A stretch of 64,000 nucleotides of DNA from Irineochytrium annulatum (taxonomy: Eukaryota; Chytridiomycota; Chytridiomycetes; Chytridiales; Chytridiaceae): NCBI GenBank assembly GCA_027600665.1, contig JADGJL010000004.1, positions 62,001 to 126,000 of the forward strand, read 5' to 3'. Within the stretch, counting starts at the first letter, position 1, and each line of letters begins with the position of its first letter. The translations under genes and the position numbers were made by a program. The notes beneath the pieces were generated by a model. It was given only the letters and a program-made list of their open reading frames with translations, was not told the DNA's origin and did no database searches. Shown here one piece after another: positions 1 through 64,000 of the stretch.

Positions 1-2
1 TG

Positions 3-503
3 CAGGTAAAACAGGAACAGCGCTGGATCAGTTACACCGATCCGGCGGCACCGCCAGCAGGACAGATTGATCCTGCGAAGGATGCGTTGTCTGCGGTTGA
101 TTTTGTGAATCAGCATGGGGGCTGGAAAGGCCGTTCGCGCATGATGCTAGGGACCACGGACAGCAAAACACGGCTTGAATTCCAGCAGTATTACGGCAGT
201 TATCCGATTATGGATTCCATGCAGTTCCGCTTCGGCACGATTAGCATGGAGATGCAGCAGGAGACGGTATCCAGTTATGAACGATCGCTGGAGTACCTGA
301 ACGAAGGTGCAGAGACCAAGAAATCGGTCAAATTGCCTGGCGGAGACAAGCTGAAGGCTCTGATTAAAAAGGTCGCAGGTGAGAATCGCCAGGTTGTGGA
401 TGTATATCCAGCGTATCGTCCTTCTACAACTGAGGATGGACTGAAGCTGATCCCGGTATGGGTGATCCGCTTTGGAAACGGGGAGGAAACCACTGTTTCT
501 TGA
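3..503 (+). CDS. walH: WalH (YycH) regulator of the WalRK two-component system, 3' part only
   Basis: The reading frame is open from base 3, so the 5' end lies outside the window and only the last ~166 residues are seen. No intracellular motif is diagnostic; the call rests on position. The next genes are walI and walJ, the invariant order in Bacillales. WalH is a membrane-anchored extracytoplasmic protein that, with WalI, tunes the essential sensor kinase WalK, which controls cell-wall turnover. The visible part is a polar, beta-rich extracellular region with a PAYRP segment near the end, as expected for the C-terminal domain. A 235-base gap before walI is unusually long for this operon and holds a structured element. 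Confidence 0.8.
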   Translation, partial: QVKQEQRWISYTDPAAPPAGQIDPAKDALSAVDFVNQHGGWKGRSRMMLGTTDSKTRLEFQQYYGSYPIMDSMQFRFGTISMEMQQETVSSYERSLEYLNEGAETKKSVKLPGGDKLKALIKKVAGENRQVVDVYPAYRPSTTEDGLKLIPVWVIRFGNGEETTVS

Positions 504-583
504 TGGGTTGTAGGGTAATGGAGTCATTCGATATCCGGGCGAGGTGTAAGGTCACACGATAACGGAGAGGGCAGAAAAAAGCT

Positions 584-690
584 GGAGAAGCGAAGCGTTC
601 GCCTTTATCGCCGGATTTCTCCCTTAGGAAAAGGGAATCAGGAAATCTGGGGATAACAGCGATCGGAAGGTTGTTCTGACCGCGGAGTGG
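584..690 (+). ncRNA. Candidate structured RNA/repeat, copy 1 (walH-walI gap)
   Basis: Bases 611-620 pair with 641-650 (10 bp, two G-U pairs). Inside, 621-625 pair with 631-635 around an AGGAA loop, leaving an unpaired AATCA at 636-640. The 3' flank AACAGCGATCGGAAGGTT (655-672) is identical to that of copy 2 at 2998-3145, and both share GCGGAGTGG further on. The outer stem has a different sequence in the two copies yet still pairs, which is covariation favouring an RNA structure. The function is unknown. It sits about 50 bases upstream of walI on the same strand. Confidence 0.5.
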
Positions 691-738
691 GCCAGTGTGA
701 TATTAGTTGCTTTTATCGAATGGACGGAGGTGAATGTT

Positions 739-1482
739 ATGGATTGGGGACGGGCGAAAAATGTGTTGATCTATGCCTTTCTGCTGCTCAATCTGGTGCT
801 GGGTTACCAGATCTGGATGGATGCGCGGGAGACGGCCGGAGCCAATCTGGACTTCACCTCACTGGCAGACAATACACAGCAGGCGATGGAAGAGAAGGGC
901 ATTCAGGTGCTGGCTCCGATTCCGAATGAAACGCCGAAGTTGCCGAAGTTGTCCTATGAGTTCATTGAAGAGGACAAGGCAGGTGTTGATATGGAGCTGG
1001 AACAGCCGGTAGATAGCAAGTTGATTTTCTCACAGAGTGAGCTGGAAGATGCATTACAGCGTGAGATTCCACAGATCGGTACATACCGGCTGGATCAGCT
1101 GATGGCCGAGGATGGGGCTTTTGTGCTTCACCCACTGGTGGATGGCAAATGGCCGCTCTTCAATGTGAGTCTGGAGCTGTTCTACAGCGACCAGAAAATA
1201 AAGGGTTATCGTCAGACTCCGGTGCGAATTACAACCGCAGAGGAGAGCGATCAGCAGGTACTTCCGGCGTCGAAGGCGCTGGGAACGCTGATCGAGAACT
1301 TTTTGCCAAATGATGCGATTGTCAAAGATATTCAGCTGGGCTATTACGGCCAGTTGTTCAATTCAGATATACAGGTAGCGATGCCGGCATGGCGGTTCGT
1401 GCTGGAAAGTGGCGAAGTGTTGTACGTGCAGGGCATCAGTGGGGATGTATTTAGTCCCAAGACAGACAAACCAGGGGAGTAA
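739..1482 (+). CDS. walI: WalI (YycI) regulator of WalK
   Basis: This 247-residue protein starts MDWGRAKNV, followed by one hydrophobic segment (about residues 9-25, YAFLLLNLVLGYQIW) and a long exported domain. That is the architecture of YycI, which forms a membrane complex with WalH and restrains the WalK kinase. The ATG at 739 is preferred over an in-frame ATG at 697 because GGAGG (726-730) lies 8 bases upstream and the transmembrane anchor follows directly. It is followed after 6 bases by walJ, so the two are co-transcribed. The C-terminal part (LPNDAIVKDIQLGYYG) has the repeated two-lobe YycH/YycI character. Confidence 0.9.
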   Translation: MDWGRAKNVLIYAFLLLNLVLGYQIWMDARETAGANLDFTSLADNTQQAMEEKGIQVLAPIPNETPKLPKLSYEFIEEDKAGVDMELEQPVDSKLIFSQSELEDALQREIPQIGTYRLDQLMAEDGAFVLHPLVDGKWPLFNVSLELFYSDQKIKGYRQTPVRITTAEESDQQVLPASKALGTLIENFLPNDAIVKDIQLGYYGQLFNSDIQVAMPAWRFVLESGEVLYVQGISGDVFSPKTDKPGE

Positions 1483-1488
1483 TGCGTT

Positions 1489-2295
1489 ATGGGGATATAT
1501 TTTACCGTGTTATCCAGCGGTTCGACAGGTAATGCCACGGTCATACAGCATGGGGGGACCTCTCTCATGATTGATGCGGGTCTTAGTGCGAAGCGATTGG
1601 ATGCACTGTTTCAGGAAAGGGAGATTTCTGGGGCAGAACTGGACGGGATTCTGGTTACACATGAACATTCCGATCACATTAAAGGACTAGGCGCGATGTC
1701 TCGGAAATATAATTTACCAATCTACGCGAATCTGAACACGTGGGCGGCGCTGGAAAAGTCGGTTGGGGCGATTCCAGAGGAAAACCGGAGGATTTTTGAG
1801 ACGGGTGAAAAGCATGATTTTGGGTCACTGCGCGTGGAATCCTTCGGCATCTCACATGATGCGGCCGAGCCAGTAGGGTATACGTTCGATGACGGCAGTG
1901 AGAAGCTGTCTGTTGCAACAGATCTGGGATATATGAGCGACAAGGTTCGCGATGCGATCTCTGATTCCGACGTGCTGGTGCTGGAAGCGAATCATGATGT
2001 CGAATTACTGCGTATGGGGCGTTATCCGTGGAACACCAAGCGCCGGATTCTGAGCGACATTGGGCATTTGTCGAACGAAGCAGCAGGGGCAGCGCTTAGT
2101 GAATTGATGAACGGACGCATCAAGCGCACGTATCTGGCACATCTTAGCCGTGATCATAATATGATGGACTTGGCGAAAATGTCGGTGCGCGACGCGATGG
2201 AGAGCCGCGGATGCTTTTATCGGGATCATGAGTTCAAACTCTGTGATACGTATTACGACCGGCCTACGCCATGGGATAGGGTGGGTGAGCCATAA
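1489..2295 (+). CDS. walJ: WalJ (YycJ) metallo-beta-lactamase-fold hydrolase
   Basis: A 268-residue cytoplasmic protein with the metal-binding signature THEHSDH (His58, His60, Asp62, His63) and the opening SSGSTGNAT typical of YycJ/WalJ. Family members are MBL-fold phosphodiesterase or 5'-3' exonuclease-like enzymes implicated in coordinating wall synthesis with division and in DNA repair. Further metal ligands are probably supplied by SHDAAEP, ATDLGY and HLSRDHN. It is the third gene of the wal operon tail in this window, 6 bases after walI, with a GGGGAG ribosome site. Its 3' end overlaps the end of a convergent small gene by 32 bases. Confidence 0.92.
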   Translation: MGIYFTVLSSGSTGNATVIQHGGTSLMIDAGLSAKRLDALFQEREISGAELDGILVTHEHSDHIKGLGAMSRKYNLPIYANLNTWAALEKSVGAIPEENRRIFETGEKHDFGSLRVESFGISHDAAEPVGYTFDDGSEKLSVATDLGYMSDKVRDAISDSDVLVLEANHDVELLRMGRYPWNTKRRILSDIGHLSNEAAGAALSELMNGRIKRTYLAHLSRDHNMMDLAKMSVRDAMESRGCFYRDHEFKLCDTYYDRPTPWDRVGEP

Positions 2296-2476
2296 AGCTG
2301 TCCAGTTCGGCGGCTTTGCGCTCGACTTCCTCGCGGGTTAGGATGCCTTTATCAATAAGCAGTTCGATGATGGTACTCAGTGCAAGGGTATTGCGATAGT
2401 GTTCTTCCTTGAGATCGGCCAGCTTGGCCGCCATATGAACTTCGTCCATGGCTGTGAGTGTACGCGTGCGATCCAT
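2264..2476 (-). CDS. Small hypothetical protein (70 aa), convergent with walJ
   Basis: The protein is charged and predicted helical, with a clear C-terminal helical motif LIDKGILTREEVERKAAELD that resembles the short helix-turn-helix segments of other small Bacillales proteins. There is no signal peptide or membrane segment. The ATG at 2476 is preceded by GAGGAAG on the minus strand. It is oriented against walJ and overlaps its last 32 bases, so the two transcripts collide. Function is unknown. The codon pattern and plausible ribosome site make it a likely real gene, but I do not recognise a named family. Confidence 0.6.
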   Translation of the reverse strand: MDRTRTLTAMDEVHMAAKLADLKEEHYRNTLALSTIIELLIDKGILTREEVERKAAELDSFMAHPPYPMA

Positions 2477-3231
2477 GTATACTTCCTCCTCTATGAAGCT
2501 TCGAATTGTCTTTTACTATTATTGTAGTCAGGCTTGATGGAAAACATTCCTCTTTTTGCCGCTAACATTTCAGTGATAAGGCGTGTATGCTGAACCTGTG
2601 ACCATGCAGGGATGAAAAAGTTCTTCAAAATGGCCAAAACGGCGCTTAGCGAACCGGATTTTGTGGTGATAGATACTATGGACCTTTATTGTTAAACGCG
2701 TTATAGCAGAAATGTGCGTTAATTTTCGTTATTATGCAACTTTTTGGGATTTGGCGTGTTTAGTATATGAGGAGCATTGTGATTTTGGCTGTTTTGCGTG
2801 TGAAATGGCATGTCATAGAATGCGAGAGCATGATTGATAGAGTCACTGACAGAATGGCGTGTCCGTTCTGTTGTACATAGACGCTGTATCTTGATTTGAT
2901 GCCGGGATGCGGCGATATGCAAGACCATTTTATAAAATGCAAAAAAGCATGGGAAACCGTTGGAGTCTTCACGTAACGAAGACGACAGAAGAAACCTGAA
3001 GAAACAGAGCGATCGCCTGAAAGCTTTCTGAAAGAAAGCTGCTTCGGAAGCATACGCTATGAACAAATTTTTACCTTGGAAGAGGGAATCAAAAAAATTT
3101 GTGAGTAACAGCGATCGGAAGGTTCGGCTGTTGGCGGAGTGGTGTATGTGAGAACTCCATCGTTGATCCATGCGACAACTTAGGCGGCAGTCAGGGTCTT
3201 GATGCGTGACAACGAAGGGGAGAGGATCACG
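2477..3231. other. Long intergenic region upstream of htrA
   Basis: About 750 bases without a convincing gene. The left part holds the promoter side of the minus-strand small gene. The right part holds a structured element at 2998-3145. A 150-codon minus-strand frame here (2719-3171) has poor composition and crosses the structured element, so it is not called. The htrA promoter was not identified. Confidence 0.5.
2998..3145 (+). ncRNA. Candidate structured RNA/repeat, copy 2 (htrA leader)
   Basis: Bases 3063-3072 pair perfectly with 3093-3102 (10 bp). Inside, 3074-3077 pair with 3083-3086 around a GGAAG loop, followed by an unpaired AATCA (3087-3091). The downstream AACAGCGATCGGAAGGTT (3107-3124) is identical to copy 1. 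The 5' shoulder (GAGCGATCGCCT, 3007-3018) matches the GAAGCGTTCGCCT shoulder of copy 1, but about 40 extra bases with their own hairpin are inserted after it. It lies about 85 bases before the htrA start, same strand. Confidence 0.5.
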
Positions 3232-4509
3232 ATGGGATTGTTTGGAGACGATTTTTATTCAACCAAAGTATCAAGACGCGCCGAACCTGAACAGAAAGGC
3301 AAACTTCAGATCATTCGCCCTGGAGGCAGAGCACGTGGACGTGACCGCTGGAGTAATCCGCGCAGATCGCGTACGGGAATCAGCTCCACAGTGAAAGTAG
3401 CTGTGATTAGCTCGGTGATCAGCTCCATCGTGACCGTCATGCTGTTTAGCTTCATCACACAGCCCTCATCGTTACCGCTGGCTAATGCTACAGGTAATGG
3501 TGGTGGAGGCGGTGCTCAGACAGCACAGGCAGCTGATCCATACGATCGGATTATTCAGGCAGCGGCGAAGGTGCGCCCTTCTGTTGTGAGCATCGTGAAC
3601 CATAAAACGGGCAGCAGCCTGTCGATGGAAGATTCTGCGTTGGGATCAGGGGTCATTTTCAAGAAGGAAGATGGCAAGGCCTACATTATGACCAACCACC
3701 ACGTCGTGGAAGGTGCGAGTGACCTGGAGATCGTGACTGTGGACGGGGAGACACATAAAGCGAAGCTGGTCGGTAAGGACCGTGTGAGCGATATTGCTGT
3801 ATTATCCGCAGAAGATAAAGGGTTGGGTGCAGTAGCGGAAATCGGTGATTCCAGTAAACTTCAGCGTGGTCAAACGGTGCTGGCGATCGGGAATCCGCTC
3901 GGTCTGGGCGGTACGCTGACATCTGGTATTGTCAGTTACACGGATCGTATTCTGCCTGTATCGATTAATCAGGACGGCGTGTACGACTGGGAGCAAAACG
4001 TGATCCAGACGGATGCGGCAATTAATGAGGGTAATAGTGGCGGTGCACTCGTCGATCTGAACGGCAAAGTTGTAGGAATCAACACGATGAAGATCTCGGA
4101 TACGGGTGTGGAAGGTCTCGGCTTCGCGATTCCGATGAACGAAGTGATGAAAACGGTAGATTCCCTGCTATTGAACGGCAAAGTATCTCGTCCATACCTG
4201 GGCGTATACACGGTCGATCTGAGCAACCCATATGCACCACTGGATGACGAGCAGCGCAAGGATCTGAAGCTGCCATCTCACGTGGATAGCGGTGTGGTTG
4301 TACTGGAGGCATCGGGTCCGGCATCTGATGCGGGCATGAAGCTGAATGATGTCATTACGGAATTTGACGGGCAAAAAATTACCTCCACGTTGGATCTGCG
4401 GAAGTATCTGTACGATCAGAAGAAAATTGGAGATACGATTGAAGTGACCTTCTATCGGGATGGCAAAGCGGAGAAAGTATCGGTGAAGCTGACAGATAAA
4501 CCGGAGTAA
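3232..4509 (+). CDS. htrA: HtrA/DegP-family membrane-anchored serine protease with PDZ domain
   Basis: A 425-residue surface quality-control protease. A basic cytoplasmic N-terminus (about 1-50) is followed by one transmembrane helix (about 51-75), a glycine-rich linker, the trypsin-like domain and a C-terminal PDZ domain (about 305-420). The triad is visible: His157 in TNHHVVEG, Asp187 in SDIAVL and Ser269 in GNSGGAL. The start is placed at 3232 rather than 3199 because AGGGGAGAGG lies just upstream and MGLFGDDFY begins the conserved part. It occupies the place of B. subtilis yyxA/htrC behind walJ. In the wal regions of other Bacillales it is followed by the CxxH gene and rlmH, whereas here 4.3 kb intervenes. 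Confidence 0.93.
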   Translation: MGLFGDDFYSTKVSRRAEPEQKGKLQIIRPGGRARGRDRWSNPRRSRTGISSTVKVAVISSVISSIVTVMLFSFITQPSSLPLANATGNGGGGGAQTAQAADPYDRIIQAAAKVRPSVVSIVNHKTGSSLSMEDSALGSGVIFKKEDGKAYIMTNHHVVEGASDLEIVTVDGETHKAKLVGKDRVSDIAVLSAEDKGLGAVAEIGDSSKLQRGQTVLAIGNPLGLGGTLTSGIVSYTDRILPVSINQDGVYDWEQNVIQTDAAINEGNSGGALVDLNGKVVGINTMKISDTGVEGLGFAIPMNEVMKTVDSLLLNGKVSRPYLGVYTVDLSNPYAPLDDEQRKDLKLPSHVDSGVVVLEASGPASDAGMKLNDVITEFDGQKITSTLDLRKYLYDQKKIGDTIEVTFYRDGKAEKVSVKLTDKPE

Positions 4510-4564
4510 AGGAAGTTCAGCCGTGGTGTATACCGTTACGTGGCTTAAATTAAGGTAAGGCTAG

Positions 4565-4598
4565 AAGAGTGATCAGATCAACTGACCACTCTTTTTTA
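4565..4598 (+). terminator. Intrinsic terminator after htrA
   Basis: A 12-bp stem (4565-4576 with 4582-4593, one mismatch) and a T-run TTTTTT. Confidence 0.85.
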
Positions 4599-4810
4599 GT
4601 TATTATGAGTGGACGTGTTCGTTCGACAGCAAATGAGTAGATCAACCATTTGTAATATGTCCTATGATCAGTTAGACCCGGAGCCAAAGTAGCAGATACA
4701 TCAGACTCGGGCTGTGGTAAACTGTTGTCTATATGTTCAAACGGTCGCTGATGCAAATAACATCTGTTTGTCGATCTTATTTTTATTTCAAAATGGAAGG
4801 GGTATTTCTA

Positions 4811-5335
4811 ATGGAACGATTGAAGAAAAAGATACTTGGGGGAACAAGCTTGATGCTGTCCCTGTTGATGTTGTCTGCCTGTGGATCTGAGGTAGCTACA
4901 ACAGGATCTTCAGTAGATACAGGCGCTCTGCAAGAGAAAATTGCTGGGCTTGAGAAGAAATTGGTGGAACAGGGAGCCAAGAGCGTTGAGCAGGAGCAAA
5001 AGATCGCAGCACTTGAGACCAAGTTGAATGAGCTGAGTACAAATGTGATTGCAGTAGGTGGGGCTAGTGGTCAAACGCCTGCTGCATCCGGAAACAACGG
5101 ATCGGCCGGGAAAGGGGACGGGGTGCTGATTACGTTTGCCCAGTATGAGAAGCTTGAGGTTGGCATGTCTGTGGAAGAGGTTATCGAGATCCTTGGTGGC
5201 GAAGGTGAAGCGCTGAGTGAAGCGGAGAATATGGTGGTCTACAACTATAAAGGTACTGCTGGCAATGGTGCCAATGCAGTTATTGCTTTTCAAAGTGGGA
5301 AGCTGTTGACGAAGGCACAGTCGGGATTGAAGTAA
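4811..5335 (+). CDS. Lipoprotein with coiled coil and DUF3862/BLIP-like domain
   Basis: A 174-residue exported lipoprotein. The signal peptide ends in the lipobox LSAC (Cys about residue 24). Residues about 35-80 form a heptad-rich coiled coil (LQEKIAGLEKKLVEQ). The C-terminal ~65 residues (YEKLEVGMSVEEVIEILGGEGE ... YNYKG ... AVIAFQSGKLLTKAQSGLK) match the small domain found in beta-lactamase-inhibitor-like and DUF3862 proteins. The start at 4811 is chosen over 4733 because it has AAGGGG 8 bases upstream and gives a normal signal peptide. It is monocistronic between two terminators. Its molecular role is unknown. Confidence 0.8.
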   Translation: MERLKKKILGGTSLMLSLLMLSACGSEVATTGSSVDTGALQEKIAGLEKKLVEQGAKSVEQEQKIAALETKLNELSTNVIAVGGASGQTPAASGNNGSAGKGDGVLITFAQYEKLEVGMSVEEVIEILGGEGEALSEAENMVVYNYKGTAGNGANAVIAFQSGKLLTKAQSGLK

Positions 5336-5406
5336 CCATCAGAGCTGACGAGCAGATTATAGACAAAACAAAATGATAAGGGACATAAAGTTACCTAAAT
5401 ACATCA

Positions 5407-5433
5407 AGCGAGCCTTAGCGGGCTCGTTTTTTT
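5407..5433 (+). terminator. Intrinsic terminator after the DUF3862 lipoprotein
   Basis: CGAGCC (5409-5414) pairs with GGCTCG (5421-5426), followed by seven T. Confidence 0.8.
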
Positions 5434-5455
5434 GTATTCATTTTAAACGTGATGC

Positions 5456-5522
5456 TTGACAAAGGAAAAGAGTTGTAACTATTATGGTTACATAAATGAG
5501 TTGTAATCACTATAGTTACAAC
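5456..5522 (+). promoter_or_regulatory. SigA-type promoter overlapped by two copies of a GTTGTAA-N9-TTACAAC dyad
   Basis: TTGACA (5456-5461), 18-base spacer, TATTAT (5480-5485). A dyad GTTGTAA-N9-TTACA (5472-5492) covers the -10 box and a perfect dyad GTTGTAA-N9-TTACAAC (5500-5522) lies just downstream, 28 bases apart. The position predicts repression. The half-site style is like HxlR or MarR redox regulators, but no regulator gene adjoins, so the binder is unknown. Confidence 0.7.
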
Positions 5523-5550
5523 ATGGAATTCGAAAAGGAGGTTTTTATAT

Positions 5551-6264
5551 ATGAAAGTAGAGGTTTGGTCAGACTTTGCATGTCCTTTTTGTTTTATTGG
5601 AAAACAAAGATTCGAAACGGCCTTAGAGCAGTTTTCCAATAAAGACGACGTAGAGCTTGTTTTCAAAAGTTTTGAACTTGACCCTCATGCTCCGCAAAGT
5701 GCAGATCATGATGTGCATGACATGTTGGTTGGTAAGTATGGAATGAGCCGGGAACAGGCGATTGCCATGAACGATAATATTGGATCAGAAGGAAGAGCGG
5801 CTGGAATTGATTTTCAGTTTGACTCCATCCAGCTGACGAATACGTTCGATGCCCATCGCTTAGCAAAATATGCTTCAGAGCAAGGAAAAGAAAAGATATC
5901 ACAAGATTTATTCAAGGGTTATTTTACAGAAGGTCGGCGCTTGGGTGATCATCAAACACTGATTGAGATGGCGGTAGATGCTGGCTTGGAAGAAGCTGAG
6001 GTCCGCCAAATCCTTAAGGGGGATGACTATGCCAGCGAAGTTCGTGCTGATGAAGCGGAAGCGCAACGAGTGGGCGCAACAGGTGTTCCATTCTTCGTCA
6101 TTGACCGTAAATATGCTCTTTCGGGAGCACAGTCCAGCAAGAAATTTCTCGAAGTACTGGATGCAGCATGGAAGGAATCTCGTCCATTGACTATTTTGAA
6201 TGACAACCTGACGGGTTCTGGATCGGCTGATCAATGCGTGGATGGTACATGCAGCGTGAAGTAA
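5551..6264 (+). CDS. DsbA-family (FrnE-like) thiol oxidoreductase
   Basis: A 237-residue cytoplasmic thioredoxin-fold protein. The active-site motif CPFC (Cys11, Cys14) directly follows the first strand MKVEVWSDFA, as in FrnE proteins. Conserved family blocks LTNTFDAHRLAKYA, LFKGYFTEG and GATGVPFFVIDRKYALSGAQ (cis-proline loop) follow. The C-terminus carries an extra Cys pair (CVDGTC) seen in FrnE relatives. FrnE-type proteins act as disulfide isomerases in oxidative stress. It is the first gene of a probable operon with two MBL-fold genes and an NTF2-like gene, behind a promoter with two operator dyads. A strong AAAGGAGG site supports the start. Confidence 0.9.
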   Translation: MKVEVWSDFACPFCFIGKQRFETALEQFSNKDDVELVFKSFELDPHAPQSADHDVHDMLVGKYGMSREQAIAMNDNIGSEGRAAGIDFQFDSIQLTNTFDAHRLAKYASEQGKEKISQDLFKGYFTEGRRLGDHQTLIEMAVDAGLEEAEVRQILKGDDYASEVRADEAEAQRVGATGVPFFVIDRKYALSGAQSSKKFLEVLDAAWKESRPLTILNDNLTGSGSADQCVDGTCSVK

Positions 6265-6338
6265 ATATAATTTGCATTTTGCGAGAGACAAATACTTTAG
6301 CTGGATCATAAATTCATTATTAAAAGGGGACGATATAC

Positions 6339-7145
6339 ATGTCGAAATTATCCATTGAAGCTTTCACAGGTTCTGTTCAAGCCTTTAACGTTAACTCAGC
6401 AATCATCTATGGAGAGAATGATGCGGTTCTGGTCGATGCTCAATTCCTGCTTAGTGATGCCCATCGCCTGACTGCAAGACTGCTGGAGCTGGGTAAAAAT
6501 CTAACTCACATCTATATCACGCATTTCCACCCAGATCATTATTTCGGTCTTGAAGTCATTAAGTCGACTTATCCGCAAGCCAAAGTAGTTGCTCTTCCAG
6601 AGACGGTTGAGGATATCAAAAATACGTTTGCCAAAAAAATCGATCAATGGAAACCAACGGTTGGCAATAACGTCCCAGACGAACCGGTAATTCCAGAAGC
6701 ATTGAATCAGGATGTCATTGAACTGGAAGGTCATGAACTGAGAATCAAAGGTCGTCTGCAGGGAGACACACCCAATAACAGTTATGTATGGGTTCCATCC
6801 ATTAAAGCTCTCATTACTGGCGACATTGTATATAACGAAACGTTTGTGTGGACGTTGGAAACGAATGCTGAATCCCGTCAGGCATGGCATCGTACACTGG
6901 ATGAGTTGGAAGCATTGCAACCTGAGATCGTTATTGCAGGGCATCAGGCTTACCATACAGAGAATACACCGGAGGCGATCGCCAATACACGTCGTTACCT
7001 GATTGCTTATGATGAAGTATTGAGTGTATCACCAACAACAGATCAAATTATAGCCAATATGAAATCACGGTTCCCCGGACTGGATACGCTTGAGATTGGA
7101 TTAATTCTTGCCGCTAAGGCTGTCGGGGTGAACCATGCCGAGTAA
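6339..7145 (+). CDS. MBL-fold metallo-hydrolase with intact HxHxDH
   Basis: A 268-residue cytoplasmic protein of the metallo-beta-lactamase fold. The metal-binding motif is THFHPDH (His62, His64, Asp66, His67). Asp in TGDIVYNE and His in IAGHQ supply further ligands. The usual third His (GHTPG) is replaced by GDTPNNS, so the second site is atypical. It is a close paralog of the MBL-fold lipoprotein at 7602-8579: the two share YFGL, the WVPSIK strand and the TxESRxxW segment. Substrate unknown. The NTF2-like gene starts 11 bases before its stop, so translation is coupled. Confidence 0.85.
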   Translation: MSKLSIEAFTGSVQAFNVNSAIIYGENDAVLVDAQFLLSDAHRLTARLLELGKNLTHIYITHFHPDHYFGLEVIKSTYPQAKVVALPETVEDIKNTFAKKIDQWKPTVGNNVPDEPVIPEALNQDVIELEGHELRIKGRLQGDTPNNSYVWVPSIKALITGDIVYNETFVWTLETNAESRQAWHRTLDELEALQPEIVIAGHQAYHTENTPEAIANTRRYLIAYDEVLSVSPTTDQIIANMKSRFPGLDTLEIGLILAAKAVGVNHAE

Positions 7146-7530
7146 TCTGGAGATCATTCAAAGCACATACGAAGGTGATTCAAAGGAAAACGGTGCGAAG
7201 TACCAGACCTATTTGGCGGAACAAGCGGAGTGGACAGAAGCAGCAGGTTTTCCTTACGCGGGAACATACATCGGATATGATGATATTTCTCAGAATGTGT
7301 TCTACCGTTTGGGCACGGAATGGGATGGATATAAGGCGGAAGTCAGCGAGTTCTATGAAGATGGCGATACGATTATTGCAGTGGGCGTGTATTCTGGAAC
7401 GTATCGAAAAACAGGAAAATATTTTGAAGCAGACTTCGTGCATATCTGGAAGCTTCAAGATCAAAAAATTATCAAGTTCAAACAGTATGTAGATAGTTAC
7501 CTGGTGCAAAGCGCAATTGAATCCAAATAA
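7135..7530 (+). CDS. NTF2-like/SnoaL-family protein
   Basis: A 131-residue single-domain protein with the alpha+beta-barrel signature of ketosteroid isomerase-like NTF2 folds: an N-terminal helix, WDGYKAEVSEFYEDGDTIIAVGVYSGTYRKTGKYFEADFVHIWKLQ strands and a closing KQYVDS. Such proteins are small-molecule isomerases, dehydratases or binding subunits. It overlaps the upstream MBL gene by 11 bases (ATG inside HAE-stop, with GGGGTG upstream). This coupling suggests that the two proteins act on the same compound. Confidence 0.8.
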   Translation: MPSNLEIIQSTYEGDSKENGAKYQTYLAEQAEWTEAAGFPYAGTYIGYDDISQNVFYRLGTEWDGYKAEVSEFYEDGDTIIAVGVYSGTYRKTGKYFEADFVHIWKLQDQKIIKFKQYVDSYLVQSAIESK

Positions 7531-7601
7531 CAACCCAATTAAATTCCGATTGTTAGCACATATGCATATGATCGTAGACATTAGAGAGGAAGATTTATAC
7601 G

Positions 7602-8579
7602 ATGTTTAACAAAAAATCAACAACTGGAGCAATTTTGCTCCTGAGTCTCATGTTAGTTTTGAGTGCTTGTGGTGCGAGCGCAACGAATAATGCCGGAACA
7701 GCAGATAATACGGCATCCAATGCCGCAGAAACAACGAATACAGCAACGGAAAACACAAAAACTCCGGAAGCGGCAGAGCTTAAAGTTACAACATTTAACC
7801 CTGGAAGTAAAAGCATCTTTGGAGTATCCTCGAACCTAATTGAAGGCCCAACTGAAGTGGCTCTCGTGGATGCGCAGTTCCAGAAGAATGATGCTGAAGA
7901 AGTGGTCAAACTGATCCAAGCTACAGGCAAAAAATTGACAACCGTATTTATCAGTCATCAAGATCCGGACTATTATTTCGGTCTGTCCGTGATTCGTGAG
8001 GCATATCCTGATGTGAAAATTGTAGCTACACCGGCTACGGTTGAAGGAATCAAATCGACGATTCAAGTAAAAAATGATTACTGGAACCCGATCTTGAAGG
8101 AAAATGCCCCAACTGCACAAGTTGTGCCTGATGCATTTGATGGCGATCAATTCACTGTAGATGGTGAGGCTGTACAGATTATCGGACTGGATGGACCAGA
8201 TCCATCACATACTGTTCTGTGGGTTCCATCCATCAAAACAGTTCTGGGCGGGGTTCCTGTATACGAGAACCAACATGTCTGGATGGCCGATAACCAAACC
8301 TCTGAGAGCCGCGATAACTGGCGTGAGCTGCTGGACAAAATTACGGCCTTGAACCCAGAGCATGTTATTCCGGGTCACTATGTAGGTACAAGTGCGGGTG
8401 ACATTTCGAGCGTGAACTTTACCCGCGATTATATCGCCAAGTTTGAAGCGGAAGCAGAGAAAGCTAAGGATTCTGCAGCGCTGATCGCTGCAATGGAAGA
8501 AGCATACCCGGACTTTACGAATACAGGTGATCTGGAGACAGGCGCAAAAGTAATTAAAGGCGATATCTCCTGGCCGTAA
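7602..8579 (+). CDS. MBL-fold lipoprotein with degenerate metal site
   Basis: A 325-residue exported lipoprotein. The signal peptide ends in LSAC (Cys23), then a low-complexity T/N/A linker (about 25-55) leads into an MBL-fold domain. It is paralogous to the product of 6339-7145, but the motif there read as HFHPDH is here HQDPDY (His119, Asp121, Asp123, Tyr124). TGDIVY is GGVPVY, removing the bridging Asp. The final His is kept (IPGHY). The fold seems intact while the catalytic metal centre is not, which suggests a binding or altered-chemistry role outside the membrane. Last gene before a terminator; ribosome site AGAGGAAG. Confidence 0.85.
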   Translation: MFNKKSTTGAILLLSLMLVLSACGASATNNAGTADNTASNAAETTNTATENTKTPEAAELKVTTFNPGSKSIFGVSSNLIEGPTEVALVDAQFQKNDAEEVVKLIQATGKKLTTVFISHQDPDYYFGLSVIREAYPDVKIVATPATVEGIKSTIQVKNDYWNPILKENAPTAQVVPDAFDGDQFTVDGEAVQIIGLDGPDPSHTVLWVPSIKTVLGGVPVYENQHVWMADNQTSESRDNWRELLDKITALNPEHVIPGHYVGTSAGDISSVNFTRDYIAKFEAEAEKAKDSAALIAAMEEAYPDFTNTGDLETGAKVIKGDISWP

Positions 8580-8638
8580 GTCTTAAGATAGGCTTGCGGA
8601 AGAATATATAAGAGCTTATAATATCGCGTATATGAAGA

Positions 8639-8678
8639 GAAAACATCCTTATCCTGCTGTGCAGGAGGGATGTTTTTT
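8639..8678 (+). terminator. Intrinsic terminator closing the DsbA/MBL operon
   Basis: AAAACATCC pairs with GGATGTTTT around a loop that itself holds a CCTGC/GCAGG stem, followed by T residues. Confidence 0.85.
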
Positions 8679-8807
8679 GCGTTCATTCGACATGCAAGGG
8701 TTTCTTTTCGGCGGCAGGTGTGATAGAACTGAGAAGTGGCTATCCTGTAATGGGATACGCGGTTGTGAATCGGGAACATAGCTGGTTACAGAAAGGATGC
8801 TTAACGG

Positions 8808-8975
8808 ATGTACGTTGTATGCAAAGAACACGTGGACATTGCCATCGACATGTTTGTCGATGAGTATGAGGACGCTCCAGATATCGTTGATCTGAAGGAG
8901 ACGGAATTTGCCGATTGGGACCCGCCTGCGAAGTGCGCTGAGTGCGAACAGCACGCGGAATTCCTCGTCGTTTAG
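8808..8975 (+). CDS. yyzF: CxxH/CxxC small zinc-ribbon-like protein (YyzF family)
   Basis: A 55-residue protein. It begins MYVVCKEHVD, giving the CxxH pair (Cys5, His8), and ends with CAECEQ (Cys43, Cys46), giving the CxxC pair. The middle is acidic (DMFVDEYEDAPDI). This matches the short CxxH/CxxC proteins encoded immediately upstream of rlmH in Bacillales. The four residues probably bind one zinc. Function is unknown. The conserved position next to rlmH (start 685 bases downstream here) supports the call. Confidence 0.85.
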   Translation: MYVVCKEHVDIAIDMFVDEYEDAPDIVDLKETEFADWDPPAKCAECEQHAEFLVV

Positions 8976-9398
8976 CGTACTGTAGGACTTAGACGGCTGG
9001 AGGCGTGACTTAAGGTGGCGCTTCGGGCTGACTTTCCATCCGGTATGAACATCACAGCAAGAAGCCAAGGAGAGCGTGATGAGCGCTCTTTTTGTGCTTG
9101 TGCGGGAATTGGTGGGGGTGTTGGTAGGTAGCTTGGAGTTGGGCGAGGGTTGTGGGGGCTGACGGTGGATTAGGGAGAGTAGGAGAAGGATTATGGTGGG
9201 TAGATTCTGTTTCGAGTTGGGGAGAGTCAGGTTGTAGCAAACGTGCAAGGTGTGTAGGTAATAGAAATGGGAGTCTGGGTATGGGGATAGTAGAAATGGG
9301 GTGACAGCGATGTCGGTAGAGACGGTGGCGTGGCTGGGTTGGGCGGAGTAACTCTGAAGAACCTGACGGACCTTATTCGTGGCAAATACCGCTTGGTT
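8976..9398. other. Intergenic region with no recognised gene
   Basis: G-rich, low-complexity tracts (GGTGGGGGTGTTGG and similar) make long minus-strand frames, but these have proline/serine/histidine-rich nonsense composition. No promoter or hairpin was convincing. Confidence 0.4.
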
Positions 9399-9553
9399 GA
9401 AATCTAACGAATCGTAGACACGTTATATTGCTGAAATGGCCTTGAAAGTGGTGGGGAGTGCTCGTTTGGTGCGAAATAGCGTGTTTTGGATTCGTTAGAT
9501 TTTAAAGGAGCTAAAATGAGGCTGATTAAGGTGTGTGGAGTTCGTTAGAATTT
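9399..9553. repeat. Inverted-repeat element upstream of rlmH
   Basis: AAATCTAACGAATC at 9400-9413 and its exact reverse complement at 9489-9502 bracket 75 bases. A third, slightly diverged copy AGTTCGTTAGAATTT lies at 9539-9553. The three copies look like a non-coding repeat unit or recombination remnant. It has no reading frame and ends about 100 bases before the rlmH start. Confidence 0.6.
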
Positions 9554-9660
9554 GGAGAAATGTGTAGGATAGGTATAATACCGTTGGAACGAACGATGCA
9601 ATGATGCATCTTACTTATAGAATATTGCGCAAGCAAGATAATTTAGGAGGAATGGATTTT

Positions 9661-10140
9661 ATGTTTATTCAGATTATTGGCGTAGGCAAATTGAAGGAAA
9701 AATATCTGACGCTGGGCATTCAGGAATATGCCAAGCGGCTCGCTCCGTACATCAAGTTCCAGATGATCGAGGTCGCAGACGAAAAGGCGCCCGATACCCT
9801 GAGCGAAGCTGAGGTTCGGGCGGTGAAAGAGCGCGAGGGCGAACGCATCCTCGCGCATGTGAAGAGCGAGGCGCATGTTGTCGCGCTCGCATTGGATGGC
9901 CAGCTCTGGAGTTCCGAGGAGCTGGCATTGGAGATCGACAAGCTCGGCACGTATGGGACGAGCCATGTCGTGTTTGTCATCGGAGGAAGCCATGGGCTCT
10001 CCGATGAGGTGTTGCGCCGCGCGAAGCAGCGCTTGAGCTTCGGGCGCATGACCCTGCCGCATCAGCTTATGCGGCTGGTGTTGGTGGAGCAGATTTATCG
10101 CGCAGTGAAGATAAATCGGGGGGAACCGTACCACAAATAG
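9661..10140 (+). CDS. rlmH: 23S rRNA (pseudouridine1915-N3)-methyltransferase RlmH
   Basis: 159 residues, the standard family length. It methylates pseudouridine 1915 in helix 69 of 23S rRNA on the assembled 70S ribosome. The SPOUT-fold features are visible: the start [15 protein letters not shown], the SAM-binding knot [13 protein letters not shown], the [24 protein letters not shown] block and the conserved end RGEPYHK. The ATG at 9661 is chosen (AGGAGG at 9645-9650) over upstream in-frame ATGs at 9601 and 9652. Its 3' end is the classic integration site for SCC elements in staphylococci, and here a second copy of that end lies 2.7 kb downstream. Confidence 0.97.
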
Positions 10141-10144
10141 GGTG
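10121..10144 (+). other. Putative attachment-site copy 1 at the rlmH 3' end
   Basis: GAACCGTACCACAAATAGGG (10123-10142) covers the last codons and stop of rlmH. It matches GAACCATACCACAAATAAGGG at 12852-12872 with one substitution and one extra A. The segment corresponds to the staphylococcal SCC core at the orfX/rlmH end. Confidence 0.5.
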
Positions 10145-10307
10145 AAAAGGGGGTGAGCTACCCACGACTGGCGGAAAAGCCGAATTAAACGGGCTGCTGC
10201 ATTTCTTGGAGGTACAGATAAAGGGAAAGACCGGTTCAGTCCCTTGTCGTTTTTGAATATACAGCATGAACAGTGCCCAGAGAAATGAACAAGTTAACGA
10301 GGCTTTA

Positions 10308-10757
10308 CTAGAGGCTAGGGTCGCCTTTTGTTCTTTCCGCAAGCTTCGTAATCGATTCAATGTCTTGATCGGTTAATTGATCCAGAAAATACTTGCGTAT
10401 TGCCATTGAGACAATGGGCAGGGCCTCATCCAAAGCTGCTTTTCCGGCAGAAGTAATGATGACCTGGACACCACGATCTGCGTTTAATGGCCCCCTTTTA
10501 ACAAGGCCCCGTTTTTCCATCCGCGTCAAATGATGGGATAATCTGCTCTTATCCCAGTTCATCGAGTCGGCTAGTTCCTGTTGACGAAGCTTGCCATCTC
10601 CGAATTGAATTAACCGATCTAGTACTCCAAAGTCCCCTTCTGATAGCCCTGTATGTTCAGAAAGCTCCTTAACAACGCGACCGAAGATTCGTTTAAAGGA
10701 GCCTTTCCACATATTCCATATTTGCATTTCATCTTCGTTTACTTTGTTGATATCCAT
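10308..10757 (-). CDS. MarR-family transcriptional regulator
   Basis: A 149-residue winged-helix protein. The DNA-recognition region reads GKLRQQELADSMNWDKSRLSHHLTRMEKRGLVKR, followed by the wing GPLNADRGVQVIITSAGKAAL. The N- and C-terminal helices form the dimer interface. It is divergent from an SDR gene. The shared 150-base gap contains two GTTGAC-N2-GTCAAC dyads, very likely its operators, so it probably represses both directions. There is no Shine-Dalgarno; TTGACG-N15-TATACT ends three bases before the ATG, so the mRNA may be leaderless. It lies within the segment bracketed by the duplicated rlmH end. Confidence 0.88.
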   Translation of the reverse strand: MDINKVNEDEMQIWNMWKGSFKRIFGRVVKELSEHTGLSEGDFGVLDRLIQFGDGKLRQQELADSMNWDKSRLSHHLTRMEKRGLVKRGPLNADRGVQVIITSAGKAALDEALPIVSMAIRKYFLDQLTDQDIESITKLAERTKGDPSL

Positions 10758-10774
10758 GCGAGTATAATATCATA

Positions 10775-10831
10775 GTTGACACGTCAACCACAAGGTGTTA
10801 GCCTATACATAGGTTGACATGTCAACCTATG
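10775..10831. promoter_or_regulatory. Two MarR-type operator palindromes
   Basis: GTTGAC-AC-GTCAAC at 10775-10788 overlaps the marR -35 region. A 24-bp perfect palindrome at 10808-10831 has the core AGGTTGACATGTCAACCT. They share the GTTGAC half-site and are 33 bases apart. Confidence 0.8.
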
Positions 10832-10906
10832 AGAAAACTCTCGAGTACCGAGTTGATGTATTAACCTGTATTGAACAGTAAATCCCCACTAAAGGAGTTG
10901 TTTCTT

Positions 10907-11659
10907 ATGCAGGATAAACCCGTGGCCTTGGTCACCGGAGCCAATAAAGGAATCGGTCTTCAAATTGCCAAAGATCTCACGGCTCGCGGCTTCACGGTGC
11001 TCATCGGCTCTCGCAATTTCGAGAAAGGGGAGACAGCCGCGAAGAGTGTTGGAGCGGATGCCCATGCCCTCCAACTCGACGTTACAAATCAGGATTCTAT
11101 CTCCGCCGCGGCAGAGCGCATCAGAAGTGAACTCGGTCGTCTCGATGTGCTCGTGAATAATGCGGGCATATCGCACCATGGTCCGACGGGCAGGCCTCTT
11201 GAGGAGGTTGGGAAGTCGGGACGCCCAAGCGTTGCATCTCTAGAAGAGGTGCGAGCCGTGTTCGAGACGAACGTGTTCGGCGTCATCGCCGTCACGCAAG
11301 CGATGCTGCCGCTCCTTCGTGAAGCGCCGACAGCGCGTATCGTCAACGTATCAAGCGGTTCGGGCTCACTGACGTTGAACGCGAATCCGACTAATTCACA
11401 TCGCGAGATGTTCGGAGCCGTTTACAGCCCTTCCAAGACGGCTCTCAATGCAATTACGCTCGCCTTTGCCATTGAACTCGAGTCGACAGGCATTAAGGTC
11501 AATGCAGTATGCCCGGGCTTCACCGCGACGGATCTCAACAACTTTGAGGGCACGGGCACCGTCGAGCAAGCCGCGCGACATCCCGTGCGCCTTGCACTCC
11601 TCAACGAGGACGGTCCGACGGGCACATTCTCAAACGAAAGACGCCAACTCCCGTGGTGA
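10907..11659 (+). CDS. Short-chain dehydrogenase/reductase (SDR)
   Basis: A 250-residue classical SDR. The NADP-binding motif TGANKGIG lies at about residues 10-17, the NNAG structural motif at about 84-87, the catalytic Ser in VNVSSGSGS and the Tyr-Lys pair in YSPSK. The ATG at 10907 is used because AAGGAG lies 9 bases upstream; an in-frame ATG at 10871 lacks a site. The C-terminus EDGPTGTFSNERRQLPW matches the carbonyl-reductase-like group. Base composition is visibly richer in G+C than the neighbouring marR and aldo/keto reductase genes. It is probably de-repressed by ligand binding to the divergent MarR. Confidence 0.9.
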   Translation: MQDKPVALVTGANKGIGLQIAKDLTARGFTVLIGSRNFEKGETAAKSVGADAHALQLDVTNQDSISAAAERIRSELGRLDVLVNNAGISHHGPTGRPLEEVGKSGRPSVASLEEVRAVFETNVFGVIAVTQAMLPLLREAPTARIVNVSSGSGSLTLNANPTNSHREMFGAVYSPSKTALNAITLAFAIELESTGIKVNAVCPGFTATDLNNFEGTGTVEQAARHPVRLALLNEDGPTGTFSNERRQLPW

Positions 11660-11752
11660 CGTAGTCTCGAGTAGCACGGGCTCACCGAGTTATGTGTATA
11701 CAACCTGAAGGCGTGTATGCCTTCCCAATATCCTTAAGGAGTGAGCAACCAA

Positions 11753-12724
11753 ATGGAATATGTAAAACTTGGACGCAGCGGGTTAGAGGTTTCAAAGTTA
11801 AGTCTTGGAACCATGAGTTTTGGAGTACCTGAACGCGGCAATACCCCATGGTCTCTGGATGAGGAGCAGAGCAGACCGATAATTAAGAAGGCACTCGAAT
11901 CGGGCATCAACTTTTTTAGTACCGCCAACATGTATTCCGACGGAACAAGCGAAGAAATTCTCGGGCGTGCTCTAAAGGACTTTGCTCATCGTGACGAAGT
12001 CGTCATAGCAACAAAGGTATTTGTTCCGATGCGCAAAGGTCCGAATGCTTTGGGACTTTCTCGTAAAGCTATCATGACCGAAATTGATAACAGTCTAAGA
12101 CGACTCGGAACAGACTATGTCGATTTGTACCAGATTCATCGGTGGGATCCTAATACGCCAATTGAGGAGACCATGGAGGCTCTTCACGATTTAGTTAAGG
12201 CGGGCAAGGTCAGATACATCGGAGCATCCTCCATGTTAGCATGGCAGTTTGCGAAAGCTCAGCATGTCGCAGAGCGTAACGGCTGGACGCGGTTCGTTTC
12301 CATGGAGAATAGATTAAACCTGCCCTATCGGGAAGAAGAACGAGAAATGCTCCCCCTTTGCAGAGACGAGGGAGTTGGCGTCACTCCTTACCTGCCTTTG
12401 GCTGCAGGCCGGTTAACTCGGGATTGGAATGAGCAGACCGCACGATCAGAGAAGGACCAGGTAGCAAAGGCATTGTTTAATAAAACGGAAGAGGCTGATC
12501 GCAAAGTCGCGGAAAGAGTTGTAGAAATTGCAGCTAACCGGGGAGTTTCGCGCGCACAAATTGCACTTGCATGGTTGCTACAAAAGGAAGAGGTCACAGC
12601 GCCGATTATGGGTTCGACCAAAATCAGCCATCTGGAAGATGCGGTTTTGGCCTTGTCGGTTAAATTGACTTCTGAAGAAATTACGCGTTTAGAAGAACTG
12701 TATATTCCACATCCATTCGTATAA
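11753..12724 (+). CDS. Aldo/keto reductase
   Basis: A 323-residue NADPH-dependent TIM-barrel oxidoreductase. Family features are visible: LGRSGLEVSKLSLGTMSFG at the N-terminus, the tetrad region NFFSTANMYSDGTSEEILGRAL (the usual Asp-Tyr pair reads TANMY, Asp replaced by Ala), ATKVF, the DLYQIHRWD strand and IMGSTKISHLEDA near the C-terminus for cofactor phosphate binding. ATG at 11753 has AAGGAG at 11736-11741; the GTG at 11741 overlaps that site and is not used. It lies 93 bases after the SDR gene and is probably co-transcribed. The Asp-to-Ala change at the tetrad may alter activity. Confidence 0.88.
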   Translation: MEYVKLGRSGLEVSKLSLGTMSFGVPERGNTPWSLDEEQSRPIIKKALESGINFFSTANMYSDGTSEEILGRALKDFAHRDEVVIATKVFVPMRKGPNALGLSRKAIMTEIDNSLRRLGTDYVDLYQIHRWDPNTPIEETMEALHDLVKAGKVRYIGASSMLAWQFAKAQHVAERNGWTRFVSMENRLNLPYREEEREMLPLCRDEGVGVTPYLPLAAGRLTRDWNEQTARSEKDQVAKALFNKTEEADRKVAERVVEIAANRGVSRAQIALAWLLQKEEVTAPIMGSTKISHLEDAVLALSVKLTSEEITRLEELYIPHPFV

Positions 12725-12793
12725 ATTTGACGCAAGTAAGGTGTATATCTGCTAATCATGCAAAGCTTAATTCTTGTATGTTCAATTCTATGG

Positions 12794-12838
12794 AAAGAAC
12801 TTTTCATGCTATTTCTCATGAAGAGTTCTTTTGCTTTT
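12794..12838 (+). terminator. Intrinsic terminator after the aldo/keto reductase gene
   Basis: AAAGAACTTTTCATG pairs with CATGAAGAGTTCTTT (one internal mismatch), followed by TTGCTTTT. Confidence 0.8.
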
Positions 12839-12849
12839 GTATTGTTACG

Positions 12850-12890
12850 GTGAACCATACCACAAATAAGGGCAAGTTTTTTTGTGGTAT
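12850..12890 (+). other. Putative attachment-site copy 2, with an inverted repeat
   Basis: GAACCATACCACAAATAAGGG (12852-12872) repeats the rlmH 3' end but lies outside any gene. ATACCACAAA (12857-12866) also pairs with TTTGTGGTAT (12881-12890). Fifteen of 18 bases agree with the staphylococcal SCC core as I remember it (GAAGCATATCATAAATAA). Confidence 0.5.
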
Positions 12891-13065
12891 TCTTTGTGGG
12901 GCTTGGGTTTGTATATATGCTGAACAATTACCCAGGGCACTTGCTTTTTGAGAGGAGCAATCCTCGTCACATCCCACGGGTGCCTGCCCAAACGGAATTC
13001 GCTCCCTGCGTCGTTCTTCAGTTCGAGCCTATAATATATGGTTAAAACTCCGCTATTTACGATAG

Positions 13066-13094
13066 TTGCGTTTTACTTCCATACAGTATAAAAT
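13066..13094 (+). promoter_or_regulatory. SigA-type promoter of the UMP-kinase-like gene
   Basis: TTGCGT (13066-13071), 17-base spacer, TAAAAT (13089-13094). This would give a leader of about 150 bases that contains a short ORF and a terminator. Confidence 0.65.
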
Positions 13095-13129
13095 GAATTG
13101 ATGAAAAATTACTGGGAAGGAGTGGGAAT

Positions 13130-13219
13130 ATGAGGTGGAAACGGAAGTTTTTCAATCTGTCGACTGTTACAATTTCATATTCTCGTTCCATTAAGACACT
13201 AGAGCATGTATTGCTTTAG
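13130..13219 (+). CDS. 29-residue leader peptide upstream of the UMP-kinase-like gene
   Basis: ATG at 13130 is preceded by GAAGGAG (13116-13122). The peptide begins MRWKRKFFNLSTVT and is basic and hydroxyl-rich. Its TAG stop (13217-13219) lies inside the 3' arm of the terminator hairpin at 13196-13230. A ribosome that completes the peptide would cover or melt the hairpin, coupling leader translation to read-through. This is an inference from the layout; no homologous leader is known to me. Confidence 0.6.
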   Translation: MRWKRKFFNLSTVTISYSRSIKTLEHVLL

Positions 13220-13230
13220 TGTTTTTTATT
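13196..13230 (+). terminator. Attenuator: intrinsic terminator in the leader
   Basis: An 11-bp stem (13196-13206 with 13212-13222, one G-U) with a TGTAT loop and a run of six T. It ends just before the ribosome site GGAGG (13236-13240) of the next gene, so it must act within the leader and not after a gene. Confidence 0.8.
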
Positions 13231-13248
13231 TGCGCGGAGGTGTAAAAG

Positions 13249-13986
13249 TTGACAAGGTACAAAAGAGTTCTAATTAAACTCAGTGGTGGTGCAGTAGCTG
13301 GTAATACCGAGTTTGGGTTTGAACCTGAGAGGCTAGACCATATCGCAGACGAAATTATGTCAGTAGTAAACTTAGGCGTTGAAGTATCGTTAGTTATAGG
13401 TGGCGGTAATATTTTCAGAGGTAATATGGCGGAAAGCTGGGGGATAGAAAGGGCAGAAGCTGATAACATTGGGACGCTTGCGACTGTAGTAAATAGTTTA
13501 ATGCTTCGGGGAGTTCTTAAAGCCAAGACCAAAAAGGAAGTACGAGTAATGACGGCAATACCTATTACTTCAGTTGCAGAACCATACATCAGACTAAGGG
13601 CAGTTCACCATCTGGAAAAGGGCTATATTGTAATTTTTGCAGGGGGGAACGGTCAACCTTATGTTACAACAGACTATCCTTCAGTACAAAGAGCAATCGA
13701 GGTTAATTGTGACGCTTTATTAGTTGCTAAGCAAGGTGTTGATGGTATCCTTAATGCAGACCCTAAATTTGATAAAGATGCAAGGAAATTTCGTTCGCTT
13801 CATTACAACGACGTTGTAAAACACAACTTAAAGGTAATGGACCAATCAGCTTTCATTTTAGCAAGGGACTACAATTTGCCAATGCATGTTTTTAATTTCA
13901 ATAAACCAGGCTCGATGAAAGAAATATGTGAAGGTAAGAATAACGGTACGATAATTAGTGGCCAATCAATTTTGGAATTAGAATGA
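13249..13986 (+). CDS. UMP kinase (PyrH)-like amino acid kinase-fold protein
   Basis: A 245-residue protein clearly related to bacterial UMP kinase, which phosphorylates UMP to UDP. It keeps YKRVLIKLSGG (ATP loop), GGGNIFRG, ADNIGTLATVVNSLML (UMP site; usually ADYMGMLATVMN), TTDYPSVQRAIE, GVDGILNADPKFD and LKVMDQSAFILARDYNLP. Several canonical residues differ (SGEALAG to SGGAVAG; GTGNPYFTTD to GGNGQPYVTTD), and it lies away from the tsf-pyrH-frr cluster, so it is probably a specialised paralog. The TTG start has GGAGG 8 bases upstream. Expression appears controlled by a leader peptide and attenuator. Lower G+C than the flanking genes suggests acquisition. Confidence 0.88.
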   Translation: MTRYKRVLIKLSGGAVAGNTEFGFEPERLDHIADEIMSVVNLGVEVSLVIGGGNIFRGNMAESWGIERAEADNIGTLATVVNSLMLRGVLKAKTKKEVRVMTAIPITSVAEPYIRLRAVHHLEKGYIVIFAGGNGQPYVTTDYPSVQRAIEVNCDALLVAKQGVDGILNADPKFDKDARKFRSLHYNDVVKHNLKVMDQSAFILARDYNLPMHVFNFNKPGSMKEICEGKNNGTIISGQSILELE

Positions 13987-14025
13987 ACTAATATTCTATA
14001 TTAGAGTAGTCCTATGATAAGCAAA

Positions 14026-14058
14026 GAAACCACTCCATATAAGGAGTGGCTTTATTTT
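14026..14058 (+). terminator. Terminator between the convergent pyrH-like and GH120 genes
   Basis: CCACTCC (14030-14036) pairs with GGAGTGG (14043-14049), followed by TTTATTTTT. AAA runs on the other side make it partly bidirectional. Confidence 0.8.
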
Positions 14059-14106
14059 TATATTTTGATCCAATCATCTAAAATAACTGGACCCTCAATC
14101 ATAAAC

Positions 14107-16131
14107 TTAAATCTCAAACTCAACACTACCATTTCCGCTTAACTCAAAAGGACCTGGTGTGACATCTGCATCCGGTCTCTTTGTTCCGAAAAAGTCGGAG
14201 TCAAAATGATATGGAGTGCTGTCTGGTTCCTCATACTTCATATCGGCGTGATAAGTCTTTCCAAGCAGATCTGTGGTAACTAACATTGCAGTGGTTCCCC
14301 GAAGCAATTCGGGCTCATGAATCTGAATGTGCACCTTACCTAACGCAGGATCAATCTCAACGTTTATGCCTTTCTGAGCATAGATATTCGCATCTGGTTC
14401 ATGAGTGCTTGAAACCGCATAGTTAAGATATACATTTCCACCCATAGCTACCGGAAGAACGGCATTGCCTATAAAGAAATCCTTCGCGGCATCGCCAAGT
14501 TCCATAAGCTCCTCTTTGGTGTATTCCCACCATCTCTTATCTTTCACATCAGGATGTTGATCGTAGCCACCAAGTCCCACAGCATGCAGATAACATATGG
14601 AATTGTCCGGAACCCCGTCCATAACCGTCTTTCCGTCCTCTCCAACTTCATCCCTTGGTTTAAGGGGAAGATGCTCAAAGAAGGTAATCGGAACAGGTTC
14701 TTTATTCCCATCGTTATCACCCAAGAAGATATTGTTGTAGTACCTGTCATCGCCTCCAGTGATATTGGAGTATCCGGCCATGGCCGTCTCGTGAGGGAAA
14801 TGATATGGCGTGATACGTGTAATTTCGGAACGAACCACAAATCGACCTGCAAACAAATTATGAGCAAATGCCCCGCCCTGAGCCATATTTCTGAAATTCA
14901 TCGGAGATAGAAATAGATTGTGATCGACCATATATGGACCATGGCACACCTCAACGAAGAGGTCCTCGGAAATGTTGTCAAAAAATACATTACGGCTGAT
15001 GCGAGTGCCCTGAGCCTGCCAGTCCAGCCAAAGCGCACGGTAACAGCTATAGATGATATTCTCATTCATCTGAGTATCCAGTGCAGCATGCAGTTTAATT
15101 CCCGCGACTTCGGCACCATGTCTGAGTCGTTTGTGGTGAATATTATAGATACGGTTCTGGTAAATGCGGCTGAAGGCTGCTCCCATATGGCCCACAATAC
15201 CAGCCTGTTCACAATCATGAATCACATTACCTCGAACGATGTGACTACCGACGCGATCTTTATGCCAGCCGGAGCGTAATGCTCGTAAAATAACCTCCTG
15301 CTCCCGTTGAGTACCGCCTTTACTACGCTTCTCTATAGACCTGCTGTGACCTGTGCCGATTTCGGTACCCAGGCTAATCCCAACGCACTTGGATTCACTG
15401 ATGATATTGTTCTCAATAATCCAACCCTTGCTCCAGTGGGGTCCAATCAAACCTTCCTGGTAGTCTGTAGGTGGTGCCCATTGAGGAGAAGCTTGGCGAA
15501 GTGTGAAACCACTTACGGTTATGTAGTTCAGTCCCGGTTGTTCAGGCCAGAAGCAATAAGGACGTACATTAATTTCTACATTTTCCGTACGAGGATCTTT
15601 TCCGCCAAAGTTGGCCCAGATTTTGGTTGTCGTAGAACCCACTTCCGCATACCATTTCAACAGTGAATCCTTGGGATATTTGGCTTCAGGCCAAATTTCA
15701 GGATTGTGAACGCTTTCAACACTATTGCTCTCATACAATGATTTCCCATCCAGATAGACATCCCCGAGATGAACTGGGAAAGGCCCGTCAAATAACCAGT
15801 CTCCACTGAGCTCAACCTCAAAGGGATTACGGACGGAAAAGATGGAATTGAGCACTTCTGTGCTCCAAATATGGTCTCCTTCAGATTGCCAACTAGTAAT
15901 CCGATCAGCTCCTGTTATCACGACTTCCCCATCTCCCGCGGATCGATATACGATTCGATGCTCCGCTGTTCCTCCATTCACCGGGTTAACCCATTCCCTG
16001 TATACTCCCGCATGAACAATAACGGTATCACCAGCCATGGCATGAGCCGCAGCGCGTGATATGGTACGAAGGGGTTGATCTGCTGTTCCTTTTCCTTGAT
16101 CATTCCCATGGTTGGATACATGATATTCCAT
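14107..16131 (-). CDS. GH120-family beta-xylosidase-like right-handed beta-helix enzyme
   Basis: A 674-residue cytoplasmic protein without signal peptide. From memory it aligns along its length with the GH120 xylosidase XylC of Thermoanaerobacterium: MEYHV start, AMAGDTVIVHAGVYREWV, HLGDVYLDGKSLYE, FTLRQASPQWAPPTDYQEGLIGPHWSKGW, and the active-site block WLDWQAQGTR...LFVEVCHGPY. Asp370 (WLDW) and Glu394 (FVEV) correspond to the nucleophile and general acid. Such enzymes release xylose from short xylo-oligosaccharides. Parallel beta-helix turns fill about residues 200-460. The start has AAGGAGAG upstream on the minus strand. It stands alone, with no transporter or regulator adjacent. Confidence 0.85.
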   Translation of the reverse strand: MEYHVSNHGNDQGKGTADQPLRTISRAAAHAMAGDTVIVHAGVYREWVNPVNGGTAEHRIVYRSAGDGEVVITGADRITSWQSEGDHIWSTEVLNSIFSVRNPFEVELSGDWLFDGPFPVHLGDVYLDGKSLYESNSVESVHNPEIWPEAKYPKDSLLKWYAEVGSTTTKIWANFGGKDPRTENVEINVRPYCFWPEQPGLNYITVSGFTLRQASPQWAPPTDYQEGLIGPHWSKGWIIENNIISESKCVGISLGTEIGTGHSRSIEKRSKGGTQREQEVILRALRSGWHKDRVGSHIVRGNVIHDCEQAGIVGHMGAAFSRIYQNRIYNIHHKRLRHGAEVAGIKLHAALDTQMNENIIYSCYRALWLDWQAQGTRISRNVFFDNISEDLFVEVCHGPYMVDHNLFLSPMNFRNMAQGGAFAHNLFAGRFVVRSEITRITPYHFPHETAMAGYSNITGGDDRYYNNIFLGDNDGNKEPVPITFFEHLPLKPRDEVGEDGKTVMDGVPDNSICYLHAVGLGGYDQHPDVKDKRWWEYTKEELMELGDAAKDFFIGNAVLPVAMGGNVYLNYAVSSTHEPDANIYAQKGINVEIDPALGKVHIQIHEPELLRGTTAMLVTTDLLGKTYHADMKYEEPDSTPYHFDSDFFGTKRPDADVTPGPFELSGNGSVEFEI

Positions 16132-16402
16132 AACAACTCTCCTTCTATTCGAAAATGTTTGTTGTATCTCGTTATTATACTAGAAAATAAATGTAATGGG
16201 AGAGATAGGAAATCAGATGCTAGACCAAATTGATTTTAATATAAGGTAAACCACATCACTACGCTATGAGGTTGTGTTTTTTGCCTTTTGAGGCTTTAGC
16301 TATTGTTAAAAGCTATAACCAGCCATGTTTTTTTCATATAACATACTATCTTTCCAATCATGCTATACTCAGTGAACCAAAAAGTTAGAAGGAGTAATAA
16401 CT

Positions 16403-17488
16403 ATGATACCATTTCGTAATGATCATGTAGGTAGCTTTCTACGTCCTGCAAGCTTAAGTCAGGCACGTGAACAATATAAATCAGGCAACATCACATATGA
16501 AGAATTAAGAGCTGTGGAAGATCAAGAGATTATTCGAATCATTGAAAAGCAGAAGGAAAATGGCGTATTGGCCGTTACGGATGGCGAATTCCGTAGAAGC
16601 TGGTGGCATTTCGATTTTCTGGGTGGCTTGGATGGCGTAGAGTTGTATGAGCAAATAGACGGACCAAAATTCCATAACATGCAGACTCGCAAGGGCGGGA
16701 TTCGTGTTGTTGGTAAAGTAGATTTTTCGAGTCATCCTTTTGTTAAGGATTTTGAATTTTTGAAAAAGCATGCAGGTGACGCTCTCGCGAAACAGACCAT
16801 TCCAAGTCCGAACATGCTTCTATATCGGTTGGAAAATGGCGCCAATATCTATACGGACCGGGAGCAATTCCTTCAGGATACGATTGCGGCGTATCAAAAA
16901 GCCATTCAAGCCTTCTATGATGCGGGATGTCGATACCTGCAATTAGATGATACTGCTTGGGCAGATCTATTCTCAGAAGCTGGTCATGATAAGCTGCGTG
17001 CCAAAGGTCTGGAACCGGCGGAAGAGTTGAAAACGATGCAGCGAATGATTAACGAGACTCTGGCTCATAAACCGACAGATTTAGTTGTGACGATGCATAT
17101 TTGTCGTGGTAACTATAAATCAAATTATTTCTCAACGGGTGGTTACGAGTACGCTTCTGAAGTTATCTTTGGAGGTTTAAACGTAGATGGATTATTCCTG
17201 GAATTTGATGATGAGCGCTCAGGTGGTTTTGAGCCATTACAATATGTGAATCGAAAAGATTTGAAAATCGTGCTTGGTTTACTCACATCGAAAACAGGCG
17301 AGTTAGAGGATAAAGAACAGATTAAAGTCCGAATTGCTGAGGCGGCAACTTATGTTCCTCTTGAGCAACTCTGTTTGAGCCCACAATGTGGTTTCTCATC
17401 TACAGAAGAAGGCAATATTCTAACGGAAGAACAACAATGGCGTAAACTTCGTTATGTGAAGGAAATTGCAGAAGAAGTTTGGAAATAA
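16403..17488 (+). CDS. MetE-like cobalamin-independent methionine synthase family protein (YxjG type)
   Basis: 361 residues, equal to the C-terminal catalytic half of MetE and similar in size to B. subtilis YxjG/YxjH. It begins PFRNDHVGSFLRP, the family hallmark. Zinc ligands are probably His232 and Cys234 in MHICRGNYKS, the Glu in EFDDERSGGFEPL and the Cys in LSPQCGFSS. These proteins transfer methyl groups to homocysteine or a related thiol; the methyl donor of the short forms is not settled. ATG 16403 has AGAAGGAG upstream. It is followed after 28 bases by an aldehyde dehydrogenase gene. No S-box or T-box leader was found upstream. Confidence 0.85.
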   Translation: MIPFRNDHVGSFLRPASLSQAREQYKSGNITYEELRAVEDQEIIRIIEKQKENGVLAVTDGEFRRSWWHFDFLGGLDGVELYEQIDGPKFHNMQTRKGGIRVVGKVDFSSHPFVKDFEFLKKHAGDALAKQTIPSPNMLLYRLENGANIYTDREQFLQDTIAAYQKAIQAFYDAGCRYLQLDDTAWADLFSEAGHDKLRAKGLEPAEELKTMQRMINETLAHKPTDLVVTMHICRGNYKSNYFSTGGYEYASEVIFGGLNVDGLFLEFDDERSGGFEPLQYVNRKDLKIVLGLLTSKTGELEDKEQIKVRIAEAATYVPLEQLCLSPQCGFSSTEEGNILTEEQQWRKLRYVKEIAEEVWK

Positions 17489-17516
17489 TCCATCTAAATA
17501 ACGGAGGGGATCTAAA

Positions 17517-19007
17517 ATGACGATCCAAGCAGACCAAGAGACAGTTATCGTTGAAGCAATCATTAATGGTCAGAATGTAAAATCCCTTTCGCAGTTAGCA
17601 AAAGAGAATCCGGCCAACCCAACGGAGATCGTAGGTTATTTCCCTATCACTACAAAAGAACAAGCCGTTGAAGCGATTGAAGCGGCGGCAGGGGCTTTTA
17701 AAACATGGAAGCAGACCTCTATTGATGAACGCATTATCATGATGCGCAAGGCGATCGAGAAGATTAGAGCTGCTGAGAATGAAATTGTACATTTGCTGTC
17801 CAGAGAGCATGGCAAGCCCCTGTATGATGCGCACGGTGAAATTTATGTTTCGTTAATGTGGATGGAGTTTGCTTGTAATGAAGTTACATCGGCTCTACAG
17901 GAAGAGATACGAGAGCATGAGAATGGTAAAACAATTCTTTCCTATGATCCAATGGGTGTGGTGGCAGCGATTAGCCCATGGAACTATCCCATTGCTTTAT
18001 CTACGATTAAGATCGCTCCTGCCTTACTTGCGGGCAACACGATTGTGCTTAAACCAAGCCCATTTGCGCCACTAGCGGCGGCGAAGGTGGCTGAGATTAT
18101 TGCGAGTGAATTCCCGGCTGGAGTAATTAATGTCGTTCATGGTGATGCGGATGTGGGCGTTGAACTGACTACGAATCCTCATGTTACGAAGATCGCCTTT
18201 ACAGGAGGGACCGCAACCGCTAAGCATATTATCAGAGCAGCTTCAGAAACGATTAAGGATATGACGCTTGAGCTTGGTGGTAATGATGCGGCGATTTTCT
18301 TGGAAAGCTTCGATGTTCATGATGAACGAGCCATGCGCCGGATTGTCATTTCTAATTTCTTAACGACAGGACAGATCTGTATGATCGCCAAACGTGTGTA
18401 TGTACACCGTTCCATTTATGATGAATTTGTGGAAAAATATATAGAGGCGGCGAATCGTTGGATTCGAATTGGTGATCCATTGGATTCAAATACGACGGTA
18501 GGTCCGGTTAATAACCTGAAGCAGAGAGATGTCGTGCTTGGTTTGGTTGAAGATGCGCAAAAGCGCGGCGCTACGGTCATTCCTCTCGGCCAAATTTTGG
18601 ATCAGAAGCTGTTTGACCAAGGTTACTTCTTACAACCTACGCTTGTTTTGGATTGCGATGTTCATGATCCGATTGTCGTGGAAGAACAGTTTGGTCCTAC
18701 GGTTCCGATTCTGCCATTTGACGATGAAGAGCAGGTTATTCAACTGCACAATGAGAGCATATATGGATTGACGAGTTCGGTGTGGGGCAAAGAAGAGGAT
18801 GCCATCTCCGTTGCACGTCAACTTGAAGCCGGAACGACGATGATTAATACCGCTGCTGTGCAGGGACTCGACGTTCGGTTCCCTTTCGGTGGCTTTAAGC
18901 AATCGGGTATTGGCCGTGAATACGGCGCGGAGGGGATCCGTACGTATACCGAAAAGCATGTCATCAACGTTCCAAAGACACTGGATCTTCCGTATATCCC
19001 AGAATAA
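17517..19007 (+). CDS. NAD(P)-dependent aldehyde dehydrogenase (succinate-semialdehyde dehydrogenase-like)
   Basis: A 496-residue ALDH-superfamily enzyme oxidising an aldehyde to the acid. Catalytic features are present: Asn156 in SPWNYP, the cofactor loop FTGGTATAKHI, Glu252 in LELGGND and nucleophile Cys288 in TTGQICM. The C-terminal PFGGFKQSGIGREYG is conserved. A short extra N-terminus (about 40 residues) is normal for the GabD-like group. It is 28 bases downstream of the MetE-like gene with AGGGGA as ribosome site, so they form a two-gene unit ended by a terminator. The substrate is not determinable from sequence. Confidence 0.9.
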   Translation: MTIQADQETVIVEAIINGQNVKSLSQLAKENPANPTEIVGYFPITTKEQAVEAIEAAAGAFKTWKQTSIDERIIMMRKAIEKIRAAENEIVHLLSREHGKPLYDAHGEIYVSLMWMEFACNEVTSALQEEIREHENGKTILSYDPMGVVAAISPWNYPIALSTIKIAPALLAGNTIVLKPSPFAPLAAAKVAEIIASEFPAGVINVVHGDADVGVELTTNPHVTKIAFTGGTATAKHIIRAASETIKDMTLELGGNDAAIFLESFDVHDERAMRRIVISNFLTTGQICMIAKRVYVHRSIYDEFVEKYIEAANRWIRIGDPLDSNTTVGPVNNLKQRDVVLGLVEDAQKRGATVIPLGQILDQKLFDQGYFLQPTLVLDCDVHDPIVVEEQFGPTVPILPFDDEEQVIQLHNESIYGLTSSVWGKEEDAISVARQLEAGTTMINTAAVQGLDVRFPFGGFKQSGIGREYGAEGIRTYTEKHVINVPKTLDLPYIPE

Positions 19008-19093
19008 TAGGTATTAATCTTATAGCATACAAACATGCATCGTACAGGAATGAATATGATGTGAAATGAAAACTTAATTTAAGCTCTACACTT

Positions 19094-19140
19094 GCGCTTT
19101 GTTACTGATCTGTAAAATCAGTAGACAGGGCGCTTTTTTT
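19094..19140 (+). terminator. Terminator after the aldehyde dehydrogenase gene
   Basis: GCGC ... ACTGAT pairs with ATCAGT ... GCGC, followed by seven T. Confidence 0.8.
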
Positions 19141-19306
19141 GTTAAGCTATATTATTAAAATTTTCAATGCCTTTGGAACACACTGTATGTATCACCTAAG
19201 TATTCACCTCATGTGGTAATATAAGTGAGTGAGTACATATTCTGAATTTTGAAAATGAAAAGATCAACATGAATACGAGACATCAATGAATAGGGAGTGA
19301 TTGGAA

Positions 19307-20560
19307 GTGAGTCAGTTTCTTCAGATGGGAGCAAATACAACTTTAAGTTCGGCAAAAGGGAGTATCAAGATTAGCCACGAGATGTCAAATTCCATCGATG
19401 TTTCATTAACAGCCTTCCTTTTAACCGATTCGGACAAGGTACAAGGAGATAGCGGGATCATCTTTTACAATCAACCAACAAGTTCGACAGGTGTAGCCAC
19501 GCTTATACCATCTGAGCAAGTGGGCAATACCAAAGTACATAGAATACATTTCGATATGGATAAAGTCCCTGATGGGATAAGCAAAATAGCAATAACACTG
19601 ACAGAGGATCATAACACAGGATTTTCGAATGTGAAAAAGCTGACAGCCGAAATATGTACGGACAATACGATTATTCAGTTATCACCATCCAATTTCACGA
19701 GCGAAAATGGAATCGTAGTTCTCGAATTATACCTAAGGAATGGGCAAACAAAGGCGAAATCGATCTGGCGTGGATTTAATTCCGGACTTGAAGGCTTATG
19801 TAAAAACTATGGTGTTGAGGTTGAAGCAGATGAGCCACAGAAGTCTTCCCCACCTCAAATTACTCCAAATGAAGCATCAAAAGGACCTGATGCGACTGTA
19901 GCAACCGCTACCGCAGATCAAAAAAATAATCAACCATCCAAGTCATCTTTAAACCTTCAAAAAGTAACGGGTAAGATTAACCTCGAGAAAGGGCAAAAGT
20001 CAGTACTCATTGATAAGACACCAGAGATTACGGCTACGGTATCATGGGAGACCGGGACAGATTATGATATCTACGCTTTGGTCTACAATAAGGATGGAAA
20101 GCAGATTGATGTGGCGATGTTTGGTGCGAAGGGTGTACCGCCTCTTCAAAGCTTGGGTAACGGGGCCGTAGAACATATGGGCGATGTGGGGAGAAGCAAC
20201 CAAGCCATGAAGACAGAGGTTATCAAATTAAGATTAAAAGATGATATTCTCGCGGTTGTTCCTGTCGTTTACTCAGCTCAATCCAATGGGACCGGATCAT
20301 TTTACAGATATAAGGTGTCGATGAGTATAGATAATCATGAGGGGACCTCTGTTACGATCTCGTCCAAGAATGCCAATAATAATGATAAGATTTATACCTG
20401 TGTTCCAGGAATACTCTATAACACGCCAGACGGCGTAATAATCAGTCCATTGGAGCTATACAGTAAACCGAATTCAGAATTCAGGCCTAAGCTCAAGATG
20501 GGATCTTCCAAAATGGTAGAAGTGATCATGGATAAAGGGCCGATGAATAACTATAAGTAG
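19307..20560 (+). CDS. Two-domain TerD-family stress protein
   Basis: 417 residues. The first TerD domain (about 1-165) has DVSLTAFLLTDSDKVQGDSGIIFYNQP, VHRIHFDMDKVPDGISKIAITLTED and AKSIWRGFNSGLEGLCKNYGVEVE. A proline/alanine/threonine linker (about 170-215) joins a second, divergent TerD-like domain (about 220-415) with ATVSWETGTDYDIYALVYNKDG and the metal-site-like MGDVGR. TerD proteins bind calcium and take part in envelope-stress or tellurite resistance clusters. No terC, terB or other ter genes are adjacent, so this is an orphan. GTG 19307 is chosen (AGGGAG upstream) over TTG 19301; both are possible. Confidence 0.82.
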   Translation: MSQFLQMGANTTLSSAKGSIKISHEMSNSIDVSLTAFLLTDSDKVQGDSGIIFYNQPTSSTGVATLIPSEQVGNTKVHRIHFDMDKVPDGISKIAITLTEDHNTGFSNVKKLTAEICTDNTIIQLSPSNFTSENGIVVLELYLRNGQTKAKSIWRGFNSGLEGLCKNYGVEVEADEPQKSSPPQITPNEASKGPDATVATATADQKNNQPSKSSLNLQKVTGKINLEKGQKSVLIDKTPEITATVSWETGTDYDIYALVYNKDGKQIDVAMFGAKGVPPLQSLGNGAVEHMGDVGRSNQAMKTEVIKLRLKDDILAVVPVVYSAQSNGTGSFYRYKVSMSIDNHEGTSVTISSKNANNNDKIYTCVPGILYNTPDGVIISPLELYSKPNSEFRPKLKMGSSKMVEVIMDKGPMNNYK

Positions 20561-20624
20561 AATGGTTCGTTCAAGTTAACTGCCCCACAAATCCGTGCAT
20601 GAAATGTCGGATGTGAACATGTAT

Positions 20625-20656
20625 AGAAGGCCATCCTTTAGAGGATGGCCTTCTGA
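20625..20656 (+). terminator. Terminator after the TerD-like gene
   Basis: Twelve-base perfect stem AGAAGGCCATCC/GGATGGCCTTCT around TTTAGA; only a short T-run (CTTTTC). Confidence 0.75.
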
Positions 20657-20828
20657 CTTTTCGTTACAATCAACATGGTAAAACATACTACAAGTAGCGA
20701 GAATTTTTACAGGGCTATGTAAAGTTCGAAAACGTAAATATAATGCGCCGAATGGATGTATCGCCGATCAATTAAACATGGAAGAGTTTACTGGTTGGCC
20801 ACGAGATGTTAGGCGAATATTGTAAAGT

Positions 20829-21068
20829 TTATCCCACGCCATCACTTTCTAACAGGGAGTAAAAATTATCGCGGTCTTCATCATCGAATTTGCCAAGCGT
20901 CCGCACCTTAACCATTTCATGCCCGCCAAACAGGTCGATCTCCTCGCCATAACTGTTGTAGAGAGCAATCATATTGCCATCCTGATTCATCTCCATATAC
21001 CCGTAACAAGTTGCCTCAGGCACTTCACCATAAAAGAGCAAAAATTGGATTTTATCCACGCTGTTCAT
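20829..21068 (-). CDS. Small hypothetical protein (79 aa)
   Basis: An acidic small protein with an alternating beta-strand pattern (KIQFLLFYGEVPEATCYGYMEMNQDGNMIALYNSYGEEIDLFGG) ending in a DDEDRDNFYSLLES helix. There is no signal peptide. ATG 21068 is preceded by AAAGGAGC on the minus strand, which makes translation likely. It stands alone between the TerD-like and AraC genes. I do not recognise the family. Confidence 0.65.
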   Translation of the reverse strand: MNSVDKIQFLLFYGEVPEATCYGYMEMNQDGNMIALYNSYGEEIDLFGGHEMVKVRTLGKFDDEDRDNFYSLLESDGVG

Positions 21069-21409
21069 GTAGAGCTCCTTTCTTCATTCCTCATCAATCT
21101 GAACAATATTTTACGTGATATCGGATGAATTGAAAAAAGTGATATTGCCCTGCATATCCGGAGATTCATTACTGTATAGAAAGCATAAGGGGGGCTCGCT
21201 CGTTATATCGCTCATTCGCACATTATTTCTTGACGAGAGGGAATTTGGGGAGTACTATAACGTGCCGGTTTTTCAAGAAGGTTGATCTTAAACCGAACAG
21301 GCTTGCACAGTGCACAGAAATTAAGGATTTGGAGAGGTGCTTATCCAACATCTAACCCCAAAAAAGCATCTGGCACCCTCACTCTCTCACAGAGCAAAAA
21401 TCGAGGGCG
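21069..21409. other. Intergenic region, AraC terminator side
   Basis: No gene is seen. CAACATCTAAC near 21347 is complementary to GTTAGATGTT at 21409-21418 at the end of the araC-like gene, a weak long-loop terminator candidate. The rest shows no structure that I can support. Confidence 0.3.
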
Positions 21410-22171
21410 TTAGATGTTCTTGATCTGCAAATTTTTGCGATAGGAGCGCGGCGTTATGCCGCTCTCTCTTTTGAACATGTTGCAGAACTGAGCATCATTT
21501 ACGAATCCAGCCTCGGCGGAGACATCCGAGATGGACATCTGTGTGCTGGCAAGCAGATGCTTGGCGTAATCCAGGCGTTTGATCAGCATATATCGAGAAG
21601 GGGAGGCTCCGTATTTCTCTTTGAACAAATGCCGGAAGCGATCATAGCTGTAGCCGGACATATCAGCTAACATCTCGATGGAGAGACGTTGTGTGAAATG
21701 TTCATTCATATAAGCAAGCACATGCTGGAGTCGATCTCCGGAGAACAGAGGATACATACTGTTACCTCCACGATGAAGCAAGTGCAGTAACATGTGGTGC
21801 AGACGGTCGTTCAAGTAGCCCTGAGCTCCTTCACCCCGCCGTGTATATTCCGTGTTCAACTGTAGCATGTAGTTATGGATGCTACGCTCCCGGTCATCCT
21901 GATGCATGCCTTGCAGCTCGGCAATTTCAGACAAATCCGTTTGGAATCCAACGAAAAGCACCTCGGCGTCCCCCCGGTGATCCTCATCATGCTGTTGATG
22001 TGGCGCAATGAGTGCATAGGTTCCAGCCTGAAAATGGTAGCTATGCTCTCCAATCATGGATGTCCCATTTCCTTTAAAATAATAAATCAACTCATAACAT
22101 TCATGGTGATGAGGGATGATGTGTGTGAACCGGGCATGTTCGGCTCTGACAACATATAGAACTTGATCCAT
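21410..22171 (-). CDS. AraC-family transcriptional regulator with cupin sensor domain
   Basis: 253 residues. The N-terminal cupin-like domain (about 1-110; IPHHHECYELIYYFKGNGTSMIGEHSYHFQAGTYALIAPHQQHDE) probably senses a small molecule. The C-terminal part has two helix-turn-helix motifs (LSIEMLADMSGYSYDRFRHLFKEKYG and ISDVSAEAGFVNDAQFCNMFKRESGITPRSYR). It is transcribed divergently from the nucleoside transport operon, the typical arrangement for an activator of that operon. A good AGGGGGAAA ribosome site lies upstream. The ligand may be a nucleoside or a breakdown product, inferred only from context. Confidence 0.9.
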   Translation of the reverse strand: MDQVLYVVRAEHARFTHIIPHHHECYELIYYFKGNGTSMIGEHSYHFQAGTYALIAPHQQHDEDHRGDAEVLFVGFQTDLSEIAELQGMHQDDRERSIHNYMLQLNTEYTRRGEGAQGYLNDRLHHMLLHLLHRGGNSMYPLFSGDRLQHVLAYMNEHFTQRLSIEMLADMSGYSYDRFRHLFKEKYGASPSRYMLIKRLDYAKHLLASTQMSISDVSAEAGFVNDAQFCNMFKRESGITPRSYRKNLQIKNI

Positions 22172-22437
22172 TATTGTTTCCCCCTAATTTCGACAATTAG
22201 CCGAATCGTACAAAAAAGCGACCGAAATCATATAAATATAATGGCTTGATTTTGTTATGATCATACTCATAAACGAATGTTAAACGAAAGTAATTGTTTA
22301 TACGTTCGGTTATAGCAGTAAAGAAAACGCATTACATTTCAGAATTGGGTTGTGAATTACCTGATTTATAAATCTGGGCTGTAAGCACTACAGATTATCC
22401 ATGATTTTAACAACAAACAGGGGTGTGAGTAAAGAAC
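22172..22437. promoter_or_regulatory. Divergent promoter region of araC and the nucleoside operon, with PurBox-like sites
   Basis: ATAAACGAATGTT (22269-22281) and, inverted, GTTCGG with flanking TTAT (22304-22313) resemble two PurR PurBoxes (AWWWCCGAACWWT), matching 10 and 11 of 13 positions. The CGAA to TTCG spacing (27) is larger than the usual 24-25, so the assignment is weak. No purine riboswitch fold was seen. Confidence 0.3.
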
Positions 22438-23565
22438 ATGAAGAAGAATGCGTTGGTAATTTGTATGGTAGCGTTGTTGTTGCTTCTGTCCGCTTGTGGA
22501 GGTACGAAGGGTACAACTGGTGAAACGGGTTCAGCAGGAACGGACAACGGTGGCGAGCAGGCCGATCAACTGAAAGTGGTATTGCTGATTCCAGGCACAC
22601 TGGGAGACAAATCTTTCTTCGACGCTGCTAACCATGGTCTGGAGTTAGTTAAGTCCGAACTGGGCGCTCGTACCAAGGTCATTGAGATGGGTACAGACAA
22701 AACGAAGTGGGAGCCAACGTTTAACGATATTTCTGCTGAGGATTGGGACATCGTGATTTCAGGTGGTTCTGAAATTACAGAAATGTTTAATGCGGCTGCG
22801 GAGCAGCATTCGGATAAAACGTTCATCAACTACGATACAGACATCGAGGATGCCCCGGCAAATGTTTATAATATGTCCTATTCTACAAATGAAGTATCCT
22901 TCCTGGCGGGAGCGGTTGCGGCGCTCACAACCAAGTCGGACATGCCGAATGCCAACAAGGACAACCTGATCGGTTTCCTGGGCGGTATGGACATTCCCGG
23001 TATCAATGCTTTCCTCGTCGGTTACATTGAGGGAGCTAAGTACGTAGACCCGAATATTAAGGTCGCTGTATCTTATGCTGGCGATTTCGTCAATCCGGCC
23101 AAAGGAAAAGAGCTCTCCCTTATTCAATATAACTCGGGGGTTGATGTGATTTTCAACGTCGCGGGCGGTACAGGGCTGGGCATCTTTGATGCAGCCAAGG
23201 AAAAATCCAGGTATGCCATCGGCGTCGACTCTGATCAGGCCGCATTACTGCAAGAGACAGACCCCGCCAAGGCTAACCTTATCATTACCTCTGCGATCAA
23301 AAAAATTGATACAGCGATATTGGAAGCAGTGACCCAGGCGAAAGACGGCAAGCTGGAGACAGGAAAACGTCAGGTGATGGGCTTTGTAGAGAACGGTGTT
23401 GGCATTGCCGAGAATGATGTTTATACAAGTGTATTCCCTGCTGATCTGCAAGCGAAGGTAGAAGAGATCAAGAAGAAACTCGAAAACAAAGAAATTACCG
23501 TATCCAATGCAATGGGCATGGAGACATCAGAGATCGAAGCGATCCGTAATAGCGTGAAGCCATAA
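22438..23565 (+). CDS. nupN: BMP-family nucleoside-binding lipoprotein
   Basis: A 375-residue substrate-binding lipoprotein of an ABC importer. The signal peptide ends in LSAC (Cys20), then a G/T/E linker, then the periplasmic-binding-protein type I fold characteristic of basic membrane protein (BMP) receptors: LIPGTLGDKSFFDAANHGLE, WDIVISGGSEITEMF, FLAGAVAALTTKS, GFLGGMDIPGINAFLVGYIEGAKYV and IGVDSDQA. Related NupN and PnrA proteins bind purine and pyrimidine nucleosides. It heads an operon with ATPase, two permeases, a nucleoside hydrolase and an ADP-ribosylglycohydrolase-like gene, which strongly supports nucleoside import. Confidence 0.9.
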   Translation: MKKNALVICMVALLLLLSACGGTKGTTGETGSAGTDNGGEQADQLKVVLLIPGTLGDKSFFDAANHGLELVKSELGARTKVIEMGTDKTKWEPTFNDISAEDWDIVISGGSEITEMFNAAAEQHSDKTFINYDTDIEDAPANVYNMSYSTNEVSFLAGAVAALTTKSDMPNANKDNLIGFLGGMDIPGINAFLVGYIEGAKYVDPNIKVAVSYAGDFVNPAKGKELSLIQYNSGVDVIFNVAGGTGLGIFDAAKEKSRYAIGVDSDQAALLQETDPAKANLIITSAIKKIDTAILEAVTQAKDGKLETGKRQVMGFVENGVGIAENDVYTSVFPADLQAKVEEIKKKLENKEITVSNAMGMETSEIEAIRNSVKP

Positions 23566-23702
23566 GCTTTCCTTTTCTAAAGCATCATCATAGAGAAATA
23601 ACCGTGTTTATTGTTGTACAGCTGGAGATGTAGTCATGCAAATGGATGCATTTTCGGCTGTACATTTTTTGTGCAAACTGCCCGTAGAGAGGAGCAACCT
23701 AC

Positions 23703-25259
23703 ATGTCCGGCGCACTGTTGGAAATGCGAAATATATCTAAAGTTTACCCCAATGGGGTAGTCGCTAACAAGAATGTTCAGTTCTCCTTGCAGGAGGGAGA
23801 GATTCATGCCATCGCCGGGGAGAACGGAGCGGGCAAGTCTACATTGATGAAGATGATGTTTGGCATGGAGGAGCCGAGTGAAGGCGAGATTCTGTTAAAA
23901 GGAAAACAGATCAAGCTGGGCAATCCACAGGATGCCATTGCGCTCGGAATCGGTATGGTGCATCAGCATTTCATGCTCGTTCCTTCCTTCACCGTTGCAG
24001 AGAATATGGTGCTTGGCATGGAACCCAGACGTGGTGTTGGCATTCATTATGCGGAAGCTGTCCGCATGACGGAGGAAACGGCTCGCAAGTATAACTTGTC
24101 CGTGAATCCTCGGGCCAAAGTTGAGGATTTGAGCGTAGGCATGAAGCAAAAGGTAGAGATTTTGAAGGCGCTGCTGCGCGGTGCAGAAATACTCATTCTG
24201 GATGAACCTACAGCGGTGTTAACACCGCAGGAAACAGAGGAATTGTTCCGGGAGTTGAAGCTGCTGAAGGAGAAGGGACATACGATTGTATTCATCTCGC
24301 ACAAGCTGAAAGAAGTGAAAGCGATTTGCGATAGAATTACCATTTTACGTGGTGGGCGTACCGAAGGCGTGTTTAACATTGCCGATGTCACGGAGCAGGA
24401 GATATCACGGCTGATGGTTGGACGAGATGTTGTGCTCAAGTATGACAAAACGCAGAAGAGTTATGGCGAGCCTGTACTGTCTGTGCAAAATTTAGGGGCA
24501 GTTGATCCGGAAGGCAAGGCGCTGCTGTCGGATATCAGCTTTCATGTTCGCGCAGGAGAGATCGTCGGTATTGCCGGTGTGGAAGGTAATGGACAAAGTC
24601 AGCTCGTTGAAGCACTGACGGGAAGTTTGGCTAACCGTTATGCAGGCGGCAAAGTTGAAATGAAGGGAAGGGACATTCGTTCACTCCGTATCGGCGAGAT
24701 TCGTGGGCTAGGTGTCTCCTACATTCCGGAAGATCGGATGCGCCAGGGATCGGCCGGTGAGGCAAGTATTGCAGACAACCTGATCTCTACCCGGTATCGT
24801 TCGAAATCCCTGAATCAAGGTCCGCTTCTCCGCATGTCATCCATTCAGAAGCTGGCAAGTTCTCTGGTCGAGGAATTCAAGGTTCGTTGCTCCGGCCCGT
24901 CTCAACCCATTGGTATGTTGTCCGGGGGCAATATGCAGAAGGTGGTCGTTGCCCGTGAATGCTCAACCGACCCGGATCTGCTCATTGCAGAGCAGCCTAC
25001 GCGCGGTGTGGACATTGGAGCGGCACAGTTTATTCATCAGAAATTGCTGGAGCTGCGGGATGCAGGTTGTGCCATTGTGCTCGTGTCGGCTGATTTGAAT
25101 GAAATTCTGGAAATGAGCGATACACTGCTTGTGTTATATGACGGCAAGATTGCCGCACGGCTAGATTCGCCGTCAAGCGTCAGCGAAGAGGAGCTGGGTC
25201 TCTACATGCTTGGGATTCGTGAGCAGCAAGAGCAGTATGAGGAGGAGGCTTCCCCATGA
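23703..25259 (+). CDS. nupO: Nucleoside ABC transporter ATP-binding protein (two ABC domains)
   Basis: 518 residues with two tandem ABC modules. The first has Walker A GENGAGKST, signature LSVGMKQ and Walker B ILILDEPTAVLT. The second has a degenerate Walker A (GVEGNGQSQ), signature LSGGNMQK and LLIAEQPTRGVD. This duplicated layout with a degenerate second site is standard for BMP-type and sugar (RbsA-like) importers. The TSS-like leader ends in GAGAGGAGC before the ATG. Its last four bases overlap the start of the permease gene (ATGA), so the proteins are made in step. Confidence 0.92.
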   Translation: MSGALLEMRNISKVYPNGVVANKNVQFSLQEGEIHAIAGENGAGKSTLMKMMFGMEEPSEGEILLKGKQIKLGNPQDAIALGIGMVHQHFMLVPSFTVAENMVLGMEPRRGVGIHYAEAVRMTEETARKYNLSVNPRAKVEDLSVGMKQKVEILKALLRGAEILILDEPTAVLTPQETEELFRELKLLKEKGHTIVFISHKLKEVKAICDRITILRGGRTEGVFNIADVTEQEISRLMVGRDVVLKYDKTQKSYGEPVLSVQNLGAVDPEGKALLSDISFHVRAGEIVGIAGVEGNGQSQLVEALTGSLANRYAGGKVEMKGRDIRSLRIGEIRGLGVSYIPEDRMRQGSAGEASIADNLISTRYRSKSLNQGPLLRMSSIQKLASSLVEEFKVRCSGPSQPIGMLSGGNMQKVVVARECSTDPDLLIAEQPTRGVDIGAAQFIHQKLLELRDAGCAIVLVSADLNEILEMSDTLLVLYDGKIAARLDSPSSVSEEELGLYMLGIREQQEQYEEEASP

Positions 25260-26305
25260 TCCGATTAAAATATTTTGAAGTATACCGCACGGCAGCAGTG
25301 ATTCTCATAGCGTTAGCCATTGCATTTATTATTATCTCTCTGGTGAGCAGCCAGCCTGTAGAGACTATTCGTATCTTCCTGTTTGAGCCGCTATCCACCT
25401 TAAGCCGCATGGGCAATGTTCTGGAAATGGCAATCCCGCTCATGTTCACAGGGCTGTCGGTGTCACTTCTGTTTAAAACAAACATGTTCAATCTGGGCGC
25501 GGAAGGTATCTTTTATATCTCAGGCATTGTTGCAGCTATTCTGGCTATTCATCTAAGCATGAACGGAATAATGCACCCGATTGTGGCGATTGGAGCAGGT
25601 TCAATTGTAGGCGCACTGCTCTCGGCTATTCCTGGTTATCTCAAGGCCAAATGGAATGCCAATGAACTTGTGACTTCCCTGATGTTTAATAGCATCTTCT
25701 TTGGAATTGGCTTGTATCTGTTGAACTATCATTTGCGGGATGCCAAAGCATTCTCGAATGTATCTTATAAATTTGCGGAGACCGCACAGTTGGACAAAAT
25801 ATTGCCAGGCACACGGCTGCATACCGGGCTTATTATTGTGCTGGCGTTGATTGTTCTTGCTCACTATTTCATGTATCGCACGAAATGGGGATATGAGCTG
25901 CGCATGACAGGAGCCAACCGCGAATTTGCCGGATACTCCGGTATGAAGACAGCAAAAGTCATCATTCTGGTGCATTTAATTGCCGGTTTTATCGCTGGTA
26001 TGGGTGGATCAGTCGAGGTGCTTGGGATGTATAATCGCTTCCAATGGACGGCATTGCCGGGATATGGACTGGATGGTGCACTTGTGGCCATGCTGGCAAA
26101 GAACAATCCACTGTCCGTCATCGGCGCTGCGCTCTTTCTGGCCTATATTCGTATCGGTGCGGATCTGATGGCTCGTTTGTCGGATGTGCCTTCCGAGATG
26201 ATCTCTATTATTCAAGCGGTCATTATTTTGCTGATTTCTGCGGAGCAGTTCTTGAAATTCTGGAAGAATCGGATGCTGCTGAAGGAGGCCAAGCTGCATG
26301 AATAG
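25256..26305 (+). CDS. nupP: Nucleoside ABC transporter permease (NupP-like)
   Basis: A 349-residue integral membrane protein with about 8-10 hydrophobic helices; BPD_transp_2 family. Recognisable blocks are FKTNMFNLGAEGIFYISG, the cytoplasmic coupling region YELRMTGANREFAGYSGMKTAK and GYGLDGALVAMLAKNNPL. It overlaps the ATPase gene by 4 bases and the next permease gene by 8 bases, giving translational coupling. It forms half of the membrane channel for nucleosides delivered by the BMP lipoprotein. Confidence 0.92.
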   Translation: MIRLKYFEVYRTAAVILIALAIAFIIISLVSSQPVETIRIFLFEPLSTLSRMGNVLEMAIPLMFTGLSVSLLFKTNMFNLGAEGIFYISGIVAAILAIHLSMNGIMHPIVAIGAGSIVGALLSAIPGYLKAKWNANELVTSLMFNSIFFGIGLYLLNYHLRDAKAFSNVSYKFAETAQLDKILPGTRLHTGLIIVLALIVLAHYFMYRTKWGYELRMTGANREFAGYSGMKTAKVIILVHLIAGFIAGMGGSVEVLGMYNRFQWTALPGYGLDGALVAMLAKNNPLSVIGAALFLAYIRIGADLMARLSDVPSEMISIIQAVIILLISAEQFLKFWKNRMLLKEAKLHE

Positions 26306-27233
26306 CCTGCTGAACGTCATTCTCACAACGGACTTTGCCTTCTCTGTACTACGGGTTACAACGCCGATCCTGTTCGCAGCTTTAGGTGCCCTGATCTCTA
26401 ATCGAGCGGGGATTATCAACATCGGTATGGAAGGCATTATGCTGGTATCTGCGCTGGCTGGAGTTGTGGTCAGTTCCTACACGGCCAGTGCCTGGATCGG
26501 ATTACTTGGTGCAGTGCTGTCGGGAACGGCAATTGCCGGAATGCTTGCTTTTTTCACCCTTAAATTCAAGACACATATTATTCTCGGCGGCGTTGCGATC
26601 AATATGTTTGCATCAGGAGGGACGGTGTTCTTACTATACTTGCTTAGTGGCGACAAAGGTTCATCTACGTCTTTACCAAGCAAGGTGCTGCCTAGTATAG
26701 ACATCCCACTGTTGCAACAGATTCCGGTGCTTGGCCCTATACTGTCAGGGCACCACATTCTGACGTATGCTTCCATTCTAGCCGTTATTGCTGTCTATTA
26801 TTTATTAAAACGGACACCACTTGGTCTGCAAATTCGCTCGGTCGGTGAGAATCCGCATGCGGCACAATCGGTCGGCATCAGTGTCGTGAAAATTCAATAT
26901 ATGGCTTTACTGCTGAGTGGATTCTTCGCCAGCTTGGGCGGGGCCTACATGTCGATGGGATATTTGTCTTTGTTCACCAGAGATATGATTGCTGGCCGGG
27001 GCTGGATTGCTATCGCAGCGGAGTCCATGGGACGCAGTACAACGGTAGGTACGGCCTTGACTTCACTGCTCTTTGGTGGAGCGGAGGCGCTGGCCAATGC
27101 ACTGCAAGTGCTCAAGATACCGGCCGAGTTAATCGGTACTTTGCCTTATGTGGCTACCGTGATCGGACTAATTGTTTATGCGATTGCTGAGACACGCAAG
27201 AAGAGACGCAAGCTCGCACAAAAAACGAACTGA
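26298..27233 (+). CDS. nupQ: Nucleoside ABC transporter permease (NupQ-like)
   Basis: 311 residues, about eight hydrophobic helices, BPD_transp_2 family. Hallmarks are NRAGIINIGMEGIML near the N-terminus, QIRSVGENPHAAQSVGISVVKIQ (coupling helix) and GRGWIAIAAESMGR. It partners the preceding permease gene to form the heterodimeric channel. The start overlaps the previous gene by 8 bases. The nucleoside hydrolase gene begins 11 bases after its stop, linking transport directly with cleavage. Confidence 0.92.
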   Translation: MNSLLNVILTTDFAFSVLRVTTPILFAALGALISNRAGIINIGMEGIMLVSALAGVVVSSYTASAWIGLLGAVLSGTAIAGMLAFFTLKFKTHIILGGVAINMFASGGTVFLLYLLSGDKGSSTSLPSKVLPSIDIPLLQQIPVLGPILSGHHILTYASILAVIAVYYLLKRTPLGLQIRSVGENPHAAQSVGISVVKIQYMALLLSGFFASLGGAYMSMGYLSLFTRDMIAGRGWIAIAAESMGRSTTVGTALTSLLFGGAEALANALQVLKIPAELIGTLPYVATVIGLIVYAIAETRKKRRKLAQKTN

Positions 27234-27243
27234 GGAGAGAACG

Positions 27244-28203
27244 ATGACGATACCTATTATTATTGACTGCGACCCTGGACACGACGACGCAATTGCTATT
27301 TTGCTGGCGCTGGCTCACCCTGAGCAGCTGGAAATCAAGGGTATTACAACAGTGGGTGGAAACCAGACCCTGGAGAAGATTACGAATAATGCGCTCAAAA
27401 TTCTCAGTTTTGTCGGATCAGACATCCCCGTAGCAAAAGGTGCCAAAGGACCGTTGCTGGGTGCATTGGTAACCGGAGAGGAGGCTCACGGCGAATCGGG
27501 AATGGATGGCCCAGTACTTCCGCCAAGTCGCTTTCGGGCAATCGAGGTAGGCGCTGTAGAATTTATACGAGATCTGTTGCTGTCCTCGGATGAGCCGATA
27601 ACTCTCGTGCCTATTGGTCCGTTAACCAATATTGCTACCCTGATTCGTGCGTATCCTGAACTGAAATCACGGATTGCTGGCATCTCGATGATGGGTGGAG
27701 GCATTGCCTATGGGAATGTGACACGTACAGCAGAGTTTAACATCTACGTTGATCCGGAAGCAGCCCATATTGTATTTGAATCGGGAATTCCTATTACAAT
27801 GAGTGGACTGGATGTGACGGATAAAGCGGCTATCTTTGACGAGGAAATTGAGGCGCTGAAAACACGTGGCCCCGTTTCGGTGATGGTTGGAGAGTTGCTC
27901 GACTTCTACTCCATTTACGGCAAAAAGATGGGTTACCACGGCAATGCGCTGCATGATCCTTGTGCCATTGCTTGGCTGCTGCAGCCTGATCTATTCGAAA
28001 GCAAAATGCTGGATGTGACGATTGAAACTCAGGGAACGTATACACGCGGGATGACCGTGGGTGACTTACGCACCAAGACAGATCGCGAGCCTAATGTGAA
28101 CGTACTGCTGGATGTTAATCGTGATGCCTTCATTCGTCTTATCTATGATGCACTTGCTATATTGGACGCTCGTGTACAGCAATTGCCACAAGGGGATTCT
28201 TAA
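27244..28203 (+). CDS. Inosine/uridine-preferring nucleoside hydrolase
   Basis: A 319-residue enzyme that hydrolyses the N-glycosidic bond of nucleosides to base and ribose. The N-terminal calcium-binding signature DCDPGHDDAIAILLAL (Asp10, Asp14, Asp15 region) is intact. VPIGPLTNIATLIRAYPEL, GGGIAYGNVTRTAEFNIYVDPEAA and the C-terminal HDPCAIAWLL with the last Asp ligand are also present. ATG 27244 with GAGGAGAG upstream is preferred over an earlier in-frame start inside nupQ. In this operon it would process the nucleosides imported by the upstream ABC system. Confidence 0.95.
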   Translation: MTIPIIIDCDPGHDDAIAILLALAHPEQLEIKGITTVGGNQTLEKITNNALKILSFVGSDIPVAKGAKGPLLGALVTGEEAHGESGMDGPVLPPSRFRAIEVGAVEFIRDLLLSSDEPITLVPIGPLTNIATLIRAYPELKSRIAGISMMGGGIAYGNVTRTAEFNIYVDPEAAHIVFESGIPITMSGLDVTDKAAIFDEEIEALKTRGPVSVMVGELLDFYSIYGKKMGYHGNALHDPCAIAWLLQPDLFESKMLDVTIETQGTYTRGMTVGDLRTKTDREPNVNVLLDVNRDAFIRLIYDALAILDARVQQLPQGDS

Positions 28204-28204
28204 T

Positions 28205-29584
28205 ATGGCAGGCTGGACTGATCTGCGAGAGACGGTGCGACTTGAACTTCTTCAACGTCGTGAGGAAGGCTGTGACACTCAGGGATTTATGCAAAAATGG
28301 GAGGATGCCGCTGATCAGGAGAGCAAGCTGCTGCAACTCTACCAGGAACTGATGGAACTTCAGGTATCGGCTGAGTTTCCTTTTGCAGAACCCTCGAGTC
28401 TGGAGGACATTCGTGCTTTGCGCCCAGAGGGACCTCGCGAGCTTCAAGCCGACTGGAGTGAGGACGTATGGAGAGATAAATTCTATGGAGCTTGGCTTGG
28501 GCGGAGCGTTGGATGTGCCCTTGGGAAGCCATTGGAGCATCCGGATTATCTGTATGGTAAGGCTGGACGCCCAGGCTGGGAAAATATTGAGCTTTGGTTC
28601 AAAGGTGCGGATGCCTGGCCTATTCGAGGATATACTCCAGAACATTCCCGTGCGGAGCAGGAGTACGGGCTGAGTTTGACAGAGCTGGGCCCTTTGAGTG
28701 TTCGGGAGAAAATTAGCTTTATGGAAAGCGATGATGACATTCGCTACACCATTCTGGGCTTGCTGTTACTGGAGGAAAAGGGACTGGACTGGGATTCCTG
28801 GGATATCGGGAAACTGTGGCATCAACGTCTCACATACAGCCAGGTATGTACAGCGGAGACACAAGCATATATGAATTTCGCCCAGGAGACCTCGCATCTG
28901 AAATCGGATAAACCTGCCGATTGGGCGCAACGCCAGGAGCGAGTGCGTATGCATCTCAATCCATACCGGGAGTGGATCGGAGCTGCAATCCGCGCTGACG
29001 GATTGGCATATGGTGTTGCCGGACGACCTGAACTGGCAGCCGAACTCGGCTGGCGAGATGCCTCCTTTTCTCATGTCAAGAATGGTATTTATGGTGAGAT
29101 GCTGAATGCGGCGATGATTGCTGCGGCGTTTGTGGAGAATAGCAGCGAGCGTATTGTGGAGATCGGACTCAGTGAAATTCCACAGACAAGCCGTCTGACC
29201 ACAGATGTGCTTCAAGGTGTGGAGATTGGTCTCTCGGCTCGGAATGAGCGGGAATTGGTCAGTCGGATCTGGGATACGTTTAGTCATTATGATGCGGTAC
29301 ACACGAACAACAATGCTGCACTGGTCGCAGCATCGCTGGTGTTTGCAGGCAATGATTTTGAGAAGGCGGTTGTCACGTCTGTCTATGGTGGGCTCGACAC
29401 CGATTGTAATGGAGCTACGGTTGGGTCAATCATGGGGGCGCGCCTTGGTGCAGCACAGTTACCTGCGTCCTGGACAGCTCCTTTGAACGATACGCTGTAT
29501 GCGGATCTGGTTGGGTTTGATCCGGTGTCGATCTCTTCCTGTGCTGAACGCAGCTATCAGGTATTTCTAAAACTGCGCGGGTAA
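28205..29584 (+). CDS. ADP-ribosylglycohydrolase-family protein
   Basis: 459 residues. A family-typical start of the catalytic domain, WRDKFYGAWLGRSVGCALGKPLE, lies at about residues 89-111. The first metal motif is ESDDDIRYTILGLLLLEEKG and the second GGLDTDCNGATVGSIMGARLG. An ~85-residue N-terminal helical region precedes the domain. Relatives remove ADP-ribose from proteins or hydrolyse ADP-ribose-like glycosides, using two magnesium ions. The start is one base after the nucleoside hydrolase stop, so the two enzymes are tightly coupled. This context suggests a small-molecule ribosyl substrate and not a protein target; that is an inference. Confidence 0.88.
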   Translation: MAGWTDLRETVRLELLQRREEGCDTQGFMQKWEDAADQESKLLQLYQELMELQVSAEFPFAEPSSLEDIRALRPEGPRELQADWSEDVWRDKFYGAWLGRSVGCALGKPLEHPDYLYGKAGRPGWENIELWFKGADAWPIRGYTPEHSRAEQEYGLSLTELGPLSVREKISFMESDDDIRYTILGLLLLEEKGLDWDSWDIGKLWHQRLTYSQVCTAETQAYMNFAQETSHLKSDKPADWAQRQERVRMHLNPYREWIGAAIRADGLAYGVAGRPELAAELGWRDASFSHVKNGIYGEMLNAAMIAAAFVENSSERIVEIGLSEIPQTSRLTTDVLQGVEIGLSARNERELVSRIWDTFSHYDAVHTNNNAALVAASLVFAGNDFEKAVVTSVYGGLDTDCNGATVGSIMGARLGAAQLPASWTAPLNDTLYADLVGFDPVSISSCAERSYQVFLKLRG

Positions 29585-29728
29585 GTGTGCGGTGCGGAGA
29601 GATTATGGATAGATCGCATAGATCGAGTGATTGAAGTCAGTATTTTTATAAATGAAAAAAGTAAGCATGGAGGTCGGGTGGCTTTGCCTTGCCCACAATC
29701 TGCTTAAAAAAGCCGCAATGACGGAAAA

Positions 29729-29835
29729 ACAAAAAAAGGACAGAGCAGGATAAACCTCTGCTGGTCCTTTTTTTGAACGTATGAGTGTTATTTCTTTTTG
29801 CCAATACGCTTTTTAAGGGCTTTTGAGACAGCCCC
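29729..29835 (-). repeat. Terminator-bearing ~105-bp repeat, copy 1
   Basis: Read on the minus strand it starts with GGGGCTGTCTCAAAAGCCC at 29835 and ends in a long hairpin near 29731. The hairpin (AAAAAAAGGAC pairing with GTCCTTTTTTT) also terminates the nucleoside operon on the plus strand. Copy 2 lies at 41882-41988 on the plus strand. The first 26 bases are identical, and the rest aligns with about 70 per cent identity. No reading frame; the terminal sequence resembles the ends of some IS elements. Confidence 0.65.
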
Positions 29836-29871
29836 TTTGTACGTGCTCAGCTATTATACGGTGAACAGCGG

Positions 29872-30324
29872 CTATCTTCTACCTAGTGTCTCCCAAATGC
29901 CATGGAGCCAGGCGTCGAACTCAGCATCTTTGTCGCCCTCGTAAGTATCATAGAGATCCAGACGTGTCTTTTGCAGTTTTTCCTTGAATTCCTCAAATGT
30001 GTGACCTTCAGGAAGGCTTTTTTTGATCCGCAGCAAAATTTTGTTAGTACCTTTAAACAGCTCACCTTTGTTTTTGGCGGGCATTTGTACATCTTCATCC
30101 AACTGTTTCAGCTTGGAATATGCGGCTTCACGCACCTGGAACACTTGATCATTTTTCAAAACATGCTGAAGCAACTTAATGGTAGGGGCTGTATCCCAGT
30201 TTCCCAATTCATTCACCGCATTCAGTCTGTCTCTCCAGCTTGAAGTCCGATTAGCCGCTCGTTTGAGCTCTTCAAAGTTCTCCGGTAATTCGTTCACTGC
30301 TCCAATATCATGGTTGTTCGTCAA
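29872..30324 (-). CDS. HEAT-repeat domain protein
   Basis: A 150-residue all-helical protein. A HEAT-like pair is visible at about residues 28-75: RDRLNAVNELGNWDTAPTIKLLQHVLKNDQVFQVREAAYSKLKQL. The C-terminal half (LFKGTNKILLRIKKSLPEGHTFEEFKEKLQKTRLDLYDTYEGDKDAEFDAWLHGIWETL) is charged and helical. It probably acts as a protein-protein adaptor. The start is TTG with AAGGAG 9 bases upstream. It lies just inside one copy of the 105-bp repeat. Function unknown. Confidence 0.75.
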   Translation of the reverse strand: MTNNHDIGAVNELPENFEELKRAANRTSSWRDRLNAVNELGNWDTAPTIKLLQHVLKNDQVFQVREAAYSKLKQLDEDVQMPAKNKGELFKGTNKILLRIKKSLPEGHTFEEFKEKLQKTRLDLYDTYEGDKDAEFDAWLHGIWETLGRR

Positions 30325-30415
30325 AATTCAATCTCCTTAATCATCGCCATCTCGGCAGAATGATGAATGTTATTTATGTGATCACTATTATAGCACGAAC
30401 CTGACTAAACTACTC

Positions 30416-31381
30416 CTATGAAGCCGATTGGTTAGCCTTTTCCTTAATGGAGTCTACCATAAACACCCAACCAATTAGTCCACATAAGACAAAACCAAAC
30501 GCATGCAGAGATCCATAGATAGGAATAAAATCGAGTATGGTTAAGGAGTACATATTTTTCAGTAACGGATAGAAGATGGAAATGACAACAACCGTGTAAA
30601 AGGCTAGGCAAGAAAGGCCTAAGAAGAAGGCTGCCTTAATATCCAAAGCATTTTTCCTCAAGTAAGCAAGGAGATAAGCGGTGTAAACCACAATATTGCA
30701 GGCGAACAAAGCGACACCAATGTATTCAATCGGCTTGGAGAAAATCATACCCGTAGCAATCAAGACTGGTCCGATGATATCAATGGCAACGACCCAGGGA
30801 TACCAGCTTTTCTTCGTCATGATGCGTCCCAGTGCACCAATAAAAATGGGAACGATTGCAGATGAAAAATGAAAGTGAACCGAGCTTAACGCGTGCATTG
30901 CCGGATTAGCTTGGAAGAGGTCCAATTGATATTGATATAAGGTAAACCAAATGCCCCCGATAAAAAAATAAACGAGCCCCGCGCCAATCGCTACTTCCGC
31001 CGCTTTTCCTTTAGAGATCACAATCGTGGTCAAGCCATAGATGCCAAGCAGCAGGGTGAACAGTAGCCACCCAAGGGACAGAATCCCTGGGATTGTGGTA
31101 CTTTCTAGCCCCCATATCTTACTACTCATTATCGAAGCTAGAGTAAGAAGCGCAGCGGGAAATTGAAGCCATTTCATAGCAGCATAAATCACTCGTTGAT
31201 ATGTATTCTTTGCGTCATGGTTCAAAAGTAAAATCACAAGAGGCACAATGACTAAAGCCGCAAAAAGCAGAAATTTATCAACAAGTTCGAATTGAAAGTG
31301 ATCCAGAGAAAATATCAGAATGGTTATGATTCCACCGGGAAATGCGGGTGATTTTATGAGTTGCTTCAAGGAACTATTCAT
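30416..31381 (-). CDS. YndJ-like integral membrane protein
   Basis: A 321-residue protein with about nine hydrophobic helices and short loops. A histidine-rich membrane segment HALSSVHFHFSSAIVPIFIGALGR (about residues 163-186) matches the YndJ family of Bacillus, whose function is unknown. AAAGGAAA lies upstream of ATG 31381. It is oriented away from the TetR gene; the 236-base gap between them carries the TetR operator. It might be a second target of that regulator. Confidence 0.75.
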   Translation of the reverse strand: MNSSLKQLIKSPAFPGGIITILIFSLDHFQFELVDKFLLFAALVIVPLVILLLNHDAKNTYQRVIYAAMKWLQFPAALLTLASIMSSKIWGLESTTIPGILSLGWLLFTLLLGIYGLTTIVISKGKAAEVAIGAGLVYFFIGGIWFTLYQYQLDLFQANPAMHALSSVHFHFSSAIVPIFIGALGRIMTKKSWYPWVVAIDIIGPVLIATGMIFSKPIEYIGVALFACNIVVYTAYLLAYLRKNALDIKAAFFLGLSCLAFYTVVVISIFYPLLKNMYSLTILDFIPIYGSLHAFGFVLCGLIGWVFMVDSIKEKANQSAS

Positions 31382-31572
31382 GGGATTTCCTTTCTGACTA
31401 TGTTTATCGTAAGACCTGCCTGCATTCAGTTATGTAGCGTTTCTTTAGTATAAAACGGCAATTCTCCTTCTAGTAGTCTATCACATTTATTTTTCGAAGT
31501 ATGAACATAAGCTTATCTTATTAAGCCTGATAACACCCGAAGACTTTGGTCACAGGTGTACAACCTTCGTCA

Positions 31573-31601
31573 TGGACATACGAGTATAGCACTGCTATAA
31601 T
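31573..31601 (+). promoter_or_regulatory. tetR promoter with operator TATAGCACTGCTATA
   Basis: TGGACA (31573-31578), 17-base spacer, TATAAT (31596-31601). The operator palindrome at 31585-31599 overlaps the -10 box, fitting autorepression. The predicted transcript would start only about 10 bases before the ATG. Confidence 0.8.
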
Positions 31602-31617
31602 GGACATATGAACACAT

Positions 31618-32193
31618 ATGAACACATATGACAAAATATTGGCAGCAGCTCTTAAGGTACTCGAGGAGGATGGCGGAGCCCAATTTACGACGCGAGCCGT
31701 AACTGCAATCGCTCAGGTTACGGCTCCTACACTCTACCACCATTTCGGCAATGCCGATGGTCTCCTGAGTGCAGCTATAGTGGAAGCGTTCAAACAGTTA
31801 TTTGATAGCAAGATTGCCGCAGTGGAGTCCCCCATTCCAGAGATGGCTCTTCGTCAAGGATGGGATGACTATGTGCGATTCGCGGCAACCCGTCCTCGGA
31901 TTTATGCGGCGATGATGGGGAGGTTGCTCGAGGGCGCCCATATTGAGGCGGCAGATCACTCGTACCAAGCACTAGTGCACAATGTTCAGAGAGTCGCCGT
32001 TGAAGGCAAACTGGCTGTTTCAGCCCAGGCTGCGGCAGATCTGGTCTGGGCTTCCGCCAATACGGCCTCTTGGCTGTATGTGACGGCCCAGATTCGTAAG
32101 GCATCCCCACCCCAACCCGATGTCGTTGATCTCATTCGGGAAAGCGTAATGCAGATCATATTGATCCAAAGGCCGGACGCCGATTCAAAATGA
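31618..32193 (+). CDS. TetR-family regulator of the SDR/monooxygenase pair
   Basis: 191 residues. The N-terminal helix-turn-helix reads FTTRAVTAIAQVTAPTLYHHFGNADGLLSAAIVEAF (about 25-60), followed by the ligand-binding helical domain. Its promoter carries a TATAGCACTGCTATA palindrome. Three more copies of this site precede the SDR gene at 32562, so both the regulator and its target can be named from sequence alone. The start ATG at 31618 has no Shine-Dalgarno and lies about 10 bases from the predicted transcription start. An earlier ATG at 31608 hits a stop at once. Confidence 0.88.
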   Translation: MNTYDKILAAALKVLEEDGGAQFTTRAVTAIAQVTAPTLYHHFGNADGLLSAAIVEAFKQLFDSKIAAVESPIPEMALRQGWDDYVRFAATRPRIYAAMMGRLLEGAHIEAADHSYQALVHNVQRVAVEGKLAVSAQAAADLVWASANTASWLYVTAQIRKASPPQPDVVDLIRESVMQIILIQRPDADSK

Positions 32194-32252
32194 GGGATTC
32201 GATGACAGAGCCTGGGGACTTCAGGCAAAGCCCTAATTTAGAAGAAGTAAAA

Positions 32253-32303
32253 GAAAGATCGCTTATCCAACCTGGACTTCCAGGAGGATGGCGATCTTTT
32301 TTA
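32253..32303 (+). terminator. Terminator after tetR
   Basis: AAAGATCGC pairs with GCGATCTTT around an inner stem CCTGG/CCAGG, followed by TTTTTT. Confidence 0.85.
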
Positions 32304-32462
32304 TGTTTGGATAATGCGACATTAAACGCACCCCCATTTCCATAAGTTCAACGCAACGATAAATCTCAACCCCTCCCGCCATAGTACTTCGTGAGCTTCG
32401 AGTGCATCACGCCAAGCCCGTCAAAACGATGTTCGGGCAGCAGGACAACACTTCAAAAAAAA

Positions 32463-32524
32463 TATAGCACTGCTATAGACATTTTTGTATAGCGCCGCTA
32501 TAACGTTCGTATAGCACCGCTATA
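32463..32524 (+). promoter_or_regulatory. Three tandem TetR operators upstream of the SDR gene
   Basis: TATAGCACTGCTATA (32463-32477), TATAGCGCCGCTATA (32488-32502) and TATAGCACCGCTATA (32510-32524). Start-to-start spacing is 25 and 22 bases, about two helical turns. The last copy is 37 bases before the SDR start. The same 15-mer controls the tetR promoter. Confidence 0.85.
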
Positions 32525-32561
32525 CCATGATCCATATCTTATCAAACCTAGGAGGGTTATC

Positions 32562-33413
32562 ATGTCATTCAAAACGCAAGAACTGGTCATGGTCACAGGT
32601 ACGTCCAGCGGCATCGGTAGGGCTACCGCGGAGCAGCTGGCCGCTGAAGGATTTCACGTTTTGGCGGGGGTTCGTCGTCAGGAAGACGCCGACAAAATCA
32701 AACGCAAAAATATCGAGCCGGTGATCGTCGATGTTACCAATATCGACTCACTAAAGGCGCTGGCTGAACGGGTGGAGCAAGATCCGCTTGGTCGCCCTTT
32801 GCGGGCAGTGGTCAACAATGCCGGCATCGCCGTTAATGCACCTCTTGAAATGGTTCCGCTTGATGAATTTCGTCGCCAGTTTGAAGTCAGTGTGATCGGA
32901 CAGGTGGCGGTTATTCAGGCACTTACCCCGGCCTTGCTGAACAGCGGCGGTCGCGTGGTCAATATTGGTTCGGTTGGAGGCAAGATCTCCATGCCTGGTT
33001 TCGGAATTTATTCGGCTGCAAAGTATGCTATGGAAGCGATCAATGACAGTCTTCGCAGGGAGATGTCCTCTTTTGGTCTCAAGGTGATTATGATCACTCC
33101 GGGTGGTGTTAGCACTGGCCTGTCGGAACAAGGGATTACGACAGCGGACCGGCTGGCCAAGTTGATGACACCGGACCAGCACCATCGTCATGATCGTCTC
33201 TTTGACGCCGTGAAGGCTCAGGCTGAAACGTGGGCAAAGGACGGTATTCGCCCTGAGAAAGTGGCAGCAGTGATTTCACGCGCAATCCACGAAAGAAAGC
33301 CCCGCACCCGCTATACGGTCGGTTCCGATTCGGCACTGCTGACTCGACTGGTCCGTATTCTCCCAGACAAACTTCTCGACCGGATGCTCCGCAGCCAGAT
33401 GAAACTGCAGTAA
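32562..33413 (+). CDS. Short-chain dehydrogenase/reductase under TetR control
   Basis: A 283-residue SDR. The cofactor motif VTGTSSGIGRATAEQLA lies at about residues 12-28, NNAG at about 85-88, the catalytic Ser in VNIGSVGGK and the YSAAK pair at about 151-155. The C-terminal extension RYTVGSDSALLTRLVRILPDKLLDRMLRSQM is typical of the retinol-dehydrogenase-like/oxidoreductase group. AGGAGGG gives a strong ribosome site. Three operator palindromes precede it. A putative antibiotic-biosynthesis-type monooxygenase gene follows in the same unit, suggesting inducible detoxification. Confidence 0.9.
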   Translation: MSFKTQELVMVTGTSSGIGRATAEQLAAEGFHVLAGVRRQEDADKIKRKNIEPVIVDVTNIDSLKALAERVEQDPLGRPLRAVVNNAGIAVNAPLEMVPLDEFRRQFEVSVIGQVAVIQALTPALLNSGGRVVNIGSVGGKISMPGFGIYSAAKYAMEAINDSLRREMSSFGLKVIMITPGGVSTGLSEQGITTADRLAKLMTPDQHHRHDRLFDAVKAQAETWAKDGIRPEKVAAVISRAIHERKPRTRYTVGSDSALLTRLVRILPDKLLDRMLRSQMKLQ

Positions 33414-33481
33414 TGGGCATTTTCACATACCCTCTTGGACAAAAAGCTATACGAAGTGTTTATACATTAGGAGGAATTAGC

Positions 33482-33805
33482 ATGAACGATACAAAGAACC
33501 GTTACGTTACTGTACTCTGGGAGGCGAGAGCCAAGGCAGGGAGAGAAGCCGAGATGAAGGCATTCATGGCTGCTGCTGTCACTCCGTCACGCAACGACCT
33601 GGGCAACATTGACTATGAGGCTCACGAGGTAGAAGGTCAGCCGGGCACATTCATCATCTACGAGCGCTGGGTAAACCGGGATGCCCTCGATCGGCACCTA
33701 AGCGCCCCCCGGATGCAGGAACTGGTGCCTCAGCTCTTAGAGCTGATGGAGGGATCCATTGAGCAAGGAATTCGACTCCTGCAACCGTTCCGCCCAGCGC
33801 AGTAA
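33482..33805 (+). CDS. Antibiotic biosynthesis monooxygenase (ABM)-domain protein
   Basis: A 107-residue dimeric alpha+beta ferredoxin-like fold protein. The family pattern is visible: RYVTVLWEARAKAGREAEMKAFM, NIDYEAHEVEGQPGTFIIYERWVNRDALDRHLSAPRMQEL. ABM proteins oxidise quinone-like or heme-like substrates without cofactors, or act as stress proteins. ATG 33482 follows TAGGAGGAATTAG; an earlier in-frame start at 33413 overlaps the SDR stop and lacks a site. It is the second gene of the TetR-controlled unit. Confidence 0.85.
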   Translation: MNDTKNRYVTVLWEARAKAGREAEMKAFMAAAVTPSRNDLGNIDYEAHEVEGQPGTFIIYERWVNRDALDRHLSAPRMQELVPQLLELMEGSIEQGIRLLQPFRPAQ

Positions 33806-34106
33806 AATGCAACACCGCACGGAACTTATTAAGTTCTGTCTGGAAAGCGTGACAGATATTTTCGTGAGCGGTTAAAGACTTTAGTGGAGGAGGCAACAAT
33901 ACCTAATGGTACTCCTATTGCGTAAAAATAAGACTCTAAGCGCCTCATCCTTATAATCAGTGTTTGACGAATAGAGCACCAGGAGGTGTTGACTGCATTC
34001 CAGAAGAATGCAGTCTTTGTAGCGGTTAAGATTCCGTGTAGCAGTGGAAGCTTCTTTCCTCCCAGACACTGCGAAGTAACGGGGAGAAGGTTAGTAGCAT
34101 CGGCCG
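33806..34106. other. Intergenic region between the ABM and gerC-like genes
   Basis: No gene is seen. A perfect 10-bp hairpin (33991-34000 with 34006-34015, GACTGCATTC/GAATGCAGTC) is followed by TTTGT, a weak terminator. It could serve either of the convergent units. Confidence 0.4.
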
Positions 34107-35204
34107 CTACCTCACTTGAACCGATCCATTAATTAAAGGATGTACTTTGATTTCGTAGTCAACATTAATTTTCATATTTTCCCAATACTTCAACCATTGC
34201 TCTTCCGTTATTTCTTTAGAAAATGGCTTAAGCGAATGGGTTCCGACTTCTAAGGGATCCACTTTCCACCGTTGCATTCTTTTTATTAAATCTGACGTTT
34301 GTTCCTCAAGGTAGACCTTAACTTCATGAATTAACTGTTCCAATTGTTTCTCACTTTGAATATCCAATTCTCCCTGATATTCCTCCATTCTTCCTTGCAA
34401 TCCCACATGCAAGGACAAGGTTGAATAGTCCTCTGATAATTTCATGCGAACATTGGATCGAACACGTCCTAAACTGATAGATAACTTTGGAATGGCCAAG
34501 ACTTTTAGGAAATGATCATTATCCAGAAGTTGAAAAATGTTGTCGTCCAAGTCTTGAATGACCATGACTTCTTTATCGTTTTGGAATAAGGCTGTTCCTA
34601 GGTAATCGAAATTGTTCTTATCGGAATGAAAAACGGGCAGGATCGGATCCTTAAGAGGGGAGTATAACATCTTCATAAATTGATGAATATCGACGATGCT
34701 CATTTCACCTTGGTTATGTTTTTCGTAATGTTTTAACATCCGATAAAGAAAATAATCTTGGTTTTCTTGCTTCGTCAATTGATTTTTTATGTATTCATCA
34801 AAATCGCCTCTGACAATCAACAAGTAGACACGCGTTGAAATATCGGGATCAACCAATATCGTATTGATCATCTTTTCAATGCCTCCCTTTTTTGCCAGCT
34901 CCTCATTGATTAATAACATTCGTAGCTGCCCCTGCTTCAATTCCTGATAATAAATTAAATTAAATTCCCTGCCTCCCTGCTTTAACAGATCAACTTCCTT
35001 GGAGAGAAGACGCTTTTTTTCTTGAATGAGTGGTGGAACTAAAGTGCTGATTTTCAACTTTCCTTCTGTTCCCTCGCCAATCGACCAGAACACCACCGGA
35101 GCGATCTCCTCTATTAAGTTGTTCTCGACATAAGGAGAAGAACAGCCCGCCATCCACATAAGACATACACTCGCTAATAAACCATAGTGCTTGTACGGTA
35201 GCAT
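34107..35204 (-). CDS. Ger(x)C-family spore germination lipoprotein
   Basis: A 365-residue lipoprotein, the C subunit of a GerA-type germinant receptor in the spore inner membrane. The signal peptide ends MWMAGCSS (Cys21). The body shows the GerC pattern of three domains, with the C-terminal domain VHVGLQGRMEEYQGELDIQSEKQLEQLIHEVKVYLEEQTSDLIKRMQRWKVDPLEVG typical of the family. The usual early motif (LNxxxIVxGIGID) is reduced here (ENNLIEEIAPVVFWSIGEG). It starts 2 bases after the GerB-like stop, completing the tricistronic A-B-C operon. Confidence 0.9.
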   Translation of the reverse strand: MLPYKHYGLLASVCLMWMAGCSSPYVENNLIEEIAPVVFWSIGEGTEGKLKISTLVPPLIQEKKRLLSKEVDLLKQGGREFNLIYYQELKQGQLRMLLINEELAKKGGIEKMINTILVDPDISTRVYLLIVRGDFDEYIKNQLTKQENQDYFLYRMLKHYEKHNQGEMSIVDIHQFMKMLYSPLKDPILPVFHSDKNNFDYLGTALFQNDKEVMVIQDLDDNIFQLLDNDHFLKVLAIPKLSISLGRVRSNVRMKLSEDYSTLSLHVGLQGRMEEYQGELDIQSEKQLEQLIHEVKVYLEEQTSDLIKRMQRWKVDPLEVGTHSLKPFSKEITEEQWLKYWENMKINVDYEIKVHPLINGSVQVR

Positions 35205-35206
35205 AG

Positions 35207-36322
35207 CTACATACTCTCCTTTCGTTTAACTGCAGTGAAAAGGATCGCAGGAACAAGTAAATAAATGAATGCGCCGAGCCAGATTTGAATGTTCAGTAAC
35301 ATCTTTTGACCCGGAATCGTTTCCCATAACCATTGATCCATTAAGATGATGCTTATCAAAATGATGAACCAACTCGACAAAAATCCGATCCGAGTCGCGC
35401 CTTTGTTCATTTTTCTCATAAAGACTCTTCCGGCTCCATATAAACACAACAGAAGAATTGAAATGTCAAACACATAATTAAACATATGGAAGGAGATAAG
35501 GATGTGATCGATTCGTTCTAAACCGCTCGTTTGAATGTAACTTCCCATATATCCTATTGGAAAATTGATCTTGCTTAAGAAGTTGGAACCGTAAAACAAT
35601 ACCGAAGCAATGAACAATAATGAAAATTCTATGATCGTCAGCATGTTTCCAATCACCAGATATTTCGATATTTTTTTATTGGAGCTTAACCATGGAACCA
35701 TAAAGACCAGATATACTGGACCGGAAAAGGCCGACCAAATAAACAGCAAACCCTGCCATGATTGTCCCGACCATTCAGTGGGGATGAGAGGATACAAATC
35801 GCGGTAATTTGCAATCGGAGGAAAGAAAAAAGGAATAAACATGATTACGATCCAAGCCCCGCAAAGAAAGGCGATGATGACAAAACGCAATGTTTTTTCC
35901 ACTCCATGTGAAGCCACAAATAAACTGATCAAAAGAATCATTAGGATCAGCCATTTTTTATTCATCGATGGATATATAAAACTATGGAGCATTTCAACGT
36001 ATCCCAGTGTGATGATTGAAATTTTGAACAATATGATCAAAAAACCAAGTATCGCGAAAACCTGAACTGCCCGTTTGCCAAAAAGCTGCAAAAATCCTTG
36101 ATAGCCCTTCGCTGCATAACTGGAATTAAACCATTTGGACATCATCATCAAGTTAAGTTGGGACAGCAGTCCCATCACGATAATTCCCCAAACCATATAC
36201 GAATGGACCAAATAAACGGGCATGATTAAAATAAAATAATGCATTTGCATGCGATTGACCAAAAAAAGAAAATAAATTCCACCAATAGGGGAAGTTCGAT
36301 TGTATAAGAATAAACTTCTCAC
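35207..36322 (-). CDS. GerB-family spore germination transporter (APC-type)
   Basis: A 371-residue, ten-helix membrane protein of the spore germination GerAB family, the subunit thought to hold the germinant pocket. The start is GTG at 36322: its GTGA overlaps the TGA stop of the A subunit gene, and AAGGAG of the latter serves as ribosome site. An upstream ATG at 36418 would only add 32 residues encoded inside the A gene. Family pattern at the N-terminus: SPIGGIYFLFLVNRMQMHYFILIMP; later YPLIPTEWSGQ and SSYIQTSGLERIDHI-like loops. Confidence 0.9.
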   Translation of the reverse strand: MRSLFLYNRTSPIGGIYFLFLVNRMQMHYFILIMPVYLVHSYMVWGIIVMGLLSQLNLMMMSKWFNSSYAAKGYQGFLQLFGKRAVQVFAILGFLIILFKISIITLGYVEMLHSFIYPSMNKKWLILMILLISLFVASHGVEKTLRFVIIAFLCGAWIVIMFIPFFFPPIANYRDLYPLIPTEWSGQSWQGLLFIWSAFSGPVYLVFMVPWLSSNKKISKYLVIGNMLTIIEFSLLFIASVLFYGSNFLSKINFPIGYMGSYIQTSGLERIDHILISFHMFNYVFDISILLLCLYGAGRVFMRKMNKGATRIGFLSSWFIILISIILMDQWLWETIPGQKMLLNIQIWLGAFIYLLVPAILFTAVKRKESM

Positions 36323-37776
36323 TTCTTCATCTCCTTCCGCGATTTCCGCAGTGGTTTTAGATATTTCGGACGTGTTTTCATCCAAATTAAAGGGCCGCGG
36401 ATAAAGAGATCGATCCAATCCTTCCCATGAAAAGGAGAAATCGGGGCTAAATAAGGTTGACCTAATGACGTTAATCCATGGAGATGTGCAAGAATCCCAA
36501 TCAGCCCGATTACGATTCCCGGCAACCCAAGAAACGAAGCAAGGATAAGAAGAACAACTTGCAACAGCACCATGGATTTTGTCATTTGATAATTGGGAAC
36601 TAAAAAGAAAGCAATAGCAGATATACCCATCAATACAATTAACACCTTACTTGCAAAGCCTGCTTCGACAGCCGCTTGTCCAATGACGATACCACCGATA
36701 ACCCCTAGCGTTTGACTGGTTTTGGTGGGCATTCGCAAGCTCGCTTCTTTGATGATTTCCAGCGTTACGATCATGAATAATCCTTCCACAAACGGAGTAA
36801 AGGGCAATTTGCTTCTCGATTCCAATAATACGAAAAGAATCGGAAGTGGAACCATTTGGTAATGAAATGTCGTTAACGCAACATAAAAAGGAATCATCGT
36901 CAAAGAAACAATAAAACTCCCATACCGGATTAAACGTAAAAAACTGGCTATCGGCCAACGAAGAAAGTAGTCTTCTGGTGATTGGAATAGATGAAATAAA
37001 GTAATAGGACACACTAGGGCAAACGGTGAATTGGAGACTAATATTGTCAACTTTCCCTCACCTAATGCGTAGGCGCATGCATCCGGCCGATCCGTTTGTA
37101 GAAACTGTGGAAAGACCGTATGATTATGATCTTCAATAAAAGCTGCAAGCTGAGAGGAGTCTAAAAATTGATCAAAATCCACACTATTAATTTTATCTCT
37201 TGCGAGGGAAACAAATTCTGGATTAGTTAATCCGTCTATGTACATTAACACGACCTTCGTTTTACTTAATGAACCGATAGTGAAGCTTTCCGTTTTTAAT
37301 GTCGTTATAGGTAAACGCCTGCGCAACATGGTAATGTTTTTATCGATTTGTTCACTGAAGCTGTCTTTCGCTCCATATATAACCGTTTCCGTTTCGGAAG
37401 GTTCTACTGCACGACCAAGAGGGTTTTCCAGTTGCACACTTAACCATTGATTGTTGACTGAATCATATAGAAGAATGAATCCTTGCATTATTTTTTGCTC
37501 TGCATCTTCGATCGATATAACTTCTGAAAGTTTGGAGTTGGTTAAGCAGGAAGAAAGCGAATTGCCGTCAGATCGATGAAGTGGCTGAATAATCACCTCG
37601 TTTAAACGTTCTTGATTGATTAACGTATTTATGTACAAAAGATGGACTGAAGCACTGGGACCCATGCTGTGCTCAACAACTTCAGCATCATCCATATGGT
37701 TTAATTTCTCTTTTAATTCATCAAGCCATGTGGACATGTAATGATTTTTCATTTGAGGATCATATTCTTCCGCCAT
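36319..37776 (-). CDS. GerA-family spore germination protein
   Basis: A 485-residue A subunit of a germinant receptor. A soluble N-terminal domain (about 1-275) precedes four or five membrane helices. Family hallmarks are KTKVVLMYIDGLTNPEFV, SPFALVCPITLFHLFQSPEDYFLRWPIASFLRLIRY and PFVEGLFMIVTLEIIKEASLRMPTKTSQTLGVIGGIVIGQAAVEAGFAS. ATG 37776 with AAGGAGAAA upstream is preferred over 37812. It leads the A-B-C operon, which is coupled by overlapping or adjacent start and stop codons. The subunit set is complete, so the receptor is probably functional; the germinant is unknown. Confidence 0.92.
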   Translation of the reverse strand: MAEEYDPQMKNHYMSTWLDELKEKLNHMDDAEVVEHSMGPSASVHLLYINTLINQERLNEVIIQPLHRSDGNSLSSCLTNSKLSEVISIEDAEQKIMQGFILLYDSVNNQWLSVQLENPLGRAVEPSETETVIYGAKDSFSEQIDKNITMLRRRLPITTLKTESFTIGSLSKTKVVLMYIDGLTNPEFVSLARDKINSVDFDQFLDSSQLAAFIEDHNHTVFPQFLQTDRPDACAYALGEGKLTILVSNSPFALVCPITLFHLFQSPEDYFLRWPIASFLRLIRYGSFIVSLTMIPFYVALTTFHYQMVPLPILFVLLESRSKLPFTPFVEGLFMIVTLEIIKEASLRMPTKTSQTLGVIGGIVIGQAAVEAGFASKVLIVLMGISAIAFFLVPNYQMTKSMVLLQVVLLILASFLGLPGIVIGLIGILAHLHGLTSLGQPYLAPISPFHGKDWIDLFIRGPLIWMKTRPKYLKPLRKSRKEMKK

Positions 37777-37842
37777 AGTCTGTTTCTCCTTCCTTAAAGT
37801 AATCAAAATCATGTCGTGTTATCTTGCTCTGTAATCGGAAAA

Positions 37843-37870
37843 ATTATACAACCGTTAATTTGCATTTCAA
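37843..37870 (-). promoter_or_regulatory. Candidate promoter of the ger operon
   Basis: On the minus strand TTGAAA (37870-37865), 16-base spacer, TATAAT (37848-37843), about 67 bases before the start codon. A forespore SigG promoter would be expected for a ger operon, but no clear match was found. Confidence 0.45.
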
Positions 37871-37975
37871 ACCGCATTACGTTTCAGGTTTGATGGCGTA
37901 TAAAGCAGTTTACGATCTTCTTAAATTAAAAAAAACGAACATGCTATTGTTGTTGTCCAGCGATATCTAGAGACA

Positions 37976-38009
37976 GAAAAAAAGAACGGTCTCCAAAGAG
38001 CCGTTCTTG
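37976..38009 (-). terminator. Terminator of the alcohol dehydrogenase gene
   Basis: AAGAACGG (37982-37989) pairs with CCGTTCTT (38001-38008). On the minus strand it is followed by seven T. Confidence 0.85.
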
Positions 38010-38117
38010 GCAAGCAATAAAGAAAGGTACATACCCGTTATGAGTACAAGTTAACATGGAGAGCTGTCCATCAGGGTACAATGCCCCGTGGAACAGCCCC
38101 TCTTTTCATGCCATCAT

Positions 38118-39257
38118 CTAAGGCTTCAGGATGAATTTAATGCACTCATCCGCATGGTTATAGAAAGTGTTATACGCATTATGCGCCTGATCGAGCGGCA
38201 CTTTATGCGTGATGATCTCCGTGGGATCGAACTCGCCTGCCACAATTTTTTGATACAGCATCGGCATGTAATGAATCACGGGCGCCTGTCCCATGGTCAA
38301 CTTTACGTTTCGTTCCCAAATGTTTCCGAACATAAACTGGTTGTATTTAGAACCGTATACCCCCGTAATCTGAATCGTGCCGAATTTCCGTACCGCATTC
38401 ATCGCGATGTTGATCGGGCTGAGCGTTCCGCCAACCAGCTTGGCCTTCTGCTCTTCCTCCTCCAAGGGGGTCTTCTTGCCGTCCATTCCAACGCAATCGA
38501 TGACGACATCCGCACCCCCGCTCGTTATTTCTTTTATATGCAGCCCCATGTCTTCGAAATCTTCAAAGTTGAAGATTTCGACATTATTCATTTTTTTGGC
38601 ATGGTTCAGTCGGTACGGAAGATTGTCGACCGCAATGACCCGTTTAGCTCCTTTCATCCAGGCGAATTTTTGTGCCATCAAGCCCACAGGGCCACAGCCG
38701 AGTACCACCACCGTATCTCCCTTCTTCACGCCGCCATTGTCCACGCTCCAATAGGCTGTCGGCAGTACGTCGGATAGGAAGAGGAGATTCTCATCCTCCA
38801 ATTCGCATGACTCCGGAATAACGAAGGGCATAAAATTGCCGTACGGCACGTATAGCAATTCGGCTTGTCCGCCCGAATAATTCCCGTAACGTTCGGTAAA
38901 TCCAAAGTAAGCTCCCGTATCCACTTGGGGATTGGGGTTGGAGTTGTCGCATTGGCTCTCCATTTCATGCTGGCAGTAATGACAGCTCCCACACGAGATA
39001 TTGAACGGGAGCACAACCCGGTCCCCTTTTTTGACTTTTGTCACCTCGGGGCCCACTTCTTCGACAATGCCCATCGGTTCATGTCCAACCACGTATCCGG
39101 GTTGCGCTTGAATCGCCCCCTGGTATATATGAAGATCGGAACCGCATATGGCGGTCGAGGTGACCCTGACGATAATCCCGTCGTTTTTCTGAATCGTTGG
39201 ATCCGGGACCTGCTTCACTTGCATGTTCTTCATTCCACCGAATGTTACAGCCTTCAT
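38118..39257 (-). CDS. Zinc-dependent alcohol dehydrogenase (formaldehyde dehydrogenase-like)
   Basis: A 379-residue medium-chain dehydrogenase. Catalytic zinc ligands are in STAICGSDLHIY and GHEPMG; structural zinc cysteines in NISCGSCHYCQHEMESQC. The NAD motif is VVLGCGPVGLMAQKFA. Insert sequences such as NYSGGQAELLYVPYGNFMP and SDVLPTAYWSVD fit the glutathione-independent formaldehyde dehydrogenase-like group. ATG 39257 has AGGAGGG upstream; a start at 39329 would add 24 unsupported residues. It is a single-gene unit with its own terminator. Confidence 0.9.
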   Translation of the reverse strand: MKAVTFGGMKNMQVKQVPDPTIQKNDGIIVRVTSTAICGSDLHIYQGAIQAQPGYVVGHEPMGIVEEVGPEVTKVKKGDRVVLPFNISCGSCHYCQHEMESQCDNSNPNPQVDTGAYFGFTERYGNYSGGQAELLYVPYGNFMPFVIPESCELEDENLLFLSDVLPTAYWSVDNGGVKKGDTVVVLGCGPVGLMAQKFAWMKGAKRVIAVDNLPYRLNHAKKMNNVEIFNFEDFEDMGLHIKEITSGGADVVIDCVGMDGKKTPLEEEEQKAKLVGGTLSPINIAMNAVRKFGTIQITGVYGSKYNQFMFGNIWERNVKLTMGQAPVIHYMPMLYQKIVAGEFDPTEIITHKVPLDQAHNAYNTFYNHADECIKFILKP

Positions 39258-39459
39258 AATCGCCCTCCTGTAATAACATGCTTTGAATTCTGCACGAATG
39301 GATCTATTATGGAATTGGAGAGTGAGCATTCGTGTTTTTTCTGATATTGCTACTCCATTATTATATGAAATCCCTATTTCGTGGGGTTGTGTCCAGAGAT
39401 CAATATTTATTAGTTAAGGCAAGCCAGACGCTTCGGGTACGTTACTTTAGCAAAAACCA

Positions 39460-39495
39460 GAAAAGAAAGGGCCATCCCACAAAAGGATGGCCTTA
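39460..39495 (-). terminator. Terminator of the quinone-oxidoreductase-like gene
   Basis: A 10-bp perfect stem AAGGCCATCC (39467-39476)/GGATGGCCTT (39485-39494). On the minus strand CTTTCTTTTCT follows. Confidence 0.7.
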
Positions 39496-39575
39496 ATATT
39501 TATCTCTAATTGCAATTATCGAATCACAGATTTATTGAGAAACCTCATTTTTTAATACTCTCTGCAAACAGGTTT

Positions 39576-40604
39576 TCAAATAAAACCTTCTAATACAATT
39601 TTACCGATCGTCCTATTGCTCTCCAAAAATTTGTGGGCTTGACGGAGATTCTCTGCTGAGATGGGTCCAAGAACCTCGGTCAGTGTTGTCTTTAATTTTT
39701 GATGGTCCACAGCATCAGCAATACGATTAAGCAATAAATGCTGCTCAATCATGTCATCTGTTTCGTAAATAGCGCGAGTAAACATAAACTCCCATACGAA
39801 GGTGACGCTTTTTTGCTTAAGCAATTTGAGGTCCAGTGGAGAGGTTGGATCATCAATTGCGCTTACAACGCCTTGCGGAGAGATAGCTTCGCTAATACCG
39901 GCCCAGTGTTTTTCCAACGCATTCAGGCAAAAAATATACGGAACGTTTGTAAATCCAATTGCTTGAAGTTGTGGAAGGAGCGGTTCATGGTGATTAATGG
40001 TATAGTCCGCGCCCATCGATTTAACCCAGTTAACCGTTTCCGATCGGGAAGCAGTTCCGACTACAGTAAGCCCCGCTTGTTTTGCAAGCTGAGTGGCAAT
40101 GGAACCTACACCCCCGGCTGCACCAATGATCAGCAGAGTCTTTCCTTTATTGAGGCCCGGATCTTGGGAAATAGACATTCGGGTGAATAATGCTTCCCAA
40201 GCTGTAATGGAGGTTAGGGGAAGAGCGGCGGCTTCCACAAAACTTAAGGAAACAGGTTTGCGCCCGACGATTCGTTCATCGACCAGATGGTATTCACTGT
40301 TTCCGCCTTGTCGTGCAATACTGCCAGCATAAAAAACTTCATCTCCGGGACGAAACAATGAACAGTCCGGTCCTGTCTCTTCCACGACCCCTGCTACATC
40401 CCAACCTAGAATTTTAGGGTTTTCCTCCACTCTTTCCTTAGGAGCTCGTACCTTTGTATCTACAGGATTGACCGATATGGCCGCAACTTTGACCAAAATG
40501 TCACGACCTGTTGCTTTTGGTTTTTCTACAACTATGTCCACCAGGCTTTGGGGATCGTCAATTGGAAGGTAACGAGTTAATCCTACCGCCTTCATTGTAG
40601 TCAT
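39576..40604 (-). CDS. Zinc-binding alcohol dehydrogenase/quinone oxidoreductase family protein
   Basis: A 342-residue medium-chain reductase without the catalytic zinc cysteines. Features: AVGLTRYLPIDDPQSLVDI, VAAISVNPVDTKVR, GWDVAGVVEETGPDCSLFRPGDEVFYAG and the NADPH motif LLIIGAAGGVGSIATQLAKQAG. This is the zinc-free quinone or enone reductase (ZADH/QOR) group. ATG 40604 is chosen (AAAGGATG 12 bases upstream). Its neighbour on the same strand is a redox-type HxlR regulator, with a DJ-1-family gene divergent beyond it, so an electrophile-response role is plausible. Confidence 0.88.
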   Translation of the reverse strand: MTTMKAVGLTRYLPIDDPQSLVDIVVEKPKATGRDILVKVAAISVNPVDTKVRAPKERVEENPKILGWDVAGVVEETGPDCSLFRPGDEVFYAGSIARQGGNSEYHLVDERIVGRKPVSLSFVEAAALPLTSITAWEALFTRMSISQDPGLNKGKTLLIIGAAGGVGSIATQLAKQAGLTVVGTASRSETVNWVKSMGADYTINHHEPLLPQLQAIGFTNVPYIFCLNALEKHWAGISEAISPQGVVSAIDDPTSPLDLKLLKQKSVTFVWEFMFTRAIYETDDMIEQHLLLNRIADAVDHQKLKTTLTEVLGPISAENLRQAHKFLESNRTIGKIVLEGFI

Positions 40605-40789
40605 GATGAACCACATCCTTTCCTTATTAGTATGCCCTTTATTAGTACTATATTGAAATGATCACTAGCCTTAAGGTCTTAAGCATAAATGAATTTTAGT
40701 TGAATACAGAGGTGAAGGCCAATTAAACGAATTGATTTGAAAAGTAACGCCAGGGAGATCATATAAAGGAAGGAACGATGAGTGGAGGC

Positions 40790-41179
40790 TTAATTGTTTG
40801 ATTCCGGAATATCTATTTCTTTTATGATTTCTGCTATCCGATTTTTTCCCCATTCATACATCATTTCAACGATAGGAAGTAGAGTCATTCCCAATTCAGT
40901 CATGGAATATTCCACTTTGGGTGGAACTTCTGGATAAACCTCGCGATGAACTATTCCATCTTCCATCAGTTCTCTTAATTGATTCGTTAAAATTTTATGA
41001 GATATTTTTGGAAAAAGCCTTTGCAGATCACTAAACCGATAGGGTCCTTCTACACCTAAATGCCATAAAATAACAATTTTCCATTTACCACTTAGAATGG
41101 ATAAGGTAAGTTCTTTTTCACAATTATAATCACCATTTATGATCTTTTCTTTAACTTCATCTCTAAAAGTATCTGGCAT
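40790..41179 (-). CDS. HxlR-family (DUF24) transcriptional regulator
   Basis: A 129-residue winged-helix protein. The family motif [78 protein letters not shown] is nearly canonical. The N-terminal Cys (about residue 19, before the KELTL helix) is the conserved thiol of redox-sensing members such as YodB and HypR. ATG 41179 follows AAGGGGG; a start at 41251 would add 24 residues that overlap the operator region. It is divergent from the DJ-1 gene and upstream of the quinone-oxidoreductase-like gene, both probable targets. Confidence 0.9.
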
Positions 41180-41208
41180 AGGCTCGTACCCCCTTATTCC
41201 TATCAATT

Positions 41209-41224
41209 GTAACCTGTAGGTAAC
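41209..41224. promoter_or_regulatory. Probable HxlR operator
   Basis: GTAACCTGTAGGTAAC is a dyad of the form GTNACCT-N2-AGGTNAC in the hxlR/DJ-1 divergent gap. Half-sites of the GTAAC/GTTAC type also occur upstream of the DsbA-like gene at 5475-5522. Confidence 0.55.
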
Positions 41225-41327
41225 CTTCTTACACAAAAGTGCATTCTTCACAGTGAAGAAAACAAGCAGTAGAATGAAATAGTCGTCTTACCGGCAAATC
41301 TTTTTCACTACCTAGGAGGAACTACAA

Positions 41328-41846
41328 ATGAGTAAAAAAGCACTCTTTATTATACCACCAGAACGTTTCAATGAGGACGAATTATTTCAACCAAAAGCCG
41401 AATTGGAAATCAACGGAATTGATGTGACCATTGCAAGTACAAAAACAGGTGAAATCATAGGGGATTATGAAGGTAAAGCAACTGCTGAGGTCATTTTCTC
41501 AGACGTTATTGCTTCTGATTATGATGTTGTATCCGTTATTGGTGGATCCGGCACGAACGATCATCTATGGGGGAATCAAGAATTACAAGATTACTTGAAA
41601 CAAGCGTACACGGATAAAGTTCTTGTAACAGGAATCTGTGCAGGTGCGGTTACTGTAGCTAAAACCGGTTTACTTACCGGAAGAGAGGCTACTTGTTATC
41701 CAGTAGATGTACAAAAAGATCAATTAAAAGCGAATAAAGTAACATATGTTGAAAAACATGTTGTTGCTCATGATGATATTATCACTGGTGATGGTCCAGA
41801 TGGTGCTAAAGAATTTGGAGAATCTTTGGTAAAAGCATTAAGCTAA
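41328..41846 (+). CDS. DJ-1/PfpI-family protein
   Basis: A 172-residue glutamine-amidotransferase-like fold protein. The nucleophile elbow is TGICAGAVTVAK (Cys104). The Glu expected near the N-terminus and the GGSGTNDHLW loop also fit. DJ-1 relatives include glyoxalase-III/deglycase enzymes and stress chaperones. A strong AGGAGG site precedes ATG 41328. It is divergent from a redox-type HxlR gene with a dyad between them, suggesting induction by electrophiles such as aldehydes. Confidence 0.9.
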   Translation: MSKKALFIIPPERFNEDELFQPKAELEINGIDVTIASTKTGEIIGDYEGKATAEVIFSDVIASDYDVVSVIGGSGTNDHLWGNQELQDYLKQAYTDKVLVTGICAGAVTVAKTGLLTGREATCYPVDVQKDQLKANKVTYVEKHVVAHDDIITGDGPDGAKEFGESLVKALS

Positions 41847-41881
41847 TTCTACATTTCCTCCTTGAAATTTTATATAATCGC

Positions 41882-41988
41882 GGGGCTGTCTCAAAAGCCC
41901 TTAAAAATATACATCGGTGAAAAGAATGAACACCGATACGTTCAAACGGGACAAAGCAGAGATTCATCCTGCTTTGTCCCGTTTGCGT
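41882..41988 (+). repeat. Terminator-bearing ~105-bp repeat, copy 2
   Basis: Begins GGGGCTGTCTCAAAAGCCC (41882) and ends in a 17-bp perfect hairpin, 41943-41959 pairing with 41969-41985. It is the inverted counterpart of 29729-29835. The hairpin arms differ between copies but pair in both. An additional small stem (ATCGGTG ... CACCGAT, about 41912-41936) is present only here. It lies 36 bases after the DJ-1 gene and probably acts as its terminator. Confidence 0.65.
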
Positions 41989-42374
41989 TTTCGTCATGTT
42001 GTACAATTTTAAATTTTAAGAAAGCAGAGCTATGGCGTTTTATATTTTCAATTCACTAATTAATTCCTCTTCATGCTATGTAAGAATAAATTCTCGCAAT
42101 CATACATCCTCTATTCTTCCAATTCTACTATTACCACTTCAATTTTTGTAATTCCATCAGGTAAAAACAACTGTCATCACGTTCTTGTTCAGTTTTTGTT
42201 TAGAGTAAATGATTATACTAAAAATCGCAATAAATCTGGAGACGGGAAGAAGGTAATAAACGTTGCAATAGATCGTTTTTGAACAGTGTGGGTTGTAGAC
42301 GAAGAAGCACAAGGACTTTGCTGTATTAGGATGCAGTATATTTTACATTTCATTTTTGTACGGAGGAAATAAGG
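41989..42374. other. Leader region of the 2,092-residue surface protein
   Basis: A/T-rich, no convincing gene. TATACT at 42214-42219 is a possible -10 box with a weak -35. This would leave a leader of about 150 bases. Confidence 0.35.
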
Positions 42375-45300
42375 ATGAACAACGGTATTAAAAAATGTAT
42401 TTCAATTCTGCTTACGGTGTGTCTAATGTTTGGGGTTAGTGGTTTGGCCCCTTTGGACGGCTCAGTGGCCAATGCGGCAATCGCGCCAACTATGGCGGAG
42501 ACGAATTACGGTCAATACCAGGTCAAGTTAACTGCTGACCCGGTGACGGATACGCCGCCTAGCGGTTTTGGTTCAGCTGCATCAGACGGGCGTATCTGGA
42601 CGGACAAGAGCGTCACAGCAGAGGGTGATGGCAGTTTCAATGTGAAATTGTCAGCGCTAGCACAAGAATATATGACGGCAAATTCGACCAATCCAGGTGT
42701 CGGAGGGAGCGGCAGTGCTGACGGTCCTGCGGCAGATGTAACCTTCATATTGGACATGAGTTCGTCTATGGGCAATATGAATGGCAGAGAAATAGCGGAA
42801 ACAGCAGGTGGACCCGGTGTATACTATCGTGTCGAGGCGATGGCCAAGGCTGCCAATGATGCAATCCGCACAGTCATGGATGCCAATCCCAATAACCGCG
42901 TTGCCGTTTATTGGTTTGGAGGATCGGCTAACGCCAACCACCTCGGCACGTTTATGGAACTAGGACATTACAATTTTAGTTCAGGACATGGAGCGGAAGA
43001 TTATTTGAAATATGCAACGAACCAAACCATCACGGTGAACAGTAATCTGACCAAGGATGGCGGTGCTGTTGGAACACAATCGGCAGTTTCGTTGGGGGCA
43101 GGAACACCAACACAGGATGGCATCATGTATGGCGTTTCGAAGACGATGAGAAATGTGGGAACCAAGGGTGCGGGACCTAAGCGCCAGCCGTATTTGTTCC
43201 TTCTATCGGACGGGGCGGCGATTCATGCCAAGAAGGCATGGTATTCTTCGCCAAAAGGCAAATCATTTGAAACGGATTATAACAATGCATTAACCGAAGC
43301 TACAACGATCACAAACTATAATCAGAGTGGCACTGATGGTACCAAATATGTGCCAGCTGCTGCCGGTACCAGTCTGGCCAATACAGGCGATCCGGAGATC
43401 GCAGCGCTGACTATACTCACCGGCGCTTATATGAAGGGTCTCCTGGATAGTCAGTACACAGCATATAATGGAGGAGAATCCACTCAGGCCAAAGTGTATA
43501 CGGTGGGACTGGGTTCCACAACGGCAATTAACGGACCATATAGTGGTAGCCAGCCAGTCTACGCATGGGCGGGTCTTGACCCAAAAAGAGTTAACGATCA
43601 CAAAGAAGATAGTGATTATAACTATGGTACGGCAAAGAACACGTATGACAGGTTGAAAACGTATGCGGCCCAAGGGCCAAATGGTTTTAACTACGCAGAT
43701 TCCTTTGTCTACAGCAATTATTATACATTTGCTCCGACCTATGACATCGTCAGTTCCGCTTTTGCTGGATTGGCCAATGATGTAGAAGCTACTACAACCA
43801 TACTTCCACTTCTGAATATACCGGAGACTACCGATCTTGGCTCAGAGACGGCTGATATAGCCAGTGCCATCGTGGTCACAGACGAAATCAGCGAGGACTT
43901 TAGCGTGGATCTGTCCACCTTGAGAATCGGGGATGCTGTTGCAGCGGTGGATACAACTACGGCCATAACCGGAGGAACAGCCTATCAGTTTGCTGGCTAC
44001 GGGAGTAGAGCTGTTATCAAGACGGTAGCAGGCGTGAGCAGTCTGACTTGGTATATTGACGCTGAGGATATGCAGAAGCATATTTACCGCTTCAAGAACC
44101 GGACCAACCCACAGTCTGGGGAGTATAGTCCACCAACAGAAGGATCCTTTAAGCTCAGCTATAAAGTAAAACCGACTTTTCAGGTATCGCCAAATCAAGT
44201 CGGGGATATATCCCGCTATCTCAACTCGGGTAATGCTATCGATGGGGCCAAGACAGCAGCTTATTTCTTCCCGCCTACGGACAGCCCTTATTATCTTGCT
44301 TTAACGGATAAGCAGACGATCTCCAAAACAGATGGAATCGGTGCATCGTATGTAACCGAGGAGTCGTTGAATCAGGGCAAGGCGACAATGAAACTTGGAA
44401 ACAACGGCAGGCTTGATCTGTTGATGGGAATTGACAAGACAGGTCCAGCGACAGTTCAGACGAACGGTTCTATGGACTATACAGTCACCATTTATAACTA
44501 TACCAATACGGCAAAAACAGGACTTAGCGTCACCAGTGACGGTCAAACTCAAACGGGAATTGATGTTCCCGCGAACGGAAGTAAAGTGCTCACGTTTACT
44601 ATAACGGCACCAAGCACGCAGCAGACATTAGTCAGCGATAACGCTGTAATAACTGATTTGAACCTGGGTTCCAATACAGTCACTACCAATGTTACGGATG
44701 TAACGACAGCAGTAATCACCACACATGTCATCGGGACTGTTGGTGGGACGACTGCAGGGGACAACACCTATAATATCGGTGAATCAGCGACACTTACAGC
44801 CAGCCCGGATCAAGGTTATATATTTGTGGGATGGTATGACAACACAACAGGCACAGGTACTCCAGTAAGTACGGATTCATCCTATACGTTTACCGTTCAG
44901 ACGGATGATGACTATTATGCTAAATTTGATATACTGCCTTTCGCTGAGAATGACACTTATAGTGTCTTGCGGGGAGATACGCTCACCGTTCCGGTGGAAG
45001 AGGGTATCTTATTGAACGATACAGATGCGGGGAATCGCCCACTTACCGCGGTGAATATCGGCTCAATCAGTGATCCGAGCAAAGGCGAACTTAATGTGAA
45101 TTCGGATGGCTCATTTACGTTCGTGGCGGATAGCGAAGCGTCTGGTAGTGTGACGTTCACCTACCAAGCTAATAATGGAATTGCCCTTTCGAATGAAGCT
45201 ACGGTGACAATCACGATTACGCTACCCGTTGATACACATGAGCCTGTCGCGGAAAATGATAATTATCGCATTAAGGGTGGGGAGACACTCACCGTTCCAG

Positions 45301-48300
45301 TCGAGACAGGTTTACTTTGGAATGATACGGATGATGAGAATCATCCGCTCACCGTAATGAATATCAGCTCCATCAGCGATCCAAGCAAGGGTACGCTGAA
45401 TGTGAGCCCGGATGGATCGTTCACGTTCAGTGCGGAGGAGAACGCATTCGGTAAGGTGACGTTTACGTACCTAGCCTTTGACGGAACCGTTTATTCGAGT
45501 CTAGCGACGGTGACAATCACAATTACGATGCCAATCACTACGCATGTCATTGGGAATATTGGCGGCACGACTTCCGGTGATGATGCTTATGGATTAGGCG
45601 AAACAGCTATGATTACGGCTAATCCGGCTGTAGGCTATTCATTCACAGGGTGGTATGACAATGAAGAGGGTACAGGTAGTCCAGTAAGTACAGCTGCGGC
45701 TTATAGCTTTACTGTTCATGCAGCTGGAGACTATTATGCAAAATTCAGAGCGGTACCTGTTGCCAATAATGACAGCTATCAGGTTGTCAGAGGAAGTACG
45801 TTGACTGTCCCGGCAGAAAACGGAATCTTATCCAACGATACTAGCGCAGGGAATGATACCCTCATTGCAGTGAATATTAGTTCAATTAGCGACGCAAGCA
45901 AAGGTACGCTGACTGCCAGTTCGGACGGCTCCTTCACGTTCGAGGCAAAAGAAGAAGCTTCCGGCAGTGTAACGTTCACCTATCAAGCCTCTGACGGAAC
46001 AGGTCAGTCCAATATAGCGACGGTGACAATCACAATGACCAACCCGAGCATTGCCGGAACGGTCATGGATAAAAAAACCGGGAATCCGATCTCAGGCGCG
46101 ACAGTGATTCTACGTGACCTTGCAGGTAAAGAGAAGGGACGGGTCACATCGGGTTCAAATGGCAAGTACACCTTTGAAGATGTTGTGATCAATAAATATA
46201 TGTTAGAAGTGATTAGCGACAAGTATAGCCGTGCTCATAGAGAAGTTTCCGTATCTACGATCAACGGCAATGGGAACGGGGTTGTTATTCAGGACTTCGA
46301 GCTTGTGGAGTTCGAAATAACGTTGACAGCCAACCCATCGTCGATACTTGGTAACGGTACATCTACATCCATCTTTAAGTCGGTAGTGACTGATAAAGAA
46401 GGTCATCCTCAGGCAGGGATTGAAGTCGTATTTGATGTGCCAGATACAACGTATGGTCATTTTATTGGAAACTCCAACACAGTAAGTGTCTTAACGGATG
46501 CCGATGGCATCGCAACCACAACCTTCACCGCGGCAGTTCTTGGTGGTACGGGGTCTGCGGACATACCGCTGACGGCAACGGTTGACGATAAACCTAGAGG
46601 TCTCCATGTGAGTGACACCATCTATATTACCATCACCCCTGGTGTTATTACGGGCATTGTCACAGACCAGGCAGGTCACCCTGTAAAAGGGGCTTTAATC
46701 AAAGTAAGCAAAGATTTTGACGGTGACGGCATTACTGATTTTTATGCTGTTGCAGTTACTGCAGGTGACGGGGCATACACCCTGGCTATACCACAGGGTA
46801 ATGTGACGTACGATGTATCCATTACGAAGCAAGTAGAAATCGGCGGGCAGAAAAAATCAGTCATGTTTAATCAGAGTGTTCCAGTAAACGCTAGTGTGGA
46901 TGGCCGATCCTTTGAGGGGAATAAAACAGTCTCTGGTGTTGTCTTGGTGGAAACATCGCAGGGTGGATCCCTGGCACTCAACGGAACAGTGGGCGGCGGT
47001 TACACGGTTATAATCAATGACGGCAATGGGGCTCATTCAGGCCAAGTTGACTCTGATGGAATATTCAATATCGACAGTGTGCTTAAGGGCAGCTACACTG
47101 CTAATGTCGTCTATAACATTCCGCTTCCGGGCGGTGGAACACAACCTGTTGTTGTCGGCCATGCTGATATTGAAATCAGTTCAGACGGACAAATCAGTAT
47201 TAGTGAGGTACTCATTGACCCATACGGTACAATTACCGATTCCGTAACCGGTCGTCCAATATCCGGTGCAATCGTTACGCTTCATTACAGTAACGGAACG
47301 GTGGTCAACTTGCCACCTGTGGTCAATTTCCCACCAGCGGATAACGCGAACCCACAGACGAGCGATGCGACTGGGCAGTATGCGTTCATGGTATTTCCGC
47401 ATACAGATTACTACTTAACTGCGACCAAAGCAGGATATAAGGACTTTGATAGCAGAGTTGTCGATACGAACCAGCCGCTAATTCATGTAGGTACGGAAAT
47501 TGTGCTGTACGACTTTAGCATGACGCCACTGCCGACATCCAACGGAGGGGGCTCTCCGGTGGTAACGACTGATCCCGTCAAGCCGCCAGTCACAACGACG
47601 GAGCCTCCGACAACCATAACGACCAAGCCAATCGACTTTGCCACAGCCATTCTTGCGGACAAAATGAAGGGCAGAGAAGGCGATATTCTAACCTTTAAGG
47701 TGATTTACGGCAATAAATCGTTAACTGAGGCTGATGGATTGTATGTTAAATCTACGATTCCGGCGGGAATGAGTGTAGTTGATGCCAACGGCGGCGTTGT
47801 TACCGGCCAAGAAATAAAATGGAATGTTGGTAAGCTGGCGGGAGACACGCGTGGCCAACTGACGTTTAAATTAAAGGTTAACGAAATGACAGAAGGCGAG
47901 ATCTATGCTTCTGTTACCGCAGAGGTCGGCTCAGATCATAAGCTTACGCTTATAAATACACAAGACGATACGTCCTTGATTAAAGTGATGTTGTACTCTA
48001 ATCGTTATGAGCACAAACATGACCGTTATATTATGGGGTACCCAGACGGTAAGGTGAAACCGGAAAAGCTCATCACTCGTGCAGAGATTGCAGCTATTTT
48101 TGCCCGGACGCTTCATTTGCAAGATGAGGTTCGACACGTCGAGCTGTACAGTGATGTTGCTACAGATTACTGGGGTGCCGATTATATCGAAGCTGTTGCA
48201 AATAAAGGAATATTTAAAGGCTATGCGGATCATACATTCAGACCGGATCAGCCCATTACAAGAGCAGAGCTGGCAACAGCCATCGCGCGTTATCTTGGTG

Positions 48301-48653
48301 TTGCCAAAGAGCTGAAGATGGACCATATCTTGAGAATCAGTTCGTTTACAGATATTGAGGGGAACTGGGCGGAGCAGTCCATCGATGAAGTTTTTCGTTT
48401 CGGTATCGTATCAGGGTATAAAGATGCTTCCTTCCAACCTGGAAGTCAGATTACCCGAGAGGAAGCCGTTAAGATGATTAACGGAATGCTGTATAGAGGT
48501 CCTCTGACTGGAGCGGAACCTTCATATCCAGACAACCGTTTGGACAAATGGTCATTTGGACATGTTGAGGAAGCAACGAGAACCCATACGTTTAAGATCA
48601 ATGAAGATGGCTCCGAAACGATGCTGAAGTACATCCCCGAAGATCTGTGGTAA
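42375..48653 (+). CDS. 2,092-residue vWA/Ig-like/SLH surface protein
   Basis: A giant exported protein. Approximate order: signal peptide (1-35), von Willebrand A-like domain (120-470) with the MIDAS start DMSSS at 126, InlB_B-type repeat (784-855; HVIGTVGGTTAGDN...YYAKF), cadherin/VCBS-type repeats (856-952, 957-1052, 1128-1225), a second InlB_B repeat (1057-1130), carboxypeptidase-regulatory-like domain (1228-1310), Big_1-type Ig domain (1314-1415), further CNA_B-like domains (1426-1715), a DUF11-like domain (1756-1860) and three SLH domains (1882-2075) that bind pyruvylated wall polymer. It is an adhesin-like S-layer-associated protein. GGAGG precedes the start. The tandem repeats at 856-1225 are close at DNA level, a sign of internal duplication. 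Confidence 0.85.
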   Translation: MNNGIKKCISILLTVCLMFGVSGLAPLDGSVANAAIAPTMAETNYGQYQVKLTADPVTDTPPSGFGSAASDGRIWTDKSVTAEGDGSFNVKLSALAQEYMTANSTNPGVGGSGSADGPAADVTFILDMSSSMGNMNGREIAETAGGPGVYYRVEAMAKAANDAIRTVMDANPNNRVAVYWFGGSANANHLGTFMELGHYNFSSGHGAEDYLKYATNQTITVNSNLTKDGGAVGTQSAVSLGAGTPTQDGIMYGVSKTMRNVGTKGAGPKRQPYLFLLSDGAAIHAKKAWYSSPKGKSFETDYNNALTEATTITNYNQSGTDGTKYVPAAAGTSLANTGDPEIAALTILTGAYMKGLLDSQYTAYNGGESTQAKVYTVGLGSTTAINGPYSGSQPVYAWAGLDPKRVNDHKEDSDYNYGTAKNTYDRLKTYAAQGPNGFNYADSFVYSNYYTFAPTYDIVSSAFAGLANDVEATTTILPLLNIPETTDLGSETADIASAIVVTDEISEDFSVDLSTLRIGDAVAAVDTTTAITGGTAYQFAGYGSRAVIKTVAGVSSLTWYIDAEDMQKHIYRFKNRTNPQSGEYSPPTEGSFKLSYKVKPTFQVSPNQVGDISRYLNSGNAIDGAKTAAYFFPPTDSPYYLALTDKQTISKTDGIGASYVTEESLNQGKATMKLGNNGRLDLLMGIDKTGPATVQTNGSMDYTVTIYNYTNTAKTGLSVTSDGQTQTGIDVPANGSKVLTFTITAPSTQQTLVSDNAVITDLNLGSNTVTTNVTDVTTAVITTHVIGTVGGTTAGDNTYNIGESATLTASPDQGYIFVGWYDNTTGTGTPVSTDSSYTFTVQTDDDYYAKFDILPFAENDTYSVLRGDTLTVPVEEGILLNDTDAGNRPLTAVNIGSISDPSKGELNVNSDGSFTFVADSEASGSVTFTYQANNGIALSNEATVTITITLPVDTHEPVAENDNYRIKGGETLTVPVETGLLWNDTDDENHPLTVMNISSISDPSKGTLNVSPDGSFTFSAEENAFGKVTFTYLAFDGTVYSSLATVTITITMPITTHVIGNIGGTTSGDDAYGLGETAMITANPAVGYSFTGWYDNEEGTGSPVSTAAAYSFTVHAAGDYYAKFRAVPVANNDSYQVVRGSTLTVPAENGILSNDTSAGNDTLIAVNISSISDASKGTLTASSDGSFTFEAKEEASGSVTFTYQASDGTGQSNIATVTITMTNPSIAGTVMDKKTGNPISGATVILRDLAGKEKGRVTSGSNGKYTFEDVVINKYMLEVISDKYSRAHREVSVSTINGNGNGVVIQDFELVEFEITLTANPSSILGNGTSTSIFKSVVTDKEGHPQAGIEVVFDVPDTTYGHFIGNSNTVSVLTDADGIATTTFTAAVLGGTGSADIPLTATVDDKPRGLHVSDTIYITITPGVITGIVTDQAGHPVKGALIKVSKDFDGDGITDFYAVAVTAGDGAYTLAIPQGNVTYDVSITKQVEIGGQKKSVMFNQSVPVNASVDGRSFEGNKTVSGVVLVETSQGGSLALNGTVGGGYTVIINDGNGAHSGQVDSDGIFNIDSVLKGSYTANVVYNIPLPGGGTQPVVVGHADIEISSDGQISISEVLIDPYGTITDSVTGRPISGAIVTLHYSNGTVVNLPPVVNFPPADNANPQTSDATGQYAFMVFPHTDYYLTATKAGYKDFDSRVVDTNQPLIHVGTEIVLYDFSMTPLPTSNGGGSPVVTTDPVKPPVTTTEPPTTITTKPIDFATAILADKMKGREGDILTFKVIYGNKSLTEADGLYVKSTIPAGMSVVDANGGVVTGQEIKWNVGKLAGDTRGQLTFKLKVNEMTEGEIYASVTAEVGSDHKLTLINTQDDTSLIKVMLYSNRYEHKHDRYIMGYPDGKVKPEKLITRAEIAAIFARTLHLQDEVRHVELYSDVATDYWGADYIEAVANKGIFKGYADHTFRPDQPITRAELATAIARYLGVAKELKMDHILRISSFTDIEGNWAEQSIDEVFRFGIVSGYKDASFQPGSQITREEAVKMINGMLYRGPLTGAEPSYPDNRLDKWSFGHVEEATRTHTFKINEDGSETMLKYIPEDLW

Positions 48654-48710
48654 TCTTGCATCGTGAACATACTTGAACTTAATAGAATGTGCACGCTATC
48701 TTGAGCTAAT

Positions 48711-48745
48711 CTGAGGAATCGAATAGATTCCTCAGATTTTTTTAC
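48711..48745. terminator. Terminator between the vWA/SLH protein and the lectin gene
   Basis: CTGAGGAATC (48711-48720) pairs perfectly with GATTCCTCAG (48726-48735), followed by ATTTTTTT. Confidence 0.85.
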
Positions 48746-48863
48746 TATCCGGTGAGGTGCATACAAGTTGGTGAGTGGATCGGAAAACGTTAGATACCAG
48801 AAAAGAGCCGCAAAGTATGCGGCTCATTGTACTATAGTTATTCCGTGCCCATCCATTTACCTT

Positions 48864-49490
48864 TTAGCGACCGCCCGTATTCGAAGCCCAGACAGGAATC
48901 CAACTATTTGGATAATAGTCATTGGTCAGAGTTGTGTTATAGAGAACTAGATTACCATCACTTTGCATGACTAGTGTGTCACCTGTTGTGTTAGATGGTA
49001 AGCTGCCCCCATGATGACCTGGAATCCATGAGGTGGTGTTGGGAGACCAAGCAGCTACCTGTACAGAAGTATCAATCACCAAAACTTTATCCCATCCCCA
49101 ACCAGTGTAATATTCGTATTTACCTGTAGCCGGGTTGAAACCATAACGATAACCATATTGGTACACATCTTGATATTTCATGCCATATTTATACATGACA
49201 GGTTTTCCGTATTGTGGTTCAAACTTGAACGAAAGAGCCCCACTGTTACTGGTACCGCTACTCCAAAGAGAAGAACCATTCTGATAGATGACAAAATTCC
49301 CGTCATTCTGCCAAATGGCTGAAAATCTGCCATCCTGCGAAGTGAGATAGTCTCCCTTAGCCATACTTTGGCCGATCGTGAGCTTATCTCCAAGATAGCC
49401 GGCAGAAGCGGTCGCTGGTACGGCAAATGCAAGAATCAACAAGCAAGCCAAAAAAACTCGAAAAGATTTGGGGAAAAATAAATGATTCAT
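48864..49490 (-). CDS. Secreted bulb-type (B-lectin) mannose-binding-like protein
   Basis: A 208-residue exported protein. The signal peptide (1-30) ends ATASA, then the mature part starts GYLGDKLTIGQSMAKGDYLTSQDGRFSAIW. Two copies of the B-lectin sugar-site motif QxDxNxVxY occur: QNDGNFVIY (61-69) and QSDGNLVLY (176-184). They are separated by a tyrosine/glycine-rich insert (95-130). Such domains bind mannose in plants and in bacteriocins of the LlpA type. The start at 49490 (TAGGAG upstream) is preferred over 49499. It is encoded between two large SLH proteins but on the other strand. The role could be adhesion or antagonism; this is not decidable here. Confidence 0.82.
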   Translation of the reverse strand: MNHLFFPKSFRVFLACLLILAFAVPATASAGYLGDKLTIGQSMAKGDYLTSQDGRFSAIWQNDGNFVIYQNGSSLWSSGTSNSGALSFKFEPQYGKPVMYKYGMKYQDVYQYGYRYGFNPATGKYEYYTGWGWDKVLVIDTSVQVAAWSPNTTSWIPGHHGGSLPSNTTGDTLVMQSDGNLVLYNTTLTNDYYPNSWIPVWASNTGGR

Positions 49491-50019
49491 TGGACACACT
49501 CCTATATTCCTTAGAATGGTTGAGACTTCATACGTAATACCATAAACTCTTACAGATCATGCATATGGCGACGCAGTGTTCGGTTAGGAGTGGTGAAAGA
49601 GCAATCAACACATCCCCCAATGATAATTAAAGGGAAATCAGATATACAGCGCTCTCCGGTTCACCTCCTTTAATAGACAAAATTAGTGGCTTGAATGCAC
49701 TATATGTAAATGGATGTGTTGCCTGGAGTGGAGGGGTTGAGAGCTCAATGGAAACTTGTTATTCAGCTGACTATGTAGGTGATTGCTTCAAATATATTAC
49801 TTTTTATTCCATTATAGCAACTAAAAAGATAAAATACATTATTTTCTATGAAAATCTATCTATTCAATAGAGGAAGACATCTGCTTGGGAAATGATATAT
49901 TTTTATTTGTGGGTATAGGAATTCGAACGTATGTGTCGAATTGATTAGATTAAATTTGAAGTATTTAAGAGGGAATTGATTTTATTGAGTAGTCCAGAGA
50001 GCGTTAAGAGGAGGAGCAT
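49491..50019. other. Divergent intergenic region between lectin and SLH genes
   Basis: No convincing gene. Contains AAAGGAGG on the minus strand (near 49665), followed by a very short reading frame. Promoters were not resolved. Confidence 0.3.
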
Positions 50020-52701
50020 ATGTATTTAAGGAAGAAGATTGGAATTATTGTTCTGGTGGTATCCCTAATGGCAGGATTGTTGTGTCTCAAAGCATCAGAT
50101 AAGGTGTATGCTGCGGCTCCAACATCAACAATTTCGATGGAATATGCGCTGCTGGGAATTGGCAGCACCGCAAAGGTATTCTTTACGTTCTCAGAACCGG
50201 TACAAGGGTTGGACAATGGAGACTTAACGGTTCCGGAAAGCGGCACACTGACTGCACCGGTCTCTTCGGATGGAGGTTATACGTGGACGGCAACTCTCAC
50301 ACCTAAACCAGATATTACAGATGCGACCAACGTCATAACCCTGAACAACGAAGGTGTGATGAATCTAGACGGTATTGTAGGTGTGGGCACGTCCACTTCG
50401 AGTAATTATACTATTGATACATTAAGACCGACAGCAACCATTGTTGTAGCCGATACGGCTCTAACCGCTGGGAAGACATCACTGATCACCATCGCATTTT
50501 CCGAAACAGTGACCGGCTTTAACGTTGCCGACCTATTAGTAGAGAATGGTACGGTGAGAGGCCTTAGTTCCTCCGATGGAGGTATAACATGGACCGCGAC
50601 ATTAACGCCAGATATTGGTATCACCGATGCGACCAACATTATCACGCTTGATAATACCGGTATTCGTGATATTGCGGGCAATACGGGTACGGGGACAACG
50701 CCTTCGAATAATTATGAGATCTATACCGCCCGGCCAACGGCAACGATTGTCGTAGCCGAGACAACGTTGAATATTGGCAAGATGTCTGATGTGACCTTCA
50801 CCTTCTCTGAAGCAGTGACCGGTTTTACGCTAGCCGACCTTGTGGTGACGAATGGAACTATTACCAATCTGGCTACGAATGACAATATTACGTATACAGC
50901 AAAATTTACTCCTACCGCCGGCATCACTGCGGGAACGAACAAGATTACACTCCATAATACGGGTGTAGTGAATCAGGGCGGCATATCAGGTACAGGTACA
51001 ACGGATTCCAATACCTTCGCCATTGATACGGTCAGACCGACAGCAACCATTAACGTCGCCGATATGATTCTGACTGCCGACAAGACATCAGAGGTCACCT
51101 TTACATTTTCGGAAGCAATTACAGGATTTACTAATGAGGACCTGACCGTTGCAAATGGTACGCTGAGTACTGTGCATACATCTGATGAGGGGATTACATG
51201 GACTGCGACATTGATACCAACTGTAGGAATTGATGATGGAACCAATGTCATCACGCTTGATAATTCGGGCATTAGCGATATGGCAGGCAACGCAGGCACA
51301 GGAACGACTACTTCGAATAATTACGCAGTCTATACCTCCCGACCAACGGCAACGATTGTTGTAGCTGATGGAACGCTGACTCTTGGCAAAACATCCTTGG
51401 TAACAATCACATTCTCTGAGGCAGTGTCAGGTTTTGATAACACAGATCTGACGATTGCAAGCGGTACACTGACTACTGTCCGTTCAACCGATGGGGGAGT
51501 GACGTGGACAGCAACGTTAACCCCGCATGCGAATGTGAACAAATCGGTCAATGTCATCACCCTTCAAAATACGGGAGTGTCCAATGGTGCAGGTAACGCA
51601 GGACAGGGAATAACGGAGTCGAATCCGTACTCTGTTTTTACTGTACAGCCAGTACAAACAACAAGTCCGAGCAGTCCTTCTTTACCAATCGCCCCGATAG
51701 ACAATATAGTCAAATCAACAACAGGTAAAATAACCGTTCCGATTGGTAAGTCAGGGTTGGTTAGCCTGGGCAAAGAGATTGAAATCTCAATTCCAGCAGG
51801 GGCATCATCTCGTGAGCTGACTTTATCCATTGATAAAGTTTCCAATACGGAACCTTTGCTAACACATAAAGAAATTCTGGCCAGCCCGGTATTTGAACTT
51901 ATGAAGAATTTTACGGAGAACTTCCTCATACCGATAAAACTGACGTTTACATTTGATTCAACAGGTCTTGAGCGTCATCATTCGGCAGCTGTTTTTTATT
52001 TTGATGAAGTGAACAAGACATGGGAGAAAGTAGATGGAGGTATTATTCAAGGGAATCAAATCACAGTCGAGGTCAATCACTTCACGAAGTATGCTGTCCT
52101 TGTTGTTGATCAAACTAGTGGAAAGCCCATCTTGAATACTCCAGTTGAACCGGCGACGGAATTGGACTTTAGCGACATCTCGGGACATTGGGCTGAAGCA
52201 AGAATTCAACAAGCGTTAAGCAGCGGTATAATCACCGGATATCCCGATGGAACGTTTAGTCCGGGGAAGAACGTTACACGTGCTGAGTTCTCAGTCATGC
52301 TGATGAACGCGTTGAATTCACAAAAAGCTGGGGCAGAACTGGTATTCTCAGATACAACGGAAATCGGATCATGGGCCAAATTGGCAGTCTCGCAAGCAGT
52401 GCAAGAGGGCATTCTTAGCGGTTATCCCGACGACACGTTCCGGCCGAATGCCAATATCGCACGTGTCGAGATGGCCATGATGGTTGCGAAAGCGCTCAAG
52501 GTACCTACAACAGGCAATGCTGCAACATTTTTTTCAGATGATAAATCTATTCCTGTGTGGGCAAAAACCTCTGTGGCCGCGCTGAAGGAACTTGGCCTTG
52601 TCGAAGGAATGGGAAACAATAATTTCATACCTAAATCACCAACCACTAGAGCAGAGGCCGTTGTTCTATTAATGAACATGTTAGAGCATAAAGAATTATA
52701 G
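50020..52701 (+). CDS. 893-residue Ig-like-repeat protein with SLH anchor
   Basis: Exported surface protein. After a signal peptide (1-31) there are five Ig-like repeats of about 101 residues (starting near 33, 136, 237, 339, 440). They share the pattern PTATIVVADTxLTxGKTSxVTxTFSEAVTGFxxxDLxVxNGT ... TWTATLTP ... ITLDNTGI. Repeats alternate in two sequence types, so a two-domain unit was duplicated. A ZU5-like or beta-rich domain (about 560-700; ISIPAGASSRELTLSIDKV) follows. The C-terminal SLH domains (about 715-893; DISGHWAEARIQQALSSGIITGYPDGTFSPGKNVTRAEF) attach it to the wall. ATG 50020 has GAGGAGG. The repeats are probably a rod that displays or spans the envelope. Confidence 0.85.
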   Translation: MYLRKKIGIIVLVVSLMAGLLCLKASDKVYAAAPTSTISMEYALLGIGSTAKVFFTFSEPVQGLDNGDLTVPESGTLTAPVSSDGGYTWTATLTPKPDITDATNVITLNNEGVMNLDGIVGVGTSTSSNYTIDTLRPTATIVVADTALTAGKTSLITIAFSETVTGFNVADLLVENGTVRGLSSSDGGITWTATLTPDIGITDATNIITLDNTGIRDIAGNTGTGTTPSNNYEIYTARPTATIVVAETTLNIGKMSDVTFTFSEAVTGFTLADLVVTNGTITNLATNDNITYTAKFTPTAGITAGTNKITLHNTGVVNQGGISGTGTTDSNTFAIDTVRPTATINVADMILTADKTSEVTFTFSEAITGFTNEDLTVANGTLSTVHTSDEGITWTATLIPTVGIDDGTNVITLDNSGISDMAGNAGTGTTTSNNYAVYTSRPTATIVVADGTLTLGKTSLVTITFSEAVSGFDNTDLTIASGTLTTVRSTDGGVTWTATLTPHANVNKSVNVITLQNTGVSNGAGNAGQGITESNPYSVFTVQPVQTTSPSSPSLPIAPIDNIVKSTTGKITVPIGKSGLVSLGKEIEISIPAGASSRELTLSIDKVSNTEPLLTHKEILASPVFELMKNFTENFLIPIKLTFTFDSTGLERHHSAAVFYFDEVNKTWEKVDGGIIQGNQITVEVNHFTKYAVLVVDQTSGKPILNTPVEPATELDFSDISGHWAEARIQQALSSGIITGYPDGTFSPGKNVTRAEFSVMLMNALNSQKAGAELVFSDTTEIGSWAKLAVSQAVQEGILSGYPDDTFRPNANIARVEMAMMVAKALKVPTTGNAATFFSDDKSIPVWAKTSVAALKELGLVEGMGNNNFIPKSPTTRAEAVVLLMNMLEHKEL

Positions 52702-52756
52702 TTAACCGAGCAATATCTCGATCTCTATTTTTTATGAGCCGTTATATGAAGGTAAT

Positions 52757-52781
52757 AAGGGCACCCTGCGGGGTGCCTTTA
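52757..52781 (+). terminator. Terminator after the 893-residue SLH protein
   Basis: AAGGGCACCC pairs with GGGTGCCTTT around TGCG. The U-run is short. Confidence 0.7.
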
Positions 52782-52923
52782 TGTTTAGCCAGTAGTAAAC
52801 ACACCTCTTCTCTATCATTCTCCCAAATATTTTTACAACCATTTGATATTTTCTATGACTTTTCTGAATTGAACTATGGTAAAATATCTCAGGATCGATA
52901 ATTGGAGAGGGGTTATGTAATTC

Positions 52924-55047
52924 ATGTCTTGGAAAAACGTTCTGGGCAAAAGCACAATTCGTATCGCTACTACTGCACTATTACTCACACAACTACTGGG
53001 GGCAGCAGGTTCAGTCTCTGCCGCAGGCAATGATGTAGAAGTACACTTGATTGGAATCAATGATTTTCACGGTCAGTTAGATACCACATCGATCGTTGGT
53101 GATAAAAAGGCAGGATCGGCTCCAATTCTAGCAACCTACCTGAAAGAAGCTCAAGCCAAATATGAAAACTCCCTACTCTTCCATAATGGAGATTCTGTTG
53201 GTGCATCGGCTCCGGTCTCATCTATGGATCGCGACGAGCCTACCATGGAATGGATGAATATGATGGGATTTGATGTAGGGTCTCTGGGGAATCATGAATT
53301 TGACCAAGGTGTTGCTGCTTTGAAGGCACAGATCTTTGGTGGCCTGGATCCAAAAGAAGGTAAGGTAACACATGCTGGTGCAAAATTTGATTACGTTAAT
53401 GCAAACGTCATTGAAACCGCTACCGGAAAAACACTGATCAAGCCTTATGTAATCAAAGAAGTAGGCGGAGTCAAAATTGGATTCATCGGACTAGTGACCA
53501 AATCAACACCTGGCAAAGTATCCCCATCGGGTACAGCTGGTGTGCGTTTCTTAAGTCCGGAAGAAGAAGTTGAAGCCGTTAATAAATATGCAAAAGAATT
53601 GCAAGATCAAGGTGTAGAAACGATCATCGTGTTGGCACATGATCCAGCAACCACCAAAGAAGGCGTAACGACTGGAGAAGCAGCTGATCTGGCAAAAGCT
53701 TTACCAGCAGATTCCCCTGTTGACGTGATCGTTGCAGGTGACAATCATGCTTTGGCTAACGGTGAAGTGAACGGAAAGCTGATCGTTCAAGCGTATTCTT
53801 ATGGTACGGCTTTTGAAGATATCAAGCTGATGATTGATCCTGCGACGGGGGATGTAACTGAAAAATCAGCTACGGTTACTACGACTCTCCAAGAGGGTGT
53901 AAAAGAAGACCCTGAAACATTGGCAATTATCAAGAAATCATTGGACAAGCACCCTGAACTGACGAAGCCAGTGGGCACAACAGATGGTTCTGTTTTGCGT
54001 ACAGATGCCTACAATAATGAAGCGCCTCTGGGCAACCTGATTGCAGATGCAATGCGTGCTGCTGACTTTGGGGATAAAGCAAGCGCTGCTGACTTCGCAT
54101 TTATGAATCCAGGTGGTATTCGTGCCGATCTGCCAAAAGGCGATGTAACCTTTGCTGATCTTGCGAAAATTCAACCATTCGGTAATACATTAGTGAAACT
54201 GGAGCTGACTGGCGAACAGGTTAAAACCTTGTTGCAACAGCAATGGGGTACCAATGCTGACGGCACACCAAACACCAAGACACTACAAATCTCGGGTTTG
54301 AAATACGCTGCAGATTTCAACAAGCCTGTTGCAGAGCGCATTACGGGTCTTAGTCTGGAAGACGGCACAGCCATTGATCCTGCAAAAACATATACGGCTG
54401 TCGTTAACAACTTCATGGCTGCAGGCGGAGACAACTATAAAGTGCTGATGGATGCCAAATCATCCTTGGCAGGTCCGATCGATCTGGATGTATTCTACGA
54501 TTACATTGTCAAAACATTTAAAGGCGGTAACATTGAAGCTAAGAATGAAGGACGTATCACTAACGTGGCTGCATCTACTGAGCCAACAGAAACGCCTGCG
54601 ACTACAGAAGTCATTTCTCGTGCTGAATTTGTAAGTGCGCTGGTGGATATGTTGAAATTAAATGAAGTAACTACAGCACCTGCATTCAAGGATGTAGCGG
54701 TTGATGCGACCTATGCAGATGCGATTGCTGAAGCTACGCATGCTGGATTCATCCAGGGCTACGGTGGAAACTTCTATCCTGATCGGGATATCACACGCGA
54801 GGAAGCTGCTACAATTCTTGCTAAATTGGTAAAGGGTCAAGCGACCGATAAAGAGACTGCCACGATTATTGCTAGTTTCGAAGATGGTAAATCCGTGTCT
54901 GCCTATGCAATGAAGCCTATGGTAAAACTGATTAGTAAAGGTATTCTTGGTGGAACAGATCAAAAATCACTTCAACCAAAACAAGGCCTTACTACTAATG
55001 ATGCCAAAGCATTAATTGAGAAAACAGTTGCAGCTAAAGCTTCATAA
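52924..55047 (+). CDS. SLH-anchored 5'-nucleotidase/2',3'-cyclic phosphodiesterase
   Basis: A 707-residue exported enzyme. Signal peptide (1-33), metallophosphatase domain (about 38-320) with GINDFHGQLD, GDSVGAS, GNHEFDQG, AHDPATT and GDNHA motifs that bind two metals, then the 5'-nucleotidase C-terminal domain (about 345-540; NPGGIRADLPKGDVTFADLAKIQPFGNTLV, FMAAGGDNYKVL). Two to three SLH-type domains close the protein (about 555-705; VISRAEFVSALVD, GFIQGYGGNFYPDRDITREEAATILAK), one partly degenerate. It would release phosphate and nucleosides from nucleotides at the cell surface. This complements the nucleoside importer elsewhere in the window. The ATG at 52924 begins after a GGAGAGGGG site. 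Confidence 0.9.
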   Translation: MSWKNVLGKSTIRIATTALLLTQLLGAAGSVSAAGNDVEVHLIGINDFHGQLDTTSIVGDKKAGSAPILATYLKEAQAKYENSLLFHNGDSVGASAPVSSMDRDEPTMEWMNMMGFDVGSLGNHEFDQGVAALKAQIFGGLDPKEGKVTHAGAKFDYVNANVIETATGKTLIKPYVIKEVGGVKIGFIGLVTKSTPGKVSPSGTAGVRFLSPEEEVEAVNKYAKELQDQGVETIIVLAHDPATTKEGVTTGEAADLAKALPADSPVDVIVAGDNHALANGEVNGKLIVQAYSYGTAFEDIKLMIDPATGDVTEKSATVTTTLQEGVKEDPETLAIIKKSLDKHPELTKPVGTTDGSVLRTDAYNNEAPLGNLIADAMRAADFGDKASAADFAFMNPGGIRADLPKGDVTFADLAKIQPFGNTLVKLELTGEQVKTLLQQQWGTNADGTPNTKTLQISGLKYAADFNKPVAERITGLSLEDGTAIDPAKTYTAVVNNFMAAGGDNYKVLMDAKSSLAGPIDLDVFYDYIVKTFKGGNIEAKNEGRITNVAASTEPTETPATTEVISRAEFVSALVDMLKLNEVTTAPAFKDVAVDATYADAIAEATHAGFIQGYGGNFYPDRDITREEAATILAKLVKGQATDKETATIIASFEDGKSVSAYAMKPMVKLISKGILGGTDQKSLQPKQGLTTNDAKALIEKTVAAKAS

Positions 55048-55081
55048 TGTAGAACTTATTTAAACCTTATATGAAAGCAGG

Positions 55082-55134
55082 AAAACACATCCGATTGGGA
55101 GAAGGCTATATCCCAATTAAGGATGTGTTTTTTT
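55082..55134 (+). terminator. Terminator after the SLH 5'-nucleotidase
   Basis: AAAACACATCC pairs with GGATGTGTTTT around an inner TTGGGA/TCCCAA stem, followed by TTTT. Confidence 0.85.
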
Positions 55135-55250
55135 CATGTTTACATGTGGTCGATCTCTTCTACGCTACTGGGCAGGATATTGAATATGCCCCTAGAATTA
55201 TGTTTTGGAAGGCTGTTTATCAATATTGATGTTATGAAAGGATAGGGCAA

Positions 55251-56369
55251 ATGACTGAATACAGAATGGCAACTCCAGATGAGCGTGAAGAATGTATCGA
55301 TTTAGCCAACTATGCTTTTCACTTGGATTTTGAAACCCTGATGCCAAAAGGGTATGGGAAGAACGTTGATTCTTCTGCCATGCATAAGGTAGCTGTAGAT
55401 GAGAAAGGTAGGCTGCGCGCGCAGGCAGCTGTTTTTCCAGAGCCCCTGACGGTATGTGGCTATACCCTGCGAACCGGCTATTTAGGTACTGTATCGGTCC
55501 ATCCACGGGCGCGTGGCGAAGGACATATGAAGGTGCTCATGGACATGTGGCTTGAGGAATTACGCAATACGTGTGATATGGTTGTATTATATGGCCAGCG
55601 GCAGAGATATGAGTATTTTGGCTTCACGCTTGGCGGTGTAAAGCTCAAGTATATCGTGGGAGAGGCCAATGTGCGCCATGGCTTAAAACATGTGAACGAC
55701 ACAGGAATATCCTTCAGGCCGTTCTTCGAGATTGAAGGAGCAGAGTCCTTTGCACATAACATCAACACCTCGCGGCTTGCTTATGTTGAACGTACGGTGC
55801 AGCAATTGCCGCTTATTTTCGGCAGCCTCCATCAAAATGCGCTGGGCGTTCTGGATCAAGGTAAACTTATTGGGTATCTAATTGTAAACGAAACAGGCGA
55901 TGAAATATCTGAATTTGCGTTGGAAAATGCGGCAGATATTTCGCGGACGATTAAGGCTTATATGGTACATAGCAGATCGGATCGTATATCTATATTTACG
56001 CCGGAGTATGACATACCGCTGAATACGACACTTGGCAACATTGCGGAGGACTATGTTATTGAAACATCGGATATGTATCATATTCTGGACTTTGCCAATG
56101 TACTGGAGGCATATCTGACACTCAAATTCAAAACCACAGGAATAGTAGAGGGAGAATTCTCAGCAGTCATGGACGGTCAGCCGATTACTGCGCGAGTGGA
56201 TGCGAGTGGTGTGACTGTCGAGCGATCTGCTAAGACCGATGCCATTGTCCTTGATAAGCAGCAGGCTCAGGCGCTTCTGCTTACACAACATGGTCGTTAT
56301 ATGGCAGTTGCTGCGCCCATTGGGTGGTTTCCACTCCCGATATTCTGGTATAAGATCGATAAATTCTGA
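55251..56369 (+). CDS. Eis-like GNAT N-acetyltransferase
   Basis: 372 residues with three parts as in Eis proteins: an N-terminal GNAT domain with the acetyl-CoA loop VSVHPRARGEGHMKVLMDMW (about 83-102), a second GNAT-like domain, and a C-terminal sterol-carrier-protein-like domain (about 265-372). YGQRQRYEYFGFTLGG is typical of the first domain. Eis relatives acetylate lysine or aminoglycoside amines, often with relaxed regiospecificity. The start ATG 55251 follows GGATAGGG. It is monocistronic with its own terminator. Substrate cannot be told from sequence. Confidence 0.88.
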   Translation: MTEYRMATPDEREECIDLANYAFHLDFETLMPKGYGKNVDSSAMHKVAVDEKGRLRAQAAVFPEPLTVCGYTLRTGYLGTVSVHPRARGEGHMKVLMDMWLEELRNTCDMVVLYGQRQRYEYFGFTLGGVKLKYIVGEANVRHGLKHVNDTGISFRPFFEIEGAESFAHNINTSRLAYVERTVQQLPLIFGSLHQNALGVLDQGKLIGYLIVNETGDEISEFALENAADISRTIKAYMVHSRSDRISIFTPEYDIPLNTTLGNIAEDYVIETSDMYHILDFANVLEAYLTLKFKTTGIVEGEFSAVMDGQPITARVDASGVTVERSAKTDAIVLDKQQAQALLLTQHGRYMAVAAPIGWFPLPIFWYKIDKF

Positions 56370-56542
56370 AGAATCCAACGAGTATTGAGGAAGTATAAAT
56401 CAAGATGAGGATATGAAGGCTACTCCATCGTTGGGGTGGTCTCTATGCTGATCAACGACGCGGACTGGATGGAGACACTTTTGATCATATTTTGGGGTTA
56501 AATCGACAAAAAAGTGTTTCTATGATAGGGTTGAGGCATCCC

Positions 56543-56578
56543 AAAGGCATTCTACTCTTCCGAGTAGAGTGCCTTCAT
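56543..56578 (+). terminator. Hairpin downstream of the acetyltransferase gene
   Basis: AAAGGCATTCTACTC pairs with GAGTAGAGTGCCTT around TTCC; no long T-run follows. Confidence 0.6.
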
Positions 56579-56647
56579 GTATATCATGGGAGCTTACATT
56601 AAATGTATTTTAAAATCAAATGGATGGTATTTGGAGGTGGTGATGCT

Positions 56648-56734
56648 ATGTTTCTCTCTTTAGCCCCAACAGGGGATGGTTGGATGTGTATGAAAAATGT
56701 AAAAATATCATTTAATAAAGAGGAGCGAACATAG
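56648..56734 (+). CDS. Possible 28-residue upstream ORF of the L25 gene
   Basis: ATG 56648 is preceded by GGAGGTGGTG. The peptide begins MFLSLAPTGDGW and contains WMCMKNVKI. It ends in a TAG one base before the L25 start, so translation could be coupled. Its sequence is not recognised. It may be a regulatory leader or chance. Confidence 0.35.
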   Translation: MFLSLAPTGDGWMCMKNVKISFNKEERT

Positions 56735-56735
56735 C

Positions 56736-57281
56736 ATGACTACTACTTTTCAAGCGGAAAACCGCATTCCATTAAATTCATCCCGACTTAGGGATCTACG
56801 TAAATCCGGGCGTTTGCCAGGTATTGTTTTTGGCAGAAATACGGAGAATGAGATGGTTCATATTCCAACAATAGATTTTCAAAAATGGTTGAAGCAAGAG
56901 GCAACTGGTTTTATTGAATTGCAGTTTGAAGAGAAAGGCGCATTGACCGTATTGTTGGAAGACCTCCAACGTGATCCAGTTACACGGGATTTGCTTCATG
57001 TGGATTTTCAACAGGTGCAAACGAATGAGATCATGCGCACTAAAATTCCCGTCAAGTTCAACGGCACACCGATCGGCACAAAACAGGGCGGAGTCGTGCA
57101 AGTTCAATTAGCTTCTATTGAAGTGGAGGCCTTGCCGAGACACTTGCCAACGTCGATCGAATTTGATATTAGTGCGATGGAACTTGGAGAAACGCTACAT
57201 GTACGTGATGCAACGTTTGCACCAAATGTAACAGTGATCTCTGAGGGAAATGAGTCTCTTCTCTCTGTAGTTAAACCTTAA
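56736..57281 (+). CDS. rplY: 50S ribosomal protein L25/Ctc
   Basis: A 181-residue member of the long (Ctc/TL5) form of L25, which binds 5S rRNA. The N-terminal domain includes NSSRLRDLRKSGRLPGIVFGRNTENEMVHI, the C-terminal beta-rich domain HVDFQQVQTNEIMRTKIPVKFNGTPIGTKQGGVVQ and the end DISAMELGETLHVRDATFAPNVTVIS. In B. subtilis ctc is a general-stress gene. A GAGGAG site precedes the ATG. Its stop codon overlaps the end of the convergent merR gene. Confidence 0.95.
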   Translation: MTTTFQAENRIPLNSSRLRDLRKSGRLPGIVFGRNTENEMVHIPTIDFQKWLKQEATGFIELQFEEKGALTVLLEDLQRDPVTRDLLHVDFQQVQTNEIMRTKIPVKFNGTPIGTKQGGVVQVQLASIEVEALPRHLPTSIEFDISAMELGETLHVRDATFAPNVTVISEGNESLLSVVKP

Positions 57282-57616
57282 CAATTAATCATTGATATAT
57301 ATTGGAGCAGTGTATCCACTTGTTTCTCGATAAAAAATCGCTGTTCTTTCAACATAGTGATTCGTTTAGCTGCAGTTCCATCTCCCTCAACAGTAAGTTC
57401 TACAAAACTCTTCAATTTCGATATGGACATTCCGGTTTCCCGTAAATAGCTAATAAAGCGCAGCCATTCAATATGTTCGTCTTCATACAGTCTGTAGCCG
57501 GTGGGGCTCCGCTCAATAAAAGGAATTAATCCTTCTTTTTCATAAAATCGTATGGTATGAATAGACAAATTCGATTTTTCAGCAAGGTGTCCGATCGTGA
57601 ACAATTCTTTAGCCAT
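57278..57616 (-). CDS. MerR-family transcriptional regulator
   Basis: 112 residues. The N-terminal winged helix FTIGHLAEKSNLSIHTIRFYEKEGLIPFIERSPTGYRLYEDEHIEWLRFISYLRETGMSISKLK is complete. A short helical effector/dimer region follows without obvious metal ligands, fitting the small-molecule-sensing TipAL/BmrR-like or NolA-like types. ATG 57616 (GAAGGGAAGGAA upstream) is chosen over 57658. The stop overlaps that of the L25 gene by three bases. It is next to and divergent from the LLM oxidoreductase, a possible target, although those promoters bear TetR-like operators. Confidence 0.88.
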   Translation of the reverse strand: MAKELFTIGHLAEKSNLSIHTIRFYEKEGLIPFIERSPTGYRLYEDEHIEWLRFISYLRETGMSISKLKSFVELTVEGDGTAAKRITMLKEQRFFIEKQVDTLLQYISMINC

Positions 57617-57729
57617 AAGTTCCTTCCCTTCAATCATATATTTTTTAATATATTTCATGGATGATTGGATTTCAAATTAGGCAGGATCTATTGAGCCTAT
57701 CGAGTATGATAAAAATATAAAAATTATTA

Positions 57730-57860
57730 TTGACCATTCGATCTGGAATTGATATACTCAAATCAGAAAGAGGGCAAACAATAAATGATTAATTAGCATC
57801 GTGCCATCAAAGAAATGTGAAAGTATTTATTTTTTTGCTCTTTCTAGACTGAATGGTCAA
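57730..57860 (+). promoter_or_regulatory. LLM gene promoter with two operator copies
   Basis: TTGACC (57730-57735), 17-base spacer, TATACT (57753-57758). Operator copies TTGACCATTCGATC (57730-57743) and GACTGAATGGTCAA (57847-57860) are near complements of one another, with the half-sites GACC and GGTC separated by four bases. Confidence 0.75.
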
Positions 57861-57883
57861 ATTATAATGGAGGTTGAATTGAA

Positions 57884-58897
57884 ATGTCTAAATGGATACC
57901 TAAACTTTCTGTGCTAGATCTGGCTCCGATATTGGCTGGCGGATCAGCCCAGGGTGCTTACGGACGTACGTTGGATCTCGCTCGTCACGCTGAGAAGCTA
58001 GGCTACCATCGGTTCTGGCTCGCTGAGCACCATAACATGCCGGGAATTGCTAGCTCGGCTACTTCACTCCTTATTGGGCATGTCGCAAACGGTACTGAGA
58101 AGATACGAGTGGGGTCCGGCGGTGTAATGCTGCCCAATCACGCGCCGCTAGTCATCGCTGAACAGTTCGGAACATTGGAATCGCTGTTCCCAGGACGCAT
58201 TGATTTGGGATTGGGTAGAGCCTCTGGCACGGATATGCGAACAACTCAAGCGCTGCGGAGAACATTAGGAGCTAACGGAGCGGAATTTCCGGAGCTGCTG
58301 AACGAATTACGTACTTATCTAGATGCCTCAAACCAATCGAATCATTCAGGTGTACGTGCAGTTCCTGGTGAAGGGCTGAACATTCCAATATGGCTGTTGG
58401 GTTCCAGTGATGTCAGTGCGCGGTTGGCAGGACGCCTCGGCTTGCCGTTCGCATTCGCGAGCCATTTTGCCCCAGATGGATTGCATCATGCGCTGAATGC
58501 GTATCGTAGTTCCTTCATCCCCTCAAAAATGTTGGCAGATCCCTATGTAATGGTAGGATTGACCGTCATGGCAGCTGACACCGTAGATGAAGCACGCTAC
58601 CTTGCTACTTCAGAAGCGCAGCAGGTCTTAAGCCTTCTGCACGGGCGACCGGATAAACTCCAGCCCCCGGTGGAAAATATGAATGCATTATGGCAACCGC
58701 AGGAGAAGGCGCTTATTTCCAAACAACTGGACTTCGGTATTATTGGTAATCAGACGACTATTCGAGAGAAGCTGCCTGCTATTTATGCAGCAACAGAAGC
58801 GGACGAATTCATTATCACGAGCCACATTTATGATCATCAGGCTCGGAAGCGATCGTTTGAGATTGTGGCTGAAACAGTGAAGGAAATCTGGTCATAA
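57884..58897 (+). CDS. LLM-class (luciferase-like) flavin oxidoreductase
   Basis: A 337-residue TIM-barrel monooxygenase using FMNH2 and oxygen. Family blocks: [109 protein letters not shown] and [29 protein letters not shown]. Substrate unknown. GGAGG precedes ATG 57884. Its promoter shares operators with the two NTF2-like genes, tetR and the exporter downstream, so it belongs to one regulon. Confidence 0.92.
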
Positions 58898-58916
58898 AAA
58901 AGGACGAAAATAATTA

Positions 58917-58966
58917 TTGACCAATCGTTCCGGTAATGATATGATGATTCTAGATCGAATAGTCAA
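58917..58966 (+). promoter_or_regulatory. Promoter and operators of the frameshifted NTF2-like gene
   Basis: TTGACC (58917-58922), 17-base spacer, TATGAT (58940-58945), with operator TTGACCAATCGTTC at the -35 and GATCGAATAGTCAA at 58953-58966. Confidence 0.75.
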
Positions 58967-58991
58967 AAATAAAAGGAGGTCGTAATCAAAG

Positions 58992-59440
58992 ATGATTCGC
59001 GAAGCAAGTTTGACGCAGGAACACATTCGGGAAAGAGCGCAAGACACATTTCGCAACCATCAAAGCATATAGCTGGTGGCAATATAAAGGCTTGGGTAGA
59101 GTTGTGGCAGGAAGATGGCATTTTCGAATTTCCTTACGGTCCAGAAAGATCTCAGGAAAAGAAGATCGGCAAATCTGAGTTGTATGATTACATGAAGGAT
59201 TTCCCGAAGCGATTTGACGTGAATTTTACAGAGCTGGTTTTTCATCCGATGACTGATCCGGAGCTTGTGATTGCGGAGTTCAAGGCAGTTGGATGGCATC
59301 GGGAGACAGGCAGCCCACATGACCAGACGTACGTTAGTGTCGTGGAGACAAAAGACGGCTTCATTAAGCACTATCGGGATTTTTGGTTCAACTTTAGTTC
59401 ACCGCTCCTAAAGCCTGCGATTCACCTTAGAGAAGTTTAA
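58992..59440 (+). pseudogene. Frameshifted NTF2-like gene (paralog of 59584-60045)
   Basis: The first frame (ATG 58992) reads MIREASLTQEHIRERAQDTFRNH and stops at TAG 59070-59072. The next frame, from about 59063, continues with KHIAGGNIKAWVELWQEDG and runs to 59440. Together the two frames match the intact paralog along its length, so one base is missing near 59061-59063. Promoter, operators and ribosome site (AAAGGAGG) are intact, so this is either a recent loss, a sequencing error or programmed frameshifting. The C-terminus (after FKHYRDFW) differs from the paralog. Confidence 0.8.
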
Positions 59441-59452
59441 GAAAATGAATTA

Positions 59453-59551
59453 GTAACCAATCGTTTCAATTGATTTTATCTAATGTCGGGGGTACTGAAG
59501 TGTCAGAGTAGGATAGACAATTTTTTTGAATATTTTGGACTGAATGATCTA
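59453..59551 (+). promoter_or_regulatory. Promoter/operator region of the intact NTF2-like gene
   Basis: A weaker operator-like sequence AACCAATCGTTTC (59456-59468) overlaps a possible promoter (GTAACC ... TTATCT). GACTGAATGATCTA lies at 59538-59551. Confidence 0.55.
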
Positions 59552-59583
59552 TTTTAAAAACAACTCACTGGAGGAATATAACC

Positions 59584-60045
59584 ATGACAAACCAAATGAT
59601 GACGCAAGAAGTAGAAATCGTACGTGAAAGAGCACAGCAAGCCTTCCGCAACCACCTGAAGCACCTGTCCGGCGGAGACATTAAGGCATGGGTAGACCTG
59701 TGGGAAGAGAATGGCGTGCTGGAGTTCCCGTATGGACCTGCCGGATTCCCGGATCGCAAGGAAGGTAAAGCGGAGCTATACGATTACATGCAGAACTTCC
59801 CGAAACATTTTGAGGTCCAGTTTACCGATCTTCACTTCCATCTGACGATTGATCCGGAGCTGGTAGTGGCTGAGTTTAAGTCAGTTGGCAAGCACCGGGA
59901 AACGGGTAACCCGTACAACCAGACCTATATCAGCGTGGTGGAGACCAAAGATGGGCTGATTACACGCTACCGGGATTTTTGGAATCCACTTGTGGCCATT
60001 GAGTCGGTCGGCAGTGTAAATGATGCAGTTCGTTTCTCGGATTAA
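59584..60045 (+). CDS. NTF2-like protein (PhzA/PhzB-like)
   Basis: 153 residues, SnoaL/PhzA-PhzB type cone-shaped alpha+beta barrel. Visible pattern: an N-terminal helix ERAQQAFRNHLKHLSGGDIKAWVDLWEENGVLEFPYGPAGFPDRKEGKAELYDYMQNFPKHFEVQFTDLHFHLTIDPELVVAEFKSVGKHRETGNPYNQTYISVVETKDGLITRYRDFWNPL. These proteins act as small-molecule isomerases or dehydratases or supply a binding cavity for oxidised substrates. GGAGG precedes ATG 59584. It is a paralog of the upstream frameshifted gene and lies between the LLM oxidoreductase and its TetR. Confidence 0.85.
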   Translation: MTNQMMTQEVEIVRERAQQAFRNHLKHLSGGDIKAWVDLWEENGVLEFPYGPAGFPDRKEGKAELYDYMQNFPKHFEVQFTDLHFHLTIDPELVVAEFKSVGKHRETGNPYNQTYISVVETKDGLITRYRDFWNPLVAIESVGSVNDAVRFSD

Positions 60046-60099
60046 CCCAAGACAGGTCGACGGGAGGTCTATCCTGGAAATCACCACTCGCCTCTTCTT

Positions 60100-60113
60100 G
60101 ACTGAACGATCTA
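60100..60113 (+). promoter_or_regulatory. Operator upstream of tetR
   Basis: GACTGAACGATCTA lies 40 bases before the tetR start and fits the same motif as the other copies in this cluster, implying autoregulation. Confidence 0.65.
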
Positions 60114-60152
60114 ATATCGTTAGCATAGAGGATGAGAAAGGGGGTTATCCAT

Positions 60153-60740
60153 ATGGCTAGAAGCAAAGAATTCGACACGAATCTCGTGCTGCATAAGGCG
60201 ATGGAGGTGTTCGGGCATTATGGCTATGAAGGCACCTCCATGCACCTTCTACTCGATGGGTTAGGTATTGCACGTCAAAGCTTGTACGATACGTATGGTA
60301 CGAAACGGGATCTGTTTTTGAAAGCAACGAAACATTACGTGGACGAAAAGTCCTCGGCAGTGGTCGCATATTTGGCAGAAACGACACCCGTGAAGCAAGC
60401 GATTAGGGATATATTTACCGTCATTGGGGACACATTAAGAGACGAGCAGCGCCGCAAGGAGTGCTTTATTCTCTATAGTGCGATTGATCAGGTGCCGCAT
60501 GATCCAGAGATTGCTGAACTTTTCGAACAGGATAAAATTCGATTGGAAGAGGCATTGTACGACGCGTTGATACGCGGTCAGCAGCAGGGGGAGTTCAGTC
60601 CGGAGCAGGATATGCGTGCAATGGCAAGATACTTGTACCATTCACGATATGGGCTCACCCAAGTCGCAAAATTAACGGACGATCCGCTCGTGATTGAGCA
60701 GATTACAACCATTACACTTTCGGTATTGGAACAAGGATGA
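60153..60740 (+). CDS. TetR/AcrR-family regulator of the LLM/NTF2/MFS regulon
   Basis: 195 residues. The helix-turn-helix EVFGHYGYEGTSMHLLLDGLGIARQSLYDTYGTKRDLFLKATKHYV (about 16-60) is typical. The C-terminal helices resemble the AcrR/NemR-like C-domain (ALIRGQQQGEFSPEQDMRAMARYLYHSRYGLTQVAK). ATG 60153 with AAAGGGGG upstream is chosen over 60132. About eight related operators (GAYYGAAYRRTCWA) lie ahead of it and its neighbours. It most likely represses them until an electrophile or drug-like ligand binds. Confidence 0.9.
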   Translation: MARSKEFDTNLVLHKAMEVFGHYGYEGTSMHLLLDGLGIARQSLYDTYGTKRDLFLKATKHYVDEKSSAVVAYLAETTPVKQAIRDIFTVIGDTLRDEQRRKECFILYSAIDQVPHDPEIAELFEQDKIRLEEALYDALIRGQQQGEFSPEQDMRAMARYLYHSRYGLTQVAKLTDDPLVIEQITTITLSVLEQG

Positions 60741-60778
60741 AGCGTCATACGGTGCTTCATTCCTTTTTTCTCAAAATA

Positions 60779-60792
60779 GATCGAATGGTCAA
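60779..60792 (+). promoter_or_regulatory. Operator upstream of the MFS exporter
   Basis: GATCGAATGGTCAA, a full match to the shared motif, 52 bases before the exporter start. Confidence 0.7.
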
Positions 60793-60843
60793 AAATTATT
60801 ATAGGTTGCAGACTGTTGTCTGCAAATGAAAGGAATTAAGAAG

Positions 60844-62268
60844 ATGAATTCAACGCGATTTAAAGGTTTAGCCTTATTCATTCTAGCCATTTCACAGTTG
60901 GTTTTGGCACTGGATTATACGATTATATTTGTAGCCATGCCGTCCTTAGGTAATGAGCTGGGCTTCTCCGCCAATCACCTCCAGTGGGTGGTTAGTGCAT
61001 ATTCGCTCGCTTTCGGTGGTTTCCTGCTGATCGGAGGAAGACTGTCGGACCTGATGGGCAGAAGACGCATGTTTATGATTGCCATCGGACTTTTCGGATT
61101 AGGATCGCTGCTTGGGGGACTGGCAGAGTCCCAACTGATGTTGATCATAGCCAGAGCCCTGCAAGGTTTGGGTGGAGCATTACTGTCGCCAGCAACGTTG
61201 TCTCTGATTATGTCTAATTTTGAGGAAGGACCTGAACGAAACCGTGCCATGGGCATCTGGGCCGCGATGGGAGGAGTGGGGATGTCGCTTGGTTTGCTGC
61301 TAGGAGGGGTTCTGACAAGTTATATCGGATGGGAAGCGACCTTCCTGGTGAATGTGCCGATCGCACTTCTCGTTGTCATTCTTGCACCGTTTGTTTTGAA
61401 AGAAAGCAAAGTGTCCGTAACCACGAAACACTATGATGCAGCCGGAACGGTATCCGTGACTGCGGGTTTGTTACTTGTTGTCTATTATCTAATCCAAGCA
61501 CCGGTTGAAGGCTGGGGCAGTGTTACCACACTTCCAGCTGCCTTGATTGGCGTGCTGATGTTACTGGCTTTTGTCTTGATCGAGAAACGTACAAAAGAAC
61601 CGCTGATCTCCTTCCGGATGTTCCGGAATCGTAATCTGACGGGAGCTGCACTTATCGCATTTCTTTTCTCGGCTTCATTTGGTTCATTGTATTATTTCAT
61701 GACTTTGTATACCCAAGGTGTGCTTGGATTTTCAGCCATTCAATCCGGATTTAGTTTCTTGCCTTTGACACTTAGTGCTTTTGTTGGGGCTAAGCTGATT
61801 AACGGGATGTTAAGCAAGGTGGGTGTAGCGGGTACCATTGCAACAGGGATGGGACTAGGCGTGATCGGATTCCTGATGCTGACGGGGCTATCGGAAACCG
61901 GATCGGCATGGGGAATCATCCCAGGTACAGTCGTCATTGGTATTGGTCAGGCTTTAGTGTTCACGACCATGTTTATTGCAGGCAGTGCAGGCATTGAACC
62001 GAAAGAGCAGGGCGTTGCTTCGGCATTAATCTCAACCGGCCAGCAAATTGGTGGAGCGATCGGACTTGCGGTCATTATGGCTATTATTTCAGCGAGTCTA
62101 GGAACAGGGGCAACATTGGAACACATGCTTCCAGCTGATTTAAATCATGCAATCCACACGGCGTTCTTTATCGCAGCTGCCACGACCCTACTAGGCATCG
62201 TAGTTGCCTTCCTAGCTTTGAAACAAGCTAAACCGTCGGCCGACAATCAAGTGAAAGTAGCCCACTGA
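60844..62268 (+). CDS. MFS drug:H+ antiporter, DHA2 (14-helix) family
   Basis: A 474-residue multidrug-type exporter. It has 14 predicted helices. Motif A of the family is GGRLSDLMGRRRMFMIAIGLFGLGSLLGG (about 66-94) and the antiporter motif C is GIWAAMGGVGMSLGLLLGGVLTSYIGWEATFLVNVPI. ATG 60844 (AAAGGAATT upstream) is preferred over the ATG at 60826. As the last gene of the TetR regulon it would expel the compound that the flavin oxidoreductase and NTF2-like proteins act on, or its product. Confidence 0.92.
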   Translation: MNSTRFKGLALFILAISQLVLALDYTIIFVAMPSLGNELGFSANHLQWVVSAYSLAFGGFLLIGGRLSDLMGRRRMFMIAIGLFGLGSLLGGLAESQLMLIIARALQGLGGALLSPATLSLIMSNFEEGPERNRAMGIWAAMGGVGMSLGLLLGGVLTSYIGWEATFLVNVPIALLVVILAPFVLKESKVSVTTKHYDAAGTVSVTAGLLLVVYYLIQAPVEGWGSVTTLPAALIGVLMLLAFVLIEKRTKEPLISFRMFRNRNLTGAALIAFLFSASFGSLYYFMTLYTQGVLGFSAIQSGFSFLPLTLSAFVGAKLINGMLSKVGVAGTIATGMGLGVIGFLMLTGLSETGSAWGIIPGTVVIGIGQALVFTTMFIAGSAGIEPKEQGVASALISTGQQIGGAIGLAVIMAIISASLGTGATLEHMLPADLNHAIHTAFFIAAATTLLGIVVAFLALKQAKPSADNQVKVAH

Positions 62269-62306
62269 TGCACAGCTCGTCAAGCTATATATGGATATTG
62301 GAAAAA

Positions 62307-62348
62307 GCAAAAGACCGAGAATCGTTTCTCGGGGTCTTTTGCTTTTTT
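62307..62348 (+). terminator. Terminator after the MFS exporter
   Basis: AAAAGACC...CCGAGA pairs with TCTCGG...GGTCTTTT, followed by GCTTTTTT. Confidence 0.85.
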
Positions 62349-63053
62349 ATTTGTAAGTAAGTACTGACGTGGACTAGAGTTCATTAAGCTAACGGGAAAC
62401 GATAGCTCAATAAATTCATGTGAAGTCAATCGTAGTAGTTGGCTTCTTTGACTTTAATGATTTCATTTAAAACCATAGTTATAACTTCCTAACTCAAATT
62501 GTTCATTATGAAGGAGTTACTTCCCGCAATCGGTAATTCATAAAGGACCTGAAACGGGCAATTTAAACACTAATTCTAAGCGAAATAGGAATGTGTGTTT
62601 GTAGATGGATGCATTGGAAGCATAAGTTTGCCATGAGTTTTTGGAAGCATAAGCTTGCCAAATGGCAAACTTATGGGTTAAGTCTCATGCGCGACTTGAG
62701 CCAATCCTGGATGTTCAATAAATATGGACTTGTGATTCATGGCAAATAGGTATGCAAGCATGGTTGGCGGAGGAGGCAGAATAGAAGCATCCGTATTCGG
62801 GAACTACGACCATCTACGATATTCCATATCGACCTAATTAGCTCATTACAATGATAGTAACCGTAGGTCTATCATTCTCGAACCACCCTTGTACAGTAAA
62901 GGGTGGTTCTTTTTCGTGAGTTACGACATCAAGCTACCAGCTTCCTATCCACCATCGGACAAACACACTTTTTCAGCCTTGTCCACTTCTATCCCTGACC
63001 AAATCCCAATCTATTGCATTCAATAAACTATCAAATTAAAGGAGGTTTTGAGA
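62349..63053. other. Long intergenic region with hairpins and a short repeat
   Basis: No gene was found. TTGGAAGCATAAG(T/C)TTGCCA occurs twice (62615-62633 and 62642-62660), and ATGGCAAACTTATG (62662-62675) is the inverse, so 62648-62675 can form a 13-bp hairpin. GAACCACCC (62880-62888)/GGGTGGTTC (62901-62909) followed by T residues is a stand-alone terminator, which may close an unseen small RNA. Confidence 0.4.
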
Positions 63054-63386
63054 ATGGGAAATAGAAGAGTTCGCAGTTATCCCCCGGTTCGAATTTACAA
63101 TTCCACATCATTTACTGCTACAGGAAGAGTAGAGTATGCATCTCTATTTTGCAGCGATGACAACTATGCGGTACAGCGTGATGAGACTTGGCAGGCTTCT
63201 TCACGTGGAGCGTGCTTGGTGACAAGAATTACGGCAACGGTTAGAACACCGAGTGGCAACATCGAAGCTGAACCGTATACGTCCTCGGGCACGTCTTACA
63301 GCCAGTTTGCCATCATACAGATAGGACCAAACCGTTTCCAGGTTACTCGTGTAGTAAGTACACCGAGACGAGGTTGCCGGAAATAA
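63054..63386 (+). CDS. Unrecognised small protein (110 aa)
   Basis: A basic, beta-rich protein without signal peptide. It starts MGNRRVRSYPPVRIYNSTSFTATGRVEYASLFCSDDNYAVQ and has a distinctive middle block RGACLVTRITATVRTPSGNIEAEPYTSSGTSYSQFAIIQIGPNRFQVTRVVS. Three cysteines (in LFCS, GACL and RGCRK). ATG 63054 has AAAGGAGG (63038-63044), a very strong site. The pattern resembles a small beta-sandwich seen in some eukaryotic and bacterial secreted proteins, but I cannot name the family. It ends before a terminator and stands alone. Confidence 0.75.
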   Translation: MGNRRVRSYPPVRIYNSTSFTATGRVEYASLFCSDDNYAVQRDETWQASSRGACLVTRITATVRTPSGNIEAEPYTSSGTSYSQFAIIQIGPNRFQVTRVVSTPRRGCRK

Positions 63387-63438
63387 GAATTCAGGATACG
63401 GACGTAATCTGAGCAGTATTCCCCATTCAACCCAAAGC

Positions 63439-63473
63439 AACGACTCGCCCAGTCTACTAAGGGCGAGTCGTTT
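63439..63473. terminator. Bidirectional terminator between the unrecognised gene and the yheC/D-like gene
   Basis: Perfect 12-bp stem AACGACTCGCCC (63439-63450)/GGGCGAGTCGTT (63461-63472); T residues on the plus side and A residues on the minus side. Confidence 0.8.
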
Positions 63474-63493
63474 ACTTATCATGACATAACGAA

Positions 63494-64000
63494 TCAATGC
63501 TTCTGATACCATAATATGCGGCGATACATGGAGGAATCTTTCAAGCGCCGGAAAGGGCGCAAGTCTGGTTGATAATTACCTTCAATAATCCAAATCCGAG
63601 CTTTCTGGTCGATTCCAATGTCAAAGCCGACTTGTCTAAGATCAGGGTTGTGTTCTGCCAGTTGTTTGGCAGCGAGGAGTGCAGTTCGTTCTGCCTGGAC
63701 CAGCAAAGTTCGGCCTCCGACACGTGCGAGTTGCAGTGCCTTAAGTGCAGGCAAGGTACGGCTGGCCACATTCGTGACCAGATATCCTCGTGATGCGACC
63801 TTGGCATAAGCGCCAGTTACTTTCCACTTCGAGGGAGCTTCCTTTTTGCGTTGAACCATGATTCGAAGATCAAAGGGTTTGTTGCGAATTCGAGCCAGGT
63901 GCAGGCGTTGTTGAACAATGTAGGTGCGATCTTTATAGGATTTGTCGAGCCATTCGAGCAGCTGATCTGTATTCAGCAGGGTAATGGTATGATTCTCATT
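63494..64000 (-). CDS. YheC/YheD-family ATP-grasp protein, 3' part only
   Basis: The frame is open from the window edge (64000) to the stop at 63494, so the 168 residues seen are the C-terminal half of a longer gene. An internal ATG at 63859 is not the start. The segment has the YheC/D ATP-grasp pattern: NKPFDLRIMVQRKKEAPSKWKVTGAYAKVASRGYLVTN, then GFDIGIDQKARIWIIEGNYQPD with the metal-binding Glu-x-Asn. These proteins are linked with the spore coat in Bacillus and Paenibacillus. Substrate unknown. Confidence 0.85.
   Translation of the reverse strand, partial: NENHTITLLNTDQLLEWLDKSYKDRTYIVQQRLHLARIRNKPFDLRIMVQRKKEAPSKWKVTGAYAKVASRGYLVTNVASRTLPALKALQLARVGGRTLLVQAERTALLAAKQLAEHNPDLRQVGFDIGIDQKARIWIIEGNYQPDLRPFRRLKDSSMYRRILWYQKH

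Follow-up and report, generated by a model that had tools for sequence, protein, structure and literature searches.

Introduction

SCC elements are the carriers of methicillin resistance in staphylococci (the MRSA cassette), while integrons, with their tyrosine integrase and attC folds, hold arrays of short gene cassettes that have no recombinase of their own and are moved in trans. For SCC and pseudo-SCC elements, composites are described, as well as an element without known ccr genes (PMC8407400). For ECC, located downstream of rlmH, 21-78 kb long and carrying ccrAB-Ent, the relevant sections of PMC6222049 report dyad symmetry at attR and attECC, a TATCATAA-type motif and several attR sites, and a central GA is required by CcrAB according to a section of PMC10581047. 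Pol-SSB islands of Bacillota, including Paenibacillus pinistramenti, are described in part of PMC10061031 as tandem elements with rlmH-end repeats, replication genes and their own recombinases.

The stretch of DNA analyzed here (64 kb, hereafter the window) contains, at the 3' end of an rlmH gene and between two direct cores, a cassette of 2.73 kb (10123-12869) whose likely origin is insertion in trans by large serine recombinases of the Ccr type (probability roughly 0.86, judged from sequence comparisons), action in trans being proposed because the cassette carries no recombinase itself. The cassette resembles SCC elements in its position, its direct cores and its imperfect inverted repeats, and differs from them in its Paenibacillus host, its size (2.7 kb versus 55 kb for SCCmecC2865 in the relevant part of PMC8407400), its single small metabolic operon and its diverged core. 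With ECC it shares a location downstream of rlmH, a dyad-symmetric attR and a motif of the same type, but it has att-like sites without the recombinase that, in the sections cited, defines ECC together with attL and attR (PMC6222049). The Pol-SSB islands occupy the same genus and site; they carry replication genes and recombinases, and the corresponding part of PMC10061031 does not deal with short cassettes that lack a recombinase. The SCC-like insertion outside staphylococci proposed in the initial annotation is supported, although this alone is not new, given the partial accounts from Enterococcus (PMC6222049) and from Bacillota including P. pinistramenti (PMC10061031). The apparent novelty lies in the combination of small size, lack of a recombinase and arrays across the whole family, with one such unit present in different slots, loci and species; the open-licence PMC literature yielded no paper on short rlmH cassettes without a recombinase in Paenibacillus. 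The difference from integron cassettes is that the sites look serine-recombinase-like and that the cassette has its own regulator. If the reading is true, short cassettes of the Paenibacillaceae share site logic and Ccr homologues with SCC, and the arrays of these soil bacteria would be a natural setting for studying cargo capture, the movement of recombinase-less cassettes and the origin of SCC, with non-pathogenic Paenibacillus as hosts open to direct experiment.

Host contig and cassette layout

Judged by its RlmH, the contig is Paenibacillus: the protein is 97-99% identical to those of P. pabuli, P. taichungensis, P. xylanivorans and close kin (99% identity to P. pabuli RlmH for the query 9664-10140). 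The assembly containing the window comprises 26.9 Mb in 1082 contigs with a single rlmH and does not represent an ordinary bacterial genome. The features of the locus are collected in Table 1.

Table 1. Coordinates, strand and basis of the features at the rlmH locus of the window.
Feature	Position	Strand	Basis
rlmH, attachment gene	9661..10140	+	gene call; P. pabuli RlmH match
Left core, attL-like, overlapping rlmH stop codon	10123..10142	+	repeat search
Left terminal repeat GGTGAAAA, consensus GGCGAAA	10141..10148	+	element-end comparison
marR-family regulator	10308..10757	-	PF12802, PF01047
Perfect palindrome of 24 bp in the marR-SDR interval, candidate MarR operator	10808..10831	.	function inferred
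SDR, short-chain dehydrogenase gene	10908..11659	+	PF00106
AKR, aldo/keto reductase gene	11753..12724	+	PF00248
Right terminal arm, degenerate inverted copy of core and left end	12829..12851	+	14/23, 13/23 arm matches
Right core, attR-like	12852..12872	+	repeat search
Putative left end of next element, like sequence directly after rlmH in P. ihumii, P. timonensis	12870..12979	+	

The repeat of the rlmH end reported in the initial annotation is present in both copies, GAACCGTACCACAAATAGGG on the left, with the rlmH stop codon within it, and GAACCATACCACAAATAAGGG on the right in direct orientation. These are the only two matches to the core in the whole 64-kb window when up to 3 mismatches are allowed. 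The 10-bp inverted repeat described beside the second copy is likewise present (ATACCACAAA, 12857-12866, and TTTGTGGTAT, 12881-12890). Compared with the staphylococcal attachment site as quoted in part of PMC8407400 (GAAGCATATCATAAATGA), the right core is identical at 14/18 bases (previously counted as 15/18) and the rlmH copy at 12/18. Beyond 12852, no other core of either end type was found in the window (weak candidates at 20680 and 55565 have 4 mismatches each), and searching the same part for the two right-end motifs, with as many as 7 mismatches allowed, yielded no supported site.

Gene calls and domain matches agree that only marR, SDR and AKR lie between the copies, as first annotated. 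The three genes are predicted to form a reductase operon that regulates itself through MarR at the 24-bp palindrome. The higher G+C content noted for the SDR gene is also seen in 1-kb bins (54.5% in 11001-12000, which holds most of SDR, versus 47.2% and 45.8% in the adjacent bins). Late insertion of SDR, considered on the basis of G+C content, was dropped, since SDR is present in genome G157 and in core-less operons and is partly deleted in others.

Recurrence of the cassette in other genomes

By its distribution, the block between the copies behaves as a discrete mobile unit. In genome G157, from another species, the entire segment 10123-12869 aligns between two cores (94.9% identity, 2749 bp) in a cassette array at 4.02 Mb, 2.7 Mb away from rlmH at 6.74 Mb, and matching between the flanks and those of the window is confined to a 37-bp rlmH-end stretch. 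In P. xylanivorans, where the copies contain N-filled gaps, the cassette fills slot 3 of the rlmH array (between the third and fourth core) at 91-92% identity, and a second SDR-AKR copy on another contig ends at a core. Slot 1 of P. lacisoli, directly after rlmH, contains marR and AKR without SDR, with a core at the end; identity to the window is 81.0% for rlmH, 92.8% for marR with its leader and 95.5% for AKR. The signal of transfer comes from P. lacisoli and G157, since AKR is no clearer than rlmH in P. xylanivorans (93.2% and 92.4%, respectively) or P. lemnae (84.9% and 81.6%). Only the right core is found in P. lemnae, where the best left candidate has 5 mismatches. In two further genomes (G273, G324), marR and AKR, together with remnants of SDR, lie between cores 3-8 kb from rlmH. 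Another genome (G099, L124) has the marR-SDR-AKR operon inverted relative to its two cores, 3 kb from rlmH.

The initial annotation reasoned that an invariant marR-SDR-AKR block at this place in all related genomes would speak against insertion, and proposed a search for variability and for cassette-free sites. The block is not invariant: close relatives have other DNA after rlmH, and the cassette itself is also found bounded by cores at a different locus and in different slots. Cassette-free sites, in which rlmH runs straight into sequence resembling what follows the second copy, were found in P. ihumii and P. timonensis. A query joining the rlmH end to the second-core sequence aligned without interruption in P. 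ihumii (86.8% over 189 columns, extending 68 bases past the junction) and, through to the query end, in P. timonensis (75.6% over 275 columns), while matches at other loci stop ~30 bases past the junction. In P. timonensis, the left end at this junction is part of an element carrying an intact Ccr-like gene, so that what follows the second core in the window resembles the left end of a further element.

Recombinases and the remnant alternative

Recombinases were located by tblastn and family searches, adopted because a strict recombinase motif scan recovered only 4/80 loci and missed known ones. No PF07508 recombinase was found in the whole 26.9-Mb assembly (which may be incomplete) and therefore none in the window, in line with the first report of no ccr gene there, and a PF00239 search of the same assembly gave only one weak match. 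The suggested search for ccr homologues was thus negative for PF07508 in this assembly and positive beside rlmH in several relatives. Intact Ccr-like genes lie ≤10 kb downstream of rlmH in Paenibacillus (L012, L025, L026, L069) and other genera (L054, L060, L066, L070, L082), and shortened pieces occur at five loci (L019, L027, L035, L048, L122). Five full-length genes scanned, including the L025 pair and one L012 gene, have CcrB or CcrC as their best NCBIfam matches, in every case below the equivalog cut-off. The homologues score 249-438 bits against CcrB, where the cut-off is 900; the L025 pair, from the P. pinistramenti contig of PMC10061031 (as identified from part of that paper), scores 438 and 319, below the curated cut-off for the CcrA/B/C equivalogs. 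The enzymes of the relatives, as exemplified by this pair, are homologous to these equivalogs and fall outside them.

Among the core-to-core elements in the loci, 3/53 have a Ccr-like match, one of them intact. Twelve genomes with the cassette or a relative of it were examined. G157 has an intact Ccr-like pair 20-23 kb downstream of its rlmH, G099 has a Ccr fragment beside rlmH, G023 has a fragment, and no Ccr homologue at E <= 1e-20 was found in six (G003, G273, G324, G022, G326, G305); the remaining carriers have distant Ccr matches only. A marR-bearing element of P. fonticola (L122, 3077-3616) has a truncated Ccr-like C-terminus at its end, immediately ahead of the right core.

The initial annotation left the choice between a passive cassette and a remnant. 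The latter, a larger SCC-like element that lost its own recombinase by internal deletion and then decayed, is unlikely: truncated Ccr-like pieces in the arrays of relatives (L027, L035, L048, L122, G099) are what lends it credit, but a recombinase-less unit with the same two ends is found in G157 and also in P. xylanivorans, where the copy has gaps, and any such deletion must predate the spread, which amounts to a passive cassette. The passive cassette is the better fit because the unit that recurs whole is itself recombinase-less.

Core-less copies of the operon

Among 24 operon loci compared with ~1.5-kb flanks, cores are present on both sides in 6, on one side in 4 (two of these with a core of 2 mismatches) and on neither side in 14; eleven further partial operon matches have no core at <=2 mismatches. 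The 14/24 loci without cores indicate that the operon also exists as ordinary chromosomal DNA, and they would suit a process in which homologous recombination or an unrelated transposase moves the operon and the cores are bystanders. Such a process is very unlikely to account for the cassette, given that in G157 the homology breaks off at most a few bases from the cores, with flanks that do not match outside the short rlmH-end stretch.

Core arrays in the Paenibacillaceae

Cores are widespread beyond this cassette. Within 10 kb on each side of rlmH at 80 loci (<=4 mismatches), many loci have same-strand cores downstream, with one match upstream (L015) and one downstream on the opposite strand (L033). 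The 18-base pattern GAACCNTAYCAYAARTRR, searched genome-wide, occurs in 44/45 relatives, with 0 matches for the reversed control. Among the core places listed (at least 150, in 39/45 relatives), 35 are the rlmH end itself, 69 lie on the same strand up to 60 kb downstream of rlmH, none within that distance is on the wrong side or strand, and 46 are elsewhere (coordinates served to assign the contig for two genomes in which no rlmH core matched). Across 295 genomes of the Paenibacillaceae, where one copy per genome is expected from rlmH itself, the pattern occurs 1180 times in 284 genomes (reversed control, 6 matches), at least twice in 225, at least three times in 165 and at least five times in 91, with a maximum of 23. 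Element sizes, including that of the window, have a median of 3.5 kb and are <3 kb in 23/54, in a set that favors small elements because those >10 kb could not be closed in the loci. Core copies after rlmH are also seen in Cytobacillus, Domibacillus and Neobacillus (L058, L070, L075).

A repeat that arose by chance beside an ordinary operon is a negligible prospect even though one copy is constrained by the C-terminal YHK codons of rlmH, as 0.01 cores are expected per window (mean over dinucleotide shuffles), the pattern recurs in nearly all relatives and not in reverse, the places listed cluster downstream of rlmH on one strand, and the cassette recurs between cores at other loci; shuffles, core distribution and core-bounded recurrence together are the grounds for rejecting both the chance and the ordinary-operon readings.

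There is about an even chance that the rlmH region of the Paenibacillaceae is a serine-recombinase counterpart of the integron, in which a small number of Ccr-like pairs, acting in trans, capture and reshuffle an array of interchangeable cassettes of 1-5 kb, nearly all recombinase-less, and pass them from one species to another, and ectopic arrays are seeded on short rlmH-end copies. Two arrays away from rlmH (L144, 5314-5369; L156, 3263-3307) open with the last 13-14 codons of rlmH only, before the first core, as if this short piece of rlmH had provided an additional landing site.

Site anatomy and proposed mechanism

Element ends that meet at interior cores are arranged as an inverted repeat (right end TTTCGCC..., core, GGCGAAA) or a variant of it (CTTGCC and GGCAAG). 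Scored about the first GA of the core, dyad symmetry averages 11.6/23 at 55 interior junctions and 5.5 at 46 rlmH junctions, compared with 5.8 for random left arms (sd 2.1, largest 15). The second junction of the window scores 13/23, the cassette's own ends score 14/23, and the P. lacisoli ends score 16. The two ends of an element tend to be of the same type (27/33 concordant, 6 discordant; Fisher p = 0.002), while agreement across junctions gives p = 0.13; the end types follow simple rules set after inspecting the sequences, and 33/54 elements could be scored, the window's right end being among the unscorable ones.

Set beside the customary definition of an SCC element, the cassette has the insertion at the rlmH 3' end, the flanking direct repeats of the insertion site (diverged, as noted above from part of PMC8407400) and the terminal inverted repeats with an attR dyad (degenerate, 13-14/23 versus 5.8), and it falls outside SCC for want of an internal ccr gene complex. 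Its sites follow the same logic as those of SCC and ECC. The cores, the recurring unit, the degenerate terminal repeats and the Ccr homologues near rlmH in relatives all favor the SCC-like insertion that was originally proposed. Under this reading, the crossover would take place at the GA that starts each core, attB would consist of rlmH arm, GA and core arm, and attP would be the dyad created by joining the two ends of the cassette. Each insertion would leave a new core behind, which would give rise to the tandem slots, and the recombinase would be supplied by a Ccr-bearing element that shares the cell or has since been lost.

Sequence beyond the cassette

A pyrH-like UMP kinase gene follows the cassette (13249-13986), and a homologue in MAEPY2 (L013) is followed by a core. 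Many segments of the window between 13057 and 53502 (e.g., 13057-13990, 14067-16146, 29843-33896 and 38063-39326) match DNA ≤10 kb downstream of rlmH in relatives, so that the part of the window past the cassette resembles a mosaic drawn from the rlmH hotspot. A second pair of cores in the window's assembly, located on another contig (L123, 3719-4811; G000:C872), one copy of which has a mismatch, surrounds a small gene and adjoins a dnaN-like gene, both named by eye from the translation.
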